Shown in pieces: positions 1 to 64,000 of a stretch of DNA of 64,000 nucleotides. The notes under the pieces were generated by a model, which was not told the DNA's origin, made no database searches, and worked only from the letters and a program-made list of their open reading frames with translations. The DNA lies in NCBI RefSeq assembly GCF_009769755.1, contig NZ_SDWJ01000001.1, forward strand, positions 806,001 to 870,000, read 5' to 3'. A program made the translations under genes and the position numbers. This DNA is from Sphingorhabdus profundilacus (lineage in GTDB: Bacteria > Pseudomonadota > Alphaproteobacteria > Sphingomonadales > Sphingomonadaceae). How positions within the stretch are numbered: position 1 is the stretch's first letter; the number at the start of each line of letters is the position of its first letter.

Positions 1-144
1 TTGGAACAAGGCGTCGTAAATCGGCAAAACCGCCCCGCCTGGATATCCGAATACGGTATCCACCCCCTGTTCAACGAGGCAGTCGATCAATATTTCCGCA
101 CCGGATTTTTCGGGCACTTTGTTGTCCTGTTCGATAATGTTCAC
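1..144 (-). CDS. ilvB: Acetolactate synthase large subunit, N-terminal fragment (runs off the left edge)
   Basis: Read on the minus strand from a GTG at 144, the first 48 codons give a peptide containing [16 protein letters not shown] and then [18 protein letters not shown], the hallmark N-terminus of the ThDP-dependent acetolactate synthase catalytic subunit. That enzyme condenses pyruvate into acetolactate at the head of valine, leucine and isoleucine synthesis. The conserved [10 protein letters not shown] turn is intact. No in-frame ATG exists upstream before a stop at 190-192; an out-of-frame ATG at 146 is followed at once by TGA, so GTG is the likely start. The gene follows miaA on the same strand after a gap of about 95 bp that holds a TTGACA-like -35 box at 228-233 on the minus strand, so it may have its own promoter. 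The rest lies outside the window. Confidence 0.85.
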
Positions 145-239
145 ATCACGGCTTGGCCTATATTTTCGCCATGCTGCGCTGCAATAGATTTAGCAAGAGG
201 GGTGCCACTAGTTATTAGAATATATTGTGTCAACCATTA

Positions 240-1172
240 TTATTGTAATAATATTTCAATTTCATCGCTATATTTGCCACTTAAAATATCATTCCGCCTT
301 GCCCATGCCGCTGGTGACTGGTTTCTGAACCAGGTATATTGCCGTTTGGCATATTGCCGTGTCGCTATTTTGCCCAGCGCCACGGCGTCATCCTGCGACA
401 ATTGGCCAGACAGAAAGTCGGATATCTCACGAACGCCGATGGCGCGCATCACCGGGGCATCGCCGGGAATCCGCCGCGCCAGCAATGCCGAAACTTCTGC
501 CACCGCACCTGCATCCATCATCGCGTCAAAGCGCCGATCGCACCGCTGATACAGCCAGTCACGCGGCGGCAGTAATATCAGGGGGCGCAATTCCACGGCA
601 TCACTTATGCCCCCCACTTTGTCCCGCCGCCAGTCGGCAATGCTGCGCCCCGTTGCCCTAAAAACCTCCAGCGCGCGGGCGATCCGGCTGCTGTCGGATG
701 GTGCCAGCATCGCGGCCATTTGAGGGTCCAGGGACCGCAATTCGGCAAAAGCGGCGGCCACATCTAGGCTGCGGATTTCTGCGCGCAACATAGGGTCGAT
801 ATCCGGAATTGGCGCGATACCATCCAGCAAGGTTCGCACGTAAAGCCCGGTGCCCCCGACCAGCACCGGCAAAGCGCCCGATTGATGGGCGCGGGTGATT
901 TCCGTTTTTGCATCAGCCGCCCATTGCGCCGCAGAGCAGGTTTTGGTCCCATCCAGATAGCCAAATAGACGATGCGGCGCGCTCGTGAGTTCGTGGGGTG
1001 AAGGTTGCGCGCTCAATATCGGTAAATCGGAATATACTTGCGCGCTGTCGGCGTTGATAATCACAATATTACGCTTTTTTGCCAGATGCAGCGCGAGTGC
1101 GGTCTTGCCGCTGGCGGTTGGACCCGCAATAAGCGCCAACTTCGGCTTAGTTTCAGGATTCGATATGCCCAT
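240..1172 (-). CDS. miaA: tRNA dimethylallyltransferase
   Basis: MiaA transfers a dimethylallyl group to A37 of tRNAs that read UNN codons. The 310-residue product has the P-loop GPTASGKT at residues 17-24, the NADSAQVY substrate motif, VGGTGLYVR, and the C-terminal ATRQYAKRQYTWFR motif, which together are diagnostic. The reading frame stays open 87 codons further upstream, but that extension is antisense to serB and lacks family similarity, so the ATG at 1172 is chosen. This start sits only a few bases from the divergent serB start: the two reading frames overlap by 8 nt at their 5' ends, so each promoter must lie inside the other gene. Length is normal for the family. Confidence 0.95.
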   Translation of the reverse strand: MGISNPETKPKLALIAGPTASGKTALALHLAKKRNIVIINADSAQVYSDLPILSAQPSPHELTSAPHRLFGYLDGTKTCSAAQWAADAKTEITRAHQSGALPVLVGGTGLYVRTLLDGIAPIPDIDPMLRAEIRSLDVAAAFAELRSLDPQMAAMLAPSDSSRIARALEVFRATGRSIADWRRDKVGGISDAVELRPLILLPPRDWLYQRCDRRFDAMMDAGAVAEVSALLARRIPGDAPVMRAIGVREISDFLSGQLSQDDAVALGKIATRQYAKRQYTWFRNQSPAAWARRNDILSGKYSDEIEILLQ

Positions 1173-2058
1173 CGCCACGTTAATAGCAGCAGATTTGACC
1201 GAAAGCGGAGTAATTTCCGAAGCCTGTGACCGTCTGGCGCAGGCAGGCTGCATCCCGGCGGAGATCGAATGGATCGACACCGGCAAAGCCCTGGACATCG
1301 GCTTTACCGGAGACATAGCGTCCGCACGACGGGCGCTGTCCCCGCTTGAGGCGGATTTTGACATCATCTGCCAATCCGGCCTCCATCGCCGCAAGATGTT
1401 GCTGGTGTCCGATATGGATAGCACGATGATCACCGTCGAATGTATCGACGAACTGGCCGACTATGCCGGGATAAAGGTCGAAATTGCCGCGATCACCGAG
1501 CGCGCGATGGCAGGCGAGCTGGATTTTGCCGAGGCATTGACGGCGCGGGTCGCCTTGTTGGCGGGGCTAGATGAAAAAATCATTGCCCGATGCCTTGAAG
1601 AACGTGTGCGTCCAATGCCGGGGGCCGGGACTTTGGTAAAGACAATGGCCAATTGGGGCGCGCATCGGGTGCTGGTGTCGGGCGGATTTACGCGCTTTGC
1701 CGATGAGGTCGCGCACAATCTGGGTTTTGCCGAGGTTCACGCCAATATATTGGAAATTGTTGATGGCAATCTGACCGGTGCCTTGATCGGGTCGATTGTC
1801 GACGCGGCAACCAAGCGCGCGGTTCTGGAGGCTGCGGCGGCCAGACAGGGCATTTTGATGGAGGGGGCATTGGCGGTTGGCGATGGTGCAAACGACCTGC
1901 CCATGATCGCCGCTGCGGTTACAGGCGGGGGGATCGGTGCCGGTTTTCGCCCACGACCGGTTTTGGCGACGGCTTCCAATTTTGGGATCCGGCACAATGA
2001 CCTGACCGCATTGCTCTATGCCCAAGGTGTCGGGCGCGGCGATTGGGCAGATTTTTAG
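1165..2058 (+). CDS. serB: Phosphoserine phosphatase
   Basis: SerB removes phosphate from O-phospho-L-serine, the last step of serine synthesis. The 297-residue protein has the HAD motif I VSDMDSTMI (nucleophile Asp83, acid Asp85), motif II VSGGF, and motif III/IV VGDGANDLPMI. The N-terminal ~75 residues form the regulatory-type region common in alphaproteobacterial SerB. The ATG at 1165 gives the usual M-x-I-A-T-L-I-A beginning; the longer open frame to 985 is antisense to miaA. The divergent neighbour miaA overlaps at the start by 8 nt. The gene is followed by about 100 bp before sodC. Confidence 0.95.
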   Translation: MPIATLIAADLTESGVISEACDRLAQAGCIPAEIEWIDTGKALDIGFTGDIASARRALSPLEADFDIICQSGLHRRKMLLVSDMDSTMITVECIDELADYAGIKVEIAAITERAMAGELDFAEALTARVALLAGLDEKIIARCLEERVRPMPGAGTLVKTMANWGAHRVLVSGGFTRFADEVAHNLGFAEVHANILEIVDGNLTGALIGSIVDAATKRAVLEAAAARQGILMEGALAVGDGANDLPMIAAAVTGGGIGAGFRPRPVLATASNFGIRHNDLTALLYAQGVGRGDWADF

Positions 2059-2156
2059 ACGATGATGGGAACCCTAAACGGTTTGAACTGGTTAGTGTTT
2101 CTGATACCAATGCCAACGTGGCCCTCGGGTCCAATGTGCGAAAATAGGAAAACAGC

Positions 2157-2684
2157 ATGCGTTCATTTTTAACGATGTGTATCCTTCCCCTTGTGGCGGG
2201 ATGTTCGACAATGGCCTCACCCCCGAACAGTGCGGCAACCGAGATCATATCTGCGGATTTAATAACCGCTGATGGCGTGTCGGTTGGCGTTGCTTCGCTG
2301 ACAAAACAAAATGACGGGCTATATCTTGCGGTCAGCGCTCAGGCATCGACATCCGGGACATTCGGCATGCATCTGCACAGTATCGGCAAATGTGAAGGCC
2401 CTGATTTCGCCACCGCCGGGGGCCATTGGAACCCTGGAATGAAACAACATGGACGCGACAACCCGATGGGCGCGCATGGCGGCGACCTTCCCAATGCGAT
2501 TGTTGGCGCGGATAACAAGGTGTTGTTGGTATTCCGGATACCCGATATAGTTTTAAAAGGCGAAGGCGGTTTGCTTGATGCAGACGGCGCGGCGCTGATC
2601 ATTCATGAAAAGCAGGATGATTATAAAACCGATCCAACGGGAAATAGCGGTAAACGCGTGATATGCGGCGTGTTTAAGGGATGA
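2157..2684 (+). CDS. sodC: Periplasmic Cu/Zn superoxide dismutase, predicted lipoprotein
   Basis: This enzyme dismutes superoxide in the periplasm. The 175-residue product carries copper and zinc ligands in the expected order: His72 and His74 (GMHLHSIGKC), His90 (GGHWNP), His98, His107 and Asp110 (HGGDLPN), and His150 (IIHEKQDD). Cys79 and Cys170 are placed for the conserved disulfide, and Arg167 sits where the substrate-guiding arginine is expected. The N-terminus has a short hydrophobic stretch ending VAGC (Cys16), a lipobox, so it is probably membrane-anchored. It appears monocistronic and converges on an L,D-transpeptidase gene, with a long inverted repeat between them. Confidence 0.93.
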   Translation: MRSFLTMCILPLVAGCSTMASPPNSAATEIISADLITADGVSVGVASLTKQNDGLYLAVSAQASTSGTFGMHLHSIGKCEGPDFATAGGHWNPGMKQHGRDNPMGAHGGDLPNAIVGADNKVLLVFRIPDIVLKGEGGLLDADGAALIIHEKQDDYKTDPTGNSGKRVICGVFKG

Positions 2685-2749
2685 TATCTGGGCAGAAGGT
2701 GTTGGGAAATTGCTCCTAACGCCCTCTTTTGACGGAGCCGTTGTGAATA

Positions 2750-2853
2750 TTTTTCGTCAGAAGGAATAAGAAAAAAAGGAAGAAGAGGCGCAATTTTTTA
2801 AATCACGCCGCCGTTACTTTTTCCTTATTATTCTTTTTCCTTCTGACGAAAAA
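2750..2853. repeat. Long inverted repeat between convergent genes
   Basis: Arms of about 30 bp, beginning TTTTTCGTCAGAAGGAA at 2750 and ending with the reverse complement (TTCCTTCTGACGAAAAA) near 2853, flank a ~40 bp centre. The outer 17 bp match exactly and the inner A/T-rich parts match imperfectly. It could act as a bidirectional terminator (both ends give A- or T-runs) for sodC and the converging transpeptidase gene, or be a decayed miniature mobile repeat. No other copy was noticed in the window. Confidence 0.7.
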
Positions 2854-2880
2854 AACCGGCGCCGCGGGTTAGACCAGAGC

Positions 2881-3513
2881 CTAAGCCTTGTCGGCGAACA
2901 ATAACGTCCCCGGAGCGACCTGCTGGAGTATCTGTCCGATATCATTTTGGTCAAAGGCGAAGCAGCCTTGGCTTCTGCCGATTTTGCCCTGTTCCTGAAT
3001 GAGCGACCTGTTCACATACCAGGCCGGATGAATGACAATCGCCCGCGCTTCCGCCTGGTCATTTTGCGGTTCGAGGCCAAGCAGGCGGCGGGATTCGCCA
3101 TATTGGCCGAAATAGGTTTCGCCGACCATATAGGCACCCGCCGAGGTCGCTTCTGACCCATGGCTGTTGGAAAAGCTTTGGACCCAACCGCTGTGCGAAG
3201 GATCAGAGCCTTTGCCATGGGCGACAAGGAATGAGGTCGCTTTCCCGCTTTTAAGATCAACGATATAAAAACGCGGGTCGCGTGATGGTTTTGAAAAATC
3301 GGCAATGGCCAACCGGTCGGTCACATGGATGCGGGACCGGTGCGTGTCCAGGGCGGCCTTGGCCCGTGCGAGCAAAATCGGCGAGGGGCCGTCACCTGCC
3401 GGTGTTCCGGTGCCCGACTGGAAAATGACATCGTGCGCGAAACCGGGCGCGGCGAAGGCTGCGGCACCGATGATGGCCGAATGGAAAAACTGTCTGCGCC
3501 CAAAATTGATCAT
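2881..3513 (-). CDS. Murein L,D-transpeptidase catalytic domain protein (YkuD_2 type), likely Tat-exported
   Basis: The 210-residue product has the pattern of the YkuD_2 (PF13645) family: VAHGKGSDPSHSGWV, FSNSHGSEATSAGAY, GETYFGQYGESRRLLGLE, the IVIHPAWYV histidine segment and the GRSQGCFAF cysteine segment. Such proteins are predicted peptidoglycan L,D-transpeptidases or relatives. The N-terminus MINFGRRQFFHSA with a following Ala-rich hydrophobic stretch resembles a twin-arginine signal. The frame extends 8 codons upstream to a TTG, but the ATG at 3513 gives the cleaner signal peptide; no strong ribosome-binding site is visible. It is divergent from a second L,D-transpeptidase of a different subfamily, separated by ~194 bp. 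Confidence 0.88.
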   Translation of the reverse strand: MINFGRRQFFHSAIIGAAAFAAPGFAHDVIFQSGTGTPAGDGPSPILLARAKAALDTHRSRIHVTDRLAIADFSKPSRDPRFYIVDLKSGKATSFLVAHGKGSDPSHSGWVQSFSNSHGSEATSAGAYMVGETYFGQYGESRRLLGLEPQNDQAEARAIVIHPAWYVNRSLIQEQGKIGRSQGCFAFDQNDIGQILQQVAPGTLLFADKA

Positions 3514-3707
3514 GATAGGAGAGATAGTGACTGGCAAGCGTTGCTAAAAGCCTTACATCCGGCATTTGGCCGCAAATTGCGGACGGTTAGGCTCGATTAT
3601 TTTTGCTGCCACGCGAAAATCCGGTCGAAAGCATCGTCGGCAATTGCTATATGGGCAGAATAACGCAGGTCGCAAAAAGCGTATCCATCTTCATTCGGGG
3701 CATTTTC

Positions 3708-4436
3708 ATGCAGTTCCTTGCGATCATTCGCAATTTGTCGGCCAGCCTGATGCTGGTAATCACCGCGCCTGCCTTGGCGCAGGTGGCAGGGGAGGGCGCT
3801 GCGACGCAGCAACTGCCGCCGCCGCCTGTTGCGCCGCCAATGCAGCAGGCGGAAACGCCCCCGCCGTCGTTAACGCCCCCGCCGCCCGCCCCAAAACCGG
3901 TCCGCAAGAAGGGACCTGTCGACGCGCTCAAACCGGGTCAATTTGTTTGGGAAACGCGGGAAAGTTATGAAGGGCCGATGAAAATTGTGGTCGTGCTCGA
4001 TATCCAGCGGATCTATGTTTTCCAGAATGACAAGCTGCTGGGTTTCAGCACGATTTCCTCCGGTAAAAAGGGGAAGGAAACGCCGACTGGCTATTTCAAT
4101 ATTCTGCAAAAGAATATCGATCATAAGTCAAATCTCTACAGCAACGCGCCCATGCCCTATATGCAGCGGCTGACCTGGGACGGCATCGCCATGCATGGCG
4201 GCCAATTGCCCGGCTATCCCGCTTCCCATGGGTGCATCCGCCTGCCGCATCCTTTTGCAAAGGCCCTGTTTGATGCAACGCAGATGAATCAGGAAGTGGT
4301 CGTGCTGCAAAATATTTCGACCCCTGTGAAGCGGCCCGAGCCCAAGGTGGAGCCTGTGGCTGAACCAGCGGTGGAAACGGGGGTCCCTGTTAATCAGCCC
4401 GGACCCATAGCACCAATCGCGGTGCCCGGTACCTGA
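3708..4436 (+). CDS. L,D-transpeptidase (YkuD family) with proline-rich linker
   Basis: The 242-residue product has a signal peptide (hydrophobic core then APALAQ), a proline-rich linker at residues 36-68, and a YkuD domain with the catalytic signature SHGCIRLP (His174, Cys176) plus the upstream MHGG histidine (His163). These enzymes form 3-3 peptide crosslinks in peptidoglycan or attach proteins to it. The domain begins with MKIVVVLDIQRIYVFQNDKLL and has the GKETPTGYFNI loop typical of the family. The C-terminal ~35 residues are Pro/Val/Glu-rich and probably disordered. The ATG at 3708 is preferred over the upstream frame start at 3603 because the signal peptide begins there. Confidence 0.92.
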   Translation: MQFLAIIRNLSASLMLVITAPALAQVAGEGAATQQLPPPPVAPPMQQAETPPPSLTPPPPAPKPVRKKGPVDALKPGQFVWETRESYEGPMKIVVVLDIQRIYVFQNDKLLGFSTISSGKKGKETPTGYFNILQKNIDHKSNLYSNAPMPYMQRLTWDGIAMHGGQLPGYPASHGCIRLPHPFAKALFDATQMNQEVVVLQNISTPVKRPEPKVEPVAEPAVETGVPVNQPGPIAPIAVPGT

Positions 4437-4458
4437 AGGGCGAAAATCCCGATTGACG

Positions 4459-4474
4459 TTTACGCTAACGTAAA
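4459..4474. promoter_or_regulatory. Palindromic operator candidate upstream of merR
   Basis: A perfect 6+6 inverted repeat, TTTACGCTAACGTAAA, lies about 40 bp upstream of the MerR-family gene and directly downstream of a TTGACG hexamer (4453-4458) that could serve as a -35 box. MerR-type regulators bind short palindromes inside their own promoters. As I recall, LiuR-like MerR regulators of acyl-CoA catabolism use a similar ACG..CGT-centred palindrome. The position fits autoregulation and control of the downstream acyl-CoA dehydrogenase. Confidence 0.6.
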
Positions 4475-4512
4475 GTAGTGACGTTAGTGCAACGAAGAGG
4501 GATAACGTCGCT

Positions 4513-4965
4513 ATGGATCATCTGTCACGAAATGAACGGCATGCCGATGCCACAATTGACACGCCTGATGTATTCAATCGCGATTCCTTTACAATTTCCG
4601 ATTTGTCGACCGAATTTGACGTCACCGCCCGTGCATTGCGCTTTTATGAGGATCAAGGGCTTATTTCGCCGGAACGACTTGGTCTGGCGCGTATCTATTC
4701 GAAGCGGGACCGGGCGAGGTTGGCGTGGATATTAAGGGCGAAGCGCGTCGGGTTCAGCCTTGCGGAAATTCGCGAGATGATCGACCTGTATGACCTGAAT
4801 GATGGCCGCAATATCCAGCGCCGCGTGACAATCGAAAAATGCCGGGACCGTATCAATTTATTAAAGGCGCAACGTGATGATATCGAAAGCGCGATCAACG
4901 AACTGACCGACTTTGTAGCCATGGTCGAACAGGTCGAAGAATCCGAAAAATCGGCTGCGGCCTGA
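4513..4965 (+). CDS. MerR-family transcriptional regulator (LiuR-like)
   Basis: The 150-residue protein has a winged helix-turn-helix beginning FTISDLSTEFDVTARALRFY, with the MerR hallmark LRFYEDQGLISPER and the second helix AWILRAKRVGFSLAEIREMI. A coiled-coil dimerisation helix (about 100-145) follows. There is no C-terminal metal or ligand domain with conserved Cys pairs, so it is not a metal sensor. Such compact MerR proteins sit beside acyl-CoA dehydrogenase genes and control fatty-acyl or branched-chain amino-acid breakdown. The acyl-CoA dehydrogenase gene follows after only 33 bp, presumably in one transcript. An AGAGG motif lies about 12 bp before the ATG, and a palindromic operator candidate lies upstream. 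Confidence 0.88.
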   Translation: MDHLSRNERHADATIDTPDVFNRDSFTISDLSTEFDVTARALRFYEDQGLISPERLGLARIYSKRDRARLAWILRAKRVGFSLAEIREMIDLYDLNDGRNIQRRVTIEKCRDRINLLKAQRDDIESAINELTDFVAMVEQVEESEKSAAA

Positions 4966-4998
4966 AACTTTTTATCTTTACCCGTCGAAGGACATATC

Positions 4999-6798
4999 AT
5001 GCCAAATTATCAAGCTCCCGTTCGTGACACCCAATTTGTTATCAACGAAGTTTTGGGTATTGAACGCTTCGCCAACCTTCCCGGTTTTGAAAATGCCAGC
5101 GCCGACATGATCGAGGCGATTTTGGGCGAGGGTGCGAAATTTGTCGAGGGCGTGCTGTTCCCGCTTAATCAGGTTGGTGATTTGCAGGGCTGCACCCGGC
5201 ACGAAGATGGCAGCGTGACGACCCCTGACGGGTTTAAGGAAGCGTATAAGCAATATTGCGATGCCGGCTGGGGCACCTTGTCCGCGCCTGCCGAATTTGG
5301 CGGTCAGGGCATGCCGCACATCGTGTCGATGGCGTTTGAAGAATATATGGCCAGTTCCAACATGGCATTTGCCATGTATCCCGGCCTGACCCACGGCGCG
5401 GTATCGGCGATACTGGTCAAAGGCAGCGAAGAGCAAAAGGCCAAATATGCCCCGAACATGATCTCGGGCAAATGGGGTGGAACCATGAACCTGACGGAGC
5501 CGCATTGCGGCACCGATCTGGGCCTGATCCGCACCAAGGCGGTTCCCAATGGCGATGGGTCACATTCCATTACCGGCATGAAAATCTTCATTTCATCCGG
5601 CGAGCATGACTTGACCGAAAATATCATTCATCTGGTGCTGGCAAAGACACCCGATGCGCCGGACAATGTGAAGGGCATCTCGCTGTTCATCGTGCCCAAA
5701 TTTCTGGTCAATGATGATGGAACGCTGGGCGCACGCAATGCACTTTCTTGTGGATCGATCGAACATAAAATGGGCATTCACGGCAATTCGACCTGCGTGA
5801 TGAACTATGACGGCGCGACCGGTTATCTGGTGGGCGAAGAAAATAAGGGCCTTGCCGCGATGTTTATCATGATGAATATCGCGCGCCTTGGCGTGGGGCA
5901 GCAAGGTTTGGGCATTGCCGAAGTGGCGTATCAAAACGCGGTGCATTACGCACAGGACCGGCGTCAGGGACGGGCGCTTACCGGCCCGAAGGACCTTGAC
6001 CAGAAAGCCGACACCCTGTTCGTCCACCCCGATGTCCGCCGGATGTTGATGGATGCCAAAGCCTTTACCGAAGCAATGCGCGCCTTATGTCTGTGGGGCG
6101 CATTGCAGGCCGATTTGCTGCATCACGCACAGACCGAGGAAGAACGGCAGATGGCCGATGACCTGCTGTCATTGCTGACGCCGGTTATCAAAGGATATGG
6201 CACCGACAAGGGCTATGAAATCGCGACCAACGCGCAACAGGTTTATGGCGGACATGGCTATATTGGCGAATGGGGCATGGAACAATATGTCCGCGATGCG
6301 CGGATCGCCATGATCTATGAAGGCACCAATGGCGTGCAGGCGATGGACCTGGTTGGCCGCAAGCTGGCGCAAAATGGCGGCCGTGCGGTTCAGGCCTTTT
6401 TTAAGGTTGTCGATGACGAATGCGCTTCGGCAAAATCGGGTGCGCTCGCCGACCTTGCCGGTCGTCTGGAAAAAGCCAATGGCGAATTGAAGGCGGCGAC
6501 CATGTGGTTCATGCAAAATGGCATGGCGAACCCGGACAATGTCGGGGCAGGCGCACATCATTATATGCATATCATGGGCATTATCGCGCTCGGGCTGCAA
6601 TGGTTGCGTATGGCCGAAGCGGCGCAGCGGGCGCTTGATGCGGGAACCGGAAACGCGGCTTTTTACGAAACAAAGCTCGTTACGGCGCGCTATTTTGCGG
6701 AACGATTCTTGCCCGATTGCGGTTCGCTGCGTCGCAAGATTGAAGCCGGAAGCGAGGCGATTATGGCGCTATCACCCGCGATGTTTGCCGTCGCCTGA
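4999..6798 (+). CDS. Acyl-CoA dehydrogenase, DmdC-like (3-methylmercaptopropionyl-CoA dehydrogenase family)
   Basis: The 599-residue flavoenzyme is longer than ordinary ~380-residue acyl-CoA dehydrogenases because of an N-terminal extension and an extra C-terminal domain, as in DmdC-type enzymes. Visible motifs include [17 protein letters not shown] (FAD/substrate-binding middle domain), [20 protein letters not shown], and [10 protein letters not shown], where Glu441 is the expected catalytic base. It probably oxidises medium or long acyl-CoA, or methylthiopropionyl-CoA, to the enoyl-CoA; the substrate cannot be decided from sequence. A clear GAAGGA ribosome-binding site precedes the ATG. It is co-oriented with and likely controlled by the upstream MerR regulator. 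Confidence 0.92.
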
Positions 6799-6823
6799 CG
6801 GTCAACGGGGCGTGAATTGCGAT

Positions 6824-6857
6824 GGGAAGAGGCGGGTTTTCGGCCAGCCTCTTTCCC
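6824..6857 (+). terminator. Hairpin after the acyl-CoA dehydrogenase gene
   Basis: GGGAAGAGGC (6824-6833) pairs with GCCTCTTTCCC (6847-6857) with one bulged base and a ~13-base loop. It begins 26 bp past the stop codon. There is no clear T-run, so it is a weak or Rho-assisted terminator candidate. Confidence 0.4.
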
Positions 6858-6945
6858 GCCACTTACCGACGCATGATGCTGGCGTGCGGACCATATTTGG
6901 CCGATGTTCGGCTTTGACAGGGGGTTGGCTTTTAAGGAGCAACCA

Positions 6946-7230
6946 ATGTCTCAAAAACAAAAATGGGTCGCGAGCACTGTCGTATCGGCAATCGCAGCTT
7001 TAACTTTCCACAGCGCGGCTGTCGCGCAAACGGCACCTGCGCCCGAAGGGGCGGTGCCACCACCGACAATCGATTCCAACGAAGATGGCAAACCCGACGC
7101 ATGGGATCGTGATGGGAATGGTGTGCCCGATGCGTGGGATGTGAATGGAGACGGCAAACCGGACCGATTCGATAATGATGGCGACGGCAAGCCCGACGAC
7201 CCGATGGAGAAGAAATCCAAAGCTGAATAA
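6946..7230 (+). CDS. Small secreted protein with DxDxDG (thrombospondin type 3-like) calcium-binding repeats
   Basis: The 94-residue product starts at an ATG with a near-ideal AAGGAG site 7 bp upstream. A signal peptide with Lys at the start, a hydrophobic core and AVAQ cleavage site occupies residues 1-28. The mature part has a Pro-rich stretch, then four consecutive Asp-rich repeats of the type D-x-D/N-x-D-G-x-P-D (DSNEDGKPD, DRDGNGVPD, DVNGDGKPD, DNDGDGKPD). These resemble thrombospondin type 3 or EF-hand loops that bind calcium. The tail is Lys/Glu-rich. Function is unknown; an extracytoplasmic calcium-binding role is an inference. The gene stands alone with a terminator hairpin 40 bp downstream. 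Confidence 0.8.
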   Translation: MSQKQKWVASTVVSAIAALTFHSAAVAQTAPAPEGAVPPPTIDSNEDGKPDAWDRDGNGVPDAWDVNGDGKPDRFDNDGDGKPDDPMEKKSKAE

Positions 7231-7269
7231 GAGCGCCTTCGGGTCGCAAGGGGCGCTCATCAAAGCGGA

Positions 7270-7292
7270 GCCGGGGCACGATCTGCCCCGGC
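7270..7292. terminator. Bidirectional terminator hairpin
   Basis: GCCGGGGCA and TGCCCCGGC form a perfect 9-bp stem around a 5-base loop (cgatc). The hairpin sits between the convergent DxDxDG-repeat gene and cysK, followed on the plus strand by a short T-containing stretch. Confidence 0.7.
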
Positions 7293-7301
7293 CCGTTTCA
7301 T

Positions 7302-8222
7302 TCATTCCACTGGCAGGAAGTCGGGCACCGACAGATAGCGTTCGCCGGTGTCATAGTTGAAGCCCAAGATTCTGCTTCCGCTAGGCAGATCGGGCAACTT
7401 CTGCGCGATAGCGGCCAGTGTCGCACCTGATGAGATGCCGACCAGCATGCCTTCTTCACGCGCTGCACGGCGGGCCATTTCCTTTGCGCTTTCGGGATCA
7501 ACCTGAATAACGCCGTCGAGCAACGCCGTATGCAAATTGGCAGGGATGAAGCCTGCGCCTATGCCTTGGATGGCATGTGGCCCCGGTTGGCCGCCGCTGA
7601 TGACGGGGGACAATGTGGGTTCAACTGCAAAAATCTTGATGGCGGGCCACGCCTTTTTCAACACTTCGGCGCACCCGGTAATATGTCCGCCGGTGCCAAC
7701 ACCGGTTATCATGGCGTCAATGGGCGTGTCCGCGAAATCGGCCAATATTTCCTGAGCGGTCGTGTGGACATGTACATCGATATTGGCGGGGTTTTCAAAT
7801 TGTTGCGGCATCCAGGAATTGGGCGTTCCGGCCACCAGCTCCATCGCGCGTTCGATGGCGCCCTTCATACCCTTTTCACGGGGTGTCAGGTCAAATGTCG
7901 CCCCATAAGCAAGCATCAGGCGGCGGCGTTCGAGCGACATGGATTCGGGCATGACAAGGATCAGCCGATATCCCTTGACCGCCGCCACCATGGCCAGCCC
8001 GACGCCGGTATTCCCCGAAGTCGGCTCTATAATCGTTCCGCCGGGCTTCAGGCTTCCGTCCTTTTCCGCAGCTTCGATCATGGCAAGGCCGATCCGGTCC
8101 TTGATCGATCCGCCGGGGTTTGATCGCTCCGACTTCACCCACACTTCGGCGCCTGCAAACATCCGGCCAAGGCGGATATGCGGGCTGTTGCCGATGGTTT
8201 CGAGGATGGATTGCGCTTTCAT
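7302..8222 (-). CDS. cysK: Cysteine synthase A (O-acetylserine sulfhydrylase)
   Basis: CysK makes cysteine from O-acetylserine and sulfide using pyridoxal phosphate. The 306-residue protein shows the PLP lysine in NPGGSIKDR (Lys41), the substrate loop PTSGNTG (67-73), and the phosphate-binding [10 protein letters not shown] motif. The C-terminal GISSGA segment holds the serine that contacts the PLP nitrogen. Its ATG overlaps the TGA of the upstream MFS exporter gene (ATGA), so the two are translationally coupled. It converges on the small secreted-repeat gene with a terminator between. Confidence 0.95.
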
Positions 8223-9541
8223 GGACTTTTTCCTCTATATTGCGGTTCGAATGTGCGGGCATTTTTTAGTTCAGGGAACAGCCATGCCCATAGGCCTGTT
8301 ACCATTATGGCACCGGCGCCGCCAAAAACAACCGCGCCGACAGGACCAAGCAAAGCGGCAGCCACCCCGGATTGCAGTTCGCCCAGCTCATTGGAGGCCG
8401 AAATGGCGAGGCCGGACACGGAACTGACCCGCCCGCGCATGTCATCGGGCGTGTTCAATTGAACAAGTGAGGATCGCACATAGACCGAAAGCATATCGGA
8501 TGCACCAAGGATGACCAGCATCACCAATGCCACCGCCATGCCAGCGCCCATGTTCAGCCAGTCGATCCGGCCATTGCCAAAGACCCGCGCCCCGATTTCA
8601 TGGCTGAACCCGAAACCGATGGTCGCCAGACCGAATATGACCACCGCCCAGAGCATCTTGCTGCCCACATTATGGCGCAAGGGGCGCAGGGTCAGGAGTA
8701 AGGCAACCAGCGAAGCCCCAACCGCCGGGGCAGCCCGCAATTGCCCCAGCCCATCGGGCCCAACCTGCAAAATGTCGCGCGCATATACCGGCAACAATGC
8801 CGTCGCCCCGGCCAGCAGCACGGCAAATAAATCCAGCGTAATCGCGCCCAGTAAAAACCGTTCGCTCCATGTGTATTTGATGCCATCGATCATTTGCCTG
8901 ACGGGATGTATTTTACGCTCCATAGGCGGCGGAAACACCGGTTTGACGAAGCTGAGGCTGATGGTTGCAAGCAGCAACAGGCCAGCCGACACCCAATATG
9001 GCGATGATGGATTGCCCGCAAACAGCAACCCGCCGCTTGCGGGGCCTATGACCGACCCGACTTGCCAGGCAATGGAACTTAACGCGATGGCGCGGGGCAG
9101 GGATGCGGCGGGCACGATATTGGGTGCAATGGCCGACATTGCCGGCCCGACAAACACCCGCGCCACCCCGTGCAACGCGGCAAAGCCAAAAAGCAGTGGT
9201 AGGGTCAACATATCATGCAAGGTGAACCACCCCAGCGTCAATGCGACCAGCATATCGATGCAGTTGGCCACCCTTGCCACTGTCCGGCGTTCCCACCGGT
9301 CCGCGGCCCATCCGGCAACCGGGGTCAGCAATGCTAGCGGGATGAACTGGAATAACCCCAATAGTCCCAGTTGCAGAGATGCTTCGCGGATCGACATCCC
9401 ATAGTCACTGCGCGCAATGTCATAGGCCTGATATCCAATGACGACGACCATGCCCATGGTCGCCAGGACCGCCATGAACCGGCTGAGCCAAAAATAGCGG
9501 TAATCGGGGATGGAGAGCGGATGGACTTCGGCTGCGGTCAT
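8219..9541 (-). CDS. MFS efflux transporter (EntS/MFS_3 type) coupled to cysK
   Basis: The 440-residue protein has about 12 hydrophobic segments and the MFS loop motif [15 protein letters not shown] between helices 2 and 3. Overall it resembles the MFS_3/enterobactin-exporter group ([34 protein letters not shown] start; [21 protein letters not shown] late motif). The substrate cannot be read from sequence. The gene end overlaps the cysK start by 4 nt, which suggests a job related to cysteine, O-acetylserine or a thiol. The ATG at 9541 is chosen because family similarity begins there; the open frame runs 21 codons further to a GTG. A repeat-rich gap of about 360 bp precedes it. Confidence 0.85.
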
Positions 9542-9645
9542 CCTTTGTCTCACTATGGACGAATGCGAAGATGTGCAATCAAGTTGATCGGTTATCTTCA
9601 CCACGAATTCAATCGAATAACAACCCGCGCCCTTTTCTCCGCTTT

Positions 9646-9808
9646 GTCACCCTGAACTTGGTTCACCTTCGGTGACTGCGTTCCAGGGTCCATCTATCGG
9701 TTCATTTCTGTCGTCACTGCGGCAACCCGCAGCGCGACGCGCGGTTGCGCTGCGCTTTGCACCGAGAAGAAATCTGCGGGATGGACCCTGAACCAAGTTC
9801 AGGGTGAC
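9646..9808. repeat. Family A palindromic repeat doublet (REPIN-like)
   Basis: An inverted pair: the left arm reads GTCACCCTGAACTTG and the right arm ends CAAGTTCAGGGTGAC, about 160 bp apart. The left arm is disrupted by about 20 extra bases holding a small CACCttcGGTG hairpin before resuming as CCAGGGTCCA. The repeat lies in the gap between the HD-GYP gene and the MFS gene. Together with the adjoining tandem array it fills most of the ~360 bp of non-coding DNA. Confidence 0.85.
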
Positions 9809-9819
9809 GGGGGAGGAAA

Positions 9820-9899
9820 GTATCAGGGTGGCGGGAGTGAGGTATCAGGGTAGCGGGAGTGAGGTATCAGGGTGAGAGGTATCAGCCTGACGGGGTGAG
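9820..9899. repeat. 22-bp tandem array next to a family A doublet
   Basis: Two full 22-bp units beginning GTATCAGGGTGGCGGGAGTG (9820-9841, 9842-9863) are followed by two partial, diverged units to 9899, just before the HD-GYP stop codon. Each unit resembles the outer end of the adjoining family A arm (TCAGGGTGACGGGGGAGG), so the array probably arose by local duplication of that end. Confidence 0.75.
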
Positions 9900-9901
9900 A
9901 G

Positions 9902-11173
9902 CTAACGCGACGTGGCTCTTGCTTTTTCCGCCAACTCCGGCGTCAGGTCATATATGATCTCATGAATCTGCACGGTGCCTTCTATTCTGGAAATGCGGAT
10001 GTCCTTGGGTACACATGAAACCGGATTTTCAGGATCATGGAATGTCCTGACAATCGGTTGCGAAAAATCTCCCGGGTTTTCGCCGATTACCGTTGCGAAT
10101 GTACCATCGGTGAGCTGGACCACGGTTCCAATTGGCGAAATGCCGAGGCTTTCAATAAAAATACGGAGCAGCGATTGGTCAAAATGACCTTTCCAGCTTA
10201 ACATTTTTGATAACGCAACCGCGCCGGACAGCGGCGCATTGTAACTGCGCTGCGACGTGATCGCGTCGTAGACATCGCAGATTGCGGCCATTCGTGCGGC
10301 CAGACTTAAATCCTCACCCTTGATTTTATGGGGATAACCTGTGCCGTCCATTTTTTCGTGATGGTGCAGGCACACATCCAATGCGGTTTCGGTCCCGCAT
10401 TTTGCCGACGATAATATGGCATGGCCTTTTTCCGGATGACTGCGGACAATGCGCCATTCGTCTTCATCCAATTTGGCCGGCTTGTTCAAAATCACATCAG
10501 GGATCGCCATTTTCCCAAGATCGTGGAGCATTCCGGCCATGCCCAGATCCTGCACGACAACCTCATCCAGCCCCAGCTTTCGTGCCAGATTTATCATCAA
10601 GGCGCAGACTGAAACTGAATGCAGGAACGTATATTCATCCTTTGTTTTCAGCCGTGCGATATTCAGGATTATGGTCGGATCTTTGTTGACGCTGTCCGAA
10701 ATCTGCGCGACCAGATTTGTTAGCTTGCGCGTCGATATGGCTTTCCCCATGCGCGCATTGCCGAAAAGGGTCATCACCTCGGTCTTGGATCGGTGCAACA
10801 TTTTTGAAGCGCGCTGCATTTCGGCTTCGCGCGCCGCACCAACCAAGGGTATCGGTTTGCTATTGGGACCATGTGGCGCAGGTGTTGTCGGCACGGGACT
10901 GGATTTTACCAGGACCGCTTCGTGGGCGATATCGCCCGGCGGAGCTGGAATGCTGACGACATCAGGAACAGGGTCATGCCTGGGCTGCGGGGCGAGCCCT
11001 TTGCTATCATCAATGACAATCACGCGGGTTCCCAACGCCAAAAGCGTCGACAAATCCGCTTCATTATTTATCAGGAATCGCCGCCGCCAAAACGGATGAT
11101 TGTACCAGGACAGGTCAAGTGAATGGACATACATTCCGACCCGAAGTTGCTCGGCCTCTATTTCAATTAGCAT
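9902..11173 (-). CDS. HD-GYP domain c-di-GMP phosphodiesterase (DUF3391 N-terminal)
   Basis: The 423-residue protein has an N-terminal DUF3391-like segment (LRVGMYVHSLDLSWYNHPFWRRRF), a Pro-rich linker, and an HD-GYP domain. Metal-binding HD is in MLHDLGK (His217-Asp218), followed by HHHEKMDGTGYP with the GYP triplet at 279-281. Such domains hydrolyse cyclic di-GMP to GMP. The catalytic motifs look complete, so activity is expected. Its start overlaps the end of the tandem-PilZ gene by 11 nt, so a c-di-GMP binder and a c-di-GMP hydrolase are made together. The ATG at 11173 gives the family N-terminus; a GTG at 11227 is also in frame. Confidence 0.9.
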   Translation of the reverse strand: MLIEIEAEQLRVGMYVHSLDLSWYNHPFWRRRFLINNEADLSTLLALGTRVIVIDDSKGLAPQPRHDPVPDVVSIPAPPGDIAHEAVLVKSSPVPTTPAPHGPNSKPIPLVGAAREAEMQRASKMLHRSKTEVMTLFGNARMGKAISTRKLTNLVAQISDSVNKDPTIILNIARLKTKDEYTFLHSVSVCALMINLARKLGLDEVVVQDLGMAGMLHDLGKMAIPDVILNKPAKLDEDEWRIVRSHPEKGHAILSSAKCGTETALDVCLHHHEKMDGTGYPHKIKGEDLSLAARMAAICDVYDAITSQRSYNAPLSGAVALSKMLSWKGHFDQSLLRIFIESLGISPIGTVVQLTDGTFATVIGENPGDFSQPIVRTFHDPENPVSCVPKDIRISRIEGTVQIHEIIYDLTPELAEKARATSR

Positions 11174-11834
11174 GGCGTTCCGCGTCTGAACGTCCCTCTT
11201 GACGAAGTAACCAGGATTCAAGCTCACTATATTTATACGCGTTGACGAGCTTCAATCCGGCCGAATTGGCATTGCACCAGATGACGACGGCGCGGTGGCG
11301 GGGCAGTCCATCCGCTTCGATCATTACGGTCGCGCCACTTGGAACGTTTAATAGGTCAATAACGCGTAATCCTGACGCTGAAATATCTATAATCTGGCAA
11401 AGCTGGTTGCCGTCTGCGGTTTCAATCGTTGCCGGAGCAAAGCAACAAAAGCGGGGCGGTCTTGGCTTGATCCGCATGATGCTGACTTCGGTCCGTTTCC
11501 AGATTTCATTGAGGTCAATTGCGTTTTGAAATTCCACACCCGCCTGCGATTTTCGGACCCAGCGAACAATGCCATGCAGTTTCAGGTTCGAACGAAACTC
11601 TATTTCGATCGGCTGCCCGACTTGCAGCTCGATCAGCGTCTCGATGTTCGCGCCTTTGACCGAAATGTTCAGGATACGGCATGGCTGTTGCCGCCCGCCA
11701 GCCTCCAGCTTGGCGGTAAGCATCACCGAAACCTGGCGTTCACCCGCACGCCGGTCGCTCACCGGTTGGGCATCGTCCGATATTGGGGTTGAAACTATGT
11801 TCAACGAAGGGTTCAGTTCCATGAAATGGTCCAT
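11163..11834 (-). CDS. Tandem PilZ-domain protein (c-di-GMP receptor)
   Basis: The 223-residue protein contains two PilZ-type barrels. The first begins with DRRAGERQ and has NISVKGA; the second begins RPPRF and has DISASGL. RxxxR plus [D/N]xSxxG is the c-di-GMP binding signature. The first domain has the arginines spaced for binding; the second is weaker (RPPRFCC), so only one may bind. There is no membrane segment. Its stop overlaps the start of the HD-GYP gene, pairing receptor with phosphodiesterase. Two close ATGs (11834 and 11822) are possible starts. A globin-like gene is transcribed away from it 125 bp upstream. Confidence 0.85.
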   Translation of the reverse strand: MDHFMELNPSLNIVSTPISDDAQPVSDRRAGERQVSVMLTAKLEAGGRQQPCRILNISVKGANIETLIELQVGQPIEIEFRSNLKLHGIVRWVRKSQAGVEFQNAIDLNEIWKRTEVSIMRIKPRPPRFCCFAPATIETADGNQLCQIIDISASGLRVIDLLNVPSGATVMIEADGLPRHRAVVIWCNANSAGLKLVNAYKYSELESWLLRQEGRSDAERHAN

Positions 11835-11959
11835 TTCTCTGGCGCGTAAACATTCGCCACTGGTATTTCATGGTTTTACGGCGGTTTGGTGCGGATCTTT
11901 AGGGGCGGAACGATATATTTTCCTTTGAACAGGCGTTATTGTGTGAGAGCGTGGAGGAC

Positions 11960-12421
11960 ATGATATCGTCCGACGCTGAACTCATGGAAAAGAGCCTGAT
12001 TGCGGGGGCCAACGCAGGGGTAGAGCTGCGATTTGCCCTGTTCGACAAATTTTTTGCGGCTTGGCCCGAACGGCGTTCCGATTTTCTGAACCTTGATGCT
12101 GCGTCCCGGCGCATGACCGATGAAACGCTGGAAATGATGATGGGATTGGCGAGGGGCGAGGAACAATGGGTCTGGCCACTGGTTGCCGAACTGGCCTTCA
12201 CCCACCGCAATTTCGGGCAATTACCGTGGGTTGAATATGAAAGCTGGATCGCTTTGACCATTGAAACGGTCGCAGAAGCGGCCGGCACGGACTGGAATAG
12301 CGAAACCGAAGCAGCGTGGATCCGTCAAGGGGACCGGTTGAAGGCATTCATCGCAGAAGCGCGCACCGGGTGGGATGACGTCATGCCGGGCCATGTCGCT
12401 GGCCGCATTTCACCCCGTTGA
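11960..12421 (+). CDS. Globin-like protein
   Basis: The 153-residue product is predicted all-helical and matches the globin pattern in its second half: a histidine in AFTHRNFGQLP at the proximal (F8) position, then YESWIALTIETVAEAAGTDWNSETEAAWIRQGDRL, which follows the G and H helices of bacterial globins (the W-x-x-E-x-x-A-W element). It could be a heme-binding sensor or dioxygenase-type globin; heme binding is inferred. A GGAGG lies only 2 bases before the ATG at 11960, so a TTG at 11939 or an ATG at 11984 may be the true start. It is divergent from the PilZ/HD-GYP pair and its end overlaps the helicase gene by 12 bp tail to tail. Confidence 0.65.
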   Translation: MISSDAELMEKSLIAGANAGVELRFALFDKFFAAWPERRSDFLNLDAASRRMTDETLEMMMGLARGEEQWVWPLVAELAFTHRNFGQLPWVEYESWIALTIETVAEAAGTDWNSETEAAWIRQGDRLKAFIAEARTGWDDVMPGHVAGRISPR

Positions 12422-14698
12422 TACGAAACTGTCCATCACCCGTTTACGCCCGGCAGTTTCAAAGTCGATTTCCAGCTTGTTGCCCTCAATTTCCGCGATG
12501 CTGCCATAGCCGAATTTTTCGTGGAAAACGCGCATTCCGATTGAAAGGTCGCTGCGGCCTTTATTGCCTAAACTTACCGCGCTCTTTGTATTTTCGGCGA
12601 TGCGCTGTGGTCTGGGGTTAAATCCACCGCTGGTCGCGGCCCGTTGCCAGCCGGGGCCGCGTGCATTGCTGCGTCCCTGATTGGCGGCGGCGAGATGGGC
12701 AAAGGGGTCGGATTGTTCGGACCAGTTTGCCCGCCACAGCGATGCTCCGCCCGTCATCGTCTGTTCGGCCTCGATATGATCTAGCGGCAATTCTTCGATG
12801 AAGCGACTTGGAATGCTTGACGTCCATTGGCCATAGATGCGGCGGTTGGCGGCGTGGATGATGGTGCATTTGCGCCGCGCACGGGTAATCGCGACATAGG
12901 CGAGGCGACGTTCTTCCTCCAGTGAGGCGAGGCCGCCTTCATCCAGGGCACGCTGCGACGGGAAAATGCCGTCTTCCCATCCTACAAGAAATATATTATT
13001 ATATTCCAATCCTTTGGCGGCATGAATTGTCATGATGGTGACGCTGGCGCCTGTGTCGCCCCGGTCATTGTCCATGACCAGACTGACATGTTCCAGAAAC
13101 TCGCCCAATGTTTCATATTCTTCCATCGCGCGCGCAAGTTCGTTCAGGTTTTCGAGCCGTCCCGATGCCTCAACACTGCGTTCGGCCTGTAACACAGCGG
13201 TATAGCCGCTTTCGTCCAAGATCAGCCGCGTCAGATCAGCAGGCGTCATGCGCGACGCCTCGTCCCGCCAGCGGGCGATGTCGACGACAAGGTCGGCAAG
13301 CGACTTGCGCGCTTTGCCGGAAAGTTCGTCGGTACCCACCAACCGGGCGGCGGCAACGCTGAGCGGGGCTTGGTCGGCGCGGGCAAGGATGTGGATCTTT
13401 TCCACAGCCTTATCCCCAATGCCGCGTTTTGGGACATTGACGATGCGTTCAAAGGCGAGGTCATCGGCGGGTTGGTTGACAATCCGCAAATAGGCAATCG
13501 CATCGCGGATTTCGGCCCGTTCGTAAAAACGAAAACCACCGATTATCCGATAGTTAAGGCCGATTTGTATGAAGCGGTCTTCAAATTCGCGGGTCTGATG
13601 CTGGGCGCGGACGAGGATGGCGATACTGTCAAGGCTTTCCCCCTTATATTGCAGGCTCTCGATTTCTTCACCGACACGCCGTGCTTCTTCAGGACCATCC
13701 CACACGCCGATGATACGGACCTTTTCGCCTTCATCCAGCTCGGTCCACAAGGTCTTGCCCAGACGCGCGCTGTTGGCGTCGATCAGGCCGCTGGCGGCGG
13801 CCAGGATATGGGGTGTGCTGCGGTAATTTTGTTCCAGCTTGATGATCTTCGCGCCCGGAAAATCCTTTTCAAAGCGCAGGATATTGGCAACTTCCGCCCC
13901 GCGCCAGGAATAGATGCTTTGGTCGTCATCGCCCACGCAGCAGATATTCTTCCGCTTTTGCGCGAGCAGACGCAGCCAGAGATATTGGACGGCGTTGGTG
14001 TCCTGATATTCGTCGACCAGGATATATTTGAACTGCGCCTGATATTTTTCAAGAATATCGCGATTGTTCTTGAGCAGGTTCAAACCGTGCAGCAGCAAAT
14101 CCCCAAAGTCGCAGGCATTTAGGGCCAGAAGCCGCGCCTGATACAGCGCGTACATCCGCTGTCCCTTACCATTGGCAAAAGCTTCATTGTCGGCTGCATC
14201 GAGGTCCGATGGCGATTTTCCGGCGTTTTTCCACTTGTCGAGCAAGGCCGCAAGGCCGCGGGCAGGGAAGCGCTTTTCATCAAGGTCTTCGGACTGGATC
14301 AACTGCTTCAACAGGCGGATCTGGTCGTCGGTGTCGATGATGGTGAAATTGCTTTGCAAGCCGATAATCTCGGCATGGCGGCGGAGGAGTTTGGCGCCGA
14401 TGCTGTGGAACGTCCCCAGCCACGGCATGCCCTCAACCGCTTCGCCCACCATCGCACCGATCCGTTCACGCATTTCGCGCGCGGCCTTGTTGGTGAAGGT
14501 GACCGCCAATATTTCCGATGGCCATGCAAGCCGCATATACAATATCTGCGCCATACGTGCAGTCAGGGCGGCCGTCTTGCCAGTGCCAGCGCCCGCCAAC
14601 AGAAGCACTGGCCCTTCGGTGGTCAACACGGCCTCACGCTGCGGCGGATTCAGGCCGTGCAACCACGGCGGATCATTTTGTAAACTTGCTTCGGGCAT
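12410..14698 (-). CDS. uvrD: ATP-dependent DNA helicase, UvrD/PcrA family
   Basis: The 762-residue superfamily 1A helicase works in nucleotide-excision and mismatch repair and in clearing RecA filaments. Motifs appear in order: NPPQREAV (Q motif), AGAGTGKTAALTARM (Walker A), VDEYQDTN (Walker B), GDDDQSIYSWRGA (motif III), LEQNYRS (IV), VTIMTIHAAKGLEY (V) and YVAITRARRK (VI). The C-terminus GMRVFHEKFGYGSIAEIEGNKL is the Tudor-like RNA-polymerase-binding tail of UvrD/PcrA. The ATG at 14698 is preferred; the frame extends 27 codons upstream into the DMT gene without similarity. It lies 10 bp after the DMT transporter stop. Confidence 0.94.
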   Translation of the reverse strand: MPEASLQNDPPWLHGLNPPQREAVLTTEGPVLLLAGAGTGKTAALTARMAQILYMRLAWPSEILAVTFTNKAAREMRERIGAMVGEAVEGMPWLGTFHSIGAKLLRRHAEIIGLQSNFTIIDTDDQIRLLKQLIQSEDLDEKRFPARGLAALLDKWKNAGKSPSDLDAADNEAFANGKGQRMYALYQARLLALNACDFGDLLLHGLNLLKNNRDILEKYQAQFKYILVDEYQDTNAVQYLWLRLLAQKRKNICCVGDDDQSIYSWRGAEVANILRFEKDFPGAKIIKLEQNYRSTPHILAAASGLIDANSARLGKTLWTELDEGEKVRIIGVWDGPEEARRVGEEIESLQYKGESLDSIAILVRAQHQTREFEDRFIQIGLNYRIIGGFRFYERAEIRDAIAYLRIVNQPADDLAFERIVNVPKRGIGDKAVEKIHILARADQAPLSVAAARLVGTDELSGKARKSLADLVVDIARWRDEASRMTPADLTRLILDESGYTAVLQAERSVEASGRLENLNELARAMEEYETLGEFLEHVSLVMDNDRGDTGASVTIMTIHAAKGLEYNNIFLVGWEDGIFPSQRALDEGGLASLEEERRLAYVAITRARRKCTIIHAANRRIYGQWTSSIPSRFIEELPLDHIEAEQTMTGGASLWRANWSEQSDPFAHLAAANQGRSNARGPGWQRAATSGGFNPRPQRIAENTKSAVSLGNKGRSDLSIGMRVFHEKFGYGSIAEIEGNKLEIDFETAGRKRVMDSFVSTG

Positions 14699-14708
14699 CA
14701 GCGAACAG

Positions 14709-15632
14709 TTAGGGAACGGAACGCCTCGGTGCAAGCTTTGCAAACACCCGTCCGTCGATTGCGACCAAACCCAACCCAATCAACGCCGCACCGATCACTT
14801 CTTTTGTCGCAAATGACTCCCCAAGTGCAAGGACGCCAAGGATGATTGCGACAACGGGCTGGATAAAGGCAACAAGCATCGCATTGGATGCGCCTGCGCG
14901 GTCGATCAGCCGGAAATAGAGGAAATAAGCAAAAGCCGTTGATGGAATGGCAAGACCAAATGCGCCGACCCATGCATCCCAACGGGCGAAGGGCAGGGTC
15001 CATGGCTGGTCAATTATCAGCATGAACGGCAGGATGAGGATCGCCGCGGTGAATACCTGACCTGTTGCAACGACAATCGGCGTCATCGTGGATTGTGATA
15101 AGGTGCGCCCGTAAATTGCGGCGACGGCGTAGAGGACGGTCGCAAAAAGACAGGCGATTTGCGCCAGAACATCGCTCGTCATGCCTTTGAGCGCGCCGGT
15201 TCCAACCATCACGATGATACCCGCTAAACCTAATAACACGCCTACGATCCGCGACGGTGTGGCCTTTTCATGCTGTGTGAACATATGGGCGAGCACTACG
15301 CCCCAAAGCGGCGTAGTCGCATTCAATATCGATCCAAGACCCGTACTGATATGGGATTGTCCCCAGAAAAACAGCATGAAAGGAAAGGCCGCATTCAGCC
15401 CGCCCAACACAAATAGCTGTCCCCAGCTTCGGCGGTCGGTCGGCAGTTTCTGCCCCAGATAGGCCAACGCGATCAACATCGGGGGCACCGCAAGCGCCAT
15501 CCGCAAAAAAGCGAGGGTCGTCGGCGGAAAACTCCGTAATCCCAGCGAAATCATGAAAAAGGCCCCGCCCCAGATGAGCGACAGCAGCATGATAATGCCC
15601 CAATCGCCACCTGAAATTCTAGGGTTGGTCAT
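14709..15632 (-). CDS. DMT-superfamily (EamA) permease
   Basis: The 307-residue membrane protein has ten predicted helices in two EamA halves. The first half contains WGGAFFMISLGLRSFPPTTLAFLRM and the second half AIPSTAFAYFLYFRLIDRAGASNAMLVAFIQPVVAIILGVLALGE, the classic EamA end-of-domain pattern. Members export amino acids or other metabolites; the substrate here is unknown. Its ATG overlaps the rsmD TGA (ATGA), so it is translated with rsmD, a common but functionally unrelated pairing. Confidence 0.88.
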   Translation of the reverse strand: MTNPRISGGDWGIIMLLSLIWGGAFFMISLGLRSFPPTTLAFLRMALAVPPMLIALAYLGQKLPTDRRSWGQLFVLGGLNAAFPFMLFFWGQSHISTGLGSILNATTPLWGVVLAHMFTQHEKATPSRIVGVLLGLAGIIVMVGTGALKGMTSDVLAQIACLFATVLYAVAAIYGRTLSQSTMTPIVVATGQVFTAAILILPFMLIIDQPWTLPFARWDAWVGAFGLAIPSTAFAYFLYFRLIDRAGASNAMLVAFIQPVVAIILGVLALGESFATKEVIGAALIGLGLVAIDGRVFAKLAPRRSVP

Positions 15633-16180
15633 AAAATTTCATCCGGTCGAAGCAATGTCAGGCGCGCCTTGCCGACGTCACGAACCGTATCGATCACAAA
15701 GCCTTTGACATCAATGGTCTCCTTGGTGTCTGTCTCGATACTGATCCATGCAGACGGCGCGAACCAGCGCAACCGCGCCAGTTTGTCGAGTGCCACAGAT
15801 CCCGCGCCGCTCGCATATGGCGCGTCCATGAAGACAAGATCAAAAGGCTTTATGGCCGAACCCAGTGAAAGCACTGAGCCGCGACGAATGTCGGACTGCG
15901 CCTTGGCCGCAAGCTTGTCGATATTGGTTTCCAGCGCCTTCAGTGCGTTGGCATCCTGCTCGACAAAAGTGCAATGCGCCGCGCCGCGCGACAATGCCTC
16001 CAGCCCCAATGCGCCTGACCCGGCAAACAGGTCCAGTACAGCCAATTCCTCAAAGGAACCCAGGCGACTGTTCAGCATGGAAAACAGCGTTTCGCGGGTG
16101 CGATCCGCCGTCGGTCGGGTCGTATCCCCCTTGGGCGCCACTAAAGGCCGCGACCGCCATTGGCCGGCAATGATCCTCAT
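15629..16180 (-). CDS. rsmD: 16S rRNA (guanine(966)-N(2))-methyltransferase
   Basis: RsmD methylates G966 of 16S rRNA. The 183-residue protein begins MRIIAGQWRSRPLVAPKGDTTRPTADRTRETLF, the family signature, and has the SAM motif VLDLFAGSGALGLEALSRGA. Motif IV, normally DPPY, here reads FMDAPYASG with Ala in place of the first Pro, a variation in the catalytic loop. It sits downstream of rluB in the same direction; the 106 bp gap is almost wholly a family C palindromic repeat. Its end overlaps the DMT permease start. Confidence 0.93.
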   Translation of the reverse strand: MRIIAGQWRSRPLVAPKGDTTRPTADRTRETLFSMLNSRLGSFEELAVLDLFAGSGALGLEALSRGAAHCTFVEQDANALKALETNIDKLAAKAQSDIRRGSVLSLGSAIKPFDLVFMDAPYASGAGSVALDKLARLRWFAPSAWISIETDTKETIDVKGFVIDTVRDVGKARLTLLRPDEIL

Positions 16181-16182
16181 AA

Positions 16183-16284
16183 CTCCCCACCCGCTTGCGG
16201 GAGGGGCAGGGGGAGGGTGAGGGTGCGCGAGAGGTGGTGAGGTGCGTGACCCTCCCCTAACCCCTCCCGCAAGCGGGTGGGGGA
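16183..16284. repeat. Family C palindromic repeat doublet (REP-like, GC-rich)
   Basis: The left arm has CTCCCCACCCGCTTGCGGGA from 16183; the right arm is its inverted counterpart, ending TCCCGCAAGCGGGTGGGGGA at 16284. The two 36-bp arms flank about 30 bp of G-rich DNA. Each arm contains its own small palindrome (CCCGCTTGCGGG). The doublet fills the rluB-rsmD gap, ending 3 bp from the rluB stop codon. Strong RNA hairpins are expected here in the shared transcript. Confidence 0.88.
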
Positions 16285-16286
16285 CT

Positions 16287-17132
16287 TCATTTCAATGTCT
16301 TTCGAAACTCGATCAGGTCCACCCTACGCACCTCTCCGACGCTTCCGGGGGCCATGTCACCCAACACAAATTGTCCATATCGGGTGCGGATCAGGCGGCT
16401 GACCTCAAGGCCGAGATGTTCCAAAACGCGCCGTACTTCGCGGTTTTTGCCCTCTGTCAAGGTCATTTCGATCCAGCCATTGCGTCCCGTCCGTCGTTCC
16501 AGATTGGCGTCGATCTGGCCATAGCGAACGCCTTCGATCTCGATGCCATGGATCAACTCTTCCAACTGCTCCTGCGTGACATCGCCAAAGCAGCGTGCAC
16601 GATAGGTGCGTTCGATTCCGGTGGAGGGTAATTCCATCTGCCGTTTGAATTCGCCATCATTGGTCAGCAACAACAAGCCTTCGGTATTCAGGTCGAGCCG
16701 TCCAATCGGCATCAGACGCGGCAAATCCTTGGGCAAAATATCATAGATGGTTTTGCGCCCGCTAAAATCGCGTTCAGCCGTCAAACATCCTTCGGGCTTG
16801 TGGAACAGATAGAGCTGCGTCGGTGCCGGTTGTCCCACAGCCTTGCCATCCACCGCAACGCCATGCAGCGATTTCAGCACCGTTGCGGGCGTTTCGACCT
16901 TCTCGCCATTCAGGGTGATCCGTCCATCGGCGATCATCCGTTCAATCTCCCGCCGAGAGGCAACACCGGCGCGGGCGAGCAATTTCGCGATGCGTTCCTC
17001 GCCATCAACACGTTCCAATGCACCCTTGGACGGGGCAGCATCGGGCCGTGCTTTACGCACGGGCTTTGTGTCCCAGCGAAGGCGGGGTGGTTTGGCGGGG
17101 CGCGCGGGCGCTCTGGTCGGTGGTTTGGCCAT
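16287..17132 (-). CDS. rluB: rRNA pseudouridine synthase, RluB/RsuA family
   Basis: The 281-residue protein has a basic Pro/Ala/Lys-rich N-terminal tail (about 45 residues), an S4 RNA-binding domain (RIAKLLARAGVASRREIERMI), and the catalytic domain with the nucleophile in GRLDLNTEGLLLLTNDG. The TEGKNREVRR motif near the C-terminus is typical of RluB/RluE/RsuA enzymes, which isomerise specific uridines in rRNA. The ATG at 17132 follows a GGCGC-containing weak site; an upstream GTG-type start adds 12 residues. It is divergent from ampG. Confidence 0.9.
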   Translation of the reverse strand: MAKPPTRAPARPAKPPRLRWDTKPVRKARPDAAPSKGALERVDGEERIAKLLARAGVASRREIERMIADGRITLNGEKVETPATVLKSLHGVAVDGKAVGQPAPTQLYLFHKPEGCLTAERDFSGRKTIYDILPKDLPRLMPIGRLDLNTEGLLLLTNDGEFKRQMELPSTGIERTYRARCFGDVTQEQLEELIHGIEIEGVRYGQIDANLERRTGRNGWIEMTLTEGKNREVRRVLEHLGLEVSRLIRTRYGQFVLGDMAPGSVGEVRRVDLIEFRKTLK

Positions 17133-17160
17133 GATTGCGCCTTTGACGCATTGCGATTGA

Positions 17161-17211
17161 AAAGTCACGTCACTGTTAAAGTCACTTCATTGTTAAAGTC
17201 ACTGGCCATTC
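17161..17211. repeat. Three direct repeats of AAAGTCAC with exact 17-bp period
   Basis: AAAGTCAC occurs at 17161, 17178 and 17195. The last two are preceded by TGTT (TGTTAAAGTCACT). The array lies in the divergent rluB-ampG promoter region, about 58-99 bp before the ampG start. It may bind a regulator cooperatively, or be a slippage-derived micro-array. Confidence 0.75.
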
Positions 17212-17217
17212 AGGAAA

Positions 17218-17231
17218 ATGACGTTAGTCAT
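17218..17231. promoter_or_regulatory. Perfect palindrome upstream of ampG
   Basis: ATGACGTTAGTCAT is a 5+5 inverted repeat around GTTA, placed between the AAAGTCAC array and the ampG ribosome-binding site. It contains the decamer TGACGTTAGT, which also occurs upstream of the merR gene at 4479-4488. An operator is the likely role. Confidence 0.5.
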
Positions 17232-17259
17232 TCAGACAAAGAATATCGGAGGGGTCCGG

Positions 17260-18828
17260 ATGTCGGTCGATTTAGCACGCTTTTTCATTTTTATCGCGAT
17301 CCTTGCATCTTTGCCAGTGATCGCGTTGCTCGTTCCCGCATTCCGTCCCTATCTCCGTAAAAATCCGGTCATCACCTTTCTTCTGGGAATATCGAGCGGT
17401 TTCCCGCTCACCCTGCTGGTCGCCACCATGACATTCTGGTTGGCAAAAGTCGGCATTGATACCGCGACGATTGGTTTCGCGGTGGCATTGGGCATTCCGT
17501 ACACGATCAAGTTTCTTTGGGCGCCTTTGGTCGACAAATTGCGTTTGCCATTTTTGACGAAAGCCTTCGGCCAGCGTCGCAGTTGGCTGTTTTTCGTGCA
17601 GGCGTTGCTGTTCTTTTCGATATGGCAATTGGGGGCAAGCAACCCGCAACCGGGCAACATGACGCTGTTCGCAATCTGGGCGCTGATTACAGCGTTCCTC
17701 TCCGCGACGCAGGATATCGTCATCGATGCCTATCGCATCGAGATATTAGAAGAAGACGAATTTGCCCACGGAACGGCAACCAACCAATTCGGATATCGCA
17801 CTGGCAATCTGATTGCGGGGGCAGGCACGATCTATTTCGCTTCCCAAGAAGGATTAGGCCTTGGGTGGGCCACTGCCTACGGATTGACCGCTTTCTGTAT
17901 CATTCCAGCCATTGTCGGTGCGCTTTGGGCGGGTCCGGGCAAATTTGTGGACCGGTTCGCGCATGTGTCCGGCATGAAGCCTGGCCAGTGGTTAACCGAA
18001 GCGGTGGTTAATCCGTTCCGCGAATTTCTGACACGGCACGGTGCCTTCATCATATTGGGCTTTGTGCTGGTCTACAAAGTGGGCGATGCCATGGGGCAAG
18101 CGATGCTTAGTCCGATGATCGTCGATCTTGGCTTTTCCGATCTGGATTATATTTCCGCGAACAAGCTCTGGGGCTTTGGCGCACTGATTGTTGGTTCTGC
18201 CTTAGGCGCACCCTTTATATTGTGGCTTGGCATGGGCCGGGCGCTTCTGATTTCGGGCTTGATGATGATGTTTTCGAACGTCATGTTCATGATATTGGCG
18301 GCTTCCGGCAACAATTACTGGATGATGGTTGCCGCGATTTGCACCGAAAATATGACCAGCGGCATAGGCTTGACCGTGTTCACAACCTATTTGTCGGGGC
18401 TATCCAGCATTGCTTACACCGCTACGCAATTCGCCTTGCTATCTTCATTTGCGGGTGTTGGTCGCACTTTCATGGCCGGACCTGCGGGCATTGTCGCCGA
18501 AAAGGTGGGTTGGGTCGGTTTCTGGGGCTTTACTGTGGTGGCAGCTATTCCGGGAATGATACTGCTATGGGTCCTGTGGAGTAAAGGCTATGTTGTACAG
18601 AGTATTCATCAGGTGGAGGCAGTCGACGAGAAGGCACTGAAAGAACCGGTGGGACCTGCCCGCATCTTTGGCTTTGTCCTCGTTGTCGTAGGTCTAATTG
18701 GCCTCCTCTTGTCGCAACCCTTGGAACTCGCGAATAGCATAACAGCTATTTTTGCAGCGGTCTTGGCGTTGGGTGGCTTGCTGGCTTGGAAGGGACAGGG
18801 AAAGCTCTCAGGTTCGCAAGTTTCGTAA
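17260..18828 (+). CDS. ampG: AmpG-family muropeptide permease (MFS)
   Basis: AmpG imports anhydromuropeptides released from the cell wall so they can be recycled, and so feeds the signal for AmpR-type beta-lactamase induction. The 522-residue protein shows the AmpG pattern: SGFPLTLLVATMTFWLAKVGIDTATIGF, then IPYTIKFLWAPLVD, GQRRSWLFFVQ, and SATQDIVIDAYRIEIL. It has about 14 hydrophobic segments. The start at 17260 is set by GGAGGGG 5-11 bp upstream; an in-frame ATG at 17218 lies inside a palindrome and has no ribosome-binding site. An unusual promoter region with three 17-bp direct repeats and a palindrome precedes it. Confidence 0.88.
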   Translation: MSVDLARFFIFIAILASLPVIALLVPAFRPYLRKNPVITFLLGISSGFPLTLLVATMTFWLAKVGIDTATIGFAVALGIPYTIKFLWAPLVDKLRLPFLTKAFGQRRSWLFFVQALLFFSIWQLGASNPQPGNMTLFAIWALITAFLSATQDIVIDAYRIEILEEDEFAHGTATNQFGYRTGNLIAGAGTIYFASQEGLGLGWATAYGLTAFCIIPAIVGALWAGPGKFVDRFAHVSGMKPGQWLTEAVVNPFREFLTRHGAFIILGFVLVYKVGDAMGQAMLSPMIVDLGFSDLDYISANKLWGFGALIVGSALGAPFILWLGMGRALLISGLMMMFSNVMFMILAASGNNYWMMVAAICTENMTSGIGLTVFTTYLSGLSSIAYTATQFALLSSFAGVGRTFMAGPAGIVAEKVGWVGFWGFTVVAAIPGMILLWVLWSKGYVVQSIHQVEAVDEKALKEPVGPARIFGFVLVVVGLIGLLLSQPLELANSITAIFAAVLALGGLLAWKGQGKLSGSQVS

Positions 18829-18847
18829 TCCTCGAAACAAAGAGATG

Positions 18848-18874
18848 GTCACCCTGAACTGGTTCCATGGTCCA
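18848..18874. repeat. Decayed family A arm (left)
   Basis: GTCACCCTGAACTGGTTCCA at 18848 followed by TGGTCCA is a degenerate family A arm. The matching inverted arm is at 19157-19171. The two flank a complete family B element, so the family A doublet was probably split by insertion. These repeats occupy the 358-bp gap between ampG and folC, which holds no gene. Confidence 0.6.
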
Positions 18875-18945
18875 TTTTGCCTCTCTACGTCTGACCTGCG
18901 TGGCACGGTTTCGTTTGTATATGCCGAAACCCAGACCCACATTTT

Positions 18946-19114
18946 GTCATTCCCGCGCAGGCGGGAATCCATGGCGTGACTTTTCGGTTGGAATGGTTCG
19001 CGCAAAGACGCGAAGACGCCAAGGGGTTGCTTTGTGCCTTCGCGTCTTTGCGCGAACAATAGGCGTTGTTAGGTGGCAAGGGCAGCCCATGGATCCCCGC
19101 CTTCGCGGGATGAC
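18946..19114. mobile_element. Family B compound inverted-repeat element, copy 1 (MITE/REPIN-like)
   Basis: The outer arms are GTCATTCCCGCGCAGGCGGG at 18946 (continuing AATCCATGG) and its inverted partner CCATGGATCCCCGCC to 19114 (ending GCGGGATGAC). Inside is a second, perfect 19-bp inverted repeat, TTCGCGCAAAGACGCGAAG (18997-19015) with CTTCGCGTCTTTGCGCGAA (19038-19056). The nested layout of 169 bp matches copy 2 at 24307. It has no coding capacity, so it would need a transposase encoded elsewhere. Confidence 0.8.
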
Positions 19115-19156
19115 AATGTCGGGCGCTTTGGTGACCAAGTCATGAAAACCTACCCG

Positions 19157-19171
19157 CAAGTTCAGGGTGAC
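19157..19171. repeat. Decayed family A arm (right)
   Basis: CAAGTTCAGGGTGAC is the inverted partner of the arm at 18848. It lies 43 bp beyond the family B element and 16 bp before the folC stop. Confidence 0.6.
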
Positions 19172-19186
19172 GGTATGGAGACAAGT

Positions 19187-20524
19187 TCAATCCGGGATTT
19201 GCTCATTTGCGCGCAAAACTTCGCCCGCAAGATAGAGCGAACCGCAGATCAGCACATCGCCGCTTGGCTCTGTTGCTGTGATCCGGTCCAAAGCCTCGGA
19301 CACGGTCGCGACTGGGTATGTATTCAATACGCCCATATCGTCCTGGACCAACCGGCATAGATCCTTAGCGTCATGATGCTCATGTCCGGGGATGGGCACA
19401 GCATGTAGCGATGCGATCTTATCGGCGAACGGCTCTAGGAAACCAACGGCATCCTTGTTCGCGAGCATGCCGAGAATGACATGCACCGAAGGGCCGTCGG
19501 TTAGCAACTTTGCAATAGCTACGCCGGCATCAGGGTTATGGCCTCCATCTAGCCATAATGTGCGGCCTTTTGGCAATTTGGCCTTCAACGGACCCTCCGC
19601 CAACATTTGCATCCGCGCGGGCCAACGGGTCCGTTCCATGGCAGCAGACAAAGCTGCCTCGGGGATGGCGAGTGCGGATTGGTGACGGAGCATCGCAACG
19701 GCAAGGGCCGCATTATCCGCTTGGTGTGCACCGGACATGCGGGGCAAAGGGAGGGTGAGTTTCCCCTTTTCATCACGGTAGTGCAGGCGCCCTTCATAGA
19801 CCGCGGCGTCCCAATCCGTCCCGCGCGCGAGCAGTTTGGCACTCGTCCGTCGGGCGGTTGCGGTGATGGTATCAACCATCGATGCCGCGTATTTCTGAAT
19901 GAGCAGGGGGGACCCGGCTTTCGCAATGCCTGCTTTTTCAAAGGCAATACGGTCGAGCGGTGCGTCTGGCGTGCCGGCCTCGGGCGCAAGCAGAAATGCT
20001 TCATGGTCGATGCCAAGCGACGCAATTCCACAAGCGACCGGGCTTGCAAGAACATTGGTGGCGTCAAGCCGTCCACCCAAACCGACTTCAACGATGCAGG
20101 CGTCTGCGGGCGTGCGGGCAAAGGCAAGGAAGGCAACGGCGGTGGTGACTTCGAAAAAGCTCGCCTGCAATCCCTCGGCATGGTCGAGCACTTCGGCAAG
20201 GAGCGAGGCAAGCATTCCATCGTCAATCAGCTTCCCCGCGACGCGAATACGTTCGTTGAAGCGGACCAGATGCGGGCTGGAATAGACATGAACTGTCATT
20301 CCGGCGGCCTCAATCGCACTGCGGAGGAAGGCACAGGTCGACCCCTTCCCGTTGGTACCTGCGACGTGAAATGTCGGCGGCAACTGGTGATGCGGATTGC
20401 CAAGCCTGTCGAGCAAGGCGGTAATGCGCTCCAACCCCAGCACATCCCGTCCGGGGGACAGCATGGTCAGCCGATCAAGTTGCGCCTGAACGGCGGGGTG
20501 GGTGGAGTGGGCGTGGTCGGGCAT
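19187..20524 (-). CDS. folC: Folylpolyglutamate synthase / dihydrofolate synthase
   Basis: FolC joins glutamate to dihydropteroate and extends folate polyglutamates. The 445-residue protein has the ATP-binding loop GTNGKGSTCAFLR, the second motif YSSPHLVRFNERI, EVGLGGRLDATN, and the C-terminal GHNPDAGV motif of the Mur-ligase-like domain. It is the last gene of the trpF-trpB-trpA-accD-folC run, an arrangement I recall from many alphaproteobacteria. The gap to accD is enlarged by a family A repeat doublet. Confidence 0.94.
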   Translation of the reverse strand: MPDHAHSTHPAVQAQLDRLTMLSPGRDVLGLERITALLDRLGNPHHQLPPTFHVAGTNGKGSTCAFLRSAIEAAGMTVHVYSSPHLVRFNERIRVAGKLIDDGMLASLLAEVLDHAEGLQASFFEVTTAVAFLAFARTPADACIVEVGLGGRLDATNVLASPVACGIASLGIDHEAFLLAPEAGTPDAPLDRIAFEKAGIAKAGSPLLIQKYAASMVDTITATARRTSAKLLARGTDWDAAVYEGRLHYRDEKGKLTLPLPRMSGAHQADNAALAVAMLRHQSALAIPEAALSAAMERTRWPARMQMLAEGPLKAKLPKGRTLWLDGGHNPDAGVAIAKLLTDGPSVHVILGMLANKDAVGFLEPFADKIASLHAVPIPGHEHHDAKDLCRLVQDDMGVLNTYPVATVSEALDRITATEPSGDVLICGSLYLAGEVLRANEQIPD

Positions 20525-20552
20525 GCGACTAATTGGACCAAATTAAGAGGGC

Positions 20553-20641
20553 GTCACCCTGAACTTGTTTCAGGGTCCATTTTCCGGTCGCGACCGACGT
20601 CTTTACTTGCACGATGGATCCTGAAACAAGTTCAGGATGAC
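20553..20641. repeat. Family A palindromic repeat doublet (accD-folC gap)
   Basis: An 89-bp inverted doublet: the left arm has CCCTGAACTTGTTTCAGGG and the right arm ATCCTGAAACAAGTTCAGGA. Each arm is itself a small hairpin (CCCTGAA..TTCAGGG). The right arm has compensating C/G to T/A changes that keep its hairpin paired (TCCTGAA with TTCAGGA), which suggests the fold matters. Confidence 0.9.
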
Positions 20642-20667
20642 GGGGAGTAGAAAACAACGTTCTTGCC

Positions 20668-21522
20668 TCAAGCCGCCTTCTTCTCGGGCGCCAGATAACC
20701 GATCAACTGTGACAGCACCCCGCGCAAATCGTGGCGGTGGGTGACCATGTCGATCATGCCATGTTCGAGCAGATATTCCGCACGCTGGAAGCCTTCGGGC
20801 AGTTTTTCGCGGATCGTCTGTTCGATCACCCGCTGCCCTGCAAAGCCGATAAGCGCACCCGGCTCCGCGATTTGTACGTCGCCCAGCATGGCATAGGAAG
20901 CCGTTACACCGCCTGTGGTCGGATCGGTCAGCACGACAATATAAGGCAGGCCCGCATCGTGGAGCATCTGGATCGCCACAGTTGAGCGCGGCATCTGCAT
21001 CAGGGACAAAATCCCCTCCTGCATCCGCGCGCCACCAGCGGCAGTGAAAATGATGTAGGGGCATTTGGCGCGGATTGCGGCCTTGACCGCATCGACAAAG
21101 GCTTCACCCACGGCCATGCCCATCGACCCGCCCATGAAGGCGAAATCCTGCACGCTGACGACGGCGGTCTGGCCGTTGATTTCGCCTTTGGCGCTGATCA
21201 TCGCGTCCTGCTCCCCGGTGGCGAGGCGGGCGGCTTTTATGCGGTCGGTGTATTTTTTGGTATCTTTGAACTTCAAAGGATCTTCGCCGACAATGGGTGG
21301 CTTGAGAACATCATAGCTGTCGTCATCGAACAGCGCAGCGAAACGCTCAGCCGGTCCGATGCGGCCATGATGTCCACATTTTGGGCATACCGACTGGTTC
21401 TCCTCAAATTCCTTGAGGAAAATCATGGCATTGCAGCCCTTGCACTTGTGCCAGAGCGTTTCGGCCGTTTCGCGCTTGGCGATGAAGGGGATGGCGTTGC
21501 GGACGCGGGTGACCCAGTTCAT
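20668..21522 (-). CDS. accD: Acetyl-CoA carboxylase carboxyltransferase subunit beta
   Basis: AccD pairs with AccA to transfer CO2 from biotin to acetyl-CoA, the first step of fatty-acid synthesis. The 284-residue protein has the N-terminal zinc ribbon CKGCNAMIF...CPKCGHHGR and the crotonase-fold core [30 protein letters not shown], and [37 protein letters not shown]. It starts 2 bp after trpA, so it belongs to the same transcript. The trpFBA-accD-folC order is characteristic of alphaproteobacteria. Confidence 0.96.
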
Positions 21523-21524
21523 AT

Positions 21525-22310
21525 TCAGGCCTTTCTGGCTGCGACGATTGCGTGTTTCAGGGATGCCACATAATCGCGCAGGGCACCAGCGGCATTGCTG
21601 CCATGCTCCGCCACCAGTTCCACAAGAGCAGACCCGACCACCACGCCATCGGCGACGCGGGCGATGTTGGCGGCTTGCTGAGGCGTGCGGACGCCGAAGC
21701 CGACGGCGACGGGCAGGTCGGTATAGGCTTTCAAGCGGGCAACCGCCTCATCAATGCTGGTCTGGGCCGCCTGTTGCAGGCCTGTTATCCCCGCCACGCT
21801 GACATAATAGAGAAAGCCGGAGGCACCATCGAGTACCGCTGGCAAACGTGCCTTGTCAGTGGTTGGCGTGGCCAGACGGATCAGGTCGATCCCGGCCGAA
21901 CGCAACAATGGTCCGAGTTCGGGGTCTTCCTCCGGCGGGATGTCGACGCATATTACGCCGTCGACGCCTGCCTTGTTGCATTCGGACGCAAACCATTCCC
22001 CGCCCCGGATCGTCATCGGGTTGGCATAGCCCATGAGGACAAGCGGCGTATCAGGGTGGCGCGCGCGGAAGGCTGCGGCAATTGCGAAAATATCGGCGGT
22101 GGTGGTGCCAGCGTTAAGGCTGCGGATATTCGCCTCCTGAATGACAGGGCCGTCAGCCATCGGGTCGGTAAACGGCATCCCCAATTCAATCACATCCGCG
22201 CCACCGGCGACAAGCGCGTCGAGATTGGCCGCTGTGTCGCCATCGCCTGCGGTAATGAAGGTGACGAGCGCGGAGTGTGATTTGGAAAAGGCGGCAGAAA
22301 GGCGGGTCAT
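21525..22310 (-). CDS. trpA: Tryptophan synthase alpha chain
   Basis: TrpA cleaves indole-glycerol phosphate to indole, which passes to TrpB. The 261-residue TIM barrel shows the catalytic glutamate in [19 protein letters not shown], which also includes the second catalytic Asp (E. coli Glu49 and Asp60 equivalents), and the phosphate-binding [11 protein letters not shown] and VVVGSALV segments. The ATG at 22310 has AAAGGGG 6 bp upstream; a GTG two codons earlier is possible. The usual tight junction with trpB is broken by a 106-bp gap holding a family A repeat doublet. Confidence 0.95.
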
Positions 22311-22324
22311 GTGCACCCCTTTCC

Positions 22325-22401
22325 GTCATGCTGAACTTGTTTCAGCATCTTAGTTTTCTGCGGCTTGCGAAAGTAAGACCCTGAAACAAGTTCAGGGTGA
22401 C
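22325..22401. repeat. Family A palindromic repeat doublet (trpB-trpA gap)
   Basis: A 77-bp inverted doublet. The left arm is a variant with a compensated hairpin, GCTGAACTTGTTTCAGC; the right arm is CCCTGAAACAAGTTCAGGG. It lies inside the trpBA transcript, 14 bp upstream of the trpA start, so the RNA hairpins sit next to the trpA ribosome-binding site. Confidence 0.9.
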
Positions 22402-22416
22402 AGGCGCGGGGATTGC

Positions 22417-23658
22417 TCATATCACCGTCCCCAAAGCCTCGGCCACGGTGAAGATATCCTTGTCCCCACGGCCACACAGGTTCGCCAAGATGATCTGGTC
22501 GCGGTCCATTTTCCTTGCCTCGCGCTCCACCGCCGCAATGGCGTGGGCGGGTTCGAGGGCGGGGATGATGCCTTCGGTGCGGCACAGCAACTGGAATGCG
22601 CTGAGCGCTTCGACATCAGTCACGCTGTCGTACCGCACGCGGCCAATTTCCTTCAGCCAGCTATGTTCCGGCCCGATGCCAGGATAATCAAGCCCCGCCG
22701 AAATGGAATGCGCTTCGGCAATCTGGCCGTCTTCGTCTTGCAGCAGATAGGTCTTGTTACCATGCAAGATACCGGGGCGCCCGCCAGCCAGACTTGCGGC
22801 ATGTTCTTTTTCCAGACCATGACCTGCGGCTTCGATGCCCAACATCGCGACATCCTTGTCGTCGAGGAAAGGATGGAACAGACCGATGGCGTTCGACCCA
22901 CCGCCGATGGCGGCGACGAGCATGTCGGGCAAGCGACCCGTCCGGCTCAACATCTGGGCGCGGGCTTCCTTGCCGATGACGCTTTGAAAATCGCGGACCA
23001 GTTCGGGATAGGGATGCGGACCGGCGGCGGTGCCTATGATATAAAACGTGTCGTGGACATTGGCGACCCAATCACGCAGGCCTTCGTTCATGGCGTCTTT
23101 GAGCGTGCCCGCGCCGCTGGTTACGGGGATAACCTCTGCACCAAGTAAGCGCATACGAAATACATTGGGCTGCTGCCGTTCGATATCTTTCGCGCCCATA
23201 TAAATGAAGCAGGGCAGGCCAAAGCGCGCGCACACGGTGGCTGTTGCAACGCCATGCTGTCCCGCGCCGGTTTCGGCGATGATGCGCGTCTTGCCCATCC
23301 GTATGGCGAGCAAAATCTGGCCGATGCAATTGTTGATCTTGTGTGCGCCGGTATGGTTCAGTTCATCACGCTTGAACCAGATCTGCGCGCCTTTGCCTTC
23401 TGGCGCGGTCTTGCGGACTTCGTCGGTCAGCCGCTCGGCATAATAAAGCGGGGAAGGGCGTCCGACATAATGCTCCAGCAAATCGTCAAACTGCGCCTGA
23501 AACGCCGGGTCGGTTTTGGCGAGCCGGTAATGCCGTTCGAGATCGAGCACGAGCGGCATCAGTGTTTCGGCCACATATCGTCCGCCAAACTGGCCAAAAT
23601 GGCCACGCTCGTCGGGCTGGTTGCGGAAAGAGTTCGGGGTGGGTTCAGCTGTTGTCAT
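22417..23658 (-). CDS. trpB: Tryptophan synthase beta chain
   Basis: TrpB condenses indole and serine into tryptophan with PLP. The 413-residue protein has the PLP lysine in [26 protein letters not shown], the phosphate clamp GGGSNAIG, and the end motif LCGRGDKD. The ATG at 23658 lies within the 3' end of trpF (14-nt overlap), so the genes are coupled; the frame runs 10 codons further without similarity. It is followed by a repeat doublet and trpA. Confidence 0.96.
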
Positions 23659-24286
23659 AATCGCGCACCGCTTTGCAGAACTCGGCAATCTTGTCCATAT
23701 CCTTGATGCCGGGTGCAGATTCTACGCCCGACGATGTGTCTACCATCGGTGCGTGCGTCTGGCGCAACGCGTCCGCCACATTCGTCGGGGTCAACCCGCC
23801 TGCCAGACCCCACGGTAATTCATGGCGGTGATCGGCAAGGAGCGACCAGTCAAACCGCATCCCAGTGCCGCCGGGCAATGCCTGCGCCGGGGCATCGAAC
23901 AGCAACAGGTCCGCCGCACCGACAAAACGCGCGCTATTTTTAAGCGTTTCTGCGTCTTTTACGCCAAGCGCTTTCCAGATTTCGGCCGATGTCGCGCCTT
24001 TCAACAGGCGAAGCCATTGGTGCGTTTCGGTGCCATGAAACTGCACCACATCGGGCTTCACAATTTCAAGTGCTTTGGCCGTATAACCGGGTTCGGCATT
24101 GACGAGCAGCAGAACGACCTTCACATGCGCTGGCGTCCGCATGCGTAAGGCCGCTGCCTGTTCAAGGTCCACATAACGCGGACTTGGTTCGTAATTGTTC
24201 AGCCCAATATGCGTCGCGCCACTTTTTGCCGCAGCAACGATTTCAGCTTCGGTCTTCAGGCCGCAAATTTTGATCTGGGTTGGCAT
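23645..24286 (-). CDS. trpF: Phosphoribosylanthranilate isomerase
   Basis: TrpF isomerises N-(5-phosphoribosyl)anthranilate in tryptophan synthesis. The 213-residue TIM barrel has the catalytic cysteine in IKICGLKT near the start, VVQFHGTET, the catalytic aspartate in LLLFDAPA, the phosphate loop [12 protein letters not shown] and LAGGLTP. The ATG at 24286 is preferred over a start 6 codons upstream because the family begins M-x-x-x-I-K-I-C-G. It overlaps trpB by 14 nt. A complete family B element separates it from the upstream GNAT and pyrF genes. Confidence 0.94.
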
Positions 24287-24306
24287 GGCAACCCCAAACC
24301 ACATTT

Positions 24307-24467
24307 GTCATTCCTGCGAAAGCGGGAATCCATGGTCTGATATTTTTTACATGAGACGATTTGGTTTGCACAAAGGCACGAAGCAACTTCTTTGTGCCTT
24401 CGTGTCTTTGTGCGAACAATTCCAACCAAAAAGTCAGGCCATGGATTCCCGCCTGCACGGGGATGAC
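24307..24467. mobile_element. Family B compound inverted-repeat element, copy 2
   Basis: The outer arms are GTCATTCCTGCGAAAGCGGG (24307, continuing AATCCATGG) and CCATGGATTCCCGCC (24439, ending GGGGATGAC at 24467). The inner arms TTTGCACAAAGGCACGAAG and CTTCGTGTCTTTGTGCGAA (24398-24416) pair with two mismatches. It shares layout and the internal word CTTTGTGCCTTCG with copy 1. It separates the GNAT gene from trpF on the same strand, 20 bp upstream of the trpF ATG, so it lies where a trpF leader would be. Confidence 0.8.
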
Positions 24468-24486
24468 AATATTGCTAGGTAAGGCG

Positions 24487-24963
24487 TTAAGCGGGATTCT
24501 GCTTCAGCCATTGCATTTCAAAACGATCAAGACACTGGCCGTCCACATCAACGCTTTCCTTCTTTACGATTTCAAAACCCATCGCGGAAAATGCCGGTTG
24601 AGCCATCAGGCTGGCATGAACAAGAATCTTTGAATGACCCTGCGACAGGGCCAATTTGAAGATCATAGCATATAATATTCGAAATATCCCGGTGCCCTGA
24701 AACGGGGGCCGGATGAACGCAAAATCAAGATATCCGTCTTGTTTCAGGCTCATCAAACCAACAATCGCAGCGTCATTTTCTGCAATAGCTATCGACTGTT
24801 CTGCCAAATGCTTATGCCATTCAGGACCAGATCGCGGCACTTCCATCCAAGCGCGACGCTGGGCTTCGTTGTAAAGGCTGGGACCGTTTCTGACGGCATC
24901 AAAGATGACTTCGCCCAAAACATCATAATCGGTTGAATTGGCCCAACGGTAATTTGCAATCAT
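24487..24963 (-). CDS. GNAT-family N-acetyltransferase
   Basis: The 158-residue protein shows the GNAT fold: IAENDAAIVGLMSLKQDGYLDFAFIRPPFQGTGIFRILYAMI covers beta-strand 4 and the acetyl-CoA pyrophosphate loop (Q-G-T-G-I-F in place of the usual Q-G-x-G-I-G). NPA-like MAQPAFSAMGFEIVKKE follows. The ATG at 24963 begins MIANYRWANSTDYD, a typical GNAT start, 4 bp after the pyrF stop; a longer start at 24999 would overlap pyrF. Substrate unknown. Confidence 0.8.
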   Translation of the reverse strand: MIANYRWANSTDYDVLGEVIFDAVRNGPSLYNEAQRRAWMEVPRSGPEWHKHLAEQSIAIAENDAAIVGLMSLKQDGYLDFAFIRPPFQGTGIFRILYAMIFKLALSQGHSKILVHASLMAQPAFSAMGFEIVKKESVDVDGQCLDRFEMQWLKQNPA

Positions 24964-24967
24964 TCCA

Positions 24968-25642
24968 CTAAAGCGTCCCGACGATAGCCCGTGCTGCATC
25001 GTCAGGGCTCTCCGCCTTGGTAATCGGACGGCCTATCACAAGGACGCTTGCGCCGTCGTCGCGGGCTTGCCGCGGGGTGACCGTGCGTTTCTGGTCGCCG
25101 CTTTGGCCACCTTCGGGACGCAGGCCGGGAACGACGAAAAAGCCGTCTTTCCAAAGCTTTTTGACTGCTTTTACCTCATGACCGGAACAGACGATACCAT
25201 CCAGCCCAGCGTCCTTTGCCAATGCCGCAAGTCGGGCGACTTGCGCGTCGGGGCTGTCGGGAACCCCGATACGGCTAAGGTCATGGTCATCAAGGCTGGT
25301 CAGCACGGTCACCGCAACGACCTTTGTATGCGCCCCTGCGGCCGCCTTGGCATCTTCCATCATCGCCCGTCCACCGGCGGCGTGGATGGTGACAATAGCC
25401 GGTTCAAGCGCATGGATCGCCTGCATAGCCTTGGCAACCGTATTGGGAATGTCATGCAATTTCAGGTCAAGGAAGATCGGCAAGCCCAGTTTCTGCACTT
25501 CATGCACACCATGATGGCCATTGGCACAAAAAAATTCGAGGCCCAGTTTTACGCCGCCGACATGATGTTTGATCCGCTTCACCAGTTCCAGCGCATTGTC
25601 GAGATAAGGCGTGTCGATGGCCACATAGAGCGGGTTTGTCAT
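24968..25642 (-). CDS. pyrF: Orotidine 5'-phosphate decarboxylase
   Basis: PyrF decarboxylates OMP to UMP, the last step of de novo pyrimidine synthesis. The 224-residue protein shows the catalytic LDLKLHDIPNTV motif (Asp-Lys-Asp tetrad), VKLGLEFF, and the phosphate-binding VVPGLRPEGGQSGDQKR loop with LVIGRPITKAESP. Its ATG overlaps the lapA TGA (ATGA), so the two are coupled. The open frame upstream to 25756 is antisense or out of frame with lapA and is rejected. Confidence 0.95.
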   Translation of the reverse strand: MTNPLYVAIDTPYLDNALELVKRIKHHVGGVKLGLEFFCANGHHGVHEVQKLGLPIFLDLKLHDIPNTVAKAMQAIHALEPAIVTIHAAGGRAMMEDAKAAAGAHTKVVAVTVLTSLDDHDLSRIGVPDSPDAQVARLAALAKDAGLDGIVCSGHEVKAVKKLWKDGFFVVPGLRPEGGQSGDQKRTVTPRQARDDGASVLVIGRPITKAESPDDAARAIVGTL

Positions 25643-25947
25643 GCGGCATCTCCCGAAGTGTAGCCAGGTTTGGGCCCGGCAGGTGGCGGAGGAGGCGGGA
25701 AGGTAGCGGTCCGCTGGCTGCTCTCCAACGTCAAAATCCGCCGTTTCATGCGCCACATCATGGTGCGGTGGATGGAATAAAGCGGCAAGAAACCGATCAA
25801 AAGTGCGGCAATGACGAGCGCCGGCAATTTAGTATCCAACCGCATGCCGCCCCACAGGCTGATCGAGACAGGCACCCAATTGTTCGTTGCGAACACAATC
25901 AGGCCGACAATCACGGTCACCCAGATCAGTGTTTTCAAAAATCGCAT
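25639..25947 (-). CDS. lapA: LapA/DUF1049-family small membrane protein
   Basis: The 102-residue protein has two transmembrane segments (about 5-22 and 42-60) separated by NNWVPVSISLWGGMRLDTKLPALV, the DUF1049/LapA pattern seen next to pyrF in proteobacteria. After a basic stretch (MMWRMKRRILTLE) the C-terminus is Pro-rich. In E. coli LapA takes part in regulated lipopolysaccharide synthesis, but alphaproteobacterial members lack the LapB partner next door, so the role is uncertain. It is translationally coupled to pyrF. Confidence 0.75.
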   Translation of the reverse strand: MRFLKTLIWVTVIVGLIVFATNNWVPVSISLWGGMRLDTKLPALVIAALLIGFLPLYSIHRTMMWRMKRRILTLESSQRTATFPPPPPPAGPKPGYTSGDAA

Positions 25948-26046
25948 GGGGGGGTGGCTCCTTTTTCCATACCTTATGGGATGTTTGTCGGCTTGGGTAG
26001 GGGGAAGAATTGATTATTGCTCCAGCCCGATCAAAATATCCAACCC

Positions 26047-26188
26047 GTCACCCTGAACTTGTTTCAGGGTCTATTTAACAGCCCACCCCTTGCTTGTCTT
26101 GGCAAGCCAAACGATGCCGCACGGCTACGCTACCTTTCACGTTATGGGTAACTTTGCCCGATGGACCCTGAAACAAGTTCAGGGTGAC
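26047..26188. repeat. Family A palindromic repeat doublet (purB-lapA gap)
   Basis: The left arm has CCCTGAACTTGTTTCAGGG; the right arm is the inverted CCCTGAAACAAGTTCAGGG ending at 26188. The 142-bp doublet takes up about half of the 294-bp gap between purB and lapA. It lies upstream of the lapA-pyrF transcript. The rest of the gap shows no gene. Confidence 0.9.
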
Positions 26189-26241
26189 GGTGGGTGGTTG
26201 TGTGAAGTTATTGCGTAGCGGCGCAGTTACCAATCAATAAC

Positions 26242-27552
26242 TTACCCAAAAACCCGGTCAAAAATCGTATGCACATGTTTGAAATGATAATCAAGATTGA
26301 ACCGGTCTTCTATTTCCTCCGCGCTCATCTTGGCAGCAACATCGGGATCGGCTTTTAGCAGTTCCAAAAGTGACAGCGCCCCATCCGACTCCCATACTTT
26401 CATCGCGTTGCGTTGTACGATGGTATAGCTGTCTTCACGGCTGATGCCGGCCTGCGTAAGGGCAAGCAAAACCCGCTGCGAATGAACAAGGCCGCCCATG
26501 CGGTCGAGATTCTTTTGCATACGGGCGGGATAAACCAGCAGTTTCTCTACAACTCCGGTCAAACGGCCCAGCGCAAAATCGAGCGTGATCGTTGCGTCGG
26601 GGCCGATGTAGCGTTCGACCGAGGAATGGGAAATATCACGCTCATGCCACAGCGCGACATTTTCCATCGCCGGGGTCACCGCGCTGCGGACCATGCGGGC
26701 AAGTCCGGTCAGATTTTCGGTCAGGATCGGGTTGCGCTTGTGCGGCATCGCCGAACTGCCTTTTTGGCCCGGCGAGAAATATTCTTCCGCCTCCAACACT
26801 TCGGTGCGTTGCAGATGACGGATTTCTATGGCGAGCCGTTCAATCGACGATGCAATGACACCCAAAATCGCAAAAAACATGGCGTGCCGGTCGCGTGGGA
26901 TGACCTGTGTTGAAACGGGCTCAACCGAAAGACCCAGCTTCGCGGCCACATGCGCCTCAACCTTGGGGTCGATATTGGCAAATGTTCCAACCGCCCCCGA
27001 AATCGCACACGTCGCAATCTCGGCCCGGGCCGCGACAAGACGTTCGCGTCCGCGCGCAAATTCCGCATAGGCCTGCGCCAGTTTCAACCCAAAGGTCACC
27101 GGTTCTGCATGTATGCCATGGCTACGACCGATGGTGGGCGTGAATTTATGCTCCATCGCCCGGGTTTTCAGGGCCGCAAGCAACGCATCCATATCTGCGA
27201 GCAGAAGGTCGGTTGCCTGCGTTAACTGCACAGCGAGGCAGGTATCCAGCACGTCGGATGATGTCATACCCTGATGCATGAAGCGGGCTTCGTCGCCGAC
27301 CTGTTCGGCCACCCATGTCAAAAACGCTATGACGTCATGCTTCGTGACTGCTTCAATGGCGTCAATTGCAGCAACGTCGATGGCAGGGTTGGTTGCCCAC
27401 CACGTCCAAAGGGCCTCGGCAGCCGATTTTGGTACGACACCCAGTTCCGCAAGTGCGTCGGTTGCATGCGCCTCGATTTCAAACCAGATGCGGAACCGGT
27501 TCTCCGGCTCCCAGATTTTGGTCATGGCGGGGCGGGAATAACGAGGGATCAT
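26242..27552 (-). CDS. purB: Adenylosuccinate lyase
   Basis: PurB works twice in purine synthesis, splitting fumarate from SAICAR and from adenylosuccinate. The 436-residue protein starts MIPRYSRPAMTKIWEPENRFRIWFEIE, and shows KHDVIAFLTWVAE, MTSSDVLDT, GRSHGIHAEPVTFGLK and the fumarase-superfamily signature GSSAMPHKRNP. Length and motifs are normal. It is divergent from parC across 126 bp and is followed on its own strand by a repeat-filled gap before lapA. Confidence 0.96.
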   Translation of the reverse strand: MIPRYSRPAMTKIWEPENRFRIWFEIEAHATDALAELGVVPKSAAEALWTWWATNPAIDVAAIDAIEAVTKHDVIAFLTWVAEQVGDEARFMHQGMTSSDVLDTCLAVQLTQATDLLLADMDALLAALKTRAMEHKFTPTIGRSHGIHAEPVTFGLKLAQAYAEFARGRERLVAARAEIATCAISGAVGTFANIDPKVEAHVAAKLGLSVEPVSTQVIPRDRHAMFFAILGVIASSIERLAIEIRHLQRTEVLEAEEYFSPGQKGSSAMPHKRNPILTENLTGLARMVRSAVTPAMENVALWHERDISHSSVERYIGPDATITLDFALGRLTGVVEKLLVYPARMQKNLDRMGGLVHSQRVLLALTQAGISREDSYTIVQRNAMKVWESDGALSLLELLKADPDVAAKMSAEEIEDRFNLDYHFKHVHTIFDRVFG

Positions 27553-27678
27553 GGGCGCAGCTTTCAGCAGAATATAAGAGTCGCCGCCCCGTTAGCAGAG
27601 CAGGCCTTTGATAACAAATCTGTGGATTGCTGAATTCGCCACTTTGCGCGATGCCTAACCGCCGCTATCGGGGCTGCA

Positions 27679-30003
27679 ATGTCCGATACAGTTGATACAT
27701 TGCCAGAAGATCCGTTCGACGCCATCGTCGATGCGCCCTTTGATGCGGCCTTATCCGAACGTTATCTGATTTACGCGATGTCGACGATCACCGCGCGGTC
27801 CTTGCCGGATTTGCGTGATGGCCTGAAACCGGTACACCGACGGCTGTTGTGGGCGATGCGGTTGCTTAAGCTTGATCCGTCGCAGGGGTACAAAAAATGC
27901 GCCCGTGTTGTGGGCGATGTCATCGGTAAATATCACCCCCATGGGGACCAGTCGGTCTATGATGCGATGGTGCGCCTCGCCCAGACATTTTCGCTCCGCT
28001 ATCCGCTGGTCGACGGGCAGGGAAATTTCGGGAATATCGACGGCGATAATGCGGCGGCTTACCGATATACCGAGGCCCGCCTGACCAAGACCGCCATCGA
28101 GTTGATGAACGGTCTGGATGAGAATGCCTCCGATTTCCGGCCGACTTATAATGGCGAGGATGAAGAGCCTGAGGTGATGCCCGGGCTTTTCCCCAATTTG
28201 CTCGCTAATGGTGCCAGCGGCATTGCCGTGGGTATGGCGACCAGCATCCCTTCGCACAATGTCGCGGAAATCATTGATGCGGCGACGCTGTTGATTGACG
28301 AGCCTTCTGCATCGCATGAACAGATAATGGGGATCGTCCAGGGTCCCGATTTTGCGACGGGTGGCCTTTTGGTCGACAGCAAAGACGTGATCAGCGCCGC
28401 CTATGCCAGCGGTCGCGGTGCGATGCGCGTCCGGGCGCGCTTTTCAACCGGGCGTGACGAGGCGGGGAACTGGGAACAAAGCGGTGTTGAAAAACAGTCG
28501 GGCGGTACGTGGCAACTTGTGGTGTCGGAAATTCCCTATCAGGTGCAAAAGGGCAAGTTGATTGAGCAGATCGCCCAACTGATTGCCGACAAGAAACTGC
28601 CGATATTGGAAGACATTCGCGACGAAAGTGACGAACTCATCCGCATCGTGCTGGTGCCTAAAAGCCGTAATGTTGACCCCGATGACCTGAAAAACGCTCT
28701 GTTCCGCCTGACGGATCTGGAAACGCGCTTTTCGCTCAATCTCAACGTGCTGGATGCCGAGCGTACTCCGCGCGTCATGGGCATCGGTGAGGTGCTGCGG
28801 CACTGGCTCCACCATCAACTGGAAGTCTTGGTACGCCGTTCACAGCACCGGCTCGACAAGATCGATGCCCGTCTGGAACTGCTCGAAGGCTATATCATCG
28901 CCTTCCTCAATCTGGACCGGATTATCGAGATCATCCGTACCGAGGATGAACCCAAGCCGGTGATGATGGAAGAATTCCAGCTCAACGACCGGCAGGCAGA
29001 GGCGATCTTAAACATGCGCCTGCGGTCGCTGCGCCGGCTTGAGGAAATGGAGCTGCGCCGCGAACTTGGCGAATTGCAGGCGGAACGCGAAGAATTGGTG
29101 AAGTTGATCGAAAGCCCTGCGCGGCAAAAGACCCGGCTGAAGAAGGATCTGGCGGCGTTACGCAAAAGCTATGCCGAGGATACCGAATTGGGCCGACGTC
29201 GCACGTCGTTGGAAGAAGCCGGACAGGCGCGGGAAATTTCGCTCGAAGCCTTTGTCGAACGTGAACCGGTGACGGTCATCATGTCGAAACGGGGCTGGAT
29301 CAAGGCCATGAAGGGCCATGCGGACCTGTCGGCGAAGGCGGATTACAAGTTCAAGGAAGGTGACAGCCTGGCCTTCGCATTCCACACGCAGACGACGGAC
29401 AAAATCCTGATTGCGACGGCAAATGGTCGTTTCTACACATTGGGTGCGGACAAATTGCCCGGTGCGCGTGGTTTTGGCGAACCGGTCGGGTCGATGGTGG
29501 ACATCGAAGCGGGCAATGACATTGTTTCCGTCTTTCCCGCCACAGCCAATGGACGGATGTTGCTCGCGGCCTCCACGGGCAAGGGCTTCATTGCGAAGAT
29601 GGCGGATGTCATAGCCGAAACCCGCAAAGGGCGCGGCGTGGTGACATTGAAACCCGGTGCGCGGCTAAAGGTTGTGCGCCCTGCACCGCCCGAAACGCAA
29701 GATGAGGCCTTGTTGAAGGACCAATATCTCGCAGTCGTTGGCGATAACCGCAAGCTAGTCGTCTTCCCGCTGAGCGAGGTGCCAGAAATGTCCAAGGGGC
29801 AGGGCGTAACGCTCCAACGCTATAAGGATGGCGGACTTGCCGATGCGATGTGCTTCCTTTTGAGCGAGGGCTTGAGCTGGGCAATGGGTGGTGACAGTGG
29901 TCGCACCCGGACAGAAAATGACATGTCGCTGTGGCGCGTGGCGCGCGGAGCCGCTGGTCGGCTTCCTCCACAAGGATTTCCGCGCAATAACCGGTTTGAC
30001 TAA
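27679..30003 (+). CDS. parC: DNA topoisomerase IV subunit A
   Basis: ParC is the DNA-cutting subunit of topoisomerase IV, which unlinks daughter chromosomes. The 774-residue protein has [19 protein letters not shown], the active-site tyrosine at 130 in [11 protein letters not shown], and a long coiled-coil plus a shortened beta-pinwheel C-terminal domain. It is shorter than GyrA and lacks the QRRGGKG GyrA box, which supports ParC. In the quinolone-resistance region [12 protein letters not shown], Gln91 replaces the Ser80 of E. coli ParC and Asp95 takes the place of Glu84. It is preceded by a divergent purB. Confidence 0.93.
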
Positions 30004-30086
30004 CAACAGAACGTCGAAAAATTAACCAAATATCCACCAAAACATAAGAGACACTTTTTTACGTCTTCTTCTTATGAACTGGTGAA

Positions 30087-31826
30087 ATGAAGCATATTAT
30101 CCGCAGCGATATTGCCGAGTTATCCCCTTTCAGCGCAAAGCTGACGAAGGGTGCGCCGCCAAATCTGGTCGATCCACGCCTGGAATTTGGCTGGCTGGCC
30201 TCACTTCCAATTGCCGGTGCGATTTTTCGGTTGCAGGATGATCGGGTGGAATATGTTCTAAGCAACCCAAAATTCGATGATTTGGCGCTCGGTTTTGAAC
30301 GGGAAGCCGGACTTGACCTTGGAACATTGGCCGACCGCGCATTCACCATGATCGAGGGTGGCAGGGAAACGCATTTCGAATGCTGGCAATCACCTGACCC
30401 TGTCAACAAGCGGGAATTGGAAATCAGCATCGCACGGTTCGGTGCGGAGGGAACCATGATCCTGCTGTCGATGGTCGACCGCACGGCAGAGGCAACCAGC
30501 CGCCTTAATCTCCGTCGCGAAATGCTGAGCGACAGCCTCACCGGTTTTTGCAACCGGACCGGATTTGAAGAAGAAATCGAAGGAAGGATTGAAGCGCTAT
30601 CCGAAAATGGGTCGGACCTGGCCTATGCGATCATCTTGATCGATCTTGCCCGATTCAGCCGGATCAATGAATCCGCAGGCGCGATGGTGGGTGACGAACT
30701 TATCATCACCGTCGCCCGCCGATTAAATTCGCGGACGCGCAGCAATGAAATTTTGTGCAGGCTGGGCGGCAATGAATTTGCCCTGTTCGTGCAGTTGGGC
30801 GATGATTGTTCGGATGTGCGGCGGATCGCAAACCGGCTGATGGATGCCTTTGCAACGCCGTGCCAGCTGTCCAGTCTTGAAATACAGGTGGATTGCGCCG
30901 CTGCTGCTGCGATTGGCAGCGTGGGCAGCGATGATCCGATGGACACGCTGCGCCACGCGCAGATTGCCTTGAAAAAGGCGAAACACACCAAGGCATTCGA
31001 ACTTTATACCCCGGGCACCGTCGATACGGCCCGTCGCAGATTTAGCATGGAAACCGATTTGCGCCGGGCGTTGCAAATGGGCGAACTTGAACTGCATTAT
31101 CAACCGTTGGTCGATCTCGATACAGGCTCGCTCAGCGGTTTCGAGGCCCTTGCGCGCTGGCATCATCCCGACCTTGGGGCCATTTCCCCTGTTGATTTCA
31201 TCCCGGTGGCTGAAGAAAGTGGCCTGATTGTTCCCTTGGGACGGTGGGCGTTGGAAGAAGCGGCCAAGACCATCGCATTATGGGATTCCCGCCTGAGCGG
31301 CGATCAGGATTTTCGAATATCGGTCAATATGTCCGCGGTGCAAATTCAACGTGACGATGTCGTCGAAGCTGTATCAGCGGCGTTGCGCGGGGCGAAGATA
31401 CCAGGCAACCGCCTGACGTTGGAACTGACCGAAAGTGCGTTCATCAACGATCCGATCGGGGCGAAGTTATTGCTCGACAATTTGAAGGCTCTCGACACCA
31501 ATTTGGCGATGGATGATTTTGGAACAGGCTACTCCAATCTCGCTTATTTGCAGCAATTGCCGATCGATGTGCTGAAAATCGACCGCAGTTTCGTATCCGA
31601 AATGATGGTCAACAAGGACAAGCGTGCGATTGTCCGCACTGTGCTGTCGCTGGCCCGCGCGCTGGGCATGAAAACCACCGCCGAAGGCATAGAAAGCAGC
31701 GAAATTTCTGAGGTTCTGCGGCGCTTGGGTTGCTCGGTTGGTCAGGGCTATTATTTCGCCCGGCCAATGACGGGTGAGGCGGCCTACGCCTTTTTGGATG
31801 CGGACAGAAGCGTTCCGACAAGCTGA
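30087..31826 (+). CDS. GGDEF-EAL protein with degenerate GGDEF (predicted c-di-GMP phosphodiesterase)
   Basis: The 579-residue protein has an N-terminal PAS-like sensor region (about 35-135), a GGDEF domain with SDSLTGFCNRTGFEEEI and the degenerate signature GGNEF (227-231), and a complete EAL domain: FEALARW (353-355 EAL), NMSAVQI, LELTES, MDDFGTGYSNLAYLQQLPIDVLKIDRSFV, AEGIE and QGYYFARPM. The loss of the central Asp predicts no cyclase activity, while all EAL metal ligands seem present, so net hydrolysis is inferred. There is no transmembrane segment. Its 3' end overlaps the cca gene tail to tail by 43 bp. Confidence 0.9.
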   Translation: MKHIIRSDIAELSPFSAKLTKGAPPNLVDPRLEFGWLASLPIAGAIFRLQDDRVEYVLSNPKFDDLALGFEREAGLDLGTLADRAFTMIEGGRETHFECWQSPDPVNKRELEISIARFGAEGTMILLSMVDRTAEATSRLNLRREMLSDSLTGFCNRTGFEEEIEGRIEALSENGSDLAYAIILIDLARFSRINESAGAMVGDELIITVARRLNSRTRSNEILCRLGGNEFALFVQLGDDCSDVRRIANRLMDAFATPCQLSSLEIQVDCAAAAAIGSVGSDDPMDTLRHAQIALKKAKHTKAFELYTPGTVDTARRRFSMETDLRRALQMGELELHYQPLVDLDTGSLSGFEALARWHHPDLGAISPVDFIPVAEESGLIVPLGRWALEEAAKTIALWDSRLSGDQDFRISVNMSAVQIQRDDVVEAVSAALRGAKIPGNRLTLELTESAFINDPIGAKLLLDNLKALDTNLAMDDFGTGYSNLAYLQQLPIDVLKIDRSFVSEMMVNKDKRAIVRTVLSLARALGMKTTAEGIESSEISEVLRRLGCSVGQGYYFARPMTGEAAYAFLDADRSVPTS

Positions 31827-33010
31827 CGCGCGATTTCCATCTGCCGGGCGCGCGGGGGGAAATCTTCGGAAATCCATGATGTTTCTACGGTGTGAAGGGC
31901 CTTGCCGACAACGGTGCCAGCTGGCAGCCCGAGTGCAATTAAATCTCCGCCCTTCAATTCGAATTCAGGCACAGAATTTGTACCCAGCTTTGCCATGCAG
32001 TCGCGCAGAATTTCCCCGTCGGCATAAAGCATCGCCGCGTCGGTCGCGCAGTCCATTCCGCTGCGATAGGCGATTTCCCTGATATTCCGAACCGACGGAT
32101 CAGGGGTGCTTACCCGCTTGGCCAAATTGTCACGCAATTTATTGGACAGCTTCAACCGGGCGGCAACGCGGTCCACAACAATTGCGTCGCGTGGTAACAG
32201 GGTGAGCAGGCGTGCGGACAGCGAGATTTTTTGATGATGTGCGACTTCACGCGCATATAGCTGTTCCAAATGCGCCGCCGCGCGATCCTTTAATTCGGGC
32301 AGGAACGGCGCGAATATGCCATTATCGATCATCAATTCCACCGCCAATACCGGGTTGGAAAGTGCCATCAATCGCGTTAATTCCTGGGCAATCCGTTCAC
32401 GCGACAGGGCCGTCAATCCATGAACGCCTTTTGCACAGGCGCGCAATGCCCGCGTATCAATGGCACCATGGCCAAAACGGGCAAGGAACCGGAAATATCT
32501 TAATATCCTAAGGAAATCTTCAGCGATCCGCTGATCCGCATCGCCGATAAAGCGAACGGTTCCCGCTGCCAGATCCGATTGCCCGTCAAAATAGTCAAAA
32601 ACCTCTCCACTGTAGGGGTCTGCATATAGTGCATTGATGGTAAAATCACGCCGCGATGCATCTTCGCGCCAGTCAGTTGAAAAGGCGACGGTGGCACGCC
32701 TACCGTCGGTCGCAACATCGCGGCGTAGCGTTGTGATTTCATAATTTCGGCCATCCACAACCGCCGTGACGGTACCATGATCAATGCCGGTCGGTACCGC
32801 TTTGATACGCGCCGATTCCAGCCGGTCGATGACTGCTGTCGGGATAAATGGTGTCGCCAGATCAACATCGGTCACGTCGACACCGATCAACGTGTCACGA
32901 ACGGCACCGCCAACAATGCGGGGGCCGCCCACATCGTCGCGCAACGCATCGACTACTCGGCGCAGGCTGTCGGCACGAAACCAGGCGGCGTTTGATATCT
33001 GCGATGTCAT
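31784..33010 (-). CDS. cca: CCA tRNA nucleotidyltransferase / poly(A) polymerase family
   Basis: The 408-residue protein has RIVGGAVRDTLIG with VDVTDVDLATP (nucleotidyltransferase catalytic Asp pair), the DRRATVAFSTDWREDASRRDFTINALYADP template motif, and EDFLRILRYFRFLARFG. These define the class II nucleotidyltransferase family that adds or repairs tRNA 3'-CCA ends. The ATG at 33010 overlaps the Nudix gene stop by ATGA. The gene ends 43 bp inside the converging GGDEF-EAL gene. Confidence 0.92.
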   Translation of the reverse strand: MTSQISNAAWFRADSLRRVVDALRDDVGGPRIVGGAVRDTLIGVDVTDVDLATPFIPTAVIDRLESARIKAVPTGIDHGTVTAVVDGRNYEITTLRRDVATDGRRATVAFSTDWREDASRRDFTINALYADPYSGEVFDYFDGQSDLAAGTVRFIGDADQRIAEDFLRILRYFRFLARFGHGAIDTRALRACAKGVHGLTALSRERIAQELTRLMALSNPVLAVELMIDNGIFAPFLPELKDRAAAHLEQLYAREVAHHQKISLSARLLTLLPRDAIVVDRVAARLKLSNKLRDNLAKRVSTPDPSVRNIREIAYRSGMDCATDAAMLYADGEILRDCMAKLGTNSVPEFELKGGDLIALGLPAGTVVGKALHTVETSWISEDFPPRARQMEIARQLVGTLLSASKKA

Positions 33011-33579
33011 GTCAGGCGACGGACCAGATTTGCGATAATCCCGGCCGTAACCCCCCATATTCGCCGGTTCTGCCATTGCATATCATAATAGGTCCGCACT
33101 TGCCCGTTCCACATCGTTTCTTTCTTTGTGGCATTGGCCGGGTCAAGCAGGAAAGACAAAGGAACTTCAAACCAGTCTTCAACCTCATCAGGGTTCGCCA
33201 AAAGCGGAAGATCGGGCGGAATGATGCCGACAACAGGGGCAATGCGATATCCGCTGCCCGAATAATAGGTGTCGGCGACGCCGATGACGTTCACAACTGC
33301 CGGATCGATATTCAGCTCCTCATGCGCCTCACGCAATGCGGCGGAGACTGCATCGGCGTCGGTGGCGTCAATTTTGCCACCGGGAAAAGCGACTTGCCCG
33401 GCATGGCTGCGTAGCCAGTCGGGTCTTTGGGTCAGAATGACGCCGGGTTCTGGGCGCTCTGTTATCGGTATCAAGATAGCAGCGGGGCGATGGCTGTCTT
33501 GTCCAAGGTCACGCTCATCTTCAATCGCGATGCTGCGTGATGGATCAAGGGCCCCGCCGATATGGTCAATCCAGTTCAT
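33007..33579 (-). CDS. Nudix hydrolase, CoA pyrophosphatase type
   Basis: The 190-residue protein contains the Nudix box GGKIDATDADAVSAALREAHEEL preceded by HAGQVAFPGG, the NudL/CoAse pattern of enzymes that split coenzyme A into 3',5'-ADP and phosphopantetheine. The C-terminal part ends IWGVTAGIIANLVRRL, typical of the same group. It overlaps its upstream (DUF1285) and downstream (cca) neighbours by 4 nt each, so the three are one coupled unit, an arrangement common in alphaproteobacteria. Confidence 0.88.
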   Translation of the reverse strand: MNWIDHIGGALDPSRSIAIEDERDLGQDSHRPAAILIPITERPEPGVILTQRPDWLRSHAGQVAFPGGKIDATDADAVSAALREAHEELNIDPAVVNVIGVADTYYSGSGYRIAPVVGIIPPDLPLLANPDEVEDWFEVPLSFLLDPANATKKETMWNGQVRTYYDMQWQNRRIWGVTAGIIANLVRRLT

Positions 33580-34142
33580 GACATCACACCAATGGGAAAT
33601 GCTGATCCATCGCTCCAGACCTGGGGCATGGTTGAGCTGTCAATCCCCCCCATTTCGTTCAGCGCAATTTCGACCAGTTCATAAAAAACCGGTCGGGCGA
33701 TTTTTGCCCATAGTCCGGCCCTGACATGCAGATATGGAATCTCATCACGCATCTCGATCATGTTTTCCGGACCGGCCAAAACCAGATCATCGCTGTTCAA
33801 ACGAAATGCGAGTGAACGGCTTTGCCCTTCACCCTCGCTTTGCATTTCGACTGCCAAAAATGGGGCGTCATCGACCATGATCGACAATTTTTGGTGCGGT
33901 GTGACCAACCAGTAAGCGCCGTCGGCTTCGCGGCGCAACAGGCTGGAAAAGGCGCGCACCATCGCGGGCCGCCGGATTTCTCCACCCTGATGAAACCATT
34001 TGCCATCGGATGCTATTCGCATGTCGCTTTCGCCGATATTCGTCGGTTGCCAGCTTTCCACCGCCGGCAATTTCCGTGCGGCGACCAGTTCGGCAACTTC
34101 GGCAAGGGTCAACATGGCCAGATCTGGCACTTCATAAGGCAT
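33576..34142 (-). CDS. DUF1285 domain protein
   Basis: The 188-residue protein matches the DUF1285 pattern: MRIASDGKWFHQGGEIRRPAMVRAFSSLLRRE followed by a YWLVTPHQKLSIMVDDAPFLAVEM beta-strand region. The fold is known from structural genomics but no activity is assigned. The ATG at 34142 starts MPYEVPDLAML, where family similarity begins; the open frame continues 43 codons upstream without similarity. It is the first gene of the DUF1285-nudix-cca coupled unit. Confidence 0.85.
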   Translation of the reverse strand: MPYEVPDLAMLTLAEVAELVAARKLPAVESWQPTNIGESDMRIASDGKWFHQGGEIRRPAMVRAFSSLLRREADGAYWLVTPHQKLSIMVDDAPFLAVEMQSEGEGQSRSLAFRLNSDDLVLAGPENMIEMRDEIPYLHVRAGLWAKIARPVFYELVEIALNEMGGIDSSTMPQVWSDGSAFPIGVMS

Positions 34143-34304
34143 AGAAAATCGATAAGGCCAAAGGACGCAGCCGTCAAACCGGGCCGTGAATTTATCACCA
34201 TCATCGTCCAGAATTGCGCCCATTTGGCGTGGAGCGTTGCCGTAAGCCGCAGGGATATTGGTTTTTCCCAATGCGCCACGACACAGACCCGCTATTTCCT
34301 GACC

Positions 34305-34790
34305 CTAGATGTGGCGTGGTCCCAAATTTGCCCTTGATGGCAGGGGAATTTGCGCCGGATTTCTGAGCAAGAGCCGGTGCGGTTCCCATGGACCGGGCAG
34401 TGTCCAGCCAGAGCTATGGTCCGCGCTAAACCCGAAGCGTCCATAATATTCAAGGTCGCCGATCATCACCATTGGCGCATCGTCCGGTACGGCCGATTCC
34501 AGCATCGCCTGCATCAGGATTTTTCCAATACCCTGCCTTTGTCTATCGGGGGTTACCGCAACCGGGCCGACTAAAATGAGGGGTGATAACCCCGCGGCAA
34601 TTGGCCAGCATTGGATGCTGCCAATCAATTCGTCTTTCGCCAATATACCGAATGAAAGCCGGTCAATGACAGGCATTCCCTGACGAAGCAGATAGGCGGT
34701 GCGTTGATGTCGGTCACAGCCAAAGGCGGCGTCCAACAGGTTTTCGACCGCAACAGCAGAAACGCTGGAAAGGGGAACTGGCCGCACCAT
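34305..34790 (-). CDS. GNAT-family N-acetyltransferase (YhbS-like)
   Basis: The 161-residue protein has the GNAT core ILVGPVAVTPDRQRQGIGKILMQAML (acetyl-CoA binding R-Q-G-I-G-K) and the later IGDLEYYGRFGFSAD, the yhbS-like GDxxYYxRFGF motif. It likely acetylates a small molecule or a protein N-terminus; the substrate is unknown. It starts 2 bp after the MFS exporter stop on the same strand, so the exporter and acetyltransferase share a transcript. Confidence 0.87.
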   Translation of the reverse strand: MVRPVPLSSVSAVAVENLLDAAFGCDRHQRTAYLLRQGMPVIDRLSFGILAKDELIGSIQCWPIAAGLSPLILVGPVAVTPDRQRQGIGKILMQAMLESAVPDDAPMVMIGDLEYYGRFGFSADHSSGWTLPGPWEPHRLLLRNPAQIPLPSRANLGPRHI

Positions 34791-34792
34791 TT

Positions 34793-36028
34793 TTACAGCT
34801 TTGCAGGATCAGGATCGCGCCGGGACAACAGGATGAGCAAGGTTAAAGTCAAAATGGTAAGAGAAGCCGCGATAAGAAAAGGGGCGCCGGGAAAGTGAAT
34901 TGGCGCGGATTTTCCGGTAAACGTAGAAAGCATATTATTGTACACAAGCTGCGCCATCAAAATGGCGAGCGCCGACATGCTACCGTTCAATCCCTGCAAT
35001 TCGCCTTGTTGGTTTTGCGGCGTTCTTTGTGACATCATTGCATTGATTGCAGGCATCGCCATTCCGGAAAATCCATTGACGACATTCAGCAGCAATGCAA
35101 TGGTCCCGTTGGTGAGAAATGCCGTGATTGTGAAACTGGCAAAGCCAAAGGTCATCCCGATAATCGCTGTGGTCCGCTCGCCAAAGCGCTTCACAACTCG
35201 GCCAATGACCAGCGACTGGAACAGCAGCATCGATACGCCAACGAGTGTCAGGGATATTCCGACCATCTTGCTGTCCCACCCAAATTGCGCGGGTGCGAAA
35301 AAGGACCAGGTGGCGGGATAGATGTTGATCGCGCAGACCCACAGAAAATAGATCAGGGCAATCGGTAAAATGCCCTTTATCTTGCCCAGATTAGCCAGCG
35401 CCCCAAAAGGGTTGGCACGACGCCACTCAAATGCGCGTTGCTTGTCTTTCGCCATGGTTTCGGGAAAGATGAAATAGCCATAGATAGCATTTGCAAAGGC
35501 AAGTCCGGCCGCAAAGAAAAAGGGGACGCGCGTGCCATATTCCCCGAGCAGGCCGCCGAGGGCAGGACCCATTATGAATCCAAGGCCAAAGGCAGCGCCC
35601 ACTTTGCCAAAGCTTGCCGCCCGGTCTTCTGCGCTCGACATATCAGCCATGGCCGCATTGGCCGGGCCAAATATCGCACCAAAGCCGCCGGCAATCGACC
35701 GGCCCACGAAAAGCCACAGGACCGACGGGGCTAAACCCATCAGCAGAAAATCTGTGCCAAAGCCAAAGAGCGAAAACAGAAATACAGGTCGTCGTCCGAA
35801 CCGGTCGCCAAGATTGCCCATCATGGGGCCCAGTAAAAACTGAAAAACCCCATAGGCCGCGCCAATCCACGCACCCATGCGGGTCGCTTCCGACAGACTC
35901 AAATGGGTAAGTTCACGTATAAGATCGGGAAGCACTGGCATGATGATGCCAAAACCTGCCGAATAAATGAACACCGTCAGCAAGATGAATCGCTTGGCGC
36001 GTTTCTGCAAAACAGGATCGGTAAACAT
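34793..36028 (-). CDS. MFS exporter, TetA/TCR-like
   Basis: The 411-residue, 12-helix protein resembles the TetA(A/B/C) group of proton-driven drug exporters: FGIIMPVLPDLIREL in helix 1, GNLGDRFGRRPVFLFSL loop 2-3 motif, and GFIMGPALGGLLGEYG in helix 5. The Asp residues of helix 1 and loop 2-3 are present. It could export drugs or metabolites; tetracycline resistance is not implied. An AGGAGG site precedes the ATG. The downstream GNAT gene follows at 2 bp. It is divergent from the DUF1499 gene across 117 bp. Confidence 0.83.
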   Translation of the reverse strand: MFTDPVLQKRAKRFILLTVFIYSAGFGIIMPVLPDLIRELTHLSLSEATRMGAWIGAAYGVFQFLLGPMMGNLGDRFGRRPVFLFSLFGFGTDFLLMGLAPSVLWLFVGRSIAGGFGAIFGPANAAMADMSSAEDRAASFGKVGAAFGLGFIMGPALGGLLGEYGTRVPFFFAAGLAFANAIYGYFIFPETMAKDKQRAFEWRRANPFGALANLGKIKGILPIALIYFLWVCAINIYPATWSFFAPAQFGWDSKMVGISLTLVGVSMLLFQSLVIGRVVKRFGERTTAIIGMTFGFASFTITAFLTNGTIALLLNVVNGFSGMAMPAINAMMSQRTPQNQQGELQGLNGSMSALAILMAQLVYNNMLSTFTGKSAPIHFPGAPFLIAASLTILTLTLLILLSRRDPDPAKL

Positions 36029-36145
36029 GCCGCCTCCTGTCAGTTTGCGGAAATTTTGTCCAATTGAATGTCATGGGGAAACATAATTTAAGTGGTAAAT
36101 TGCCATCTGAAGGAACTTCGATTAGCATGGCGCGGTTAAGTCGTC

Positions 36146-37027
36146 ATGATAAGGAAACAGGTTTTGAACGAACAGGATAATTCCGCCGAGCAGGCCGAAA
36201 TGGCGTCGCCTTCCGTGAACCCGTCACCTGCAATGCCGATGGCAGAGAAAAAGAAGTTTGATTATCAGGGTACATTCGTTCTGCTTGCCGGCGTCGGCGC
36301 GTTATCATGGGGCCTTGTGTCGGCAATTGGCACAGGGTGGGGCTTTTGGGAATTTACGTCGGGCCTGAAAGGCGTCACCTGGGCGTTCTTTCTGGGCATT
36401 GGTGCCTTGCTATTCGGGGCATTATTTGGCTGGCGCGCGCGCAAGTCGATCAATCCTGCGCCACGCGGTCGCCGATGGGCTGGAATGTTGGTTGCCTTGG
36501 CTTATGTGGGGTGGGTCGGAACGTTCCTGTTTTCCGCCTTGTCAGTGCCTGCCATTCACGATGTTTCGACCGATCTGGCCGATCCGCCGGAATTTCGGAC
36601 GCTTCAGCTCAGGGCCGATAATCTCGACAATATTCCGGGCGCGGACGATGCCCAGATGAAGGGCCTGACCCCGCAACAACGTTGGGTCATGGTGCATCAA
36701 AAGGCCTATGGCGATATCCGCTCGGTCCGCATCAACGAACCTGTGCCAATGGTTGTTGCAAAGGCCGATCGTCTGGCCAAGGCGCGGGGCTGGACAGTCG
36801 CCATTTCCTTGCCAGAAGAGGGGCGGATGGAAGCGACCGTAACCAGCGCATTTTTCAAATTCAAAGATGACGTCGTGATCCGCGTGCGCCCTACCGATAC
36901 CGGTGAAGGCAGCGTCGTCGACATGCGCTCTGTCAGTCGTGTCGGGGTCAGTGATTTGGGAATGAACGCAAAGCGCGTCCGGTCCTTCCTCGCCGATCTG
37001 ACGGGCACGGTAACTGCTGCGCCTTGA
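36146..37027 (+). CDS. DUF1499 domain membrane protein
   Basis: The 293-residue protein has three hydrophobic segments (roughly 42-62, 74-94 and 112-133), then an extracytoplasmic DUF1499 domain with YGDIRSVRINEPVPMVVAKADRLAKARGW and the ending VVDMRSVSRVGVSDLGMNAKRVRSFL, typical of the family (R-S-x-S-R-x-G-x-x-D-x-G). The function of DUF1499 is unknown. No clear ribosome-binding site was seen upstream of the ATG. It converges on the sugar dehydrogenase gene with 20 bp between stops. Confidence 0.82.
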   Translation: MIRKQVLNEQDNSAEQAEMASPSVNPSPAMPMAEKKKFDYQGTFVLLAGVGALSWGLVSAIGTGWGFWEFTSGLKGVTWAFFLGIGALLFGALFGWRARKSINPAPRGRRWAGMLVALAYVGWVGTFLFSALSVPAIHDVSTDLADPPEFRTLQLRADNLDNIPGADDAQMKGLTPQQRWVMVHQKAYGDIRSVRINEPVPMVVAKADRLAKARGWTVAISLPEEGRMEATVTSAFFKFKDDVVIRVRPTDTGEGSVVDMRSVSRVGVSDLGMNAKRVRSFLADLTGTVTAAP

Positions 37028-37047
37028 ATGCCGCCGCAGGCCGCCGT

Positions 37048-38187
37048 CTATTTTTTCGGGGTCAGCTTGATCAGGCGTCCTTCAGACCCGTTGTTGCCAT
37101 CTTCAAGTAACCAGATGGCACCATCTGGGCCTTGTTCGACTTCCCGGATGCGGGCGCCCATGTCCCACTGATCGCCTTTGGTGGCGTTTTCGCCGTCCAA
37201 TTTGACCCTGACCAGCGCCTGGGCACCCAATCCTCCAATGAAAGCATCGCCTTTCCATTCCGGAAACATGTCGCCGGAATAAATCATCAATCCACCCGGA
37301 GAGATTGCAGGGTTCCAAAATACCTTGGGCGCTTCAAATCCATCACCGGCTTTATGATCGGGCATATCGTCGGTGAATGATCCATAATTGCGGCCATTTG
37401 ATGCTTTGGGATAGCCGTAATTGGCGGCTTTCTTGACAAGGTTCAATTCGTCGCCGCCCTCAGGTCCCATTTCCTGATTCCATAAACGCCCCTGTGCATC
37501 AAAGGCGAGCCCGAGCGGATTGCGATGGCCGTAGGACCAGATTTGCGATGTGACCCGGCCCCGATCGTAAAAGGGATTGTCAGACGGCACCATGCCACCA
37601 TCGGTCAGGCGGACAATCTTGCCGAGATTCTGGTTCAAATCCTGTGCTGGTTGGAATTTCTGCCGCTCGCCGCTGCTGATATACAGCATGGCGTCGGGGC
37701 CAAAGGCGAGGCGGTGGCCATAATGGCCCTGTCCTGAAACTTTGGGTTCCTGTCGCCAGATTATCTGGACATCGCTCAAAGCAGGCTTTGCATCATCCAG
37801 TTGCAGCTTCGCCCGGGCGACAGCCGCGCCAAAGCCACCCGCACCCGCTTCGGCAAAGCTGAGGTAGATATATTGGTTATTGGCAAAGTCGGGATGCAAA
37901 ATAACATCGCCCAGGCCCCCCTGGCCACCATAAGCGACCGCAGGAACCCCCGCAATGTCGACCACCGCGCCGTCATTTTGCCAAAGTTTCAGCTTTCCTT
38001 TTTTCTCCGTTATCAACGCATAGGGTGTATCCGGAATGAAGGTCATGGCCCATGGCTGATCGAAATCAGCAACGACGGTAATATCAAAGGGTATGTCAGC
38101 AGTGCGGGCTGCTGCGGCGTCGCTGGCGGTTGGTTGACATGCAGCGATCATGAATGTTGCCGATAACAGTAAAGCAGGTTTGTTCAT
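37048..38187 (-). CDS. PQQ-dependent aldose sugar dehydrogenase-like lipoprotein
   Basis: The 379-residue protein begins with a lipoprotein signal (lipobox IAAC) and a six-bladed propeller of the glucose/sorbosone dehydrogenase family (PF07995): PWAMTFIPDTPYALITEKKGKLKLW, GGQGGLGDVILHPDFANNQYIYLSFAE, GHYGHRLAFGPDAMLYIS, SYGHRNPLGLAFDAQGRLWNQEMGPEGGDELN and PAISPGGLMIYSGDMFPEWKGDAF. This is close to E. coli YliI, which uses PQQ to oxidise free aldoses. The long upstream open frame (to 38559) is antisense to rimP; the ATG at 38187 has AGGAACC upstream. No PQQ synthesis genes are in the window. Confidence 0.9.
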   Translation of the reverse strand: MNKPALLLSATFMIAACQPTASDAAAARTADIPFDITVVADFDQPWAMTFIPDTPYALITEKKGKLKLWQNDGAVVDIAGVPAVAYGGQGGLGDVILHPDFANNQYIYLSFAEAGAGGFGAAVARAKLQLDDAKPALSDVQIIWRQEPKVSGQGHYGHRLAFGPDAMLYISSGERQKFQPAQDLNQNLGKIVRLTDGGMVPSDNPFYDRGRVTSQIWSYGHRNPLGLAFDAQGRLWNQEMGPEGGDELNLVKKAANYGYPKASNGRNYGSFTDDMPDHKAGDGFEAPKVFWNPAISPGGLMIYSGDMFPEWKGDAFIGGLGAQALVRVKLDGENATKGDQWDMGARIREVEQGPDGAIWLLEDGNNGSEGRLIKLTPKK

Positions 38188-38373
38188 GGGGGCGGTTCCT
38201 TTGCTGTGCATCGACACGAATTGGTGTGCCTGCCCCTCGATAGCAAGAGGCTTGCATAATATCCTTATAGGCGATATAAAGCTTCCATCCTTACATCGCG
38301 AGATTTTGGAAGCGCTGGCGCCTATCGGGGCCGGCACCTGAAAGCTTTGCAGAAAGCCTGAGAAAGACCGAAT

Positions 38374-38946
38374 TTGCCCGACCTCGACAAATTGTCCGCG
38401 TTGATATCGCCCGAAGCGCAAGCGCTCGGCTTTACGCTCGTGCGCGTTGCGTGGTTCGAAAATGGCGCGCAGGGAAGTGATGAGCCGACATTGCAAGTCA
38501 TGGCGGAGCGTCCCGATACCCGGCAACTCGGCATCGATGACTGCGCTGCCTTGTCGCACCGTATTTCCGACCTGTTTGATGAACTCGACCCGATTGAGGA
38601 AGCCTATCGGTTGGAGGTCAGCTCACCGGGCATTGACCGTCCGTTGACCCGACTTGCCGATTTCGCCGACTGGAAAGGGCATGAGGCGAAAATTGAACTT
38701 GCCGAGCCAATGGATGGCCGCAAAAATATGCGTGGCGATCTGGCCGGTGTTGATGGCGACATCATTTTGGTGGATGATCGCAAAGCAGGTCGCCTGACTT
38801 TTCCCTATTCCGCACTTGGTTCGGCCAAGCTGCTATTGACAGACCGGCTGATTGCGTCGACTGCGCCCATCAACAGTGATGGCGCAGACGAAGTAGAAGC
38901 TGACCCCATTCACGACGAAGCACAGGAAGACGAAGACAATGGCTAA
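38374..38946 (+). CDS. rimP: Ribosome maturation factor RimP
   Basis: RimP helps assemble the 30S subunit. The 190-residue protein has the core LEVSSPGIDRPLTRLADFADWKG and the N-terminal ISPEAQALGFTLVRVAW. No ATG fits: an in-frame TGA stops the frame just upstream (about 12 codons), so the TTG at 38374 with a GAGAAAG site about 7 bp before is the only sensible start. The C-terminal tail is acidic (EDEDNG). Its last 8 nt overlap the nusA start. It heads the rimP-nusA-ylxR-infB operon. Confidence 0.9.
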   Translation: MPDLDKLSALISPEAQALGFTLVRVAWFENGAQGSDEPTLQVMAERPDTRQLGIDDCAALSHRISDLFDELDPIEEAYRLEVSSPGIDRPLTRLADFADWKGHEAKIELAEPMDGRKNMRGDLAGVDGDIILVDDRKAGRLTFPYSALGSAKLLLTDRLIASTAPINSDGADEVEADPIHDEAQEDEDNG

Positions 38947-40549
38947 TACAATCGCCGCGAACAAGGCTGAATTGCTCGCAATTGCCAATGCGGTTGCCTC
39001 TGAGAAGATGATCGACAAGGCGATTGTCGTCGAAGCTCTCGAAGAAGCGATCCAGCGGGCAGCCCGTGCACGTTATGGCGCGGAAAACGACATTCGTGCA
39101 AAGCTTGATACGCAGACCGGCGATCTTCGCCTGTGGCGCGTGGTCGAGGTTGTTGAAGAGGTTGAGGATTATTTCAAACAGGTCGATTTGAAGCAGGCGG
39201 AAAAGCTGCAAAAAGGTTCGGCCGTCGGTGACTTCATTGTTGACCCGCTGCCTCCGGTGGATCTGGGCCGTATCGACGCACAATCGGCCAAGCAGGTTAT
39301 TTTCCAGAAGGTCCGCGATGCCGAGCGGGAACGTCAATATGAAGAGTTCAAGGAACGTGCGGGTGAAATCATCACCGGCGTTGTGAAGTCCGTGGAATTT
39401 GGCCACGTCGTCGTCGATTTGGGCCGTGCCGAGGGCGTCATCCGCCGCGACCAGCAAATTCCGCGCGAAGTCGTCCGCAACGGTGACCGCGTCCGTGCCC
39501 TCATCATGAAGGTGCAGCGCGAAAATCGCGGCCCGCAGATTTTGCTGAGCCGCGCGCATCCTGACTTCATGAAGAAGTTGTTCGCGCAGGAAGTTCCTGA
39601 AATCTACGACGGTGTCATCGAGATCAAGGCCGCCGCGCGTGACCCCGGCAGCCGTGCGAAGATCGGTGTCATCAGCTATGACAGCAGCATCGACCCTGTC
39701 GGCGCCTGCGTCGGCATGAAGGGCAGCCGCGTGCAGGCTGTTGTTCAGGAAATGCAGGGTGAAAAGATCGACATCATCCCCTGGTCAGAAGATACTGCGA
39801 CGTTCATCGTGAACGCGCTACAACCCGCAACGGTTAGCCGCGTGGTCATCGACGAAGAAGAAGGCCGCATCGAAGTTGTTGTTCCCGACGATCAGCTAAG
39901 CCTTGCCATTGGCCGTCGCGGACAGAATGTCCGTCTGGCGTCGCAATTGACCGGCCGCGGTATCGACATCATGACCGAGGCGGAATCGAGCGAGAAGCGG
40001 CAGAAGGAATTTGTCGAACGTTCGGAAATGTTCCAGCAGGAACTGGACGTTGACGAAACGCTTGCACAGTTGCTGGTTGCCGAAGGCTTTAGCGAGCTTG
40101 AAGAAGTCGCTTATGTCGATCCGTCGGAAATCGCGGCAATTGAAGGCTTTGATGAAGATCTGGCATCGGAGCTGCAAAACCGCGCACAAGAAGCGCTGGA
40201 GCGCCGCGAAGAAGCTAACCGCACGGAACGCCGTGAATTGGGTGTAGAGGATGCGCTGGCTGAATTGCCGGTCCTGACCGAAGCGATGCTGGTGGTGTTG
40301 GGCAAGGCAGGTATCAAGACGCTGGACGATCTGGCCGATCTTGCAACCGACGAGCTGATCCAGAAAGCCCGCGAACCGCGCCGTAACGAACGCAGTGACC
40401 GCGAAGTTCGCCGCAATCGCACCGAAGATAAGGCAGGCATATTGGCTGTGTTCGGCTTGTCCGAAGAGCAGGGCAATGAGATCATCATGGCCGCGCGTGC
40501 CCATTGGTTCGAAGAGGAGGACGCGGTTGCAGCGGACGACTCCCAATGA
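38939..40549 (+). CDS. nusA: Transcription termination/antitermination factor NusA
   Basis: NusA binds RNA polymerase and RNA and controls pausing and termination. The 536-residue protein has an N-terminal polymerase-binding domain, an S1 domain (GEIITGVVKSVEFGHVVVDLG), KH domains (RDPGSRAKIGVISYDSSIDPVGACVGMKGSRVQAVVQEMQGEKIDII and SLAIGRRGQNVRLASQLTG), and two C-terminal helix-hairpin-helix type acidic repeats (TLAQLLVAEGFSELEEVAYV and a second at LGKAGIKTLDDLADLA). An AGGAAG site precedes the ATG inside rimP. The 3' end overlaps ylxR by 23 nt. Confidence 0.96.
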   Translation: MANTIAANKAELLAIANAVASEKMIDKAIVVEALEEAIQRAARARYGAENDIRAKLDTQTGDLRLWRVVEVVEEVEDYFKQVDLKQAEKLQKGSAVGDFIVDPLPPVDLGRIDAQSAKQVIFQKVRDAERERQYEEFKERAGEIITGVVKSVEFGHVVVDLGRAEGVIRRDQQIPREVVRNGDRVRALIMKVQRENRGPQILLSRAHPDFMKKLFAQEVPEIYDGVIEIKAAARDPGSRAKIGVISYDSSIDPVGACVGMKGSRVQAVVQEMQGEKIDIIPWSEDTATFIVNALQPATVSRVVIDEEEGRIEVVVPDDQLSLAIGRRGQNVRLASQLTGRGIDIMTEAESSEKRQKEFVERSEMFQQELDVDETLAQLLVAEGFSELEEVAYVDPSEIAAIEGFDEDLASELQNRAQEALERREEANRTERRELGVEDALAELPVLTEAMLVVLGKAGIKTLDDLADLATDELIQKAREPRRNERSDREVRRNRTEDKAGILAVFGLSEEQGNEIIMAARAHWFEEEDAVAADDSQ

Positions 40550-41237
40550 GAACCGACACTCCCCAATAAGGAAGTGCATATTATCGGGTGAGCATGGCGA
40601 CCGCGCCACGCTCATCCGGCTTGCGCTTGGTCCCGACGGTACCGTCGCGCCGGACGTGTTCGCCAAAGCCCCCGGTCGCGGCGCCTGGATAGGTGTAAAC
40701 CACGAAGAGCTTGCCAAGGCGCAAGACAAGGGCAAGCTGGCCGGATTGCTGCGCCGCGCGTTCAAGACAGAAAAAATTGCATTGATTGACGATCTGGCAG
40801 GGCGGATCGAACGTGGTTTGGAAAAGGCCTTTCTTGACCGGTTGGGCTTGGAAGCACGGGCAGGGCACCTTATCTTGGGTGCAGAGAAAATTGATGCTGC
40901 CTCTCGCAGCGGTCAAGTCCGGCTTTTGCTGCACGCATCTGACGCAAGTACCGACGGCAGTGGCAAGCGCGACCAGGCGTGGCGGGTAGGCGAAGATGCA
41001 GAAGGAACGGGCAAGGGTGGTGTCAAACTGCCGGTTGACCGTGACGCATTGTCGGCTGCACTGGGACGGCAAAATGCCGTGCATGTCGCACTAATCGACC
41101 AAAAAGCAGCCGACAGGGTGACACATCATCTTGGACGCTGGCTAAATTTCAAAGGATGCAGTAATGCGCCCCTCGATTCCGCAAGCAATGCTTCGGAAAA
41201 GTGGGGCCCCGATACTGATATCCCCGCAATTGATTGA
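40527..41237 (+). CDS. ylxR: YlxR (DUF448) RNA-binding protein with C-terminal L7Ae-like extension
   Basis: The 236-residue protein has the YlxR signature RHSPIRKCILSGEHGDRATLIRLALGPDGTVAPDVFAKAPGRGAWIGV, then a second domain (about residues 75-160) resembling the L7Ae-type ribosomal fold seen in alphaproteobacterial YlxR proteins. Its usual place is between nusA and infB. The start is probably the TTG at 40527, because a strong GAGGAGG sits 5 bp before it inside nusA and no ATG or GTG occurs in frame ahead of the conserved motif. The ATG at 40546 is in the wrong frame and gives only seven codons. The product probably acts in RNA or ribosome biology. Confidence 0.8.
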   Translation: MQRTTPNENRHSPIRKCILSGEHGDRATLIRLALGPDGTVAPDVFAKAPGRGAWIGVNHEELAKAQDKGKLAGLLRRAFKTEKIALIDDLAGRIERGLEKAFLDRLGLEARAGHLILGAEKIDAASRSGQVRLLLHASDASTDGSGKRDQAWRVGEDAEGTGKGGVKLPVDRDALSAALGRQNAVHVALIDQKAADRVTHHLGRWLNFKGCSNAPLDSASNASEKWGPDTDIPAID

Positions 41238-41258
41238 GTAAGGACGGGTTCTGTTTCG

Positions 41259-43790
41259 ATGAGTGATGATACCAACAACAAGCCGACATTAACGCGCAAG
41301 CCGCTCACCTTGAGCCGCTCGCTTGAGTCTGGTGAAGTCAAACAGACCTTTAGCCACGGCCGCACTAACAAGGTTGTGGTCGAGGTGAAGCGCAAGAAAC
41401 TGGTTGGCAAGCCGGGCTATGCGCCGGAACCTGAAGTCGCTGCACCACCTCCGCCACCTCCGCCACCGCCTCCTGCTGCGCCTGTTGCCGCTGCGCCCGC
41501 GCCAAAGCCTATGGCAAATGACATGCTCAGCCGTCAGGAGCGTCAGGCAAAATTGTTGCGTGAGGCCGAGGAAGCGCGCCTGTCGATGCTTGAAGAAAGC
41601 CGTCGCCGTGAAGACGAAGCGCGGGCCCGGGCCGCCGAAGAGGAAAAGCGTCGCGCCGAAGAAAATCGTAAGGCTGAAGAAGCCCCGGCACCTGCCATTG
41701 CGGAAACCCCTGTAGTTGAGCAGGAACCTGAACCTGCGGTCAGCAATGACGATGGCGCAGCGCCTGCTCCGCGCCGGTTCACACCTGTGGAATCGCCCAA
41801 GCGTCCCGCGGCTGCCCCGGCACCGACCGAGCGTGAGCGCGAAGAAGCGAAAAAGGCGCCGCATCGTCCGGCGCGTGATCGCACGGCCGACCGTCGCCAA
41901 TCGGGCAAGCTGACCGTAACCCGCGCACTTGATGATGATGAAGGCGCACGCGCCCGTTCATTGGCGGCGCTGAAACGCGCCCGTGAAAAGGAAAAGCGGC
42001 TGCATGGCGGTGGCAATCGCACCGCCCAACCCAAGCAAAGCCGCGATGTTGTCGTACCTGAAACCATCACGGTTCAGGAACTTGCCAACCGTATGGCCGA
42101 AAAAGGCAGCGATCTGGTAAAGGCATTGTTCAAGATGGGCATGCCTGTCACGATCAACGAAACGATCGACCAGGATACCGCAGAATTGCTGGTTGAAGAA
42201 TTTGGCCACAACATCACCCGCGTGTCCGATGCCGATGTCGACATCGTGCATGACGAAGACGTCGATGCCCCCGAAACGCAAAAACCGCGTCCGCCGGTTG
42301 TCACGGTCATGGGCCATGTCGACCACGGCAAAACCTCTTTGCTGGACGCCCTGCGCGGGGCCAATGTTGTTTCCGGCGAGGCAGGCGGAATTACGCAGCA
42401 TATCGGCGCCTATCAGGTGAAGGCAAAGGATGGCTCGCTTATTACCTTCCTTGATACACCGGGCCACGAAGCCTTCACCCAAATGCGCCGTCGTGGTGCG
42501 TCGGTTACCGATATCGTCATATTGGTTGTTGCGGCTGATGATGGCCTGATGCCGCAAACCATTGAAGCGATCAAGCACAGCAAAGAAGCCGGTGTGCCGA
42601 TGATTATTGCAATCAACAAGATCGACAAGGAAGGCGCCAACCCGCAAAAGGTGCGTGAACGCTTGCTTGAACATGAAGTGATTGTTGAACAAATGGGCGG
42701 CGAAGTTCAGGACGTCGAAGTGTCTGCCTTGAAAAAGACCGGGCTCGACACGCTGCTCGAAAAGCTGGCGTTGCAGGCCGAGGTTATGGAATTGAAAGCC
42801 AATCCAGACCGTTCCGCCGAAGCAATTGTGGTCGAAGCCCAGCTTGACAAGGGACGCGGCGCGGTCGCGACCGTATTGGTCAAGCGCGGTACGTTGAAGC
42901 GCGGTGATATCTTTGTTGTCGGTTCGGAAAGCGGGAAAGTCCGCGCGTTGATCAACGACAAGGGGCAACAGGTTTCCGAAGCGGGGCCTGCCACGCCGGT
43001 TGAAGTATTAGGTCTAACCGGCGTACCGTCGGCGGGCGATGTTTTGACGGTTGTTGAAAATGAAGCGCGCGCCCGCGAAGTTGCCCTGTACCGCAAGGAA
43101 CAGTCGACCAAGGTTCGCACCGCCCAGGTTACACCCAATCTCGAAAACCTGTTCGACAATCTGTCCGCCACACGCGCGATGGAATATCCTGTGGTTATCA
43201 AGGGTGATGTTCAAGGGTCGGTCGAAGCAATTGTGACCGCGCTCAACAACATCTCGACAGACGAAATCAAGGTCCGTGTCCTGCTTGCTGGCGTGGGCGG
43301 GATAACCGAGTCCGACATGTTGCTGGCAGCGGCATCGAATGCGCCGCTGATCGGTTTCAACGTGCGTCCGAACACCAAAGCAGCGGCATTGGCCAAGCGG
43401 GATCGTGTGCGTTTGAAATATTTCGACGTCATTTATCACCTGACTGCCGACATTGCCAAGGAAATGGCGGGCGAACTTGGGCCGGAAATCATCGAAACCG
43501 TCGTCGGTCGTGCCGAAGTCAAGGATGTGTTCTCTGCAGGCAAGCGCGACAAGGCAGCCGGTTTGCTGGTGGTCGATGGCTTCATCCGCAAAGGTCTGTC
43601 CACACGTCTTACACGCGACGACGTTATCGTCTCGAAAACCACCATCGCTTCGTTGCGCCGCTTCAAAGACAATGTCGACGAAGTCCGCGCGGGCCTCGAA
43701 TGTGGTGTGGTGTTGGCCGATACCAACGATGTCAAGGCAGGCGATATGCTGGAAATCTTCGAAGTCGAGGAGCGCGAACGGACTTTGTAA
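41259..43790 (+). CDS. infB: Translation initiation factor IF-2
   Basis: IF-2 brings initiator tRNA to the ribosome using GTP. The 843-residue protein has a long N-terminal region with a proline run near residue 65 and a charged Glu/Arg coiled coil (about 85-150), then the IF2 N domain, then the GTPase with [14 protein letters not shown] (G1), ITQHIGAY (G2), DTPGHEAF (G3) and NKID (G4), and the domain III/IV barrel ending [13 protein letters not shown]. Length is normal. The gene is 21 bp after ylxR. Confidence 0.96.
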
Positions 43791-43818
43791 GTCTGGCGTC
43801 GCCGCCAAAGGAGGCATT

Positions 43819-44220
43819 ATGGCCAAACATAACGATGTCTCGCCCGAAGGTCGCTCGGTCCGGTTGCTGCGCGTTGGCGAGCAGTTCCGGCATATTCTGT
43901 CCGAACTGCTGGCGAGGGGCGAAGTGCATGACGATGTACTGACCAGCCACAGCGTCAGCGTCACGGAAGTCCGGATGTCGCCTGATTTGCGCCATGCGAC
44001 GGCTTTCATCAAGCCGTTGCTCGGTGCGAATGAGGAGGTAGTGCTAAAGGCGCTTCGTACCAACACGGCGTTTTTCCAAAAGGAAGTAGCTACGCGAGTC
44101 AGCATGAAATATGCGGCGAAGTTGAAGTTCCTGGCGGATGATAGCTTTGATCAGGCGACGCATATTGAAGGGCTGTTGGCCCAACCGAAGGTGCAACAGG
44201 ATTTGACCGACGACAATTGA
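43819..44220 (+). CDS. rbfA: Ribosome-binding factor A
   Basis: RbfA matures 30S subunits by acting on the 5' region of 16S rRNA. The 133-residue protein shows [46 protein letters not shown] and the KH-fold end [25 protein letters not shown] strong AAAGGAGG lies 6 bp before the ATG; the open frame upstream is within infB. In most genomes truB follows directly; here a toxin-antitoxin pair, tdk and a secreted protein intervene. Confidence 0.93.
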
Positions 44221-44231
44221 CTTCGATTGAA

Positions 44232-44247
44232 GTAAGATGTATCTTAC
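44232..44247. promoter_or_regulatory. Palindrome at the antitoxin promoter (autoregulation candidate)
   Basis: GTAAGATGTATCTTAC has 7-bp perfect arms around GT and lies 5 to 20 bp upstream of the antitoxin ATG at 44252. AbrB-type antitoxins bind such palindromes in their own promoters. The ATG at 44237 falls inside it and is thus a poor start. Confidence 0.55.
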
Positions 44248-44251
44248 CGTC

Positions 44252-44536
44252 ATGAACGCTCAAACCCGTATTTCAGCCAAAGGGCAGGTCGTTATTCCAA
44301 AAGATACGCGTGATCGGTTGGGATTGACTCAAGGTGTCGTCCTCGATGTCATAGAGACTCCGGATGGTGTTTTGTTGCGCGAACCACGCGCGAAGCAAAA
44401 GTTGAGCTTTGAAGAGACCACTGCGCGGATACGCAAGATTGTTAAATATGATGGGCCTATGTTGACGATCGATCAGCTGAGCTGGTCCGCTGAAGCCGAA
44501 AGAGAGTTTCGCAAACGGAAGCACATCGACGGGTGA
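44252..44536 (+). CDS. AbrB/MazE-like antitoxin
   Basis: The 94-residue protein starts MNAQTRISAKGQVVIPKDTRDRLGLTQGVVLDVIE, the AbrB/SpoVT swapped-hairpin DNA-binding domain, with a C-terminal charged toxin-binding tail (about 45-94). The start could also be the ATG at 44237 (99 residues). Its stop overlaps the PIN-domain toxin start by GTGA, the typical layout of a VapBC-type operon. A palindrome over the start region suggests autoregulation. It lies 31 bp after rbfA. Confidence 0.88.
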   Translation: MNAQTRISAKGQVVIPKDTRDRLGLTQGVVLDVIETPDGVLLREPRAKQKLSFEETTARIRKIVKYDGPMLTIDQLSWSAEAEREFRKRKHIDG

Positions 44537-44931
44537 TCGCTCTAGATACTAGCGTTTTAGCTCGCTACATTCTCAACGACACAATTGCCGAAGCCGATAT
44601 CGCCGCGCAGCTTATATCGGAGAACGAATGCTTTGTCAGTTGGACAGTTCTACTGGAGTTGTGTTGGGTGCTCGAATCTCGCGCCGGTTTGCCAAGAAAA
44701 GACGTTGTGGACATTCTTACAACGCTTTCCCAATCAAAAATGATCATCATGCCTAATATTATTGCAGTCACCTGGGCTATCGATCGCTACAATGCCGGTG
44801 CAGATTTCGCAGATATGATTCATCTTGCCAGTACTTCGGACATCATAACCGAATTCGTCAGTTTTGATCGTAAGTTCGCGCAACAAGCGGGTTCCGAAAC
44901 GCCTTTGGCTGTCCGCACGTTGCGGTCTTAA
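44533..44931 (+). CDS. PIN-domain RNase toxin (VapC-like)
   Basis: The 132-residue protein begins with GTG overlapping the antitoxin stop. It shows IALDTSVLARYILND (first catalytic Asp), TVLLELCWVLESRAGL (Glu), and GADFADMIHLA plus FVSFDRKFA (later Asp residues), the acidic cluster of PIN nucleases. Such toxins cut tRNA or rRNA when freed from the antitoxin. All four acidic positions look intact, so it is likely active. The tdk gene follows after 3 bp. Confidence 0.9.
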   Translation: MIALDTSVLARYILNDTIAEADIAAQLISENECFVSWTVLLELCWVLESRAGLPRKDVVDILTTLSQSKMIIMPNIIAVTWAIDRYNAGADFADMIHLASTSDIITEFVSFDRKFAQQAGSETPLAVRTLRS

Positions 44932-44934
44932 AAG

Positions 44935-45513
44935 ATGGCCAAGCTCTATTTCTATTACGCATCGATGAACGCCGGAAAATCGTCGACCCTGCTGCAGGCG
45001 GCGTTCAACTATGGCGAGCGGGGGATGAAGGTCATGCTTTGGACCGCCGCACTGGATGACCGTCCCGGGTTTGGCGCGATCAGCTCGCGGATCGGGCTTG
45101 CGGGGGATGCCAGCAGGTTTGAAGCGGCGACGGATATAGAATGGGCGGTACTCGAAAGGCATCGGGAAGCGCCGCTTGCTTGTGTATTGATTGACGAAGC
45201 CCAGTTTCTGTCGAAAGAACAGGTATGGCAGTGCGCCCGACTGGCCGATGAATATGCAATACCGGTCGTCTGCTATGGATTGAGGACCGACTTTCAGGGC
45301 GAATTATTTCCTGGCTCAGCTGCGCTACTTGGCATTGCCGATAGTCTGGTCGAACTGAAAGGCGTGTGCGACTGCGGTCGCAAGGCAACAATGAATCTCC
45401 GGGTGGACGAGTTCGGCAAAGCCGTCATTGATGGCGCGCAGACCGAAATTGGGGGGGATGATCGCTATGTTGCGATGTGCCGGAAACATTTTATGGCGGC
45501 ACGGTCGTTATGA
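44935..45513 (+). CDS. tdk: Thymidine kinase
   Basis: The 192-residue type II thymidine kinase has the Walker A YASMNAGKSSTLLQ near the start, the catalytic IDEAQFLSKEQV, the lid and binding segment CYGLRTDFQGELFPGSAALL, and zinc ligands CDCGRKA and CRKH. It phosphorylates thymidine with ATP for salvage. The zinc site is complete. Its place 3 bp after a PIN toxin and inside the rbfA-truB interval is unusual for this gene cluster. Confidence 0.93.
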   Translation: MAKLYFYYASMNAGKSSTLLQAAFNYGERGMKVMLWTAALDDRPGFGAISSRIGLAGDASRFEAATDIEWAVLERHREAPLACVLIDEAQFLSKEQVWQCARLADEYAIPVVCYGLRTDFQGELFPGSAALLGIADSLVELKGVCDCGRKATMNLRVDEFGKAVIDGAQTEIGGDDRYVAMCRKHFMAARSL

Positions 45514-45559
45514 TAAATTTTAATCGCCCGTTCAGGTTCGCCAATTTATCATCGCCGAC

Positions 45560-45988
45560 ATGAAAAGCTTCTTTATCATCGCCTTAGCCGCAGCAACCCT
45601 GGCTGCCCCTGTTGAAGCAAAAAGGCCGGAACCCTATGTCTGGCCCGAACTTGGCGTGGAAAGTAAGATCATCTTTCCGCACCACGACGCCATTCGCAAT
45701 TTCGAAGCCGACGGCAGCGACGGCGTCTGGCTTGAGGATCGTCAGCGCCGTTGGTATTATGCGGAGCTTATGGGTGGCTGCCATGATCTGGATTTTGCCC
45801 AAGCCATTGGGTTCGATACTGGCGGATCACCGCATTTTGATAAATTCAGTTCGATCATTGTGCGGGGTCAGAAATGCCCGTTGATCAGCCTGCAGACTTC
45901 GGAAAAGCCTTTGCCGCGCAAGGAAAGGCTGAAATTGCGGAACGCTGCGAAAGTTGCCGCCAAGGATGTGGTCGCGCCTTCAAATTGA
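45560..45988 (+). CDS. Secreted protein, possible DUF6491 member
   Basis: The 142-residue product has a signal peptide (residues 1-20, ending PVEAK) and a mature domain with IRNFEADGSDGVWLEDRQRRWYYAELMGGCHDLDFAQAIGFDT and SSIIVRGQKCPLISL. This pattern, with two cysteines that could form a disulfide, resembles the DUF6491 family of small periplasmic proteins of alphaproteobacteria. The C-terminus is Lys/Ala-rich. Function unknown. It lies 46 bp after tdk and 30 bp before truB. Confidence 0.65.
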   Translation: MKSFFIIALAAATLAAPVEAKRPEPYVWPELGVESKIIFPHHDAIRNFEADGSDGVWLEDRQRRWYYAELMGGCHDLDFAQAIGFDTGGSPHFDKFSSIIVRGQKCPLISLQTSEKPLPRKERLKLRNAAKVAAKDVVAPSN

Positions 45989-46018
45989 CTAAAGCGTGGA
46001 CGGCCTTAAAGGCAGGCC

Positions 46019-46972
46019 ATGCATGGCTGGATCATATTGGATAAACCATTGGGTTTGGGCTCCACCCAGGCCGTGGCCGCGGTTAAGCGGAACCTGCGTC
46101 AGGCTGGCTTTGGCAAAGTTAAAGTGGGCCATGGCGGGACCCTCGATCCCCTGGCAACGGGGGTGTTGCCGATAGCATTGGGTGAAGCGACAAAGCTCTG
46201 CGGGCGAATGCTCGATGCATCGAAGACATATGAGTTCACCATAAGTTTCGGAGCCGAAACAAGAGGCCTTGATGCCGAGGGCAAGGTCGTAGCGACTTCG
46301 GACCTTCGGCCGACCATATCAGAAATAGAGCTGGTTTTGGGCGAGTTCACCGGTGCCATCGCGCAAATTCCACCGGCATATTCAGCTATCAAAATCGATG
46401 GCAAGCGTGCGTATGAACGGGCCAGAGCAGGCGAAGATGTGGAGATGAACGCGCGGTCAATATTCGTCCACAGCCTCACACTCCATCACCCTGAACTTGT
46501 TTCAGGGTCTTATTTTGACGAGCAGAATAGTACGACCCTGAAACAAGTTCAGGGTGACGAGACTTTGAGTTCGGTGACCTTTTCGGCCCATGTTTCCAAA
46601 GGCACCTATATCCGTTCACTTGCCCGCGATATCGCTTATGCTGTGGGTACCGTGGGTCATGTGACCATGCTCCGCCGGACCCGCGCCGGACCATTTGACT
46701 TGGAAAGCGCGATTTCGCTGGACAAACTGAATGCTTTCGGCCAAGGGGCGGCCCAAGAAGACATTATCTTGCCGATAGAGGCAGGGCTGGTCGACATCCC
46801 GGCTCTTGATCTCTCCCCGGAACAGGCAAGGGCGATCCAACAGGGTCGCGTCTTGACCGGGATTGCCATGAAAGATGGTCTACATTGGGCGAGGGACGCG
46901 GAAATGCGGCCTATTGCGCTGGTGGAGAGCATCGACGGAGAATTAAGATCCGTCCGTGGCTTTAACCTTTAA
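46019..46972 (+). CDS. truB: tRNA pseudouridine(55) synthase with an in-frame repeat-encoded insert
   Basis: TruB makes pseudouridine at position 55 of the T-loop in tRNAs. The 317-residue protein shows HGWIILDKPLGLGSTQAV, the catalytic Asp43 in GGTLDPLATGVLPIALGEATK, PPAYSAIKIDGKRAYERARAG, and SKGTYIRSLARDIA. About 25 residues at 156-180 (HHPELVSGSYFDEQNSTTLK and on) have no place in the family and are encoded by a family A repeat doublet inserted in frame at 46485-46558. The insert falls between two beta strands (SLTL and VTFSAHV), ahead of the RNA-binding SKGTYIR segment. All catalytic motifs are intact, so the enzyme is probably functional. Confidence 0.93.
   Translation: MHGWIILDKPLGLGSTQAVAAVKRNLRQAGFGKVKVGHGGTLDPLATGVLPIALGEATKLCGRMLDASKTYEFTISFGAETRGLDAEGKVVATSDLRPTISEIELVLGEFTGAIAQIPPAYSAIKIDGKRAYERARAGEDVEMNARSIFVHSLTLHHPELVSGSYFDEQNSTTLKQVQGDETLSSVTFSAHVSKGTYIRSLARDIAYAVGTVGHVTMLRRTRAGPFDLESAISLDKLNAFGQGAAQEDIILPIEAGLVDIPALDLSPEQARAIQQGRVLTGIAMKDGLHWARDAEMRPIALVESIDGELRSVRGFNL
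46485..46558. repeat. Family A palindromic repeat doublet inside truB
   Basis: The inverted arms CCCTGAACTTGTTTCAGGG and CCCTGAAACAAGTTCAGGG, about 74 bp end to end, are read through in frame as part of truB, adding about 25 codons. This is the only family A copy in the window that is inside a protein-coding gene. Confidence 0.92.
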
Positions 46973-46996
46973 AACCATGATGTTCGAAGGAAAAAT

Positions 46997-47266
46997 ATGT
47001 CTATTACTGCTGAACGTAAAGCCCAGGTTATCAAAGAGCATGCTCGTGAGCCTAATGATACCGGATCGCCTGAAGTGCAGGTTGCCATTCTGACCGACCG
47101 GATCAACGCCCTGACGGGTCATTTCAAGGATCACCACAAGGACAACCATTCGCGTCGTGGTCTTTTGATGATGGTCAACAAGCGCCGTTCGCTTCTGGAC
47201 TATTTGAAGAAAATTGATGCGGACCGTTACGCCGCACTCATCGCGAAGCTCGGTCTTCGCAAGTAA
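46997..47266 (+). CDS. rpsO: 30S ribosomal protein S15
   Basis: The 89-residue product is S15: [89 protein letters not shown], with the HxxDxxSRRGL rRNA-binding motif. A GAAGGA site lies upstream of the ATG. It is followed by a strong terminator-like hairpin and then pnp, the common rpsO-pnp pairing in which S15 and PNPase expression are often controlled through the leader. Confidence 0.97.
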
Positions 47267-47274
47267 TTATGCGA

Positions 47275-47303
47275 AAGCGGCCCCCAAACGGGCCGCTTTT
47301 TGC
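47275..47303 (+). terminator. Rho-independent terminator after rpsO
   Basis: AAGCGGCCC pairs with GGGCCGCTT around a 6-base loop, followed by TTTTT. This is a textbook terminator; some transcripts probably read through into pnp. Confidence 0.85.
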
Positions 47304-47435
47304 TTATGGGGCGATCCGGCAATGAGGCTGGTTTGCCATAGGGGCGCTTTTTAGCCCCACCCGCAGCGGATCGGTATTTCCGCAATCAAGAGGCCTCACA
47401 CCGCAATAGGGCGGTGCTGAGTCAAAGGAAAATCT

Positions 47436-49772
47436 ATGTTTAATACGAAAACTGTATCAATCGAGTGGGGCGGACAAACCCTGACACTCGAAACGGGCAA
47501 GGTTGCCCGTCAAGCCGACGGTGCTGTCATGGCGTCGCTGGGCGAAACTGTTGTTCTTTGCGCGGTTACCGCTGCGAAGTCAGTGAAAGAAGGTCAGGAT
47601 TTCTTCCCGTTGACCGTTCACTATCAGGAAAAATATTCCGCAGCCGGTCGCATACCCGGCGGCTTTTTCAAGCGCGAACGTGGCGCCACGGAGAAGGAAA
47701 CACTGGTTTCGCGTCTGATCGACCGTCCGGTCCGTCCGCTTTTCCCCGAAGGTTTCTATAATGAAATCAACGCTATTGCACAGGTTCTAAGCTATGACGG
47801 CCACAATGAGCCCGACATTCTTGCGATGGTTGCAACTTCGGCTGCTCTGACCATTTCGGGCGTTCCTTTCATGGGCCCGATCGGCGCGGCACGTGTTGGT
47901 TATGTGAACGGCGAATATATCCTGAACCCCACCGACGAACAGGTTGCCGAAGGCGACCTCGATCTGGTGGTCGCGGCAACTTATGATGCCGTGATGATGG
48001 TTGAATCCGAAGCCAATGAGCTTTCGGAAGAAATCATGCTTGGCGCCGTCCTGTTTGCACATGATGCATGTAAGGAAATCGTCAAAGCCATCGTGAAGCT
48101 TGCCGAGCAAGCCGCCAAGGAACCTTGGGCAATGGCAGAGCAGGCCGATCTTTCGGCTGCAAAAGACAAGCTGAAGAAGCTGATCGGCAAGGATATTGCC
48201 GCAGCGTACAAGCTGACCGACAAGTCGGCGCGCAGCAACGCCCTGAACGAAGCGCGTGCAAAGGCGAAAGAAGCCTTTGCCGATGCAACCCCGCAGGACC
48301 AGATGGCTGCTGGCAAGCTGATGAAGAAGCTGGAAGCCGAAATCGTTCGCGGCGCCATCCTGAAAGACGGCACCCGCATTGACGGACGCACCACCACGCA
48401 GATTCGTCCGATCCTCGGCGAAACGCACTTTCTGCCGCGCGCACATGGTTCCGCCCTGTTCACCCGTGGCGAAACCCAGACCATCGCGACCTGCACCTTG
48501 GGCACCAAGGACGCAGAGCAGATGATCGACGGCCTTGGTGGCCTGCATTACGAGCATTTCATGCTGCACTATAACTTCCCGCCCTATTCGGTTGGTGAAG
48601 TCGGCCGCTTCGGCGCGCCGGGTCGTCGTGAAGTCGGCCATGGCAAGCTTGCATGGCGCGCTTTGCACCCTGTTCTGCCAACCAAGGACGAGTTTCCCTA
48701 TACCATCCGTCTGACCAGCGACATTACCGAATCCAACGGTTCGTCGTCGATGGCATCGGTATGCGGCGGAAGCCTCGCCATGATGGACGCCGGCGTCCCG
48801 ATCAAGCGTCCGGTCAGCGGCATTGCCATGGGCCTGATCCTCGAAGGTAAGGATTTTGCAATTCTGTCCGACATTCTGGGTGATGAAGATCATCTGGGCG
48901 ACATGGATTTCAAGGTTGCAGGTACTTCCGAAGGCATCACCACGATGCAGATGGACATCAAGATTGCCGGGATTACCCGCGAAATCTTCGAAGCCGCATT
49001 GACCCAAGCCAAGGAAGGCCGCGCGCATATCCTGGGCGAAATGGCCAAGGCATTGGGCGAAGTCCGTGGCGAACTGTCGGCACATGCACCGCGCATTGAA
49101 ACGATGCAGATCGACAAGGCGAAGATCCGTGACATCATCGGCACCGGTGGCAAGGTTATCCGCGAAATCGTGGCAACGACCGGCGCCAAGGTGGACATTG
49201 ATGACGAAGGTCTGATCAAGATCTCGTCGAGCGACCTGACCCAGATTGAAGCGGCTCGCAAGTGGATCAGCGGCATCGTTGAAGAAGCTGAAGTCGGCAA
49301 GATCTATGACGGCAAGGTTGTAAACCTCGTCGATTTCGGTGCGTTCGTGAATTTCATGGGCGGCAAGGACGGCCTCGTCCATGTCAGCGAAATGCGGAAC
49401 GAACGCGTTGAAAAGGTAACGGACGTTGTCAGCGAAGGCATGGACGTCAAGGTCAAGGTTCTCGAAATCGATCCGCGCGGCAAGGTTCGGCTGTCGATGC
49501 GCGTTGTTGATCAGGAAACTGGCGAAGAACTGGAAGACACACGTCCGCCCCGCGAAAAGAGCGAGCGCAGCGATCGTGGTCCCCGTCGTGACGGCGGCCG
49601 CGAAGGTGGTCGTGGCGAAGGTCGCGGTGATCGTGGTCCACGCCGGGATGGTGGCCGGGGCGAAGGCCGCGGCGACCGTGGCCCGCGTCGTGAACGCTCC
49701 GAAGGTGGCAATGAAGGCGGCAATAATGGCGGGGGCGATCCCGACCATGTACCGGCCTTCCTGAAAGACTAA
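47436..49772 (+). CDS. pnp: Polynucleotide phosphorylase with RGG-type C-terminal tail
   Basis: PNPase degrades RNA 3' to 5' with phosphate and is a degradosome partner. The 778-residue protein has two RNase PH domains, the KH domain ([21 protein letters not shown]), and the S1 domain ([34 protein letters not shown]). The tail after about residue 705 is a low-complexity Arg/Gly/Asp stretch repeating [11 protein letters not shown] and GRGEGRG units, ending PAFLKD. The core is normal; the tail is longer and more repetitive than the E. coli protein and could bind RNA. A GGCGG-rich terminator follows. Confidence 0.96.
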
Positions 49773-49794
49773 GCCTGTAAAGGCACTGGAGAGG

Positions 49795-49823
49795 AAAGGG
49801 GTCGCTGCGGCGGCCCCTTTTTT
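49795..49823 (+). terminator. Rho-independent terminator after pnp
   Basis: AAAGGGGTCGC pairs with GCGGCCCCTTT with one mismatch (or a G-U pair in RNA), followed by a T-run. It ends the rimP-to-pnp region. Confidence 0.7.
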
Positions 49824-49966
49824 GTTTGAAGCAGCCTGATTTGTATCAGAATGTGACGCATCAAGTTTTACATGGTATCGCAAAATTTGTTTTATGGTTA
49901 AAATTCAGTATAGCTGATTATTCTCCTTCAATTGTGGTCGCGACGGGTCTGGGGGGACCCTTTTTA

Positions 49967-52183
49967 ATGCGTCGATATTTGTTTCTACCTTTTGTTGTAG
50001 CTGCTGCAATTGCGATAGCCCTCATCACGCGCGTGCCACCTTCACATGATGGCGGCACAGGATATTCCGTACAGTCCGCACAGGCCACATTGCGCGCAAT
50101 CGCAAGTGAACCAAGACCCGTCGGCTCGCCCGGCCATGATAAAACGCGAAATTGGCTTGTCTCACGCTTTGCTTCGATGGGGCTTGAAGTGAGTACGCAG
50201 ACAGGTGTCGGGGTACGGCAGGCAAATTTTGACCGGCGGAGAAACGGGTCAGTTAACGTTGCGCCTTATGAAAATATTATCGCAGTGCTACCGGGGCGTA
50301 ATCGCGCCGACAAGGCTGTGGCATTGATGGCGCATTATGACAGTGCGCCATGGGCCAATGGCGCTGCGGATGATGGCGCGGGGGTTGCGGCGCTTATCGA
50401 AACTGCGCGGGTTATGTCAACCGGTCCAAAGCCGACGCGGGACGTGATTTTTATCGCCACTGATGCAGAAGAGCTAGGTCTGATTGGCGCACATGAATTT
50501 TTTGACCGCCACACTCTGGCGCAAAGGATCGGCGCAGTCGTCAATGTCGAAGCGCGCGGTTCGCGCGGTCGGGCTATCATGTTCCAGACATCGCCGGGCA
50601 ATGCTGGCTTGATTGAAACTTGGGCAAGCAATGCGATTTCCCCGACTGGCAACAGCCTTGCCAATGATGTCTATAAAATGCTTCCAAATGACACCGATCT
50701 CTCGGTCCCGTTGGCAAAAGGCGTAACGGGTATCAACGCAGCCTTTATTGACCGGTTGCTCGACTATCATATGCCCACCGACAATATCGAGAATCTGGAC
50801 ATCGGCGCTTTACGGCATTTGGGTAATTTTGCACTGACCACGACGCGGGCACTTGCCAATGCAAATGCATTGCCAGCGCAAGGGGCGGATTCAGCCTATT
50901 TCGATTTTTTCGGTCTTTTCGTCGTGCGCTATCCGCTGTGGATGGGGTGGGTACTGGTGGCGATCGGCTTCGGTTTCCTGCACACGGCCCAGGTGCAACG
51001 GCTGGGTGTAGGGTGGCGTCAGGCGCTCTATGGCACTGCCGGCATGCTAGCTCTCACCGTCGGGGTCGGTGTCATAAGCCATTTGGTTGCGAGTTTTGCC
51101 TATGGCAACGGCATGATTCCCTTGCGTGAACGCATCAATGAAATGGGTGCGGTTTTATGGATATATGTCGCATTCGCGGCTGGTTCCATATTGGTGGTCA
51201 AGCCGCGCGCCGCAATGTGGACAGGTTCGGTCATATTGATGCTGCTTTGTGCGCTTGCCGCACAAATATGGATGCCGGGGGCAAGTTGGCTGTTCGACTG
51301 GGGCGGGTTGATCGGTGCAATTTTACTGAATCTGGCGGCGAGGACAGGGTGGCAAACGCCTGCTGTTCTGTGTGCAAGCGCGATAGTTGGGGGGCTATGG
51401 GGGGCATTATTGCTGATTGGGGTCATTGTTACCTATGTGTCGGTTGCACCCATGACACCTGCGCCCATTGCTTTGATCATTCCGTTTGCCGTGACCCTTA
51501 TCGGACCGGTGATTATGGACTTTGGCAATTTGCGAAGGTCAACCCGCATAGGCACAGGGTTGATCGGCCTTGCTATCGTTGGCGGAATTTTTTTTTCCTT
51601 TCATGCCAGCTTTTCAGAACGCAAACCTAAACCGGGCGACCTTTTTTACTATAGTGACCGGCAAAGTGGCAGAAATTTCTGGGCAACCAGTTCGACCGCG
51701 CGCGAGTTGCCCGATGGCAATGTAGTTTCCATATCGCCCAAAGGATTTGAAAGCCTGAAATGGAAGGCGGTAAGCGCTCCTTCTGCTCCCATGCCACCAC
51801 CCAACATCAGCATGGTCGAACAAGGCAATCAGGTAACAATAAATATGGAAAGCAAGGTCGCACCTCGGTTGATGAACTTTACAATTCGCCCGGTTGCAGA
51901 TTTGGACAACATCCGGGTAAATAACCGGAAGGTGAGGATTCCCGCAGGGCAAGCGACGCGGATTGGCTGGCGTGCCGAGACCCCGAATGCAAAACTGTCG
52001 CTTCAATTTGAGCGAAAGCAAGCGGGTCTATTATACATTGATTATCTTTACGCGGTTGAAAAAATGCCGACAGGATCACCCGCGCCAGTTGGCCCCAATA
52101 CCGACTGGGCACAGTTTAACGGCACAAGGGTAATGAGTGACTCGCTCGTTTTAAGATATGGCGATGACGTTCCCGGCCCATGA
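49967..52183 (+). CDS. M28-family zinc metallopeptidase with membrane domain
   Basis: The 738-residue protein has one N-terminal hydrophobic segment, an M28 peptidase domain with the zinc ligands in MAHYDSAP (His), NGAADDGAG (Asp), DAEELGLIGAHEF (Glu pair), NVEARG and DYHMPTDN (His), then about eight transmembrane helices and a C-terminal extracytoplasmic region. This domain layout resembles the ER/vacuolar M28 membrane peptidases. It probably removes residues from peptides outside the cytoplasm; the substrate is unknown. The ATG at 49967 is chosen over the upstream open frame, which begins in the pnp terminator region. Confidence 0.88.
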   Translation: MRRYLFLPFVVAAAIAIALITRVPPSHDGGTGYSVQSAQATLRAIASEPRPVGSPGHDKTRNWLVSRFASMGLEVSTQTGVGVRQANFDRRRNGSVNVAPYENIIAVLPGRNRADKAVALMAHYDSAPWANGAADDGAGVAALIETARVMSTGPKPTRDVIFIATDAEELGLIGAHEFFDRHTLAQRIGAVVNVEARGSRGRAIMFQTSPGNAGLIETWASNAISPTGNSLANDVYKMLPNDTDLSVPLAKGVTGINAAFIDRLLDYHMPTDNIENLDIGALRHLGNFALTTTRALANANALPAQGADSAYFDFFGLFVVRYPLWMGWVLVAIGFGFLHTAQVQRLGVGWRQALYGTAGMLALTVGVGVISHLVASFAYGNGMIPLRERINEMGAVLWIYVAFAAGSILVVKPRAAMWTGSVILMLLCALAAQIWMPGASWLFDWGGLIGAILLNLAARTGWQTPAVLCASAIVGGLWGALLLIGVIVTYVSVAPMTPAPIALIIPFAVTLIGPVIMDFGNLRRSTRIGTGLIGLAIVGGIFFSFHASFSERKPKPGDLFYYSDRQSGRNFWATSSTARELPDGNVVSISPKGFESLKWKAVSAPSAPMPPPNISMVEQGNQVTINMESKVAPRLMNFTIRPVADLDNIRVNNRKVRIPAGQATRIGWRAETPNAKLSLQFERKQAGLLYIDYLYAVEKMPTGSPAPVGPNTDWAQFNGTRVMSDSLVLRYGDDVPGP

Positions 52184-52280
52184 TGACAAAATTCATGTGC
52201 GATACAGGGTGAAACAGGCATCTGGGGACAAAATCAGCAAAGCACTTGGCGGCGCGCTCAAGATTAACTAGGGAATGGTC

Positions 52281-53075
52281 ATGAACAAAAAACTGCTTGT
52301 GTCTGTGGCATTGCTTGCCGCCTCTTCGATGCTTTCTGGCTGCGCCGCCCTCGGGCTTGGCGGCGGCGGTGCAAAACCGGGTAGCAACACCCGCTACGTC
52401 GCGCGCGATGTAAACACGCTGTACGCGGCGGCAAAAGAGAAGCTGGATAACAAGCAATATCCTGTGGCGGCGGCCCTGTTTGATGAAGTCGAGCGCCAGC
52501 ATCCCTATTCACCATGGGCGCGCCGTGCCCAGCTGATGAGTTCTTTCAGCTATTATATGGCGCAAAAATATAACGAATCGATCCAGTCATCTCGCCGGTT
52601 CCTGTCTATTCACCCGGGAAACAAAGATGCGGCCTATGCCTATTATCTGATTGCGCTTAGCTATTATGAACAAATTAGCGATGTGACACGTGACCAAAAG
52701 ATTTCGGAACAGGCCTTGGCCGCTTTGGGTGAGGTACAGCGTCGTTACCCGACTTCGCGCTATGCCGCTGATGCTACCTTGAAAGTTGACCTTGTCCGTG
52801 ACCATTTGGCCGGCAAGGAAATGGAAATTGGCCGCTTTTACCAGCGCCGCGCACTGTGGCTGGCGTCTTCGCTGCGCTTTCGTGAAGTTGTCGACAAATT
52901 TGATACGACAACCCACGCGCCTGAGGCTCTATATCGCCTGACTGAATCCTATCTTGCTATGGGCGTTCCAGAAGAGGCAAAGAAGGCGGCGGCTGTTCTT
53001 GGGGCCAATTATCCCGGCAGCGAATGGTACAAACGCGCTTATGACTTGATGCAGAAGCACGCGCCCAGCGCTTAG
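52281..53075 (+). CDS. bamD: Outer-membrane assembly lipoprotein BamD
   Basis: BamD is an essential part of the Bam complex that inserts beta-barrel proteins into the outer membrane. The 264-residue protein has a signal with lipobox MLSGC (Cys21), followed by TPR repeats: VNTLYAAAKEKLDNKQYPVAAALFDEVERQHPYSPWARRAQLM, SIQSSRRFLSIHPGNKDAAYAYYLIALSYYEQI, and DKFDTTTHAPEALYRLTESYLAMG. The ATG at 52281 has AGGGA 6 bp before it; an ATG two codons earlier is too close to that site. An ordinary neighbour of recN in alphaproteobacteria. Confidence 0.95.
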   Translation: MNKKLLVSVALLAASSMLSGCAALGLGGGGAKPGSNTRYVARDVNTLYAAAKEKLDNKQYPVAAALFDEVERQHPYSPWARRAQLMSSFSYYMAQKYNESIQSSRRFLSIHPGNKDAAYAYYLIALSYYEQISDVTRDQKISEQALAALGEVQRRYPTSRYAADATLKVDLVRDHLAGKEMEIGRFYQRRALWLASSLRFREVVDKFDTTTHAPEALYRLTESYLAMGVPEEAKKAAAVLGANYPGSEWYKRAYDLMQKHAPSA

Positions 53076-53344
53076 GCCGGGAACCCATAAATATTATCGT
53101 CGAGGCTTCAAAATGGCGAAGATATCGGACCAAAATGCGCGCAGTCAGGCAGTCATTTTGCCTGCAAGTGTATTTTGGTTCGAGATCGAAGCCATTATGA
53201 CGTCCGAAGGATTTGACCCATTTTGCCCATCGCTGCGTCAGAAAGCCTTGAGATATATCCATATCCCGGCGGCTTCCTTCCTTGCTCTGAACAAAATAGC
53301 CTCAAACCTCGACGATAATATTTATGGGTTCACGGCCTAATGCC

Positions 53345-57051
<3,707 letters not shown>

Positions 57052-57072
57052 GGTCAGGACCCAAAGAAAGCT

Positions 57073-57113
57073 TGGCGGCGTACTGGCTAAAAGGAGCAGC
57101 CAGTACGCCGCCA
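57073..57113. terminator. Perfect 16-bp hairpin after ligA, without T-run
   Basis: TGGCGGCGTACTGGCT and AGCCAGTACGCCGCCA form a 16-bp perfect stem around a 9-base loop (aaaaggagc). No T-run follows. It lies 21 bp past the ligA stop and may block 3' exonucleases or work as a Rho-assisted terminator. Confidence 0.7.
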
Positions 57114-57239
57114 GAACCGCAGCGATCCCCCTCGTGCCGCGCGGTCCAAAGCTTTATCCCTTCAATTTTTGACCAATATCGGCATTATGCCTGACACCAG
57201 ATCCCGCGACTCCGAAAGGTCTTGCTTCATAACTTTTAT

Positions 57240-57959
57240 ATGACGGTTAGTGTCACAATAATGTCAACAACTTTACAATCGGATCATCTGTCTGAAAACA
57301 TTGGCCGGTCGGTCGATGCTCCGGCACTCTTTGCCAGTTTTCCAGAAGCCCTTCGAACAGAATTGCGAAGTAAAGCGGTTCGCCGGAACTTCGAATCGGG
57401 TCAGTTTTTGCATCAACGTGGCGATTCTGCGGGTGGATTCTGGATCATCGATAAAGGACAGGTCAAGTTGGGGCATCAGGACAAGCAGGGTATGATGCAC
57501 GTCTTGTTCATTTTGGGCCCAGGGGATAGTTTCGGCGAATTGGCTTGCCTGGGCCAATTTAGAAGGGTGCTGGATGCGGAGGCATTGGGCAAAACGGAAA
57601 TGCTTTGGGTAAGTGAGGCGATTTTGTCAGATATCATTGCAGGTTCAACTGAAATATCCCGCGAAATGCTCAAAATCTTGGCAAAACAATTGCAGGAGGC
57701 CCTCGACAATCTTTTGGTATTCAGGAACATGCCTGCACCCAAAAGATTGGCGCAGCGTTTGTTGGCTTTTGTTGCAGACCGGGAACCGCCCGTAACGTTA
57801 GGAATAAAGCAACAGGAACTGGCTGAATTGGTCGGTGTGTCCCGTATGACCATAGCCTCTGCCTTGGCTGAACTTGAAGGCCTTGGCTTTGTTTCGAGAC
57901 ATTATGGACATTTGGTAATTGAAGATCCCGCAGCCTTAAAGCGATGGATGAAAAACTAG
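57240..57959 (+). CDS. Crp/Fnr-family transcriptional regulator
   Basis: The 239-residue protein has a cyclic-nucleotide-binding-like domain (FESGQFLHQRGDSAGGFWIIDKGQVKLGHQD, then GPGDSFGELACLGQ), a dimer helix, and a C-terminal Crp-type helix-turn-helix (LGIKQQELAELVGVSRMTIASALAELEGLGFVSRHYGHLVIED). The FNR-type N-terminal cysteine cluster is missing, so it is not an oxygen-sensing FNR. The ligand is unknown. Starts at TTG 57222 (AAAGG upstream), ATG 57240 or ATG 57261 are all possible. A TGAC-n7-GTCA inverted repeat lies at 57241-57255, over the start region. Confidence 0.82.
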   Translation: MTVSVTIMSTTLQSDHLSENIGRSVDAPALFASFPEALRTELRSKAVRRNFESGQFLHQRGDSAGGFWIIDKGQVKLGHQDKQGMMHVLFILGPGDSFGELACLGQFRRVLDAEALGKTEMLWVSEAILSDIIAGSTEISREMLKILAKQLQEALDNLLVFRNMPAPKRLAQRLLAFVADREPPVTLGIKQQELAELVGVSRMTIASALAELEGLGFVSRHYGHLVIEDPAALKRWMKN

Positions 57960-58079
57960 GCCATAAACGCCTACTTATCTTTGACGAGGTTTGAGGTCAT
58001 TCTGCTCGTAAGCACATTTAAATCGTTCTGACCTTAAGGGTTGTTGATGTAAAACAGTTTCAAGTGTAACCACTTTCCT

Positions 58080-58949
58080 ATGGCCGATTTCCAGCATGTA
58101 TATGAAACGCCACCTGATGGTGCCAATGCCGATTGGACGGTTTCCCAGAATTGGGATGCATTCAGCGCGGATGAACATGCCATGTGGGATTTGCTTTTTG
58201 CGCGACAATCCGAAATGTTGCCCGAACGCGCAGCCGACGCTTTTATGCGTGGGTTGGATGTGTTGAAATTATCTAGGCCGGGAATTCCTGACTATCGCGA
58301 ACTGAATGCGCGTTTGTTGGCCGCGACAGGTTGGGAAGTTGTTGCGGTGCCAGGACTGGTTCCTGATGACATTTTTTTCGACCATTTGGCAAATCGCCGC
58401 TTTCCCGCTGGGAATTTCATAAGAAGGCCAGACCAGCTCGATTATTTACAGGAGCCGGACGTGTTCCACGACGTTTTCGGCCATGTTCCAATGTTGGCCG
58501 ATCCTGTCTTTGCGGATTTTATGGTGGCATATGGAAAAGGCGGTTTGCGGTCGCTGGAATATGGTGCACTCGACCATTTGGCGCGGCTATATTGGTACAC
58601 GGTTGAATTCGGTTTAATCCAGCAACCTGACGGATTGAGAATATATGGTGCGGGTATCGTATCGAGCTTTGCCGAAAGCGTCTTTGCCCTGGATGATTCC
58701 AGTCCCAATCGGATAGAATTCGACCTGATGCGCGTTATGCGAACGGAGTATCGGATTGATGATTTTCAGCAAAATTACTTCGTAATTCCCAGCTTGGAGC
58801 AGCTACGCCATGTGACAGTGAATACAGATTTTGCGCCCTTATATCGAAGCCTCGAGAAGCTTCCCGATATTGCAGTTGCCGATATCTTGACCAATGATGT
58901 TATACTTACGCGCGGAACGCAGGCCTATGTGCAAGGGGCCGGTCGCTAA
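58080..58949 (+). CDS. phhA: Phenylalanine 4-hydroxylase
   Basis: This iron- and pterin-dependent enzyme turns phenylalanine into tyrosine. The 289-residue protein has the iron ligands His130 and His135 in EPDVFHDVFGHVPML and Glu176 in YWYTVEFGL, plus the conserved PDYRELNARLLAATGWEVVAVPGLVP and GAGIVSSFAES. It is a short bacterial form without a regulatory ACT domain. It follows the Crp/Fnr gene with 120 bp between, so it may have its own promoter. It converges on the fasciclin gene. Confidence 0.95.
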   Translation: MADFQHVYETPPDGANADWTVSQNWDAFSADEHAMWDLLFARQSEMLPERAADAFMRGLDVLKLSRPGIPDYRELNARLLAATGWEVVAVPGLVPDDIFFDHLANRRFPAGNFIRRPDQLDYLQEPDVFHDVFGHVPMLADPVFADFMVAYGKGGLRSLEYGALDHLARLYWYTVEFGLIQQPDGLRIYGAGIVSSFAESVFALDDSSPNRIEFDLMRVMRTEYRIDDFQQNYFVIPSLEQLRHVTVNTDFAPLYRSLEKLPDIAVADILTNDVILTRGTQAYVQGAGR

Positions 58950-58991
58950 AAGGGAGGGGGAAAAGCAACCGGCCCCCGCATTCACTGCCGC

Positions 58992-59561
58992 TTAAGGCAG
59001 CAAAACCGAGTCGATGACATGGACGACGCCATTTGATTGCATGACATCAGCGGTGGTGACAGCGGATTGGCCGCCTTTTCCATCGGTAATGACGACGCTG
59101 TTTCCTGACATGCGCGCGGTCAATTTTTCGCCCGCAACCGTGGTCAAGGTTGCGCTACCGCCGCCCGATTTAATCGCGGCAATAATGTCGCTGGCGGTCA
59201 ACTTGCCGGATACAACATGATAGGTCAGGATCTTGGTCAACGTTGCTTTGTTTTCTGGCTTTACCAGCATTCCGACCGTGCCTTCTGGAAGCTTTTCAAA
59301 TGCGGTGTTTGTTGGGGCAAACACGGTAAAGGGGCCGGGGCTGGCGAGTGTTTCTACCAGGCCCGCTGCCTTGACCGCTGCAACCAGCGTGGTCAAATTA
59401 GGCGCTGCCGAGGCATTTTCAGCGATTGTCTTCGCAGGGAACATTGCTGCACCGCCTACAGTTGGGTTGGCCATCTTGTGGTGATTGGCAAAGGCTGCCG
59501 TGCCGCCAATTGCGGATGATGCGAGGGCGAGTGCTAAAATAAACTGTTTCGACGTGTACAT
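58992..59561 (-). CDS. Secreted fasciclin (FAS1) domain protein
   Basis: The 189-residue product has a signal peptide (cleaved near AAFAN) and one FAS1 domain: LTTLVAAVKAAGLVETLASPGPFTVFAPTNTAFEKLP (H1 box) and TKILTYHVVSGKLTASDI, ending NGVVHVIDSVLLP (H2 box). FAS1 proteins act in adhesion or at the cell surface. It is the last gene of an ECF sigma, anti-sigma, fasciclin run, as with sigK, rskA and the MPT70/83 genes of mycobacteria. AGGAAAG precedes the ATG. Confidence 0.93.
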   Translation of the reverse strand: MYTSKQFILALALASSAIGGTAAFANHHKMANPTVGGAAMFPAKTIAENASAAPNLTTLVAAVKAAGLVETLASPGPFTVFAPTNTAFEKLPEGTVGMLVKPENKATLTKILTYHVVSGKLTASDIIAAIKSGGGSATLTTVAGEKLTARMSGNSVVITDGKGGQSAVTTADVMQSNGVVHVIDSVLLP

Positions 59562-59659
59562 GGTTTCTACTTTCCTGTTCTGTGCACGTCCGGGGGGTGG
59601 CGTGCTACGTACAGGTACGAAGGCATGATGAGGCCGGATGCAGCATGTCGAAAATAATT

Positions 59660-60346
59660 TTATAAAGTCGCGATTTTTCCGCTCGCAATAACAGGGCCGG
59701 TCGCTTTTCCACCGGGTGCGCCACCTTCGGGTTCGGGTGTGATCGCTAAAGTGCCACCTGAACCGAGATATTGTCGCAAATCCGCAGGGACGATAATGGC
59801 AGTTGCTGATTTGCTGCCGACAATGCCCAATGACCGCGCCGTCCCATCTGCCGGGATAATCCAAAGCTCTGGATAGAGTTTTCCGGTATCGAGCGAAACG
59901 GGCGTGACGATCATACGACCGGTATTTGCGTCATAACTTGCGGTCAAAGAGGCAGAGCCGGTTTCACTGCCCAATGCGGCAATTAAGGGAGCTTCGGGCG
60001 CTGGTAACGGTGCGCCGTCAGGCCTTTGTAATAGCAAAATGCCCAATATGGCGGCGGCGCTGACCGAAATGCCGGTCAACGATCGCCAGAATAGCAGTTT
60101 ACCAGCGCCGACATCCTGATCGGTTGGCAGGGGCAGGGCGCTTTCTATGGCGCGCCACATATGTGCCGGAGGGGCTTCATCGCCGCCCAACATCGGCTGC
60201 AAGCGCAGCCGCCAAGCCTCAATTTCCGCGGCAAAACTGGAGTCGGTTGCCATGCGGGCCTCGACTGTTGCACAAGAAGCTGCATCGAGAAGACCCAGTA
60301 CATATTCACCGGCCAAAGCCATATCATCTTCATGTAGTATAGTCAC
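59660..60346 (-). CDS. Anti-sigma factor, RskA family
   Basis: The 228-residue protein has an N-terminal cytoplasmic anti-sigma domain (EDDMALAGEYVLGLLDAASCATVEARMATDSSFAAEIEAWRLRLQPM), one transmembrane helix (about 92-107), and an extracytoplasmic RskA domain (ASYDANTGRMIVTPVSLDTGKLYPELWIIPADGTARSLGIV). RskA proteins hold an ECF sigma factor inactive until their regulated cleavage. It starts with GTG overlapping the sigma gene stop (GTGA), so sigma and anti-sigma are made in matched amounts. Confidence 0.9.
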   Translation of the reverse strand: MTILHEDDMALAGEYVLGLLDAASCATVEARMATDSSFAAEIEAWRLRLQPMLGGDEAPPAHMWRAIESALPLPTDQDVGAGKLLFWRSLTGISVSAAAILGILLLQRPDGAPLPAPEAPLIAALGSETGSASLTASYDANTGRMIVTPVSLDTGKLYPELWIIPADGTARSLGIVGSKSATAIIVPADLRQYLGSGGTLAITPEPEGGAPGGKATGPVIASGKIATL

Positions 60347-60927
60347 GACGCCACCTCCATACAGGTGCGTAATTTCATCAAGGCCCGCCGTATCCGGCTT
60401 TTGATAGTGCCTAATGGTTCGCCTTCATGCGCGGCAAGATCGGCATAGGTTGCGCCACCAATAAATGCGCTACGAATAAAATGGGCGTCACGGGGGTCAA
60501 GACCGTCAATGCAACCATAAAGGAGATCATCTTCACCTTGCGCGAGAAGTTGTGCATCGGCCAAAGGTGATTGATCTGCGATTTCCGCAGCCTCATCGAG
60601 CGGAGCCAGCCCTGCTTTTCCTTTTGAACGCAGACGGTCGATCGCGCGGTTTCGTGTTACCGTCACGAGCCAGCTTATTGGACTTGCACGGCCAGCTTCG
60701 AAACTCGCGGCCCTGTTCCAGATTGTGATATAGGCGTCCTGCAATGCTTCTTCCGCTTCATTTCTATCGGAGAAGATACGCAGGCACACCCCAAATAGTT
60801 TCGCAGAAGTCGCTTTATAAACGGATTCAAAGGCAGAACGATCACCTTTTCCACAACGCAATAACGCGTCGGTGAGCGACGCACGACGGGCCGCATCAAA
60901 ATCTACCAATATAGAATCTGTTCCCAT
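60343..60927 (-). CDS. ECF-type RNA polymerase sigma factor (SigK-like)
   Basis: The 194-residue protein contains sigma region 2 (FESVYKATSAKLFGVCLRIFSDRNEAEEALQDAYITIWNRAASFE and SWLVTVTRNRAIDRLRSK) and region 4 (IDGLDPRDAHFIRSAFIGGATYADLAAHEGEPLGTIKSRIRRALMKLR). It is a class of ECF sigma paired with RskA-type anti-sigma factors. The ATG at 60927 is used; the open frame upstream runs into prmA without similarity. Its stop overlaps the anti-sigma GTG start. It likely directs the fasciclin gene and its own operon. Confidence 0.92.
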   Translation of the reverse strand: MGTDSILVDFDAARRASLTDALLRCGKGDRSAFESVYKATSAKLFGVCLRIFSDRNEAEEALQDAYITIWNRAASFEAGRASPISWLVTVTRNRAIDRLRSKGKAGLAPLDEAAEIADQSPLADAQLLAQGEDDLLYGCIDGLDPRDAHFIRSAFIGGATYADLAAHEGEPLGTIKSRIRRALMKLRTCMEVAS

Positions 60928-60976
60928 TACCAGGTGATATGACCCAAGCGGCGGCGTGATGCAATTGGCCAATATC

Positions 60977-61951
60977 TCACCATGTACCAAAATCCCCTGG
61001 TGGTTGGCTGGTTCTCCCATCGGCCCGCAATGGTCGTTGCCAGCCATAACGGGTTCGTTTGACAAATATCAGGCACGGCCAATCGCCGGTGTTCTGGCGC
61101 CGTTGCAAACGAAAGCCCAGTTTGCGGTAAGCGCTGACTACGGCACAGGCCTGACTATCCAGCAATCCGGCCACCATCAATGTGCCGCCTTCACCCAAAA
61201 TCTGTGCAAGCGAAGGGGCCAGTTCGATAAGCGGCCCGGCTAAAATATTGGCAATCAAAAGGTCATAGGGCGCGCGCTGCCGAATGAGAGGGTGATCTGT
61301 TCCGGACGCCGTGCACAGGGCAATTTCACCTTGTCTCGCGCCCAGCAGATATCCGTTCAATCTGGCGTTTTCAGCGGTAACGTCAACGCTTACAGGGTCG
61401 ATGTCCGATGCGGTAAGATAGGCGCGAGGCCAAAGATGGCAGGCAGCAAAGGCCAGCAATCCGGTGCCCGTGCCGATATCAGCGATCAGCTCATATCGTT
61501 TGCCCTGACGCTTTAGTTTATCCAGCATTGTGAGGCATCCACTCGTGGTTTCGTGACCACCGGTGCCAAAAGCGCGACTTGCCTCGATATGAATTGAAAT
61601 TGTGTCTGCGGGGACCTTGCCTTTATTGGCATCGGTATGGATATAGAAGCGTCCCGCGCGCACCGGTTTCAACCCTTGCTGGCTTAACACAACCCAATCT
61701 TCGTCGGGCAGTTTTGCAAGTATAGGCTTTGCCTCGGCAGCACTGGGAAGACGGCTTTGGATCAAGGCCACGATTGAAGAGTCAGGTTTTTTTGCGAAGT
61801 AAACTTCAATCCGCCATTTCGCGTCGTTGAACGCTTCCACTTCGTCGGCGACGATCGATGGTACAGGGTCCATAGTGGCCAGCCATTCGTCCTCTTCATG
61901 CAAAGCTTCTGCTTCTTGCCGCGTGCAAGGCAGGGTAACCTTCCAACTCAT
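60977..61951 (-). CDS. prmA: Ribosomal protein L11 methyltransferase
   Basis: PrmA trimethylates ribosomal protein L11. The 324-residue protein has IHIEASRAFGTGGHETTSGCL, the SAM motif LIADIGTGTGLLAFAA, ASDIDPVSVDVTAENARLN and LLIANILAGPLIELAPSLA. The C-terminus continues about 20 residues past the usual FVKR end, into QRPLRADGRTSQPPGDFGTW, which is probably non-functional read-through. Its ATG overlaps the beta-lactamase stop (ATGA). The ECF sigma start lies 49 bp further downstream. Confidence 0.9.
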   Translation of the reverse strand: MSWKVTLPCTRQEAEALHEEDEWLATMDPVPSIVADEVEAFNDAKWRIEVYFAKKPDSSIVALIQSRLPSAAEAKPILAKLPDEDWVVLSQQGLKPVRAGRFYIHTDANKGKVPADTISIHIEASRAFGTGGHETTSGCLTMLDKLKRQGKRYELIADIGTGTGLLAFAACHLWPRAYLTASDIDPVSVDVTAENARLNGYLLGARQGEIALCTASGTDHPLIRQRAPYDLLIANILAGPLIELAPSLAQILGEGGTLMVAGLLDSQACAVVSAYRKLGFRLQRRQNTGDWPCLIFVKRTRYGWQRPLRADGRTSQPPGDFGTW

Positions 61952-62850
61952 TTCAATTTCTCGCTAACAAGGCGCTTGTCGAGCTTGTCACGCGCCGCAT
62001 TTGCGTAATTTTTGCACCCGTTGGTATCGACCAACATTTTGACACCCGACAGACGTTCCAAAAACTGGCTTTGGGAATTATGCGGCGCGATCAGTACGTC
62101 GCATGGATGGAGCGCAGCGACTTTTTCGATAGTAGCGCGAAACATGGACACATATTCGGGATGGTCTGTGAACCTATAATCATCCGCCGACACAGCACCC
62201 AGACTGTCGACATAGACAAATTGCAAGCACTTGCCGGCCTTACATGATTGCCATGTCCAGCTCGTACCGCCCGGGCTATGTCCTGGCGTGGCCAAGGCGC
62301 GAAGGCGCAAGGGGCCCAGCGTGACTGTTTCACCGTCTTTTATAACCTGGTCGACTTTAATCCCGGGAAATGCCGGGAAAACACCCCTTTGTGGGTCATC
62401 GGAATGATATTGTCCGCTTTCCAGACTGGCTTTCGCCTCGGCTCTTGCGATCATTTGAGCGCCCGTGATCCGTTTTAATTCGGCCAGACCGCCGACATGA
62501 TCCATATGTTCATGGCTGCTAAGTAGGTATTTTACGTCTGCTGGATTGAATCCCAGCTTACGAATATTTTCGGCAATGGACGCAGCGGCTTCTTCGGTTG
62601 CCCCGTCGATTAGTATATGCCCGGTGGGTGAAGTGATCAGCAGAACGGTGATGCCACATGTTCCAACCATATAAACATTGCCAAATACCGATGCAGGCGG
62701 TGCCTTATCGCTCCAGCCATCCTTGCCTTCGCATTGCTGGGCAATATATTGGCCACTATATTTTTGGTCAGCCTTTATTTGCGTCAGGCTTTGGCCAGGG
62801 GCGCATCCCGCCAATAACAACATGGCCAGCGCCATAAGCTTACCGGACAT
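61948..62850 (-). CDS. Subclass B3 metallo-beta-lactamase, predicted lipoprotein
   Basis: The 300-residue protein has a lipoprotein signal with LLAGC (Cys16), and the metallo-beta-lactamase fold with the zinc motif SSHEHMDHVGG (His113, His115, Asp117, His118), His191 in ATPGHSPGGTSW and His257 in LIAPHNSQSQF. The His116-His118-His196 / Asp120-His121-His263 set of subclass B3 is complete, so hydrolysis of beta-lactams including carbapenems is possible, though untested. Two cysteine pairs in the C-terminal half could form disulfides. It overlaps the SDR gene by 11 nt and prmA by 4 nt. Confidence 0.9.
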   Translation of the reverse strand: MSGKLMALAMLLLAGCAPGQSLTQIKADQKYSGQYIAQQCEGKDGWSDKAPPASVFGNVYMVGTCGITVLLITSPTGHILIDGATEEAAASIAENIRKLGFNPADVKYLLSSHEHMDHVGGLAELKRITGAQMIARAEAKASLESGQYHSDDPQRGVFPAFPGIKVDQVIKDGETVTLGPLRLRALATPGHSPGGTSWTWQSCKAGKCLQFVYVDSLGAVSADDYRFTDHPEYVSMFRATIEKVAALHPCDVLIAPHNSQSQFLERLSGVKMLVDTNGCKNYANAARDKLDKRLVSEKLK

Positions 62851-63532
62851 AACTGGCTCCGTTCACGTCCAGAACAGCGCCGGTCATCGATGGCGGGGCA
62901 TTGACCGCACAGAATTTTGCAATGGCAGCGACCTCTTCAGGGTCCGCAACTTTGCCAAGAGGAATATCCGCCAGGAGCTTGTCGCCGCCTCTGCTTGCCA
63001 AATAATCTTCCGCCATTCCGGTCATGGTAAAGCCCGGGCATATCGCAAAGGCAAGAATTCCTTCAGAAGCATAGCCACGGGCAATTGTCTTCGTCATCGC
63101 GACCATGCCCGCCTTGGATGCGGCATAATGCCAATGCTCCGGGCTATCCCCGCGATAGGCGGCGCGGCTAGCAATATTGACGATACGGCCGGACCGTTGC
63201 GTTTCTTTCCAGTGCAACACCGCCAAACGGCAGAGCACAGCGCTCGCCGTGAGGTTTATCTGCATCGTCCGGTTCCAGCTCTCCAGCCAATCCGCCTCCG
63301 ATGAATCGAGCAGGTTGGCATCAAAGATACCGGCATTGTTGATGAGGACATCAATTTGGCCATCAAACCGTTGCACCGCGCTGCGCCATAAATGCGATGG
63401 CACAAGTGGATCCGCCAGGTCACCATCCCGGCTGGAGAGGCCAACAACATCAAACAGATCCGGGTCAAACGCATTGACGATGGCGGCACCGATTCCACGC
63501 GAGGAACCAGTTACTAATATTTTGGTTTTCAT
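62840..63532 (-). CDS. Short-chain dehydrogenase/reductase
   Basis: The 230-residue SDR has the cofactor motif TGSSRGIG, NNAG (INNAGIFD), the active-site pair YAASK with the upstream Ser in NIASRAAYRG, and the PG motif CPGFTMTGMA. Arginine after the glycine motif suggests NADP use, though it may be NAD. Related to 3-oxoacyl-ACP reductases, but the substrate is not clear. It overlaps the metallo-beta-lactamase start by 11 nt and lies at the head of this minus-strand run. Confidence 0.88.
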   Translation of the reverse strand: MKTKILVTGSSRGIGAAIVNAFDPDLFDVVGLSSRDGDLADPLVPSHLWRSAVQRFDGQIDVLINNAGIFDANLLDSSEADWLESWNRTMQINLTASAVLCRLAVLHWKETQRSGRIVNIASRAAYRGDSPEHWHYAASKAGMVAMTKTIARGYASEGILAFAICPGFTMTGMAEDYLASRGGDKLLADIPLGKVADPEEVAAIAKFCAVNAPPSMTGAVLDVNGASYVR

Positions 63533-63599
63533 TCCCGCTGCTTTTCACAACGGGCCGGGAAATTCAATGTCCGTTATCGTAAATCATCGCGGTTTTGAG

Positions 63600-64000
63600 T
63601 TATCCGAGGCTGCCGGCAAATTTACTCGCATTATGACGAAGCGACGATAATTTGGAATTCACTTCGTTGAAACCTTGTTCCAATGCAGTAATTTCGGAAA
63701 CGACATTTTCGGTGTCGGACCTAATGGCGGATATAGTGTTCGACATTAAATCAGCAGCAAGCGCGGTTTCATCGACCGATGCTGTAATCATTGTGACTGT
63801 CTGGGCTTGATCTTCCATCGCGTGCCGGATTCGTTCCGCAGAGTGCTGAACTTCGCCAACAATTGAGCGAATTGCCGCATTGGATTCGACCGACGCTTTG
63901 GTTGCATTTTGAATGGCAGAGATTTTTTGCGCGATTTCGTCGGTTGCCTGGGCTGTCTGGTTGGCCAGACTTTTGACTTCCTGTGCCACCACGGCAAAAC
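63600..64000 (-). CDS. Methyl-accepting chemotaxis protein, C-terminal fragment (runs off the right edge)
   Basis: Reading on the minus strand, the last 133 codons give a coiled-coil signalling domain beginning FAVVAQEVKSLANQTAQATDEIAQKISAIQ, the conserved receptor tail just after the hairpin tip, and ending SKFAGSLG. The protein would signal through CheA/CheW; the sensory part lies outside the window. It has no C-terminal CheR-binding pentapeptide, which is normal for many alphaproteobacterial receptors. It ends 67 bp before the SDR start on the same strand. Confidence 0.88.
   Translation of the reverse strand, partial: FAVVAQEVKSLANQTAQATDEIAQKISAIQNATKASVESNAAIRSIVGEVQHSAERIRHAMEDQAQTVTMITASVDETALAADLMSNTISAIRSDTENVVSEITALEQGFNEVNSKLSSLRHNASKFAGSLG

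Follow-up and report, generated by a model that had tools for sequence, protein, structure and literature searches.

The window analysed here, that is, the whole stretch of 64,000 nucleotides, comes from Sphingorhabdus profundilacus (genome G000; 2.9 Mb, three contigs) and contains truB, into whose reading frame a doublet of palindromic repeats (REPs) is set. The 89-aa ORF that follows truB is one which we take to be rpsO, and the 778-aa ORF after it is presumably pnp. The features are listed below, with the kind of evidence in brackets.

46019..46972, + strand: truB, encoding a tRNA pseudouridine(55) synthase of 317 aa and carrying the insert (ORF, TIGR00431)
46484..46558, + strand: REP doublet read in frame as TruB residues 156-180, HHPELVSGSYFDEQNSTTLKQVQGD (sequence, ORF)
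46486..46512, + strand: left arm of the doublet, encoding HPELVSGS, its tag reading CATC (inverted repeat, dispersed arm)
46513..46530, + strand: spacer of 18 nt separating the arms (inverted repeat)
46531..46557, - strand: right arm of the doublet, encoding TLKQVQGD (inverted repeat, dispersed arm)
46997..47266, + strand: 89-aa ORF directly downstream of truB on the same strand, starting 24 nt past it (ORF)
20540..20646, no strand assigned: doublet of the same family, comparison copy (between ORFs 19187-20524 and 20668-21522)
26034..26196, no strand assigned: doublet of the same family, comparison copy (between ORFs 24968-25756 and 26242-27552)

The truB frame passes the TIGR00431 equivalog cut-off for TruB (223.2 bits against 151.45), and both family profile and fold place its product in TruB. 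The two arms of the doublet, 27 nt each and 96% complementary, lie entirely within this open frame, in agreement with an earlier note on this DNA, which had read a palindromic doublet in frame in truB. Positions 46535-46558 of the right arm are an exact 24-nt copy of a dispersed arm (G000:C1:852535-852558, 0 mismatches), and GACG, the CGTC tag, stands at 46556-46559. As RNA, 46484-46561 folds with -49.8 kcal/mol (z -12.5), and none of 200 dinucleotide shuffles folds as well. In the AF2 model, the insert sits between the TruB strands 146-156 and 185-192, where the note had placed it between two beta strands, and pLDDT is below 50 at residues 161-168 and 170-176, which make up most of the insert. 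Since the loop is disordered in the model, it is presumably exposed at the surface, the point that modelling had been proposed to check.

The repeat is dispersed through the host genome. With up to three mismatches, the arm of the truB doublet occurs at 93 + 84 = 177 places (a reversed control gave 0), including at least 83 exact places among the matches listed, one of which is the right arm in truB, and inverted pairs of the arm are found at many loci. Within the window, other copies of the doublet family lie at about 9643-9876, 18835-18878, 20540-20646, 22322-22406 and 26034-26196, all between long ORFs; the ORFs of at least 90 aa that overlap them measure 92-153 aa, together with one 347-aa ORF antisense to a 445-aa ORF. 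The claim that all other copies are non-coding therefore stands within the window, as judged from the ORF layout, but not genome-wide, where glyS and ybeY also carry doublets in frame.

By its tag, stem, loop, tail and inverted pairing, the repeat fits the CGTC-REP type as far as such sequence features go. CGTC-REPs, according to the available portions of Di Nocera et al. (2013; PMC3733652), have a stem of 8-9 bp, a loop of 4-5 nt and a short, mostly CCA tail (Table 1, section 6), carry the tag CGTC or a variant unpaired at one repeat end, are dispersed and frequently paired in inverted orientation, with HH dimers predominating, have no linked transposase and include intragenic copies. In the present repeat, the CGTC tag is found in dispersed copies (CGTCACCCTGAAC...) and is intact in the right arm of the truB doublet, the left arm having CATC; the stem and loop, ACCCTGAA / CTTGT / TTCAGGGT, comprise 8 bp and 5 nt as read from the sequence; and copies such as 20552-20580 end in a CCA tail, the tails of the truB arms being different. 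Judged by the same portions of PMC3733652, the likeness extends from tag, stem, loop, tail and inverted pairs to the missing Y1 transposase and to the location in frame in truB and tRNA synthetases. REPINs and GTAG REPs with RAYT, as described in the accessible parts of PMC3116915 and PMC2817692, also form inverted REP doublets at high copy number, but the present repeat has another tag, CGTC instead of GTAG, and a host genome without a Y1_Tnp match. The search with PF01797 (Y1_Tnp), the one transposase family looked for, found no RAYT gene there (0 of 1, with 5 of 14 control genomes positive); mobilisation by RAYT is rejected on this ground, and within that scope no mobilising enzyme was identified.

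Palindromic elements read in frame in unrelated genes were reportedly described in Rickettsia by Ogata et al. in 2000 and 2002. E. litoralis and S. alaskensis, to which we turn now, are sphingomonads. An in-frame REP in truB is a known phenomenon, because the available text of PMC3733652 names REPs in tRNA pseudouridine synthase B of S. maltophilia, E. litoralis and S. alaskensis, as well as RPE-1 in truB of R. conorii. It also equates RPE-4 and RPE-6 of R. conorii with CGTC-REPs, and reports different REPs at about the same recB site in two Xanthomonas species. The parallel to Rickettsia palindromic elements (reviewed, in the part available, in PMC10969869) that the earlier note drew is thus apt, and the same text of PMC3733652 has it in print already. 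These elements resemble the present repeat in being palindromes in frame in unrelated genes, including R. conorii truB (PMC3733652, available portions), and differ from it, when compared by description, in their obligate intracellular host and in a unit of about 150 bp against about 75 bp. The present analysis adds that repeats of different classes recur at one and the same TruB turn: the portions of PMC3733652 at hand hold no comparison of truB insertion sites, whereas here a single turn displays several classes, erosion and replacement. A truB-turn hotspot for several repeat classes was not found in print beyond that paper in the open-licence part of PubMed Central, and a search with the repeat peptide found no paper on it.

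The host genus also includes Sphingorhabdus contaminans, S. rigui and S. wooponensis. A truB match was obtained in 44 of its 45 genomes, and 42 were aligned; outside the alignment are G007, which has no match, and G025 and G026, whose matches are fragments. As the note had expected of close relatives, the nearest ones (L009, L010, L014) are without the insert and their flanks are continuous, with other short native loop residues in its place. As these native residues also differ, there is no clean one-step empty site, and inspection of the aligned relatives by eye revealed neither a clean empty site nor a target-site duplication in truB.

In other relatives, the insert has eroded with its frame kept. 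Four of them (L011, L013, L016, L018) retain HAERVS-like residues and the frame, but the hairpin is gone (z -0.97, 0.21, -1.9 and -0.85, respectively; 1.1 for L013 with 200 dinucleotide shuffles), and L015 is missing 36 nt of the insert centre, in frame. Among five relatives that share one insert, the ratio of replaced to silent variable codons is 4:2 in the 25 insert codons and 16:70 in the 295 codons elsewhere, a contrast with a Fisher p of 0.019 that is uncorrected and comes from small numbers; the overall rate of variable codons does not differ between insert and rest (p 0.65).

The same turn holds repeat-type peptides in many other TruBs. The near-relative set, 122 loci reduced to 97 distinct truBs (80 best matches plus the genus), is biased to near relatives; by peptide signature, 61 of the 97 have such a peptide at the turn (18 of 42 genus rows and 43 of 55 others). 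About eight classes were found at this one turn. They are peptide classes, defined by regular expressions that we drew up and broadened once the loops had been viewed, and they include doubtful members such as L114, L123 and L137. The types are HPELVSGS...TLKQVQGD, HPEFISGS, H(A/P)GLDPGS/HPGLVPGS...DQVRGDE, RPELVEG...STSSG, VERSRD...STSLDTNG, HARESGNP/HPGGSRD...DSRFRGND, LPFRGGVG...SPEGEG, GEVAARSADGGG...PPPRAGE and PREGGGPSP. The loop DNA reaches a fold z of -3 or below in 49 of the 61 signature loops against 1 of the 36 others, whose median is -0.3 (30 to 60 mononucleotide shuffles in these loop surveys, 200 dinucleotide shuffles for the truB doublet).

A joint search of ten genomes with nine peptides gave 92, 64, 112, 27, 32, 29, 11, 8, 4 and 1 matches, counted over all types and both strands at E up to 0.1, with the PREGGGPSP type outside the query. 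For seven of the nine peptide types, the matches listed include one or more copies outside truB in the genome from which the type came. The sole match of HPEFISGS in G042 is its own truB, and HPGGSRD is confined to truB among the matches listed for G024 (8 in all). On a loop-free tree, in which 42 of 94 inner branches are drawn open, the fewest changes, gain and loss counted alike, are 18 between insert and no insert and 38 over classes. Supported sister pairs of unlike class are L129/L131 (97) and L114/L122 (83). Of the 97 distinct TruBs, 3 have an insertion of at least 6 residues at some place other than the turn. In one genus branch (L042, L043, L044), the TruB loops are 104-178 residues long and contain HPEAT-like short repeats together with two repeat-like peptides.

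Beyond the near relatives, a phylum-wide even sample of 150 genomes contained five other family members, each with two matches that part at the turn; outside the family, 142 of 144 genomes were matched, each by one match, and none of the 142 is split. A family-wide even sample of 89 genomes from 87 genera gave two matches in 47, one in 41 and none in 1. From it, 60 loops were read, in 44 of the 47 two-match and 16 of the 41 one-match genomes; the two-match genomes left aside are G042 (already read), G213 (broken over contigs) and G257 (split elsewhere). At least three genomes are common to the near-relative and family sets (L275 = L131, L280 = L138, L285 = L153). A repeat signature is present in 19 of the 60 loops, 18 of them with z of -3 or below, and L307, L311 and L333 fold strongly with no signature. 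A native GRPDPYDP-type extension is conserved in 26 of the 60, preceded by a repeat signature in three (L278, L281, L301), so that a long loop by itself is no proof of a repeat. Part of the family (L152, L153, L276, L284, L285, L289 and others) has a native extension of the SAFATTAGRPDPYDP-APLELADS type.

Unrelated long loops at this position, which the earlier note had named as evidence against its reading, do exist (L020, L021 and the GRPDPYDP loops), but the insert here is identical in DNA to a dispersed repeat. Long loops without a repeat signature show the turn to be apparently tolerant of length, and, from the loops compared, the truB turn looks like a recurrent site where repeat DNA becomes protein.

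The doublet is translated in other genes as well, as a search for the same peptide, proposed in the note, revealed. In the host genome, two more doublets lie in frame, at G000:C1:1088625-1088714 (L062) and G000:C1:240223-240297 (L052, L173), in ybeY (PF02130) and glyS (787 aa, TIGR00211), and the glyS doublet is also present in G019. A YbeY-level match (E under 1e-20) was found in 43 of the 45 genus genomes, G010 and G041 having weak ones only, and the ybeY insert stands at the same place in 4 of the 43 (G000, G026, G011, G018); among the 30 loci read, 24 of which were parsed, 21 have a short native stretch (LDD-ELDAL--GTY-AP type) instead. For cysS, 22 of 30 loci, picked by similarity to a peptide-bearing copy, were parsed, and 18 of these contain the peptide or an eroded form, which is absent from the host cysS (L263). 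The cysS doublets of genus relatives (L244-L260, L273; L228) are in frame and range from fresh to eroded (HAELVSAS...TLKQVQGDV), and L228 has short GDVAGVR-like repeats after the doublet. An exosortase-associated acyl-CoA ligase has an in-frame doublet in G018 and G021. Most doublet-bearing genes among the matches listed encode RNA enzymes, in a list that has no background rate. A cysN-like (L215) and a sirtuin-like (L231) candidate were set aside, because their family matches begin after the repeat, which probably lies upstream of the true start.

The insert is very probably a dispersed inverted palindromic repeat, a CGTC-REP-type doublet, that lies in frame in a tolerant hairpin turn of TruB. 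We infer that such palindromes insert widely in the genome and that one doublet copy came to rest in frame in the turn of the TruB beta hairpin. As read from the sequence, one frame is open in the right arm (TLKQVQGD) and two in the left, which would allow an insertion in the correct phase to contribute about 25 mostly hydrophilic residues and no stop. The tolerant turn would accept the insert, and TruB would remain functional. The peptide may later drift, shrink or be replaced by later repeats, so that in-frame inserts in a tolerant turn would survive and erode into ordinary protein. The proposal that this repeat family can create protein sequence is supported by the doublets translated in truB, glyS, ybeY and the cysS of relatives.

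The data are best accounted for by tolerance combined with sieving, ahead of targeting, although bare tolerance would lead one to expect fewer classes at one turn, unless equally tolerant sites in proteins are few. A reading that is rather improbable, though worth weighing, is preferred targeting of the turn: unrelated families would keep landing there because the insertion process favours its DNA or an older resident repeat. Consistent with this are the roughly eight classes at one turn set beside the rarity of long insertions elsewhere in TruB, the sister sequences with different classes, the two signatures in L042-L044, the signature before a native extension in L278, L281 and L301, and, in the available text of PMC3733652, the differing REPs near the same recB site in two Xanthomonas species. 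Against it, 36 of the 97 near relatives have no signature at the turn, the doublet also entered cysS, glyS and ybeY, the repeat families have no known common machinery, and the two-signature loops fold weakly (z -2.6 to -0.3). The bolder idea that the turn of Sphingomonadaceae TruB is a landing pad, where unrelated palindromes insert preferentially, replace one another and supply new peptide to an RNA enzyme, be it through a favoured DNA target or an advantage of the insert, is tentative.

That the added peptide confers a selected new property on TruB and other RNA enzymes, for instance an extra RNA contact, is very unlikely. The genus genes with the insert (truB, cysS, glyS, ybeY and the one acyl-CoA ligase) and the frequency of the cysS peptide or its derivatives (18 of 22) would fit it, but unrelated peptides share the same TruB turn, the replaced-to-silent ratio is relaxed in one clade, and the gene list is small, drawn from the matches listed and without a background rate. 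A role of the hairpin in RNA, such as in a truB-rpsO-pnp transcript, for which it would be kept, is suggested by its great stability and by the 89-aa and 778-aa ORFs that follow. Four relatives in which the hairpin is gone while related residues and the frame persist, together with the 36 signature-free loops, whose median fold z is -0.3, make such a role very unlikely. Ordinary loop variation that merely resembles a repeat, for which the long signature-free loops of L020, L021, L152, L153 and the GRPDPYDP type might speak, is excluded for this window by the DNA identity to the dispersed arm, including the exact 24-nt copy, and by the fold z of -12.5.

Read as a repeat in a tolerant turn, the insert belongs to a known but little-studied route from parasitic DNA to protein, that of in-frame palindromes, which is best known from Rickettsia. 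In environmental bacteria that live freely, one TruB turn provides a natural series, in which the site is empty, newly filled, eroded, partly deleted or replaced and several repeat classes take part; this makes it possible to test target choice against a selection sieve and the usefulness of repeat-born peptides. For annotation, HPELVSGS- or DQVRGDE-like peptides can be repeat DNA.

Some minor observations concern the repeats themselves. Ten long open frames around repeats were scanned with Pfam; because nine have no domain, and the DMP19 domain of L219 is distant from the repeat, these frames are taken as mostly spurious or antisense. A strand bias of the arms was abandoned, as an exact minus-strand arm in L072 is missing among the matches listed. 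Another repeat class, CHSRESGNP...DPRFHGDD, is in frame in L217, a NuoF-like protein (under the NuoF cut-off) of a Sphingomonas cavernae genome. The window also contains a second palindromic family (GTCATTCCCGCG...GCGGGAATCC) at 18941-19060 and 24304-24473, whose inverted copies are long (100 nt at 86%).
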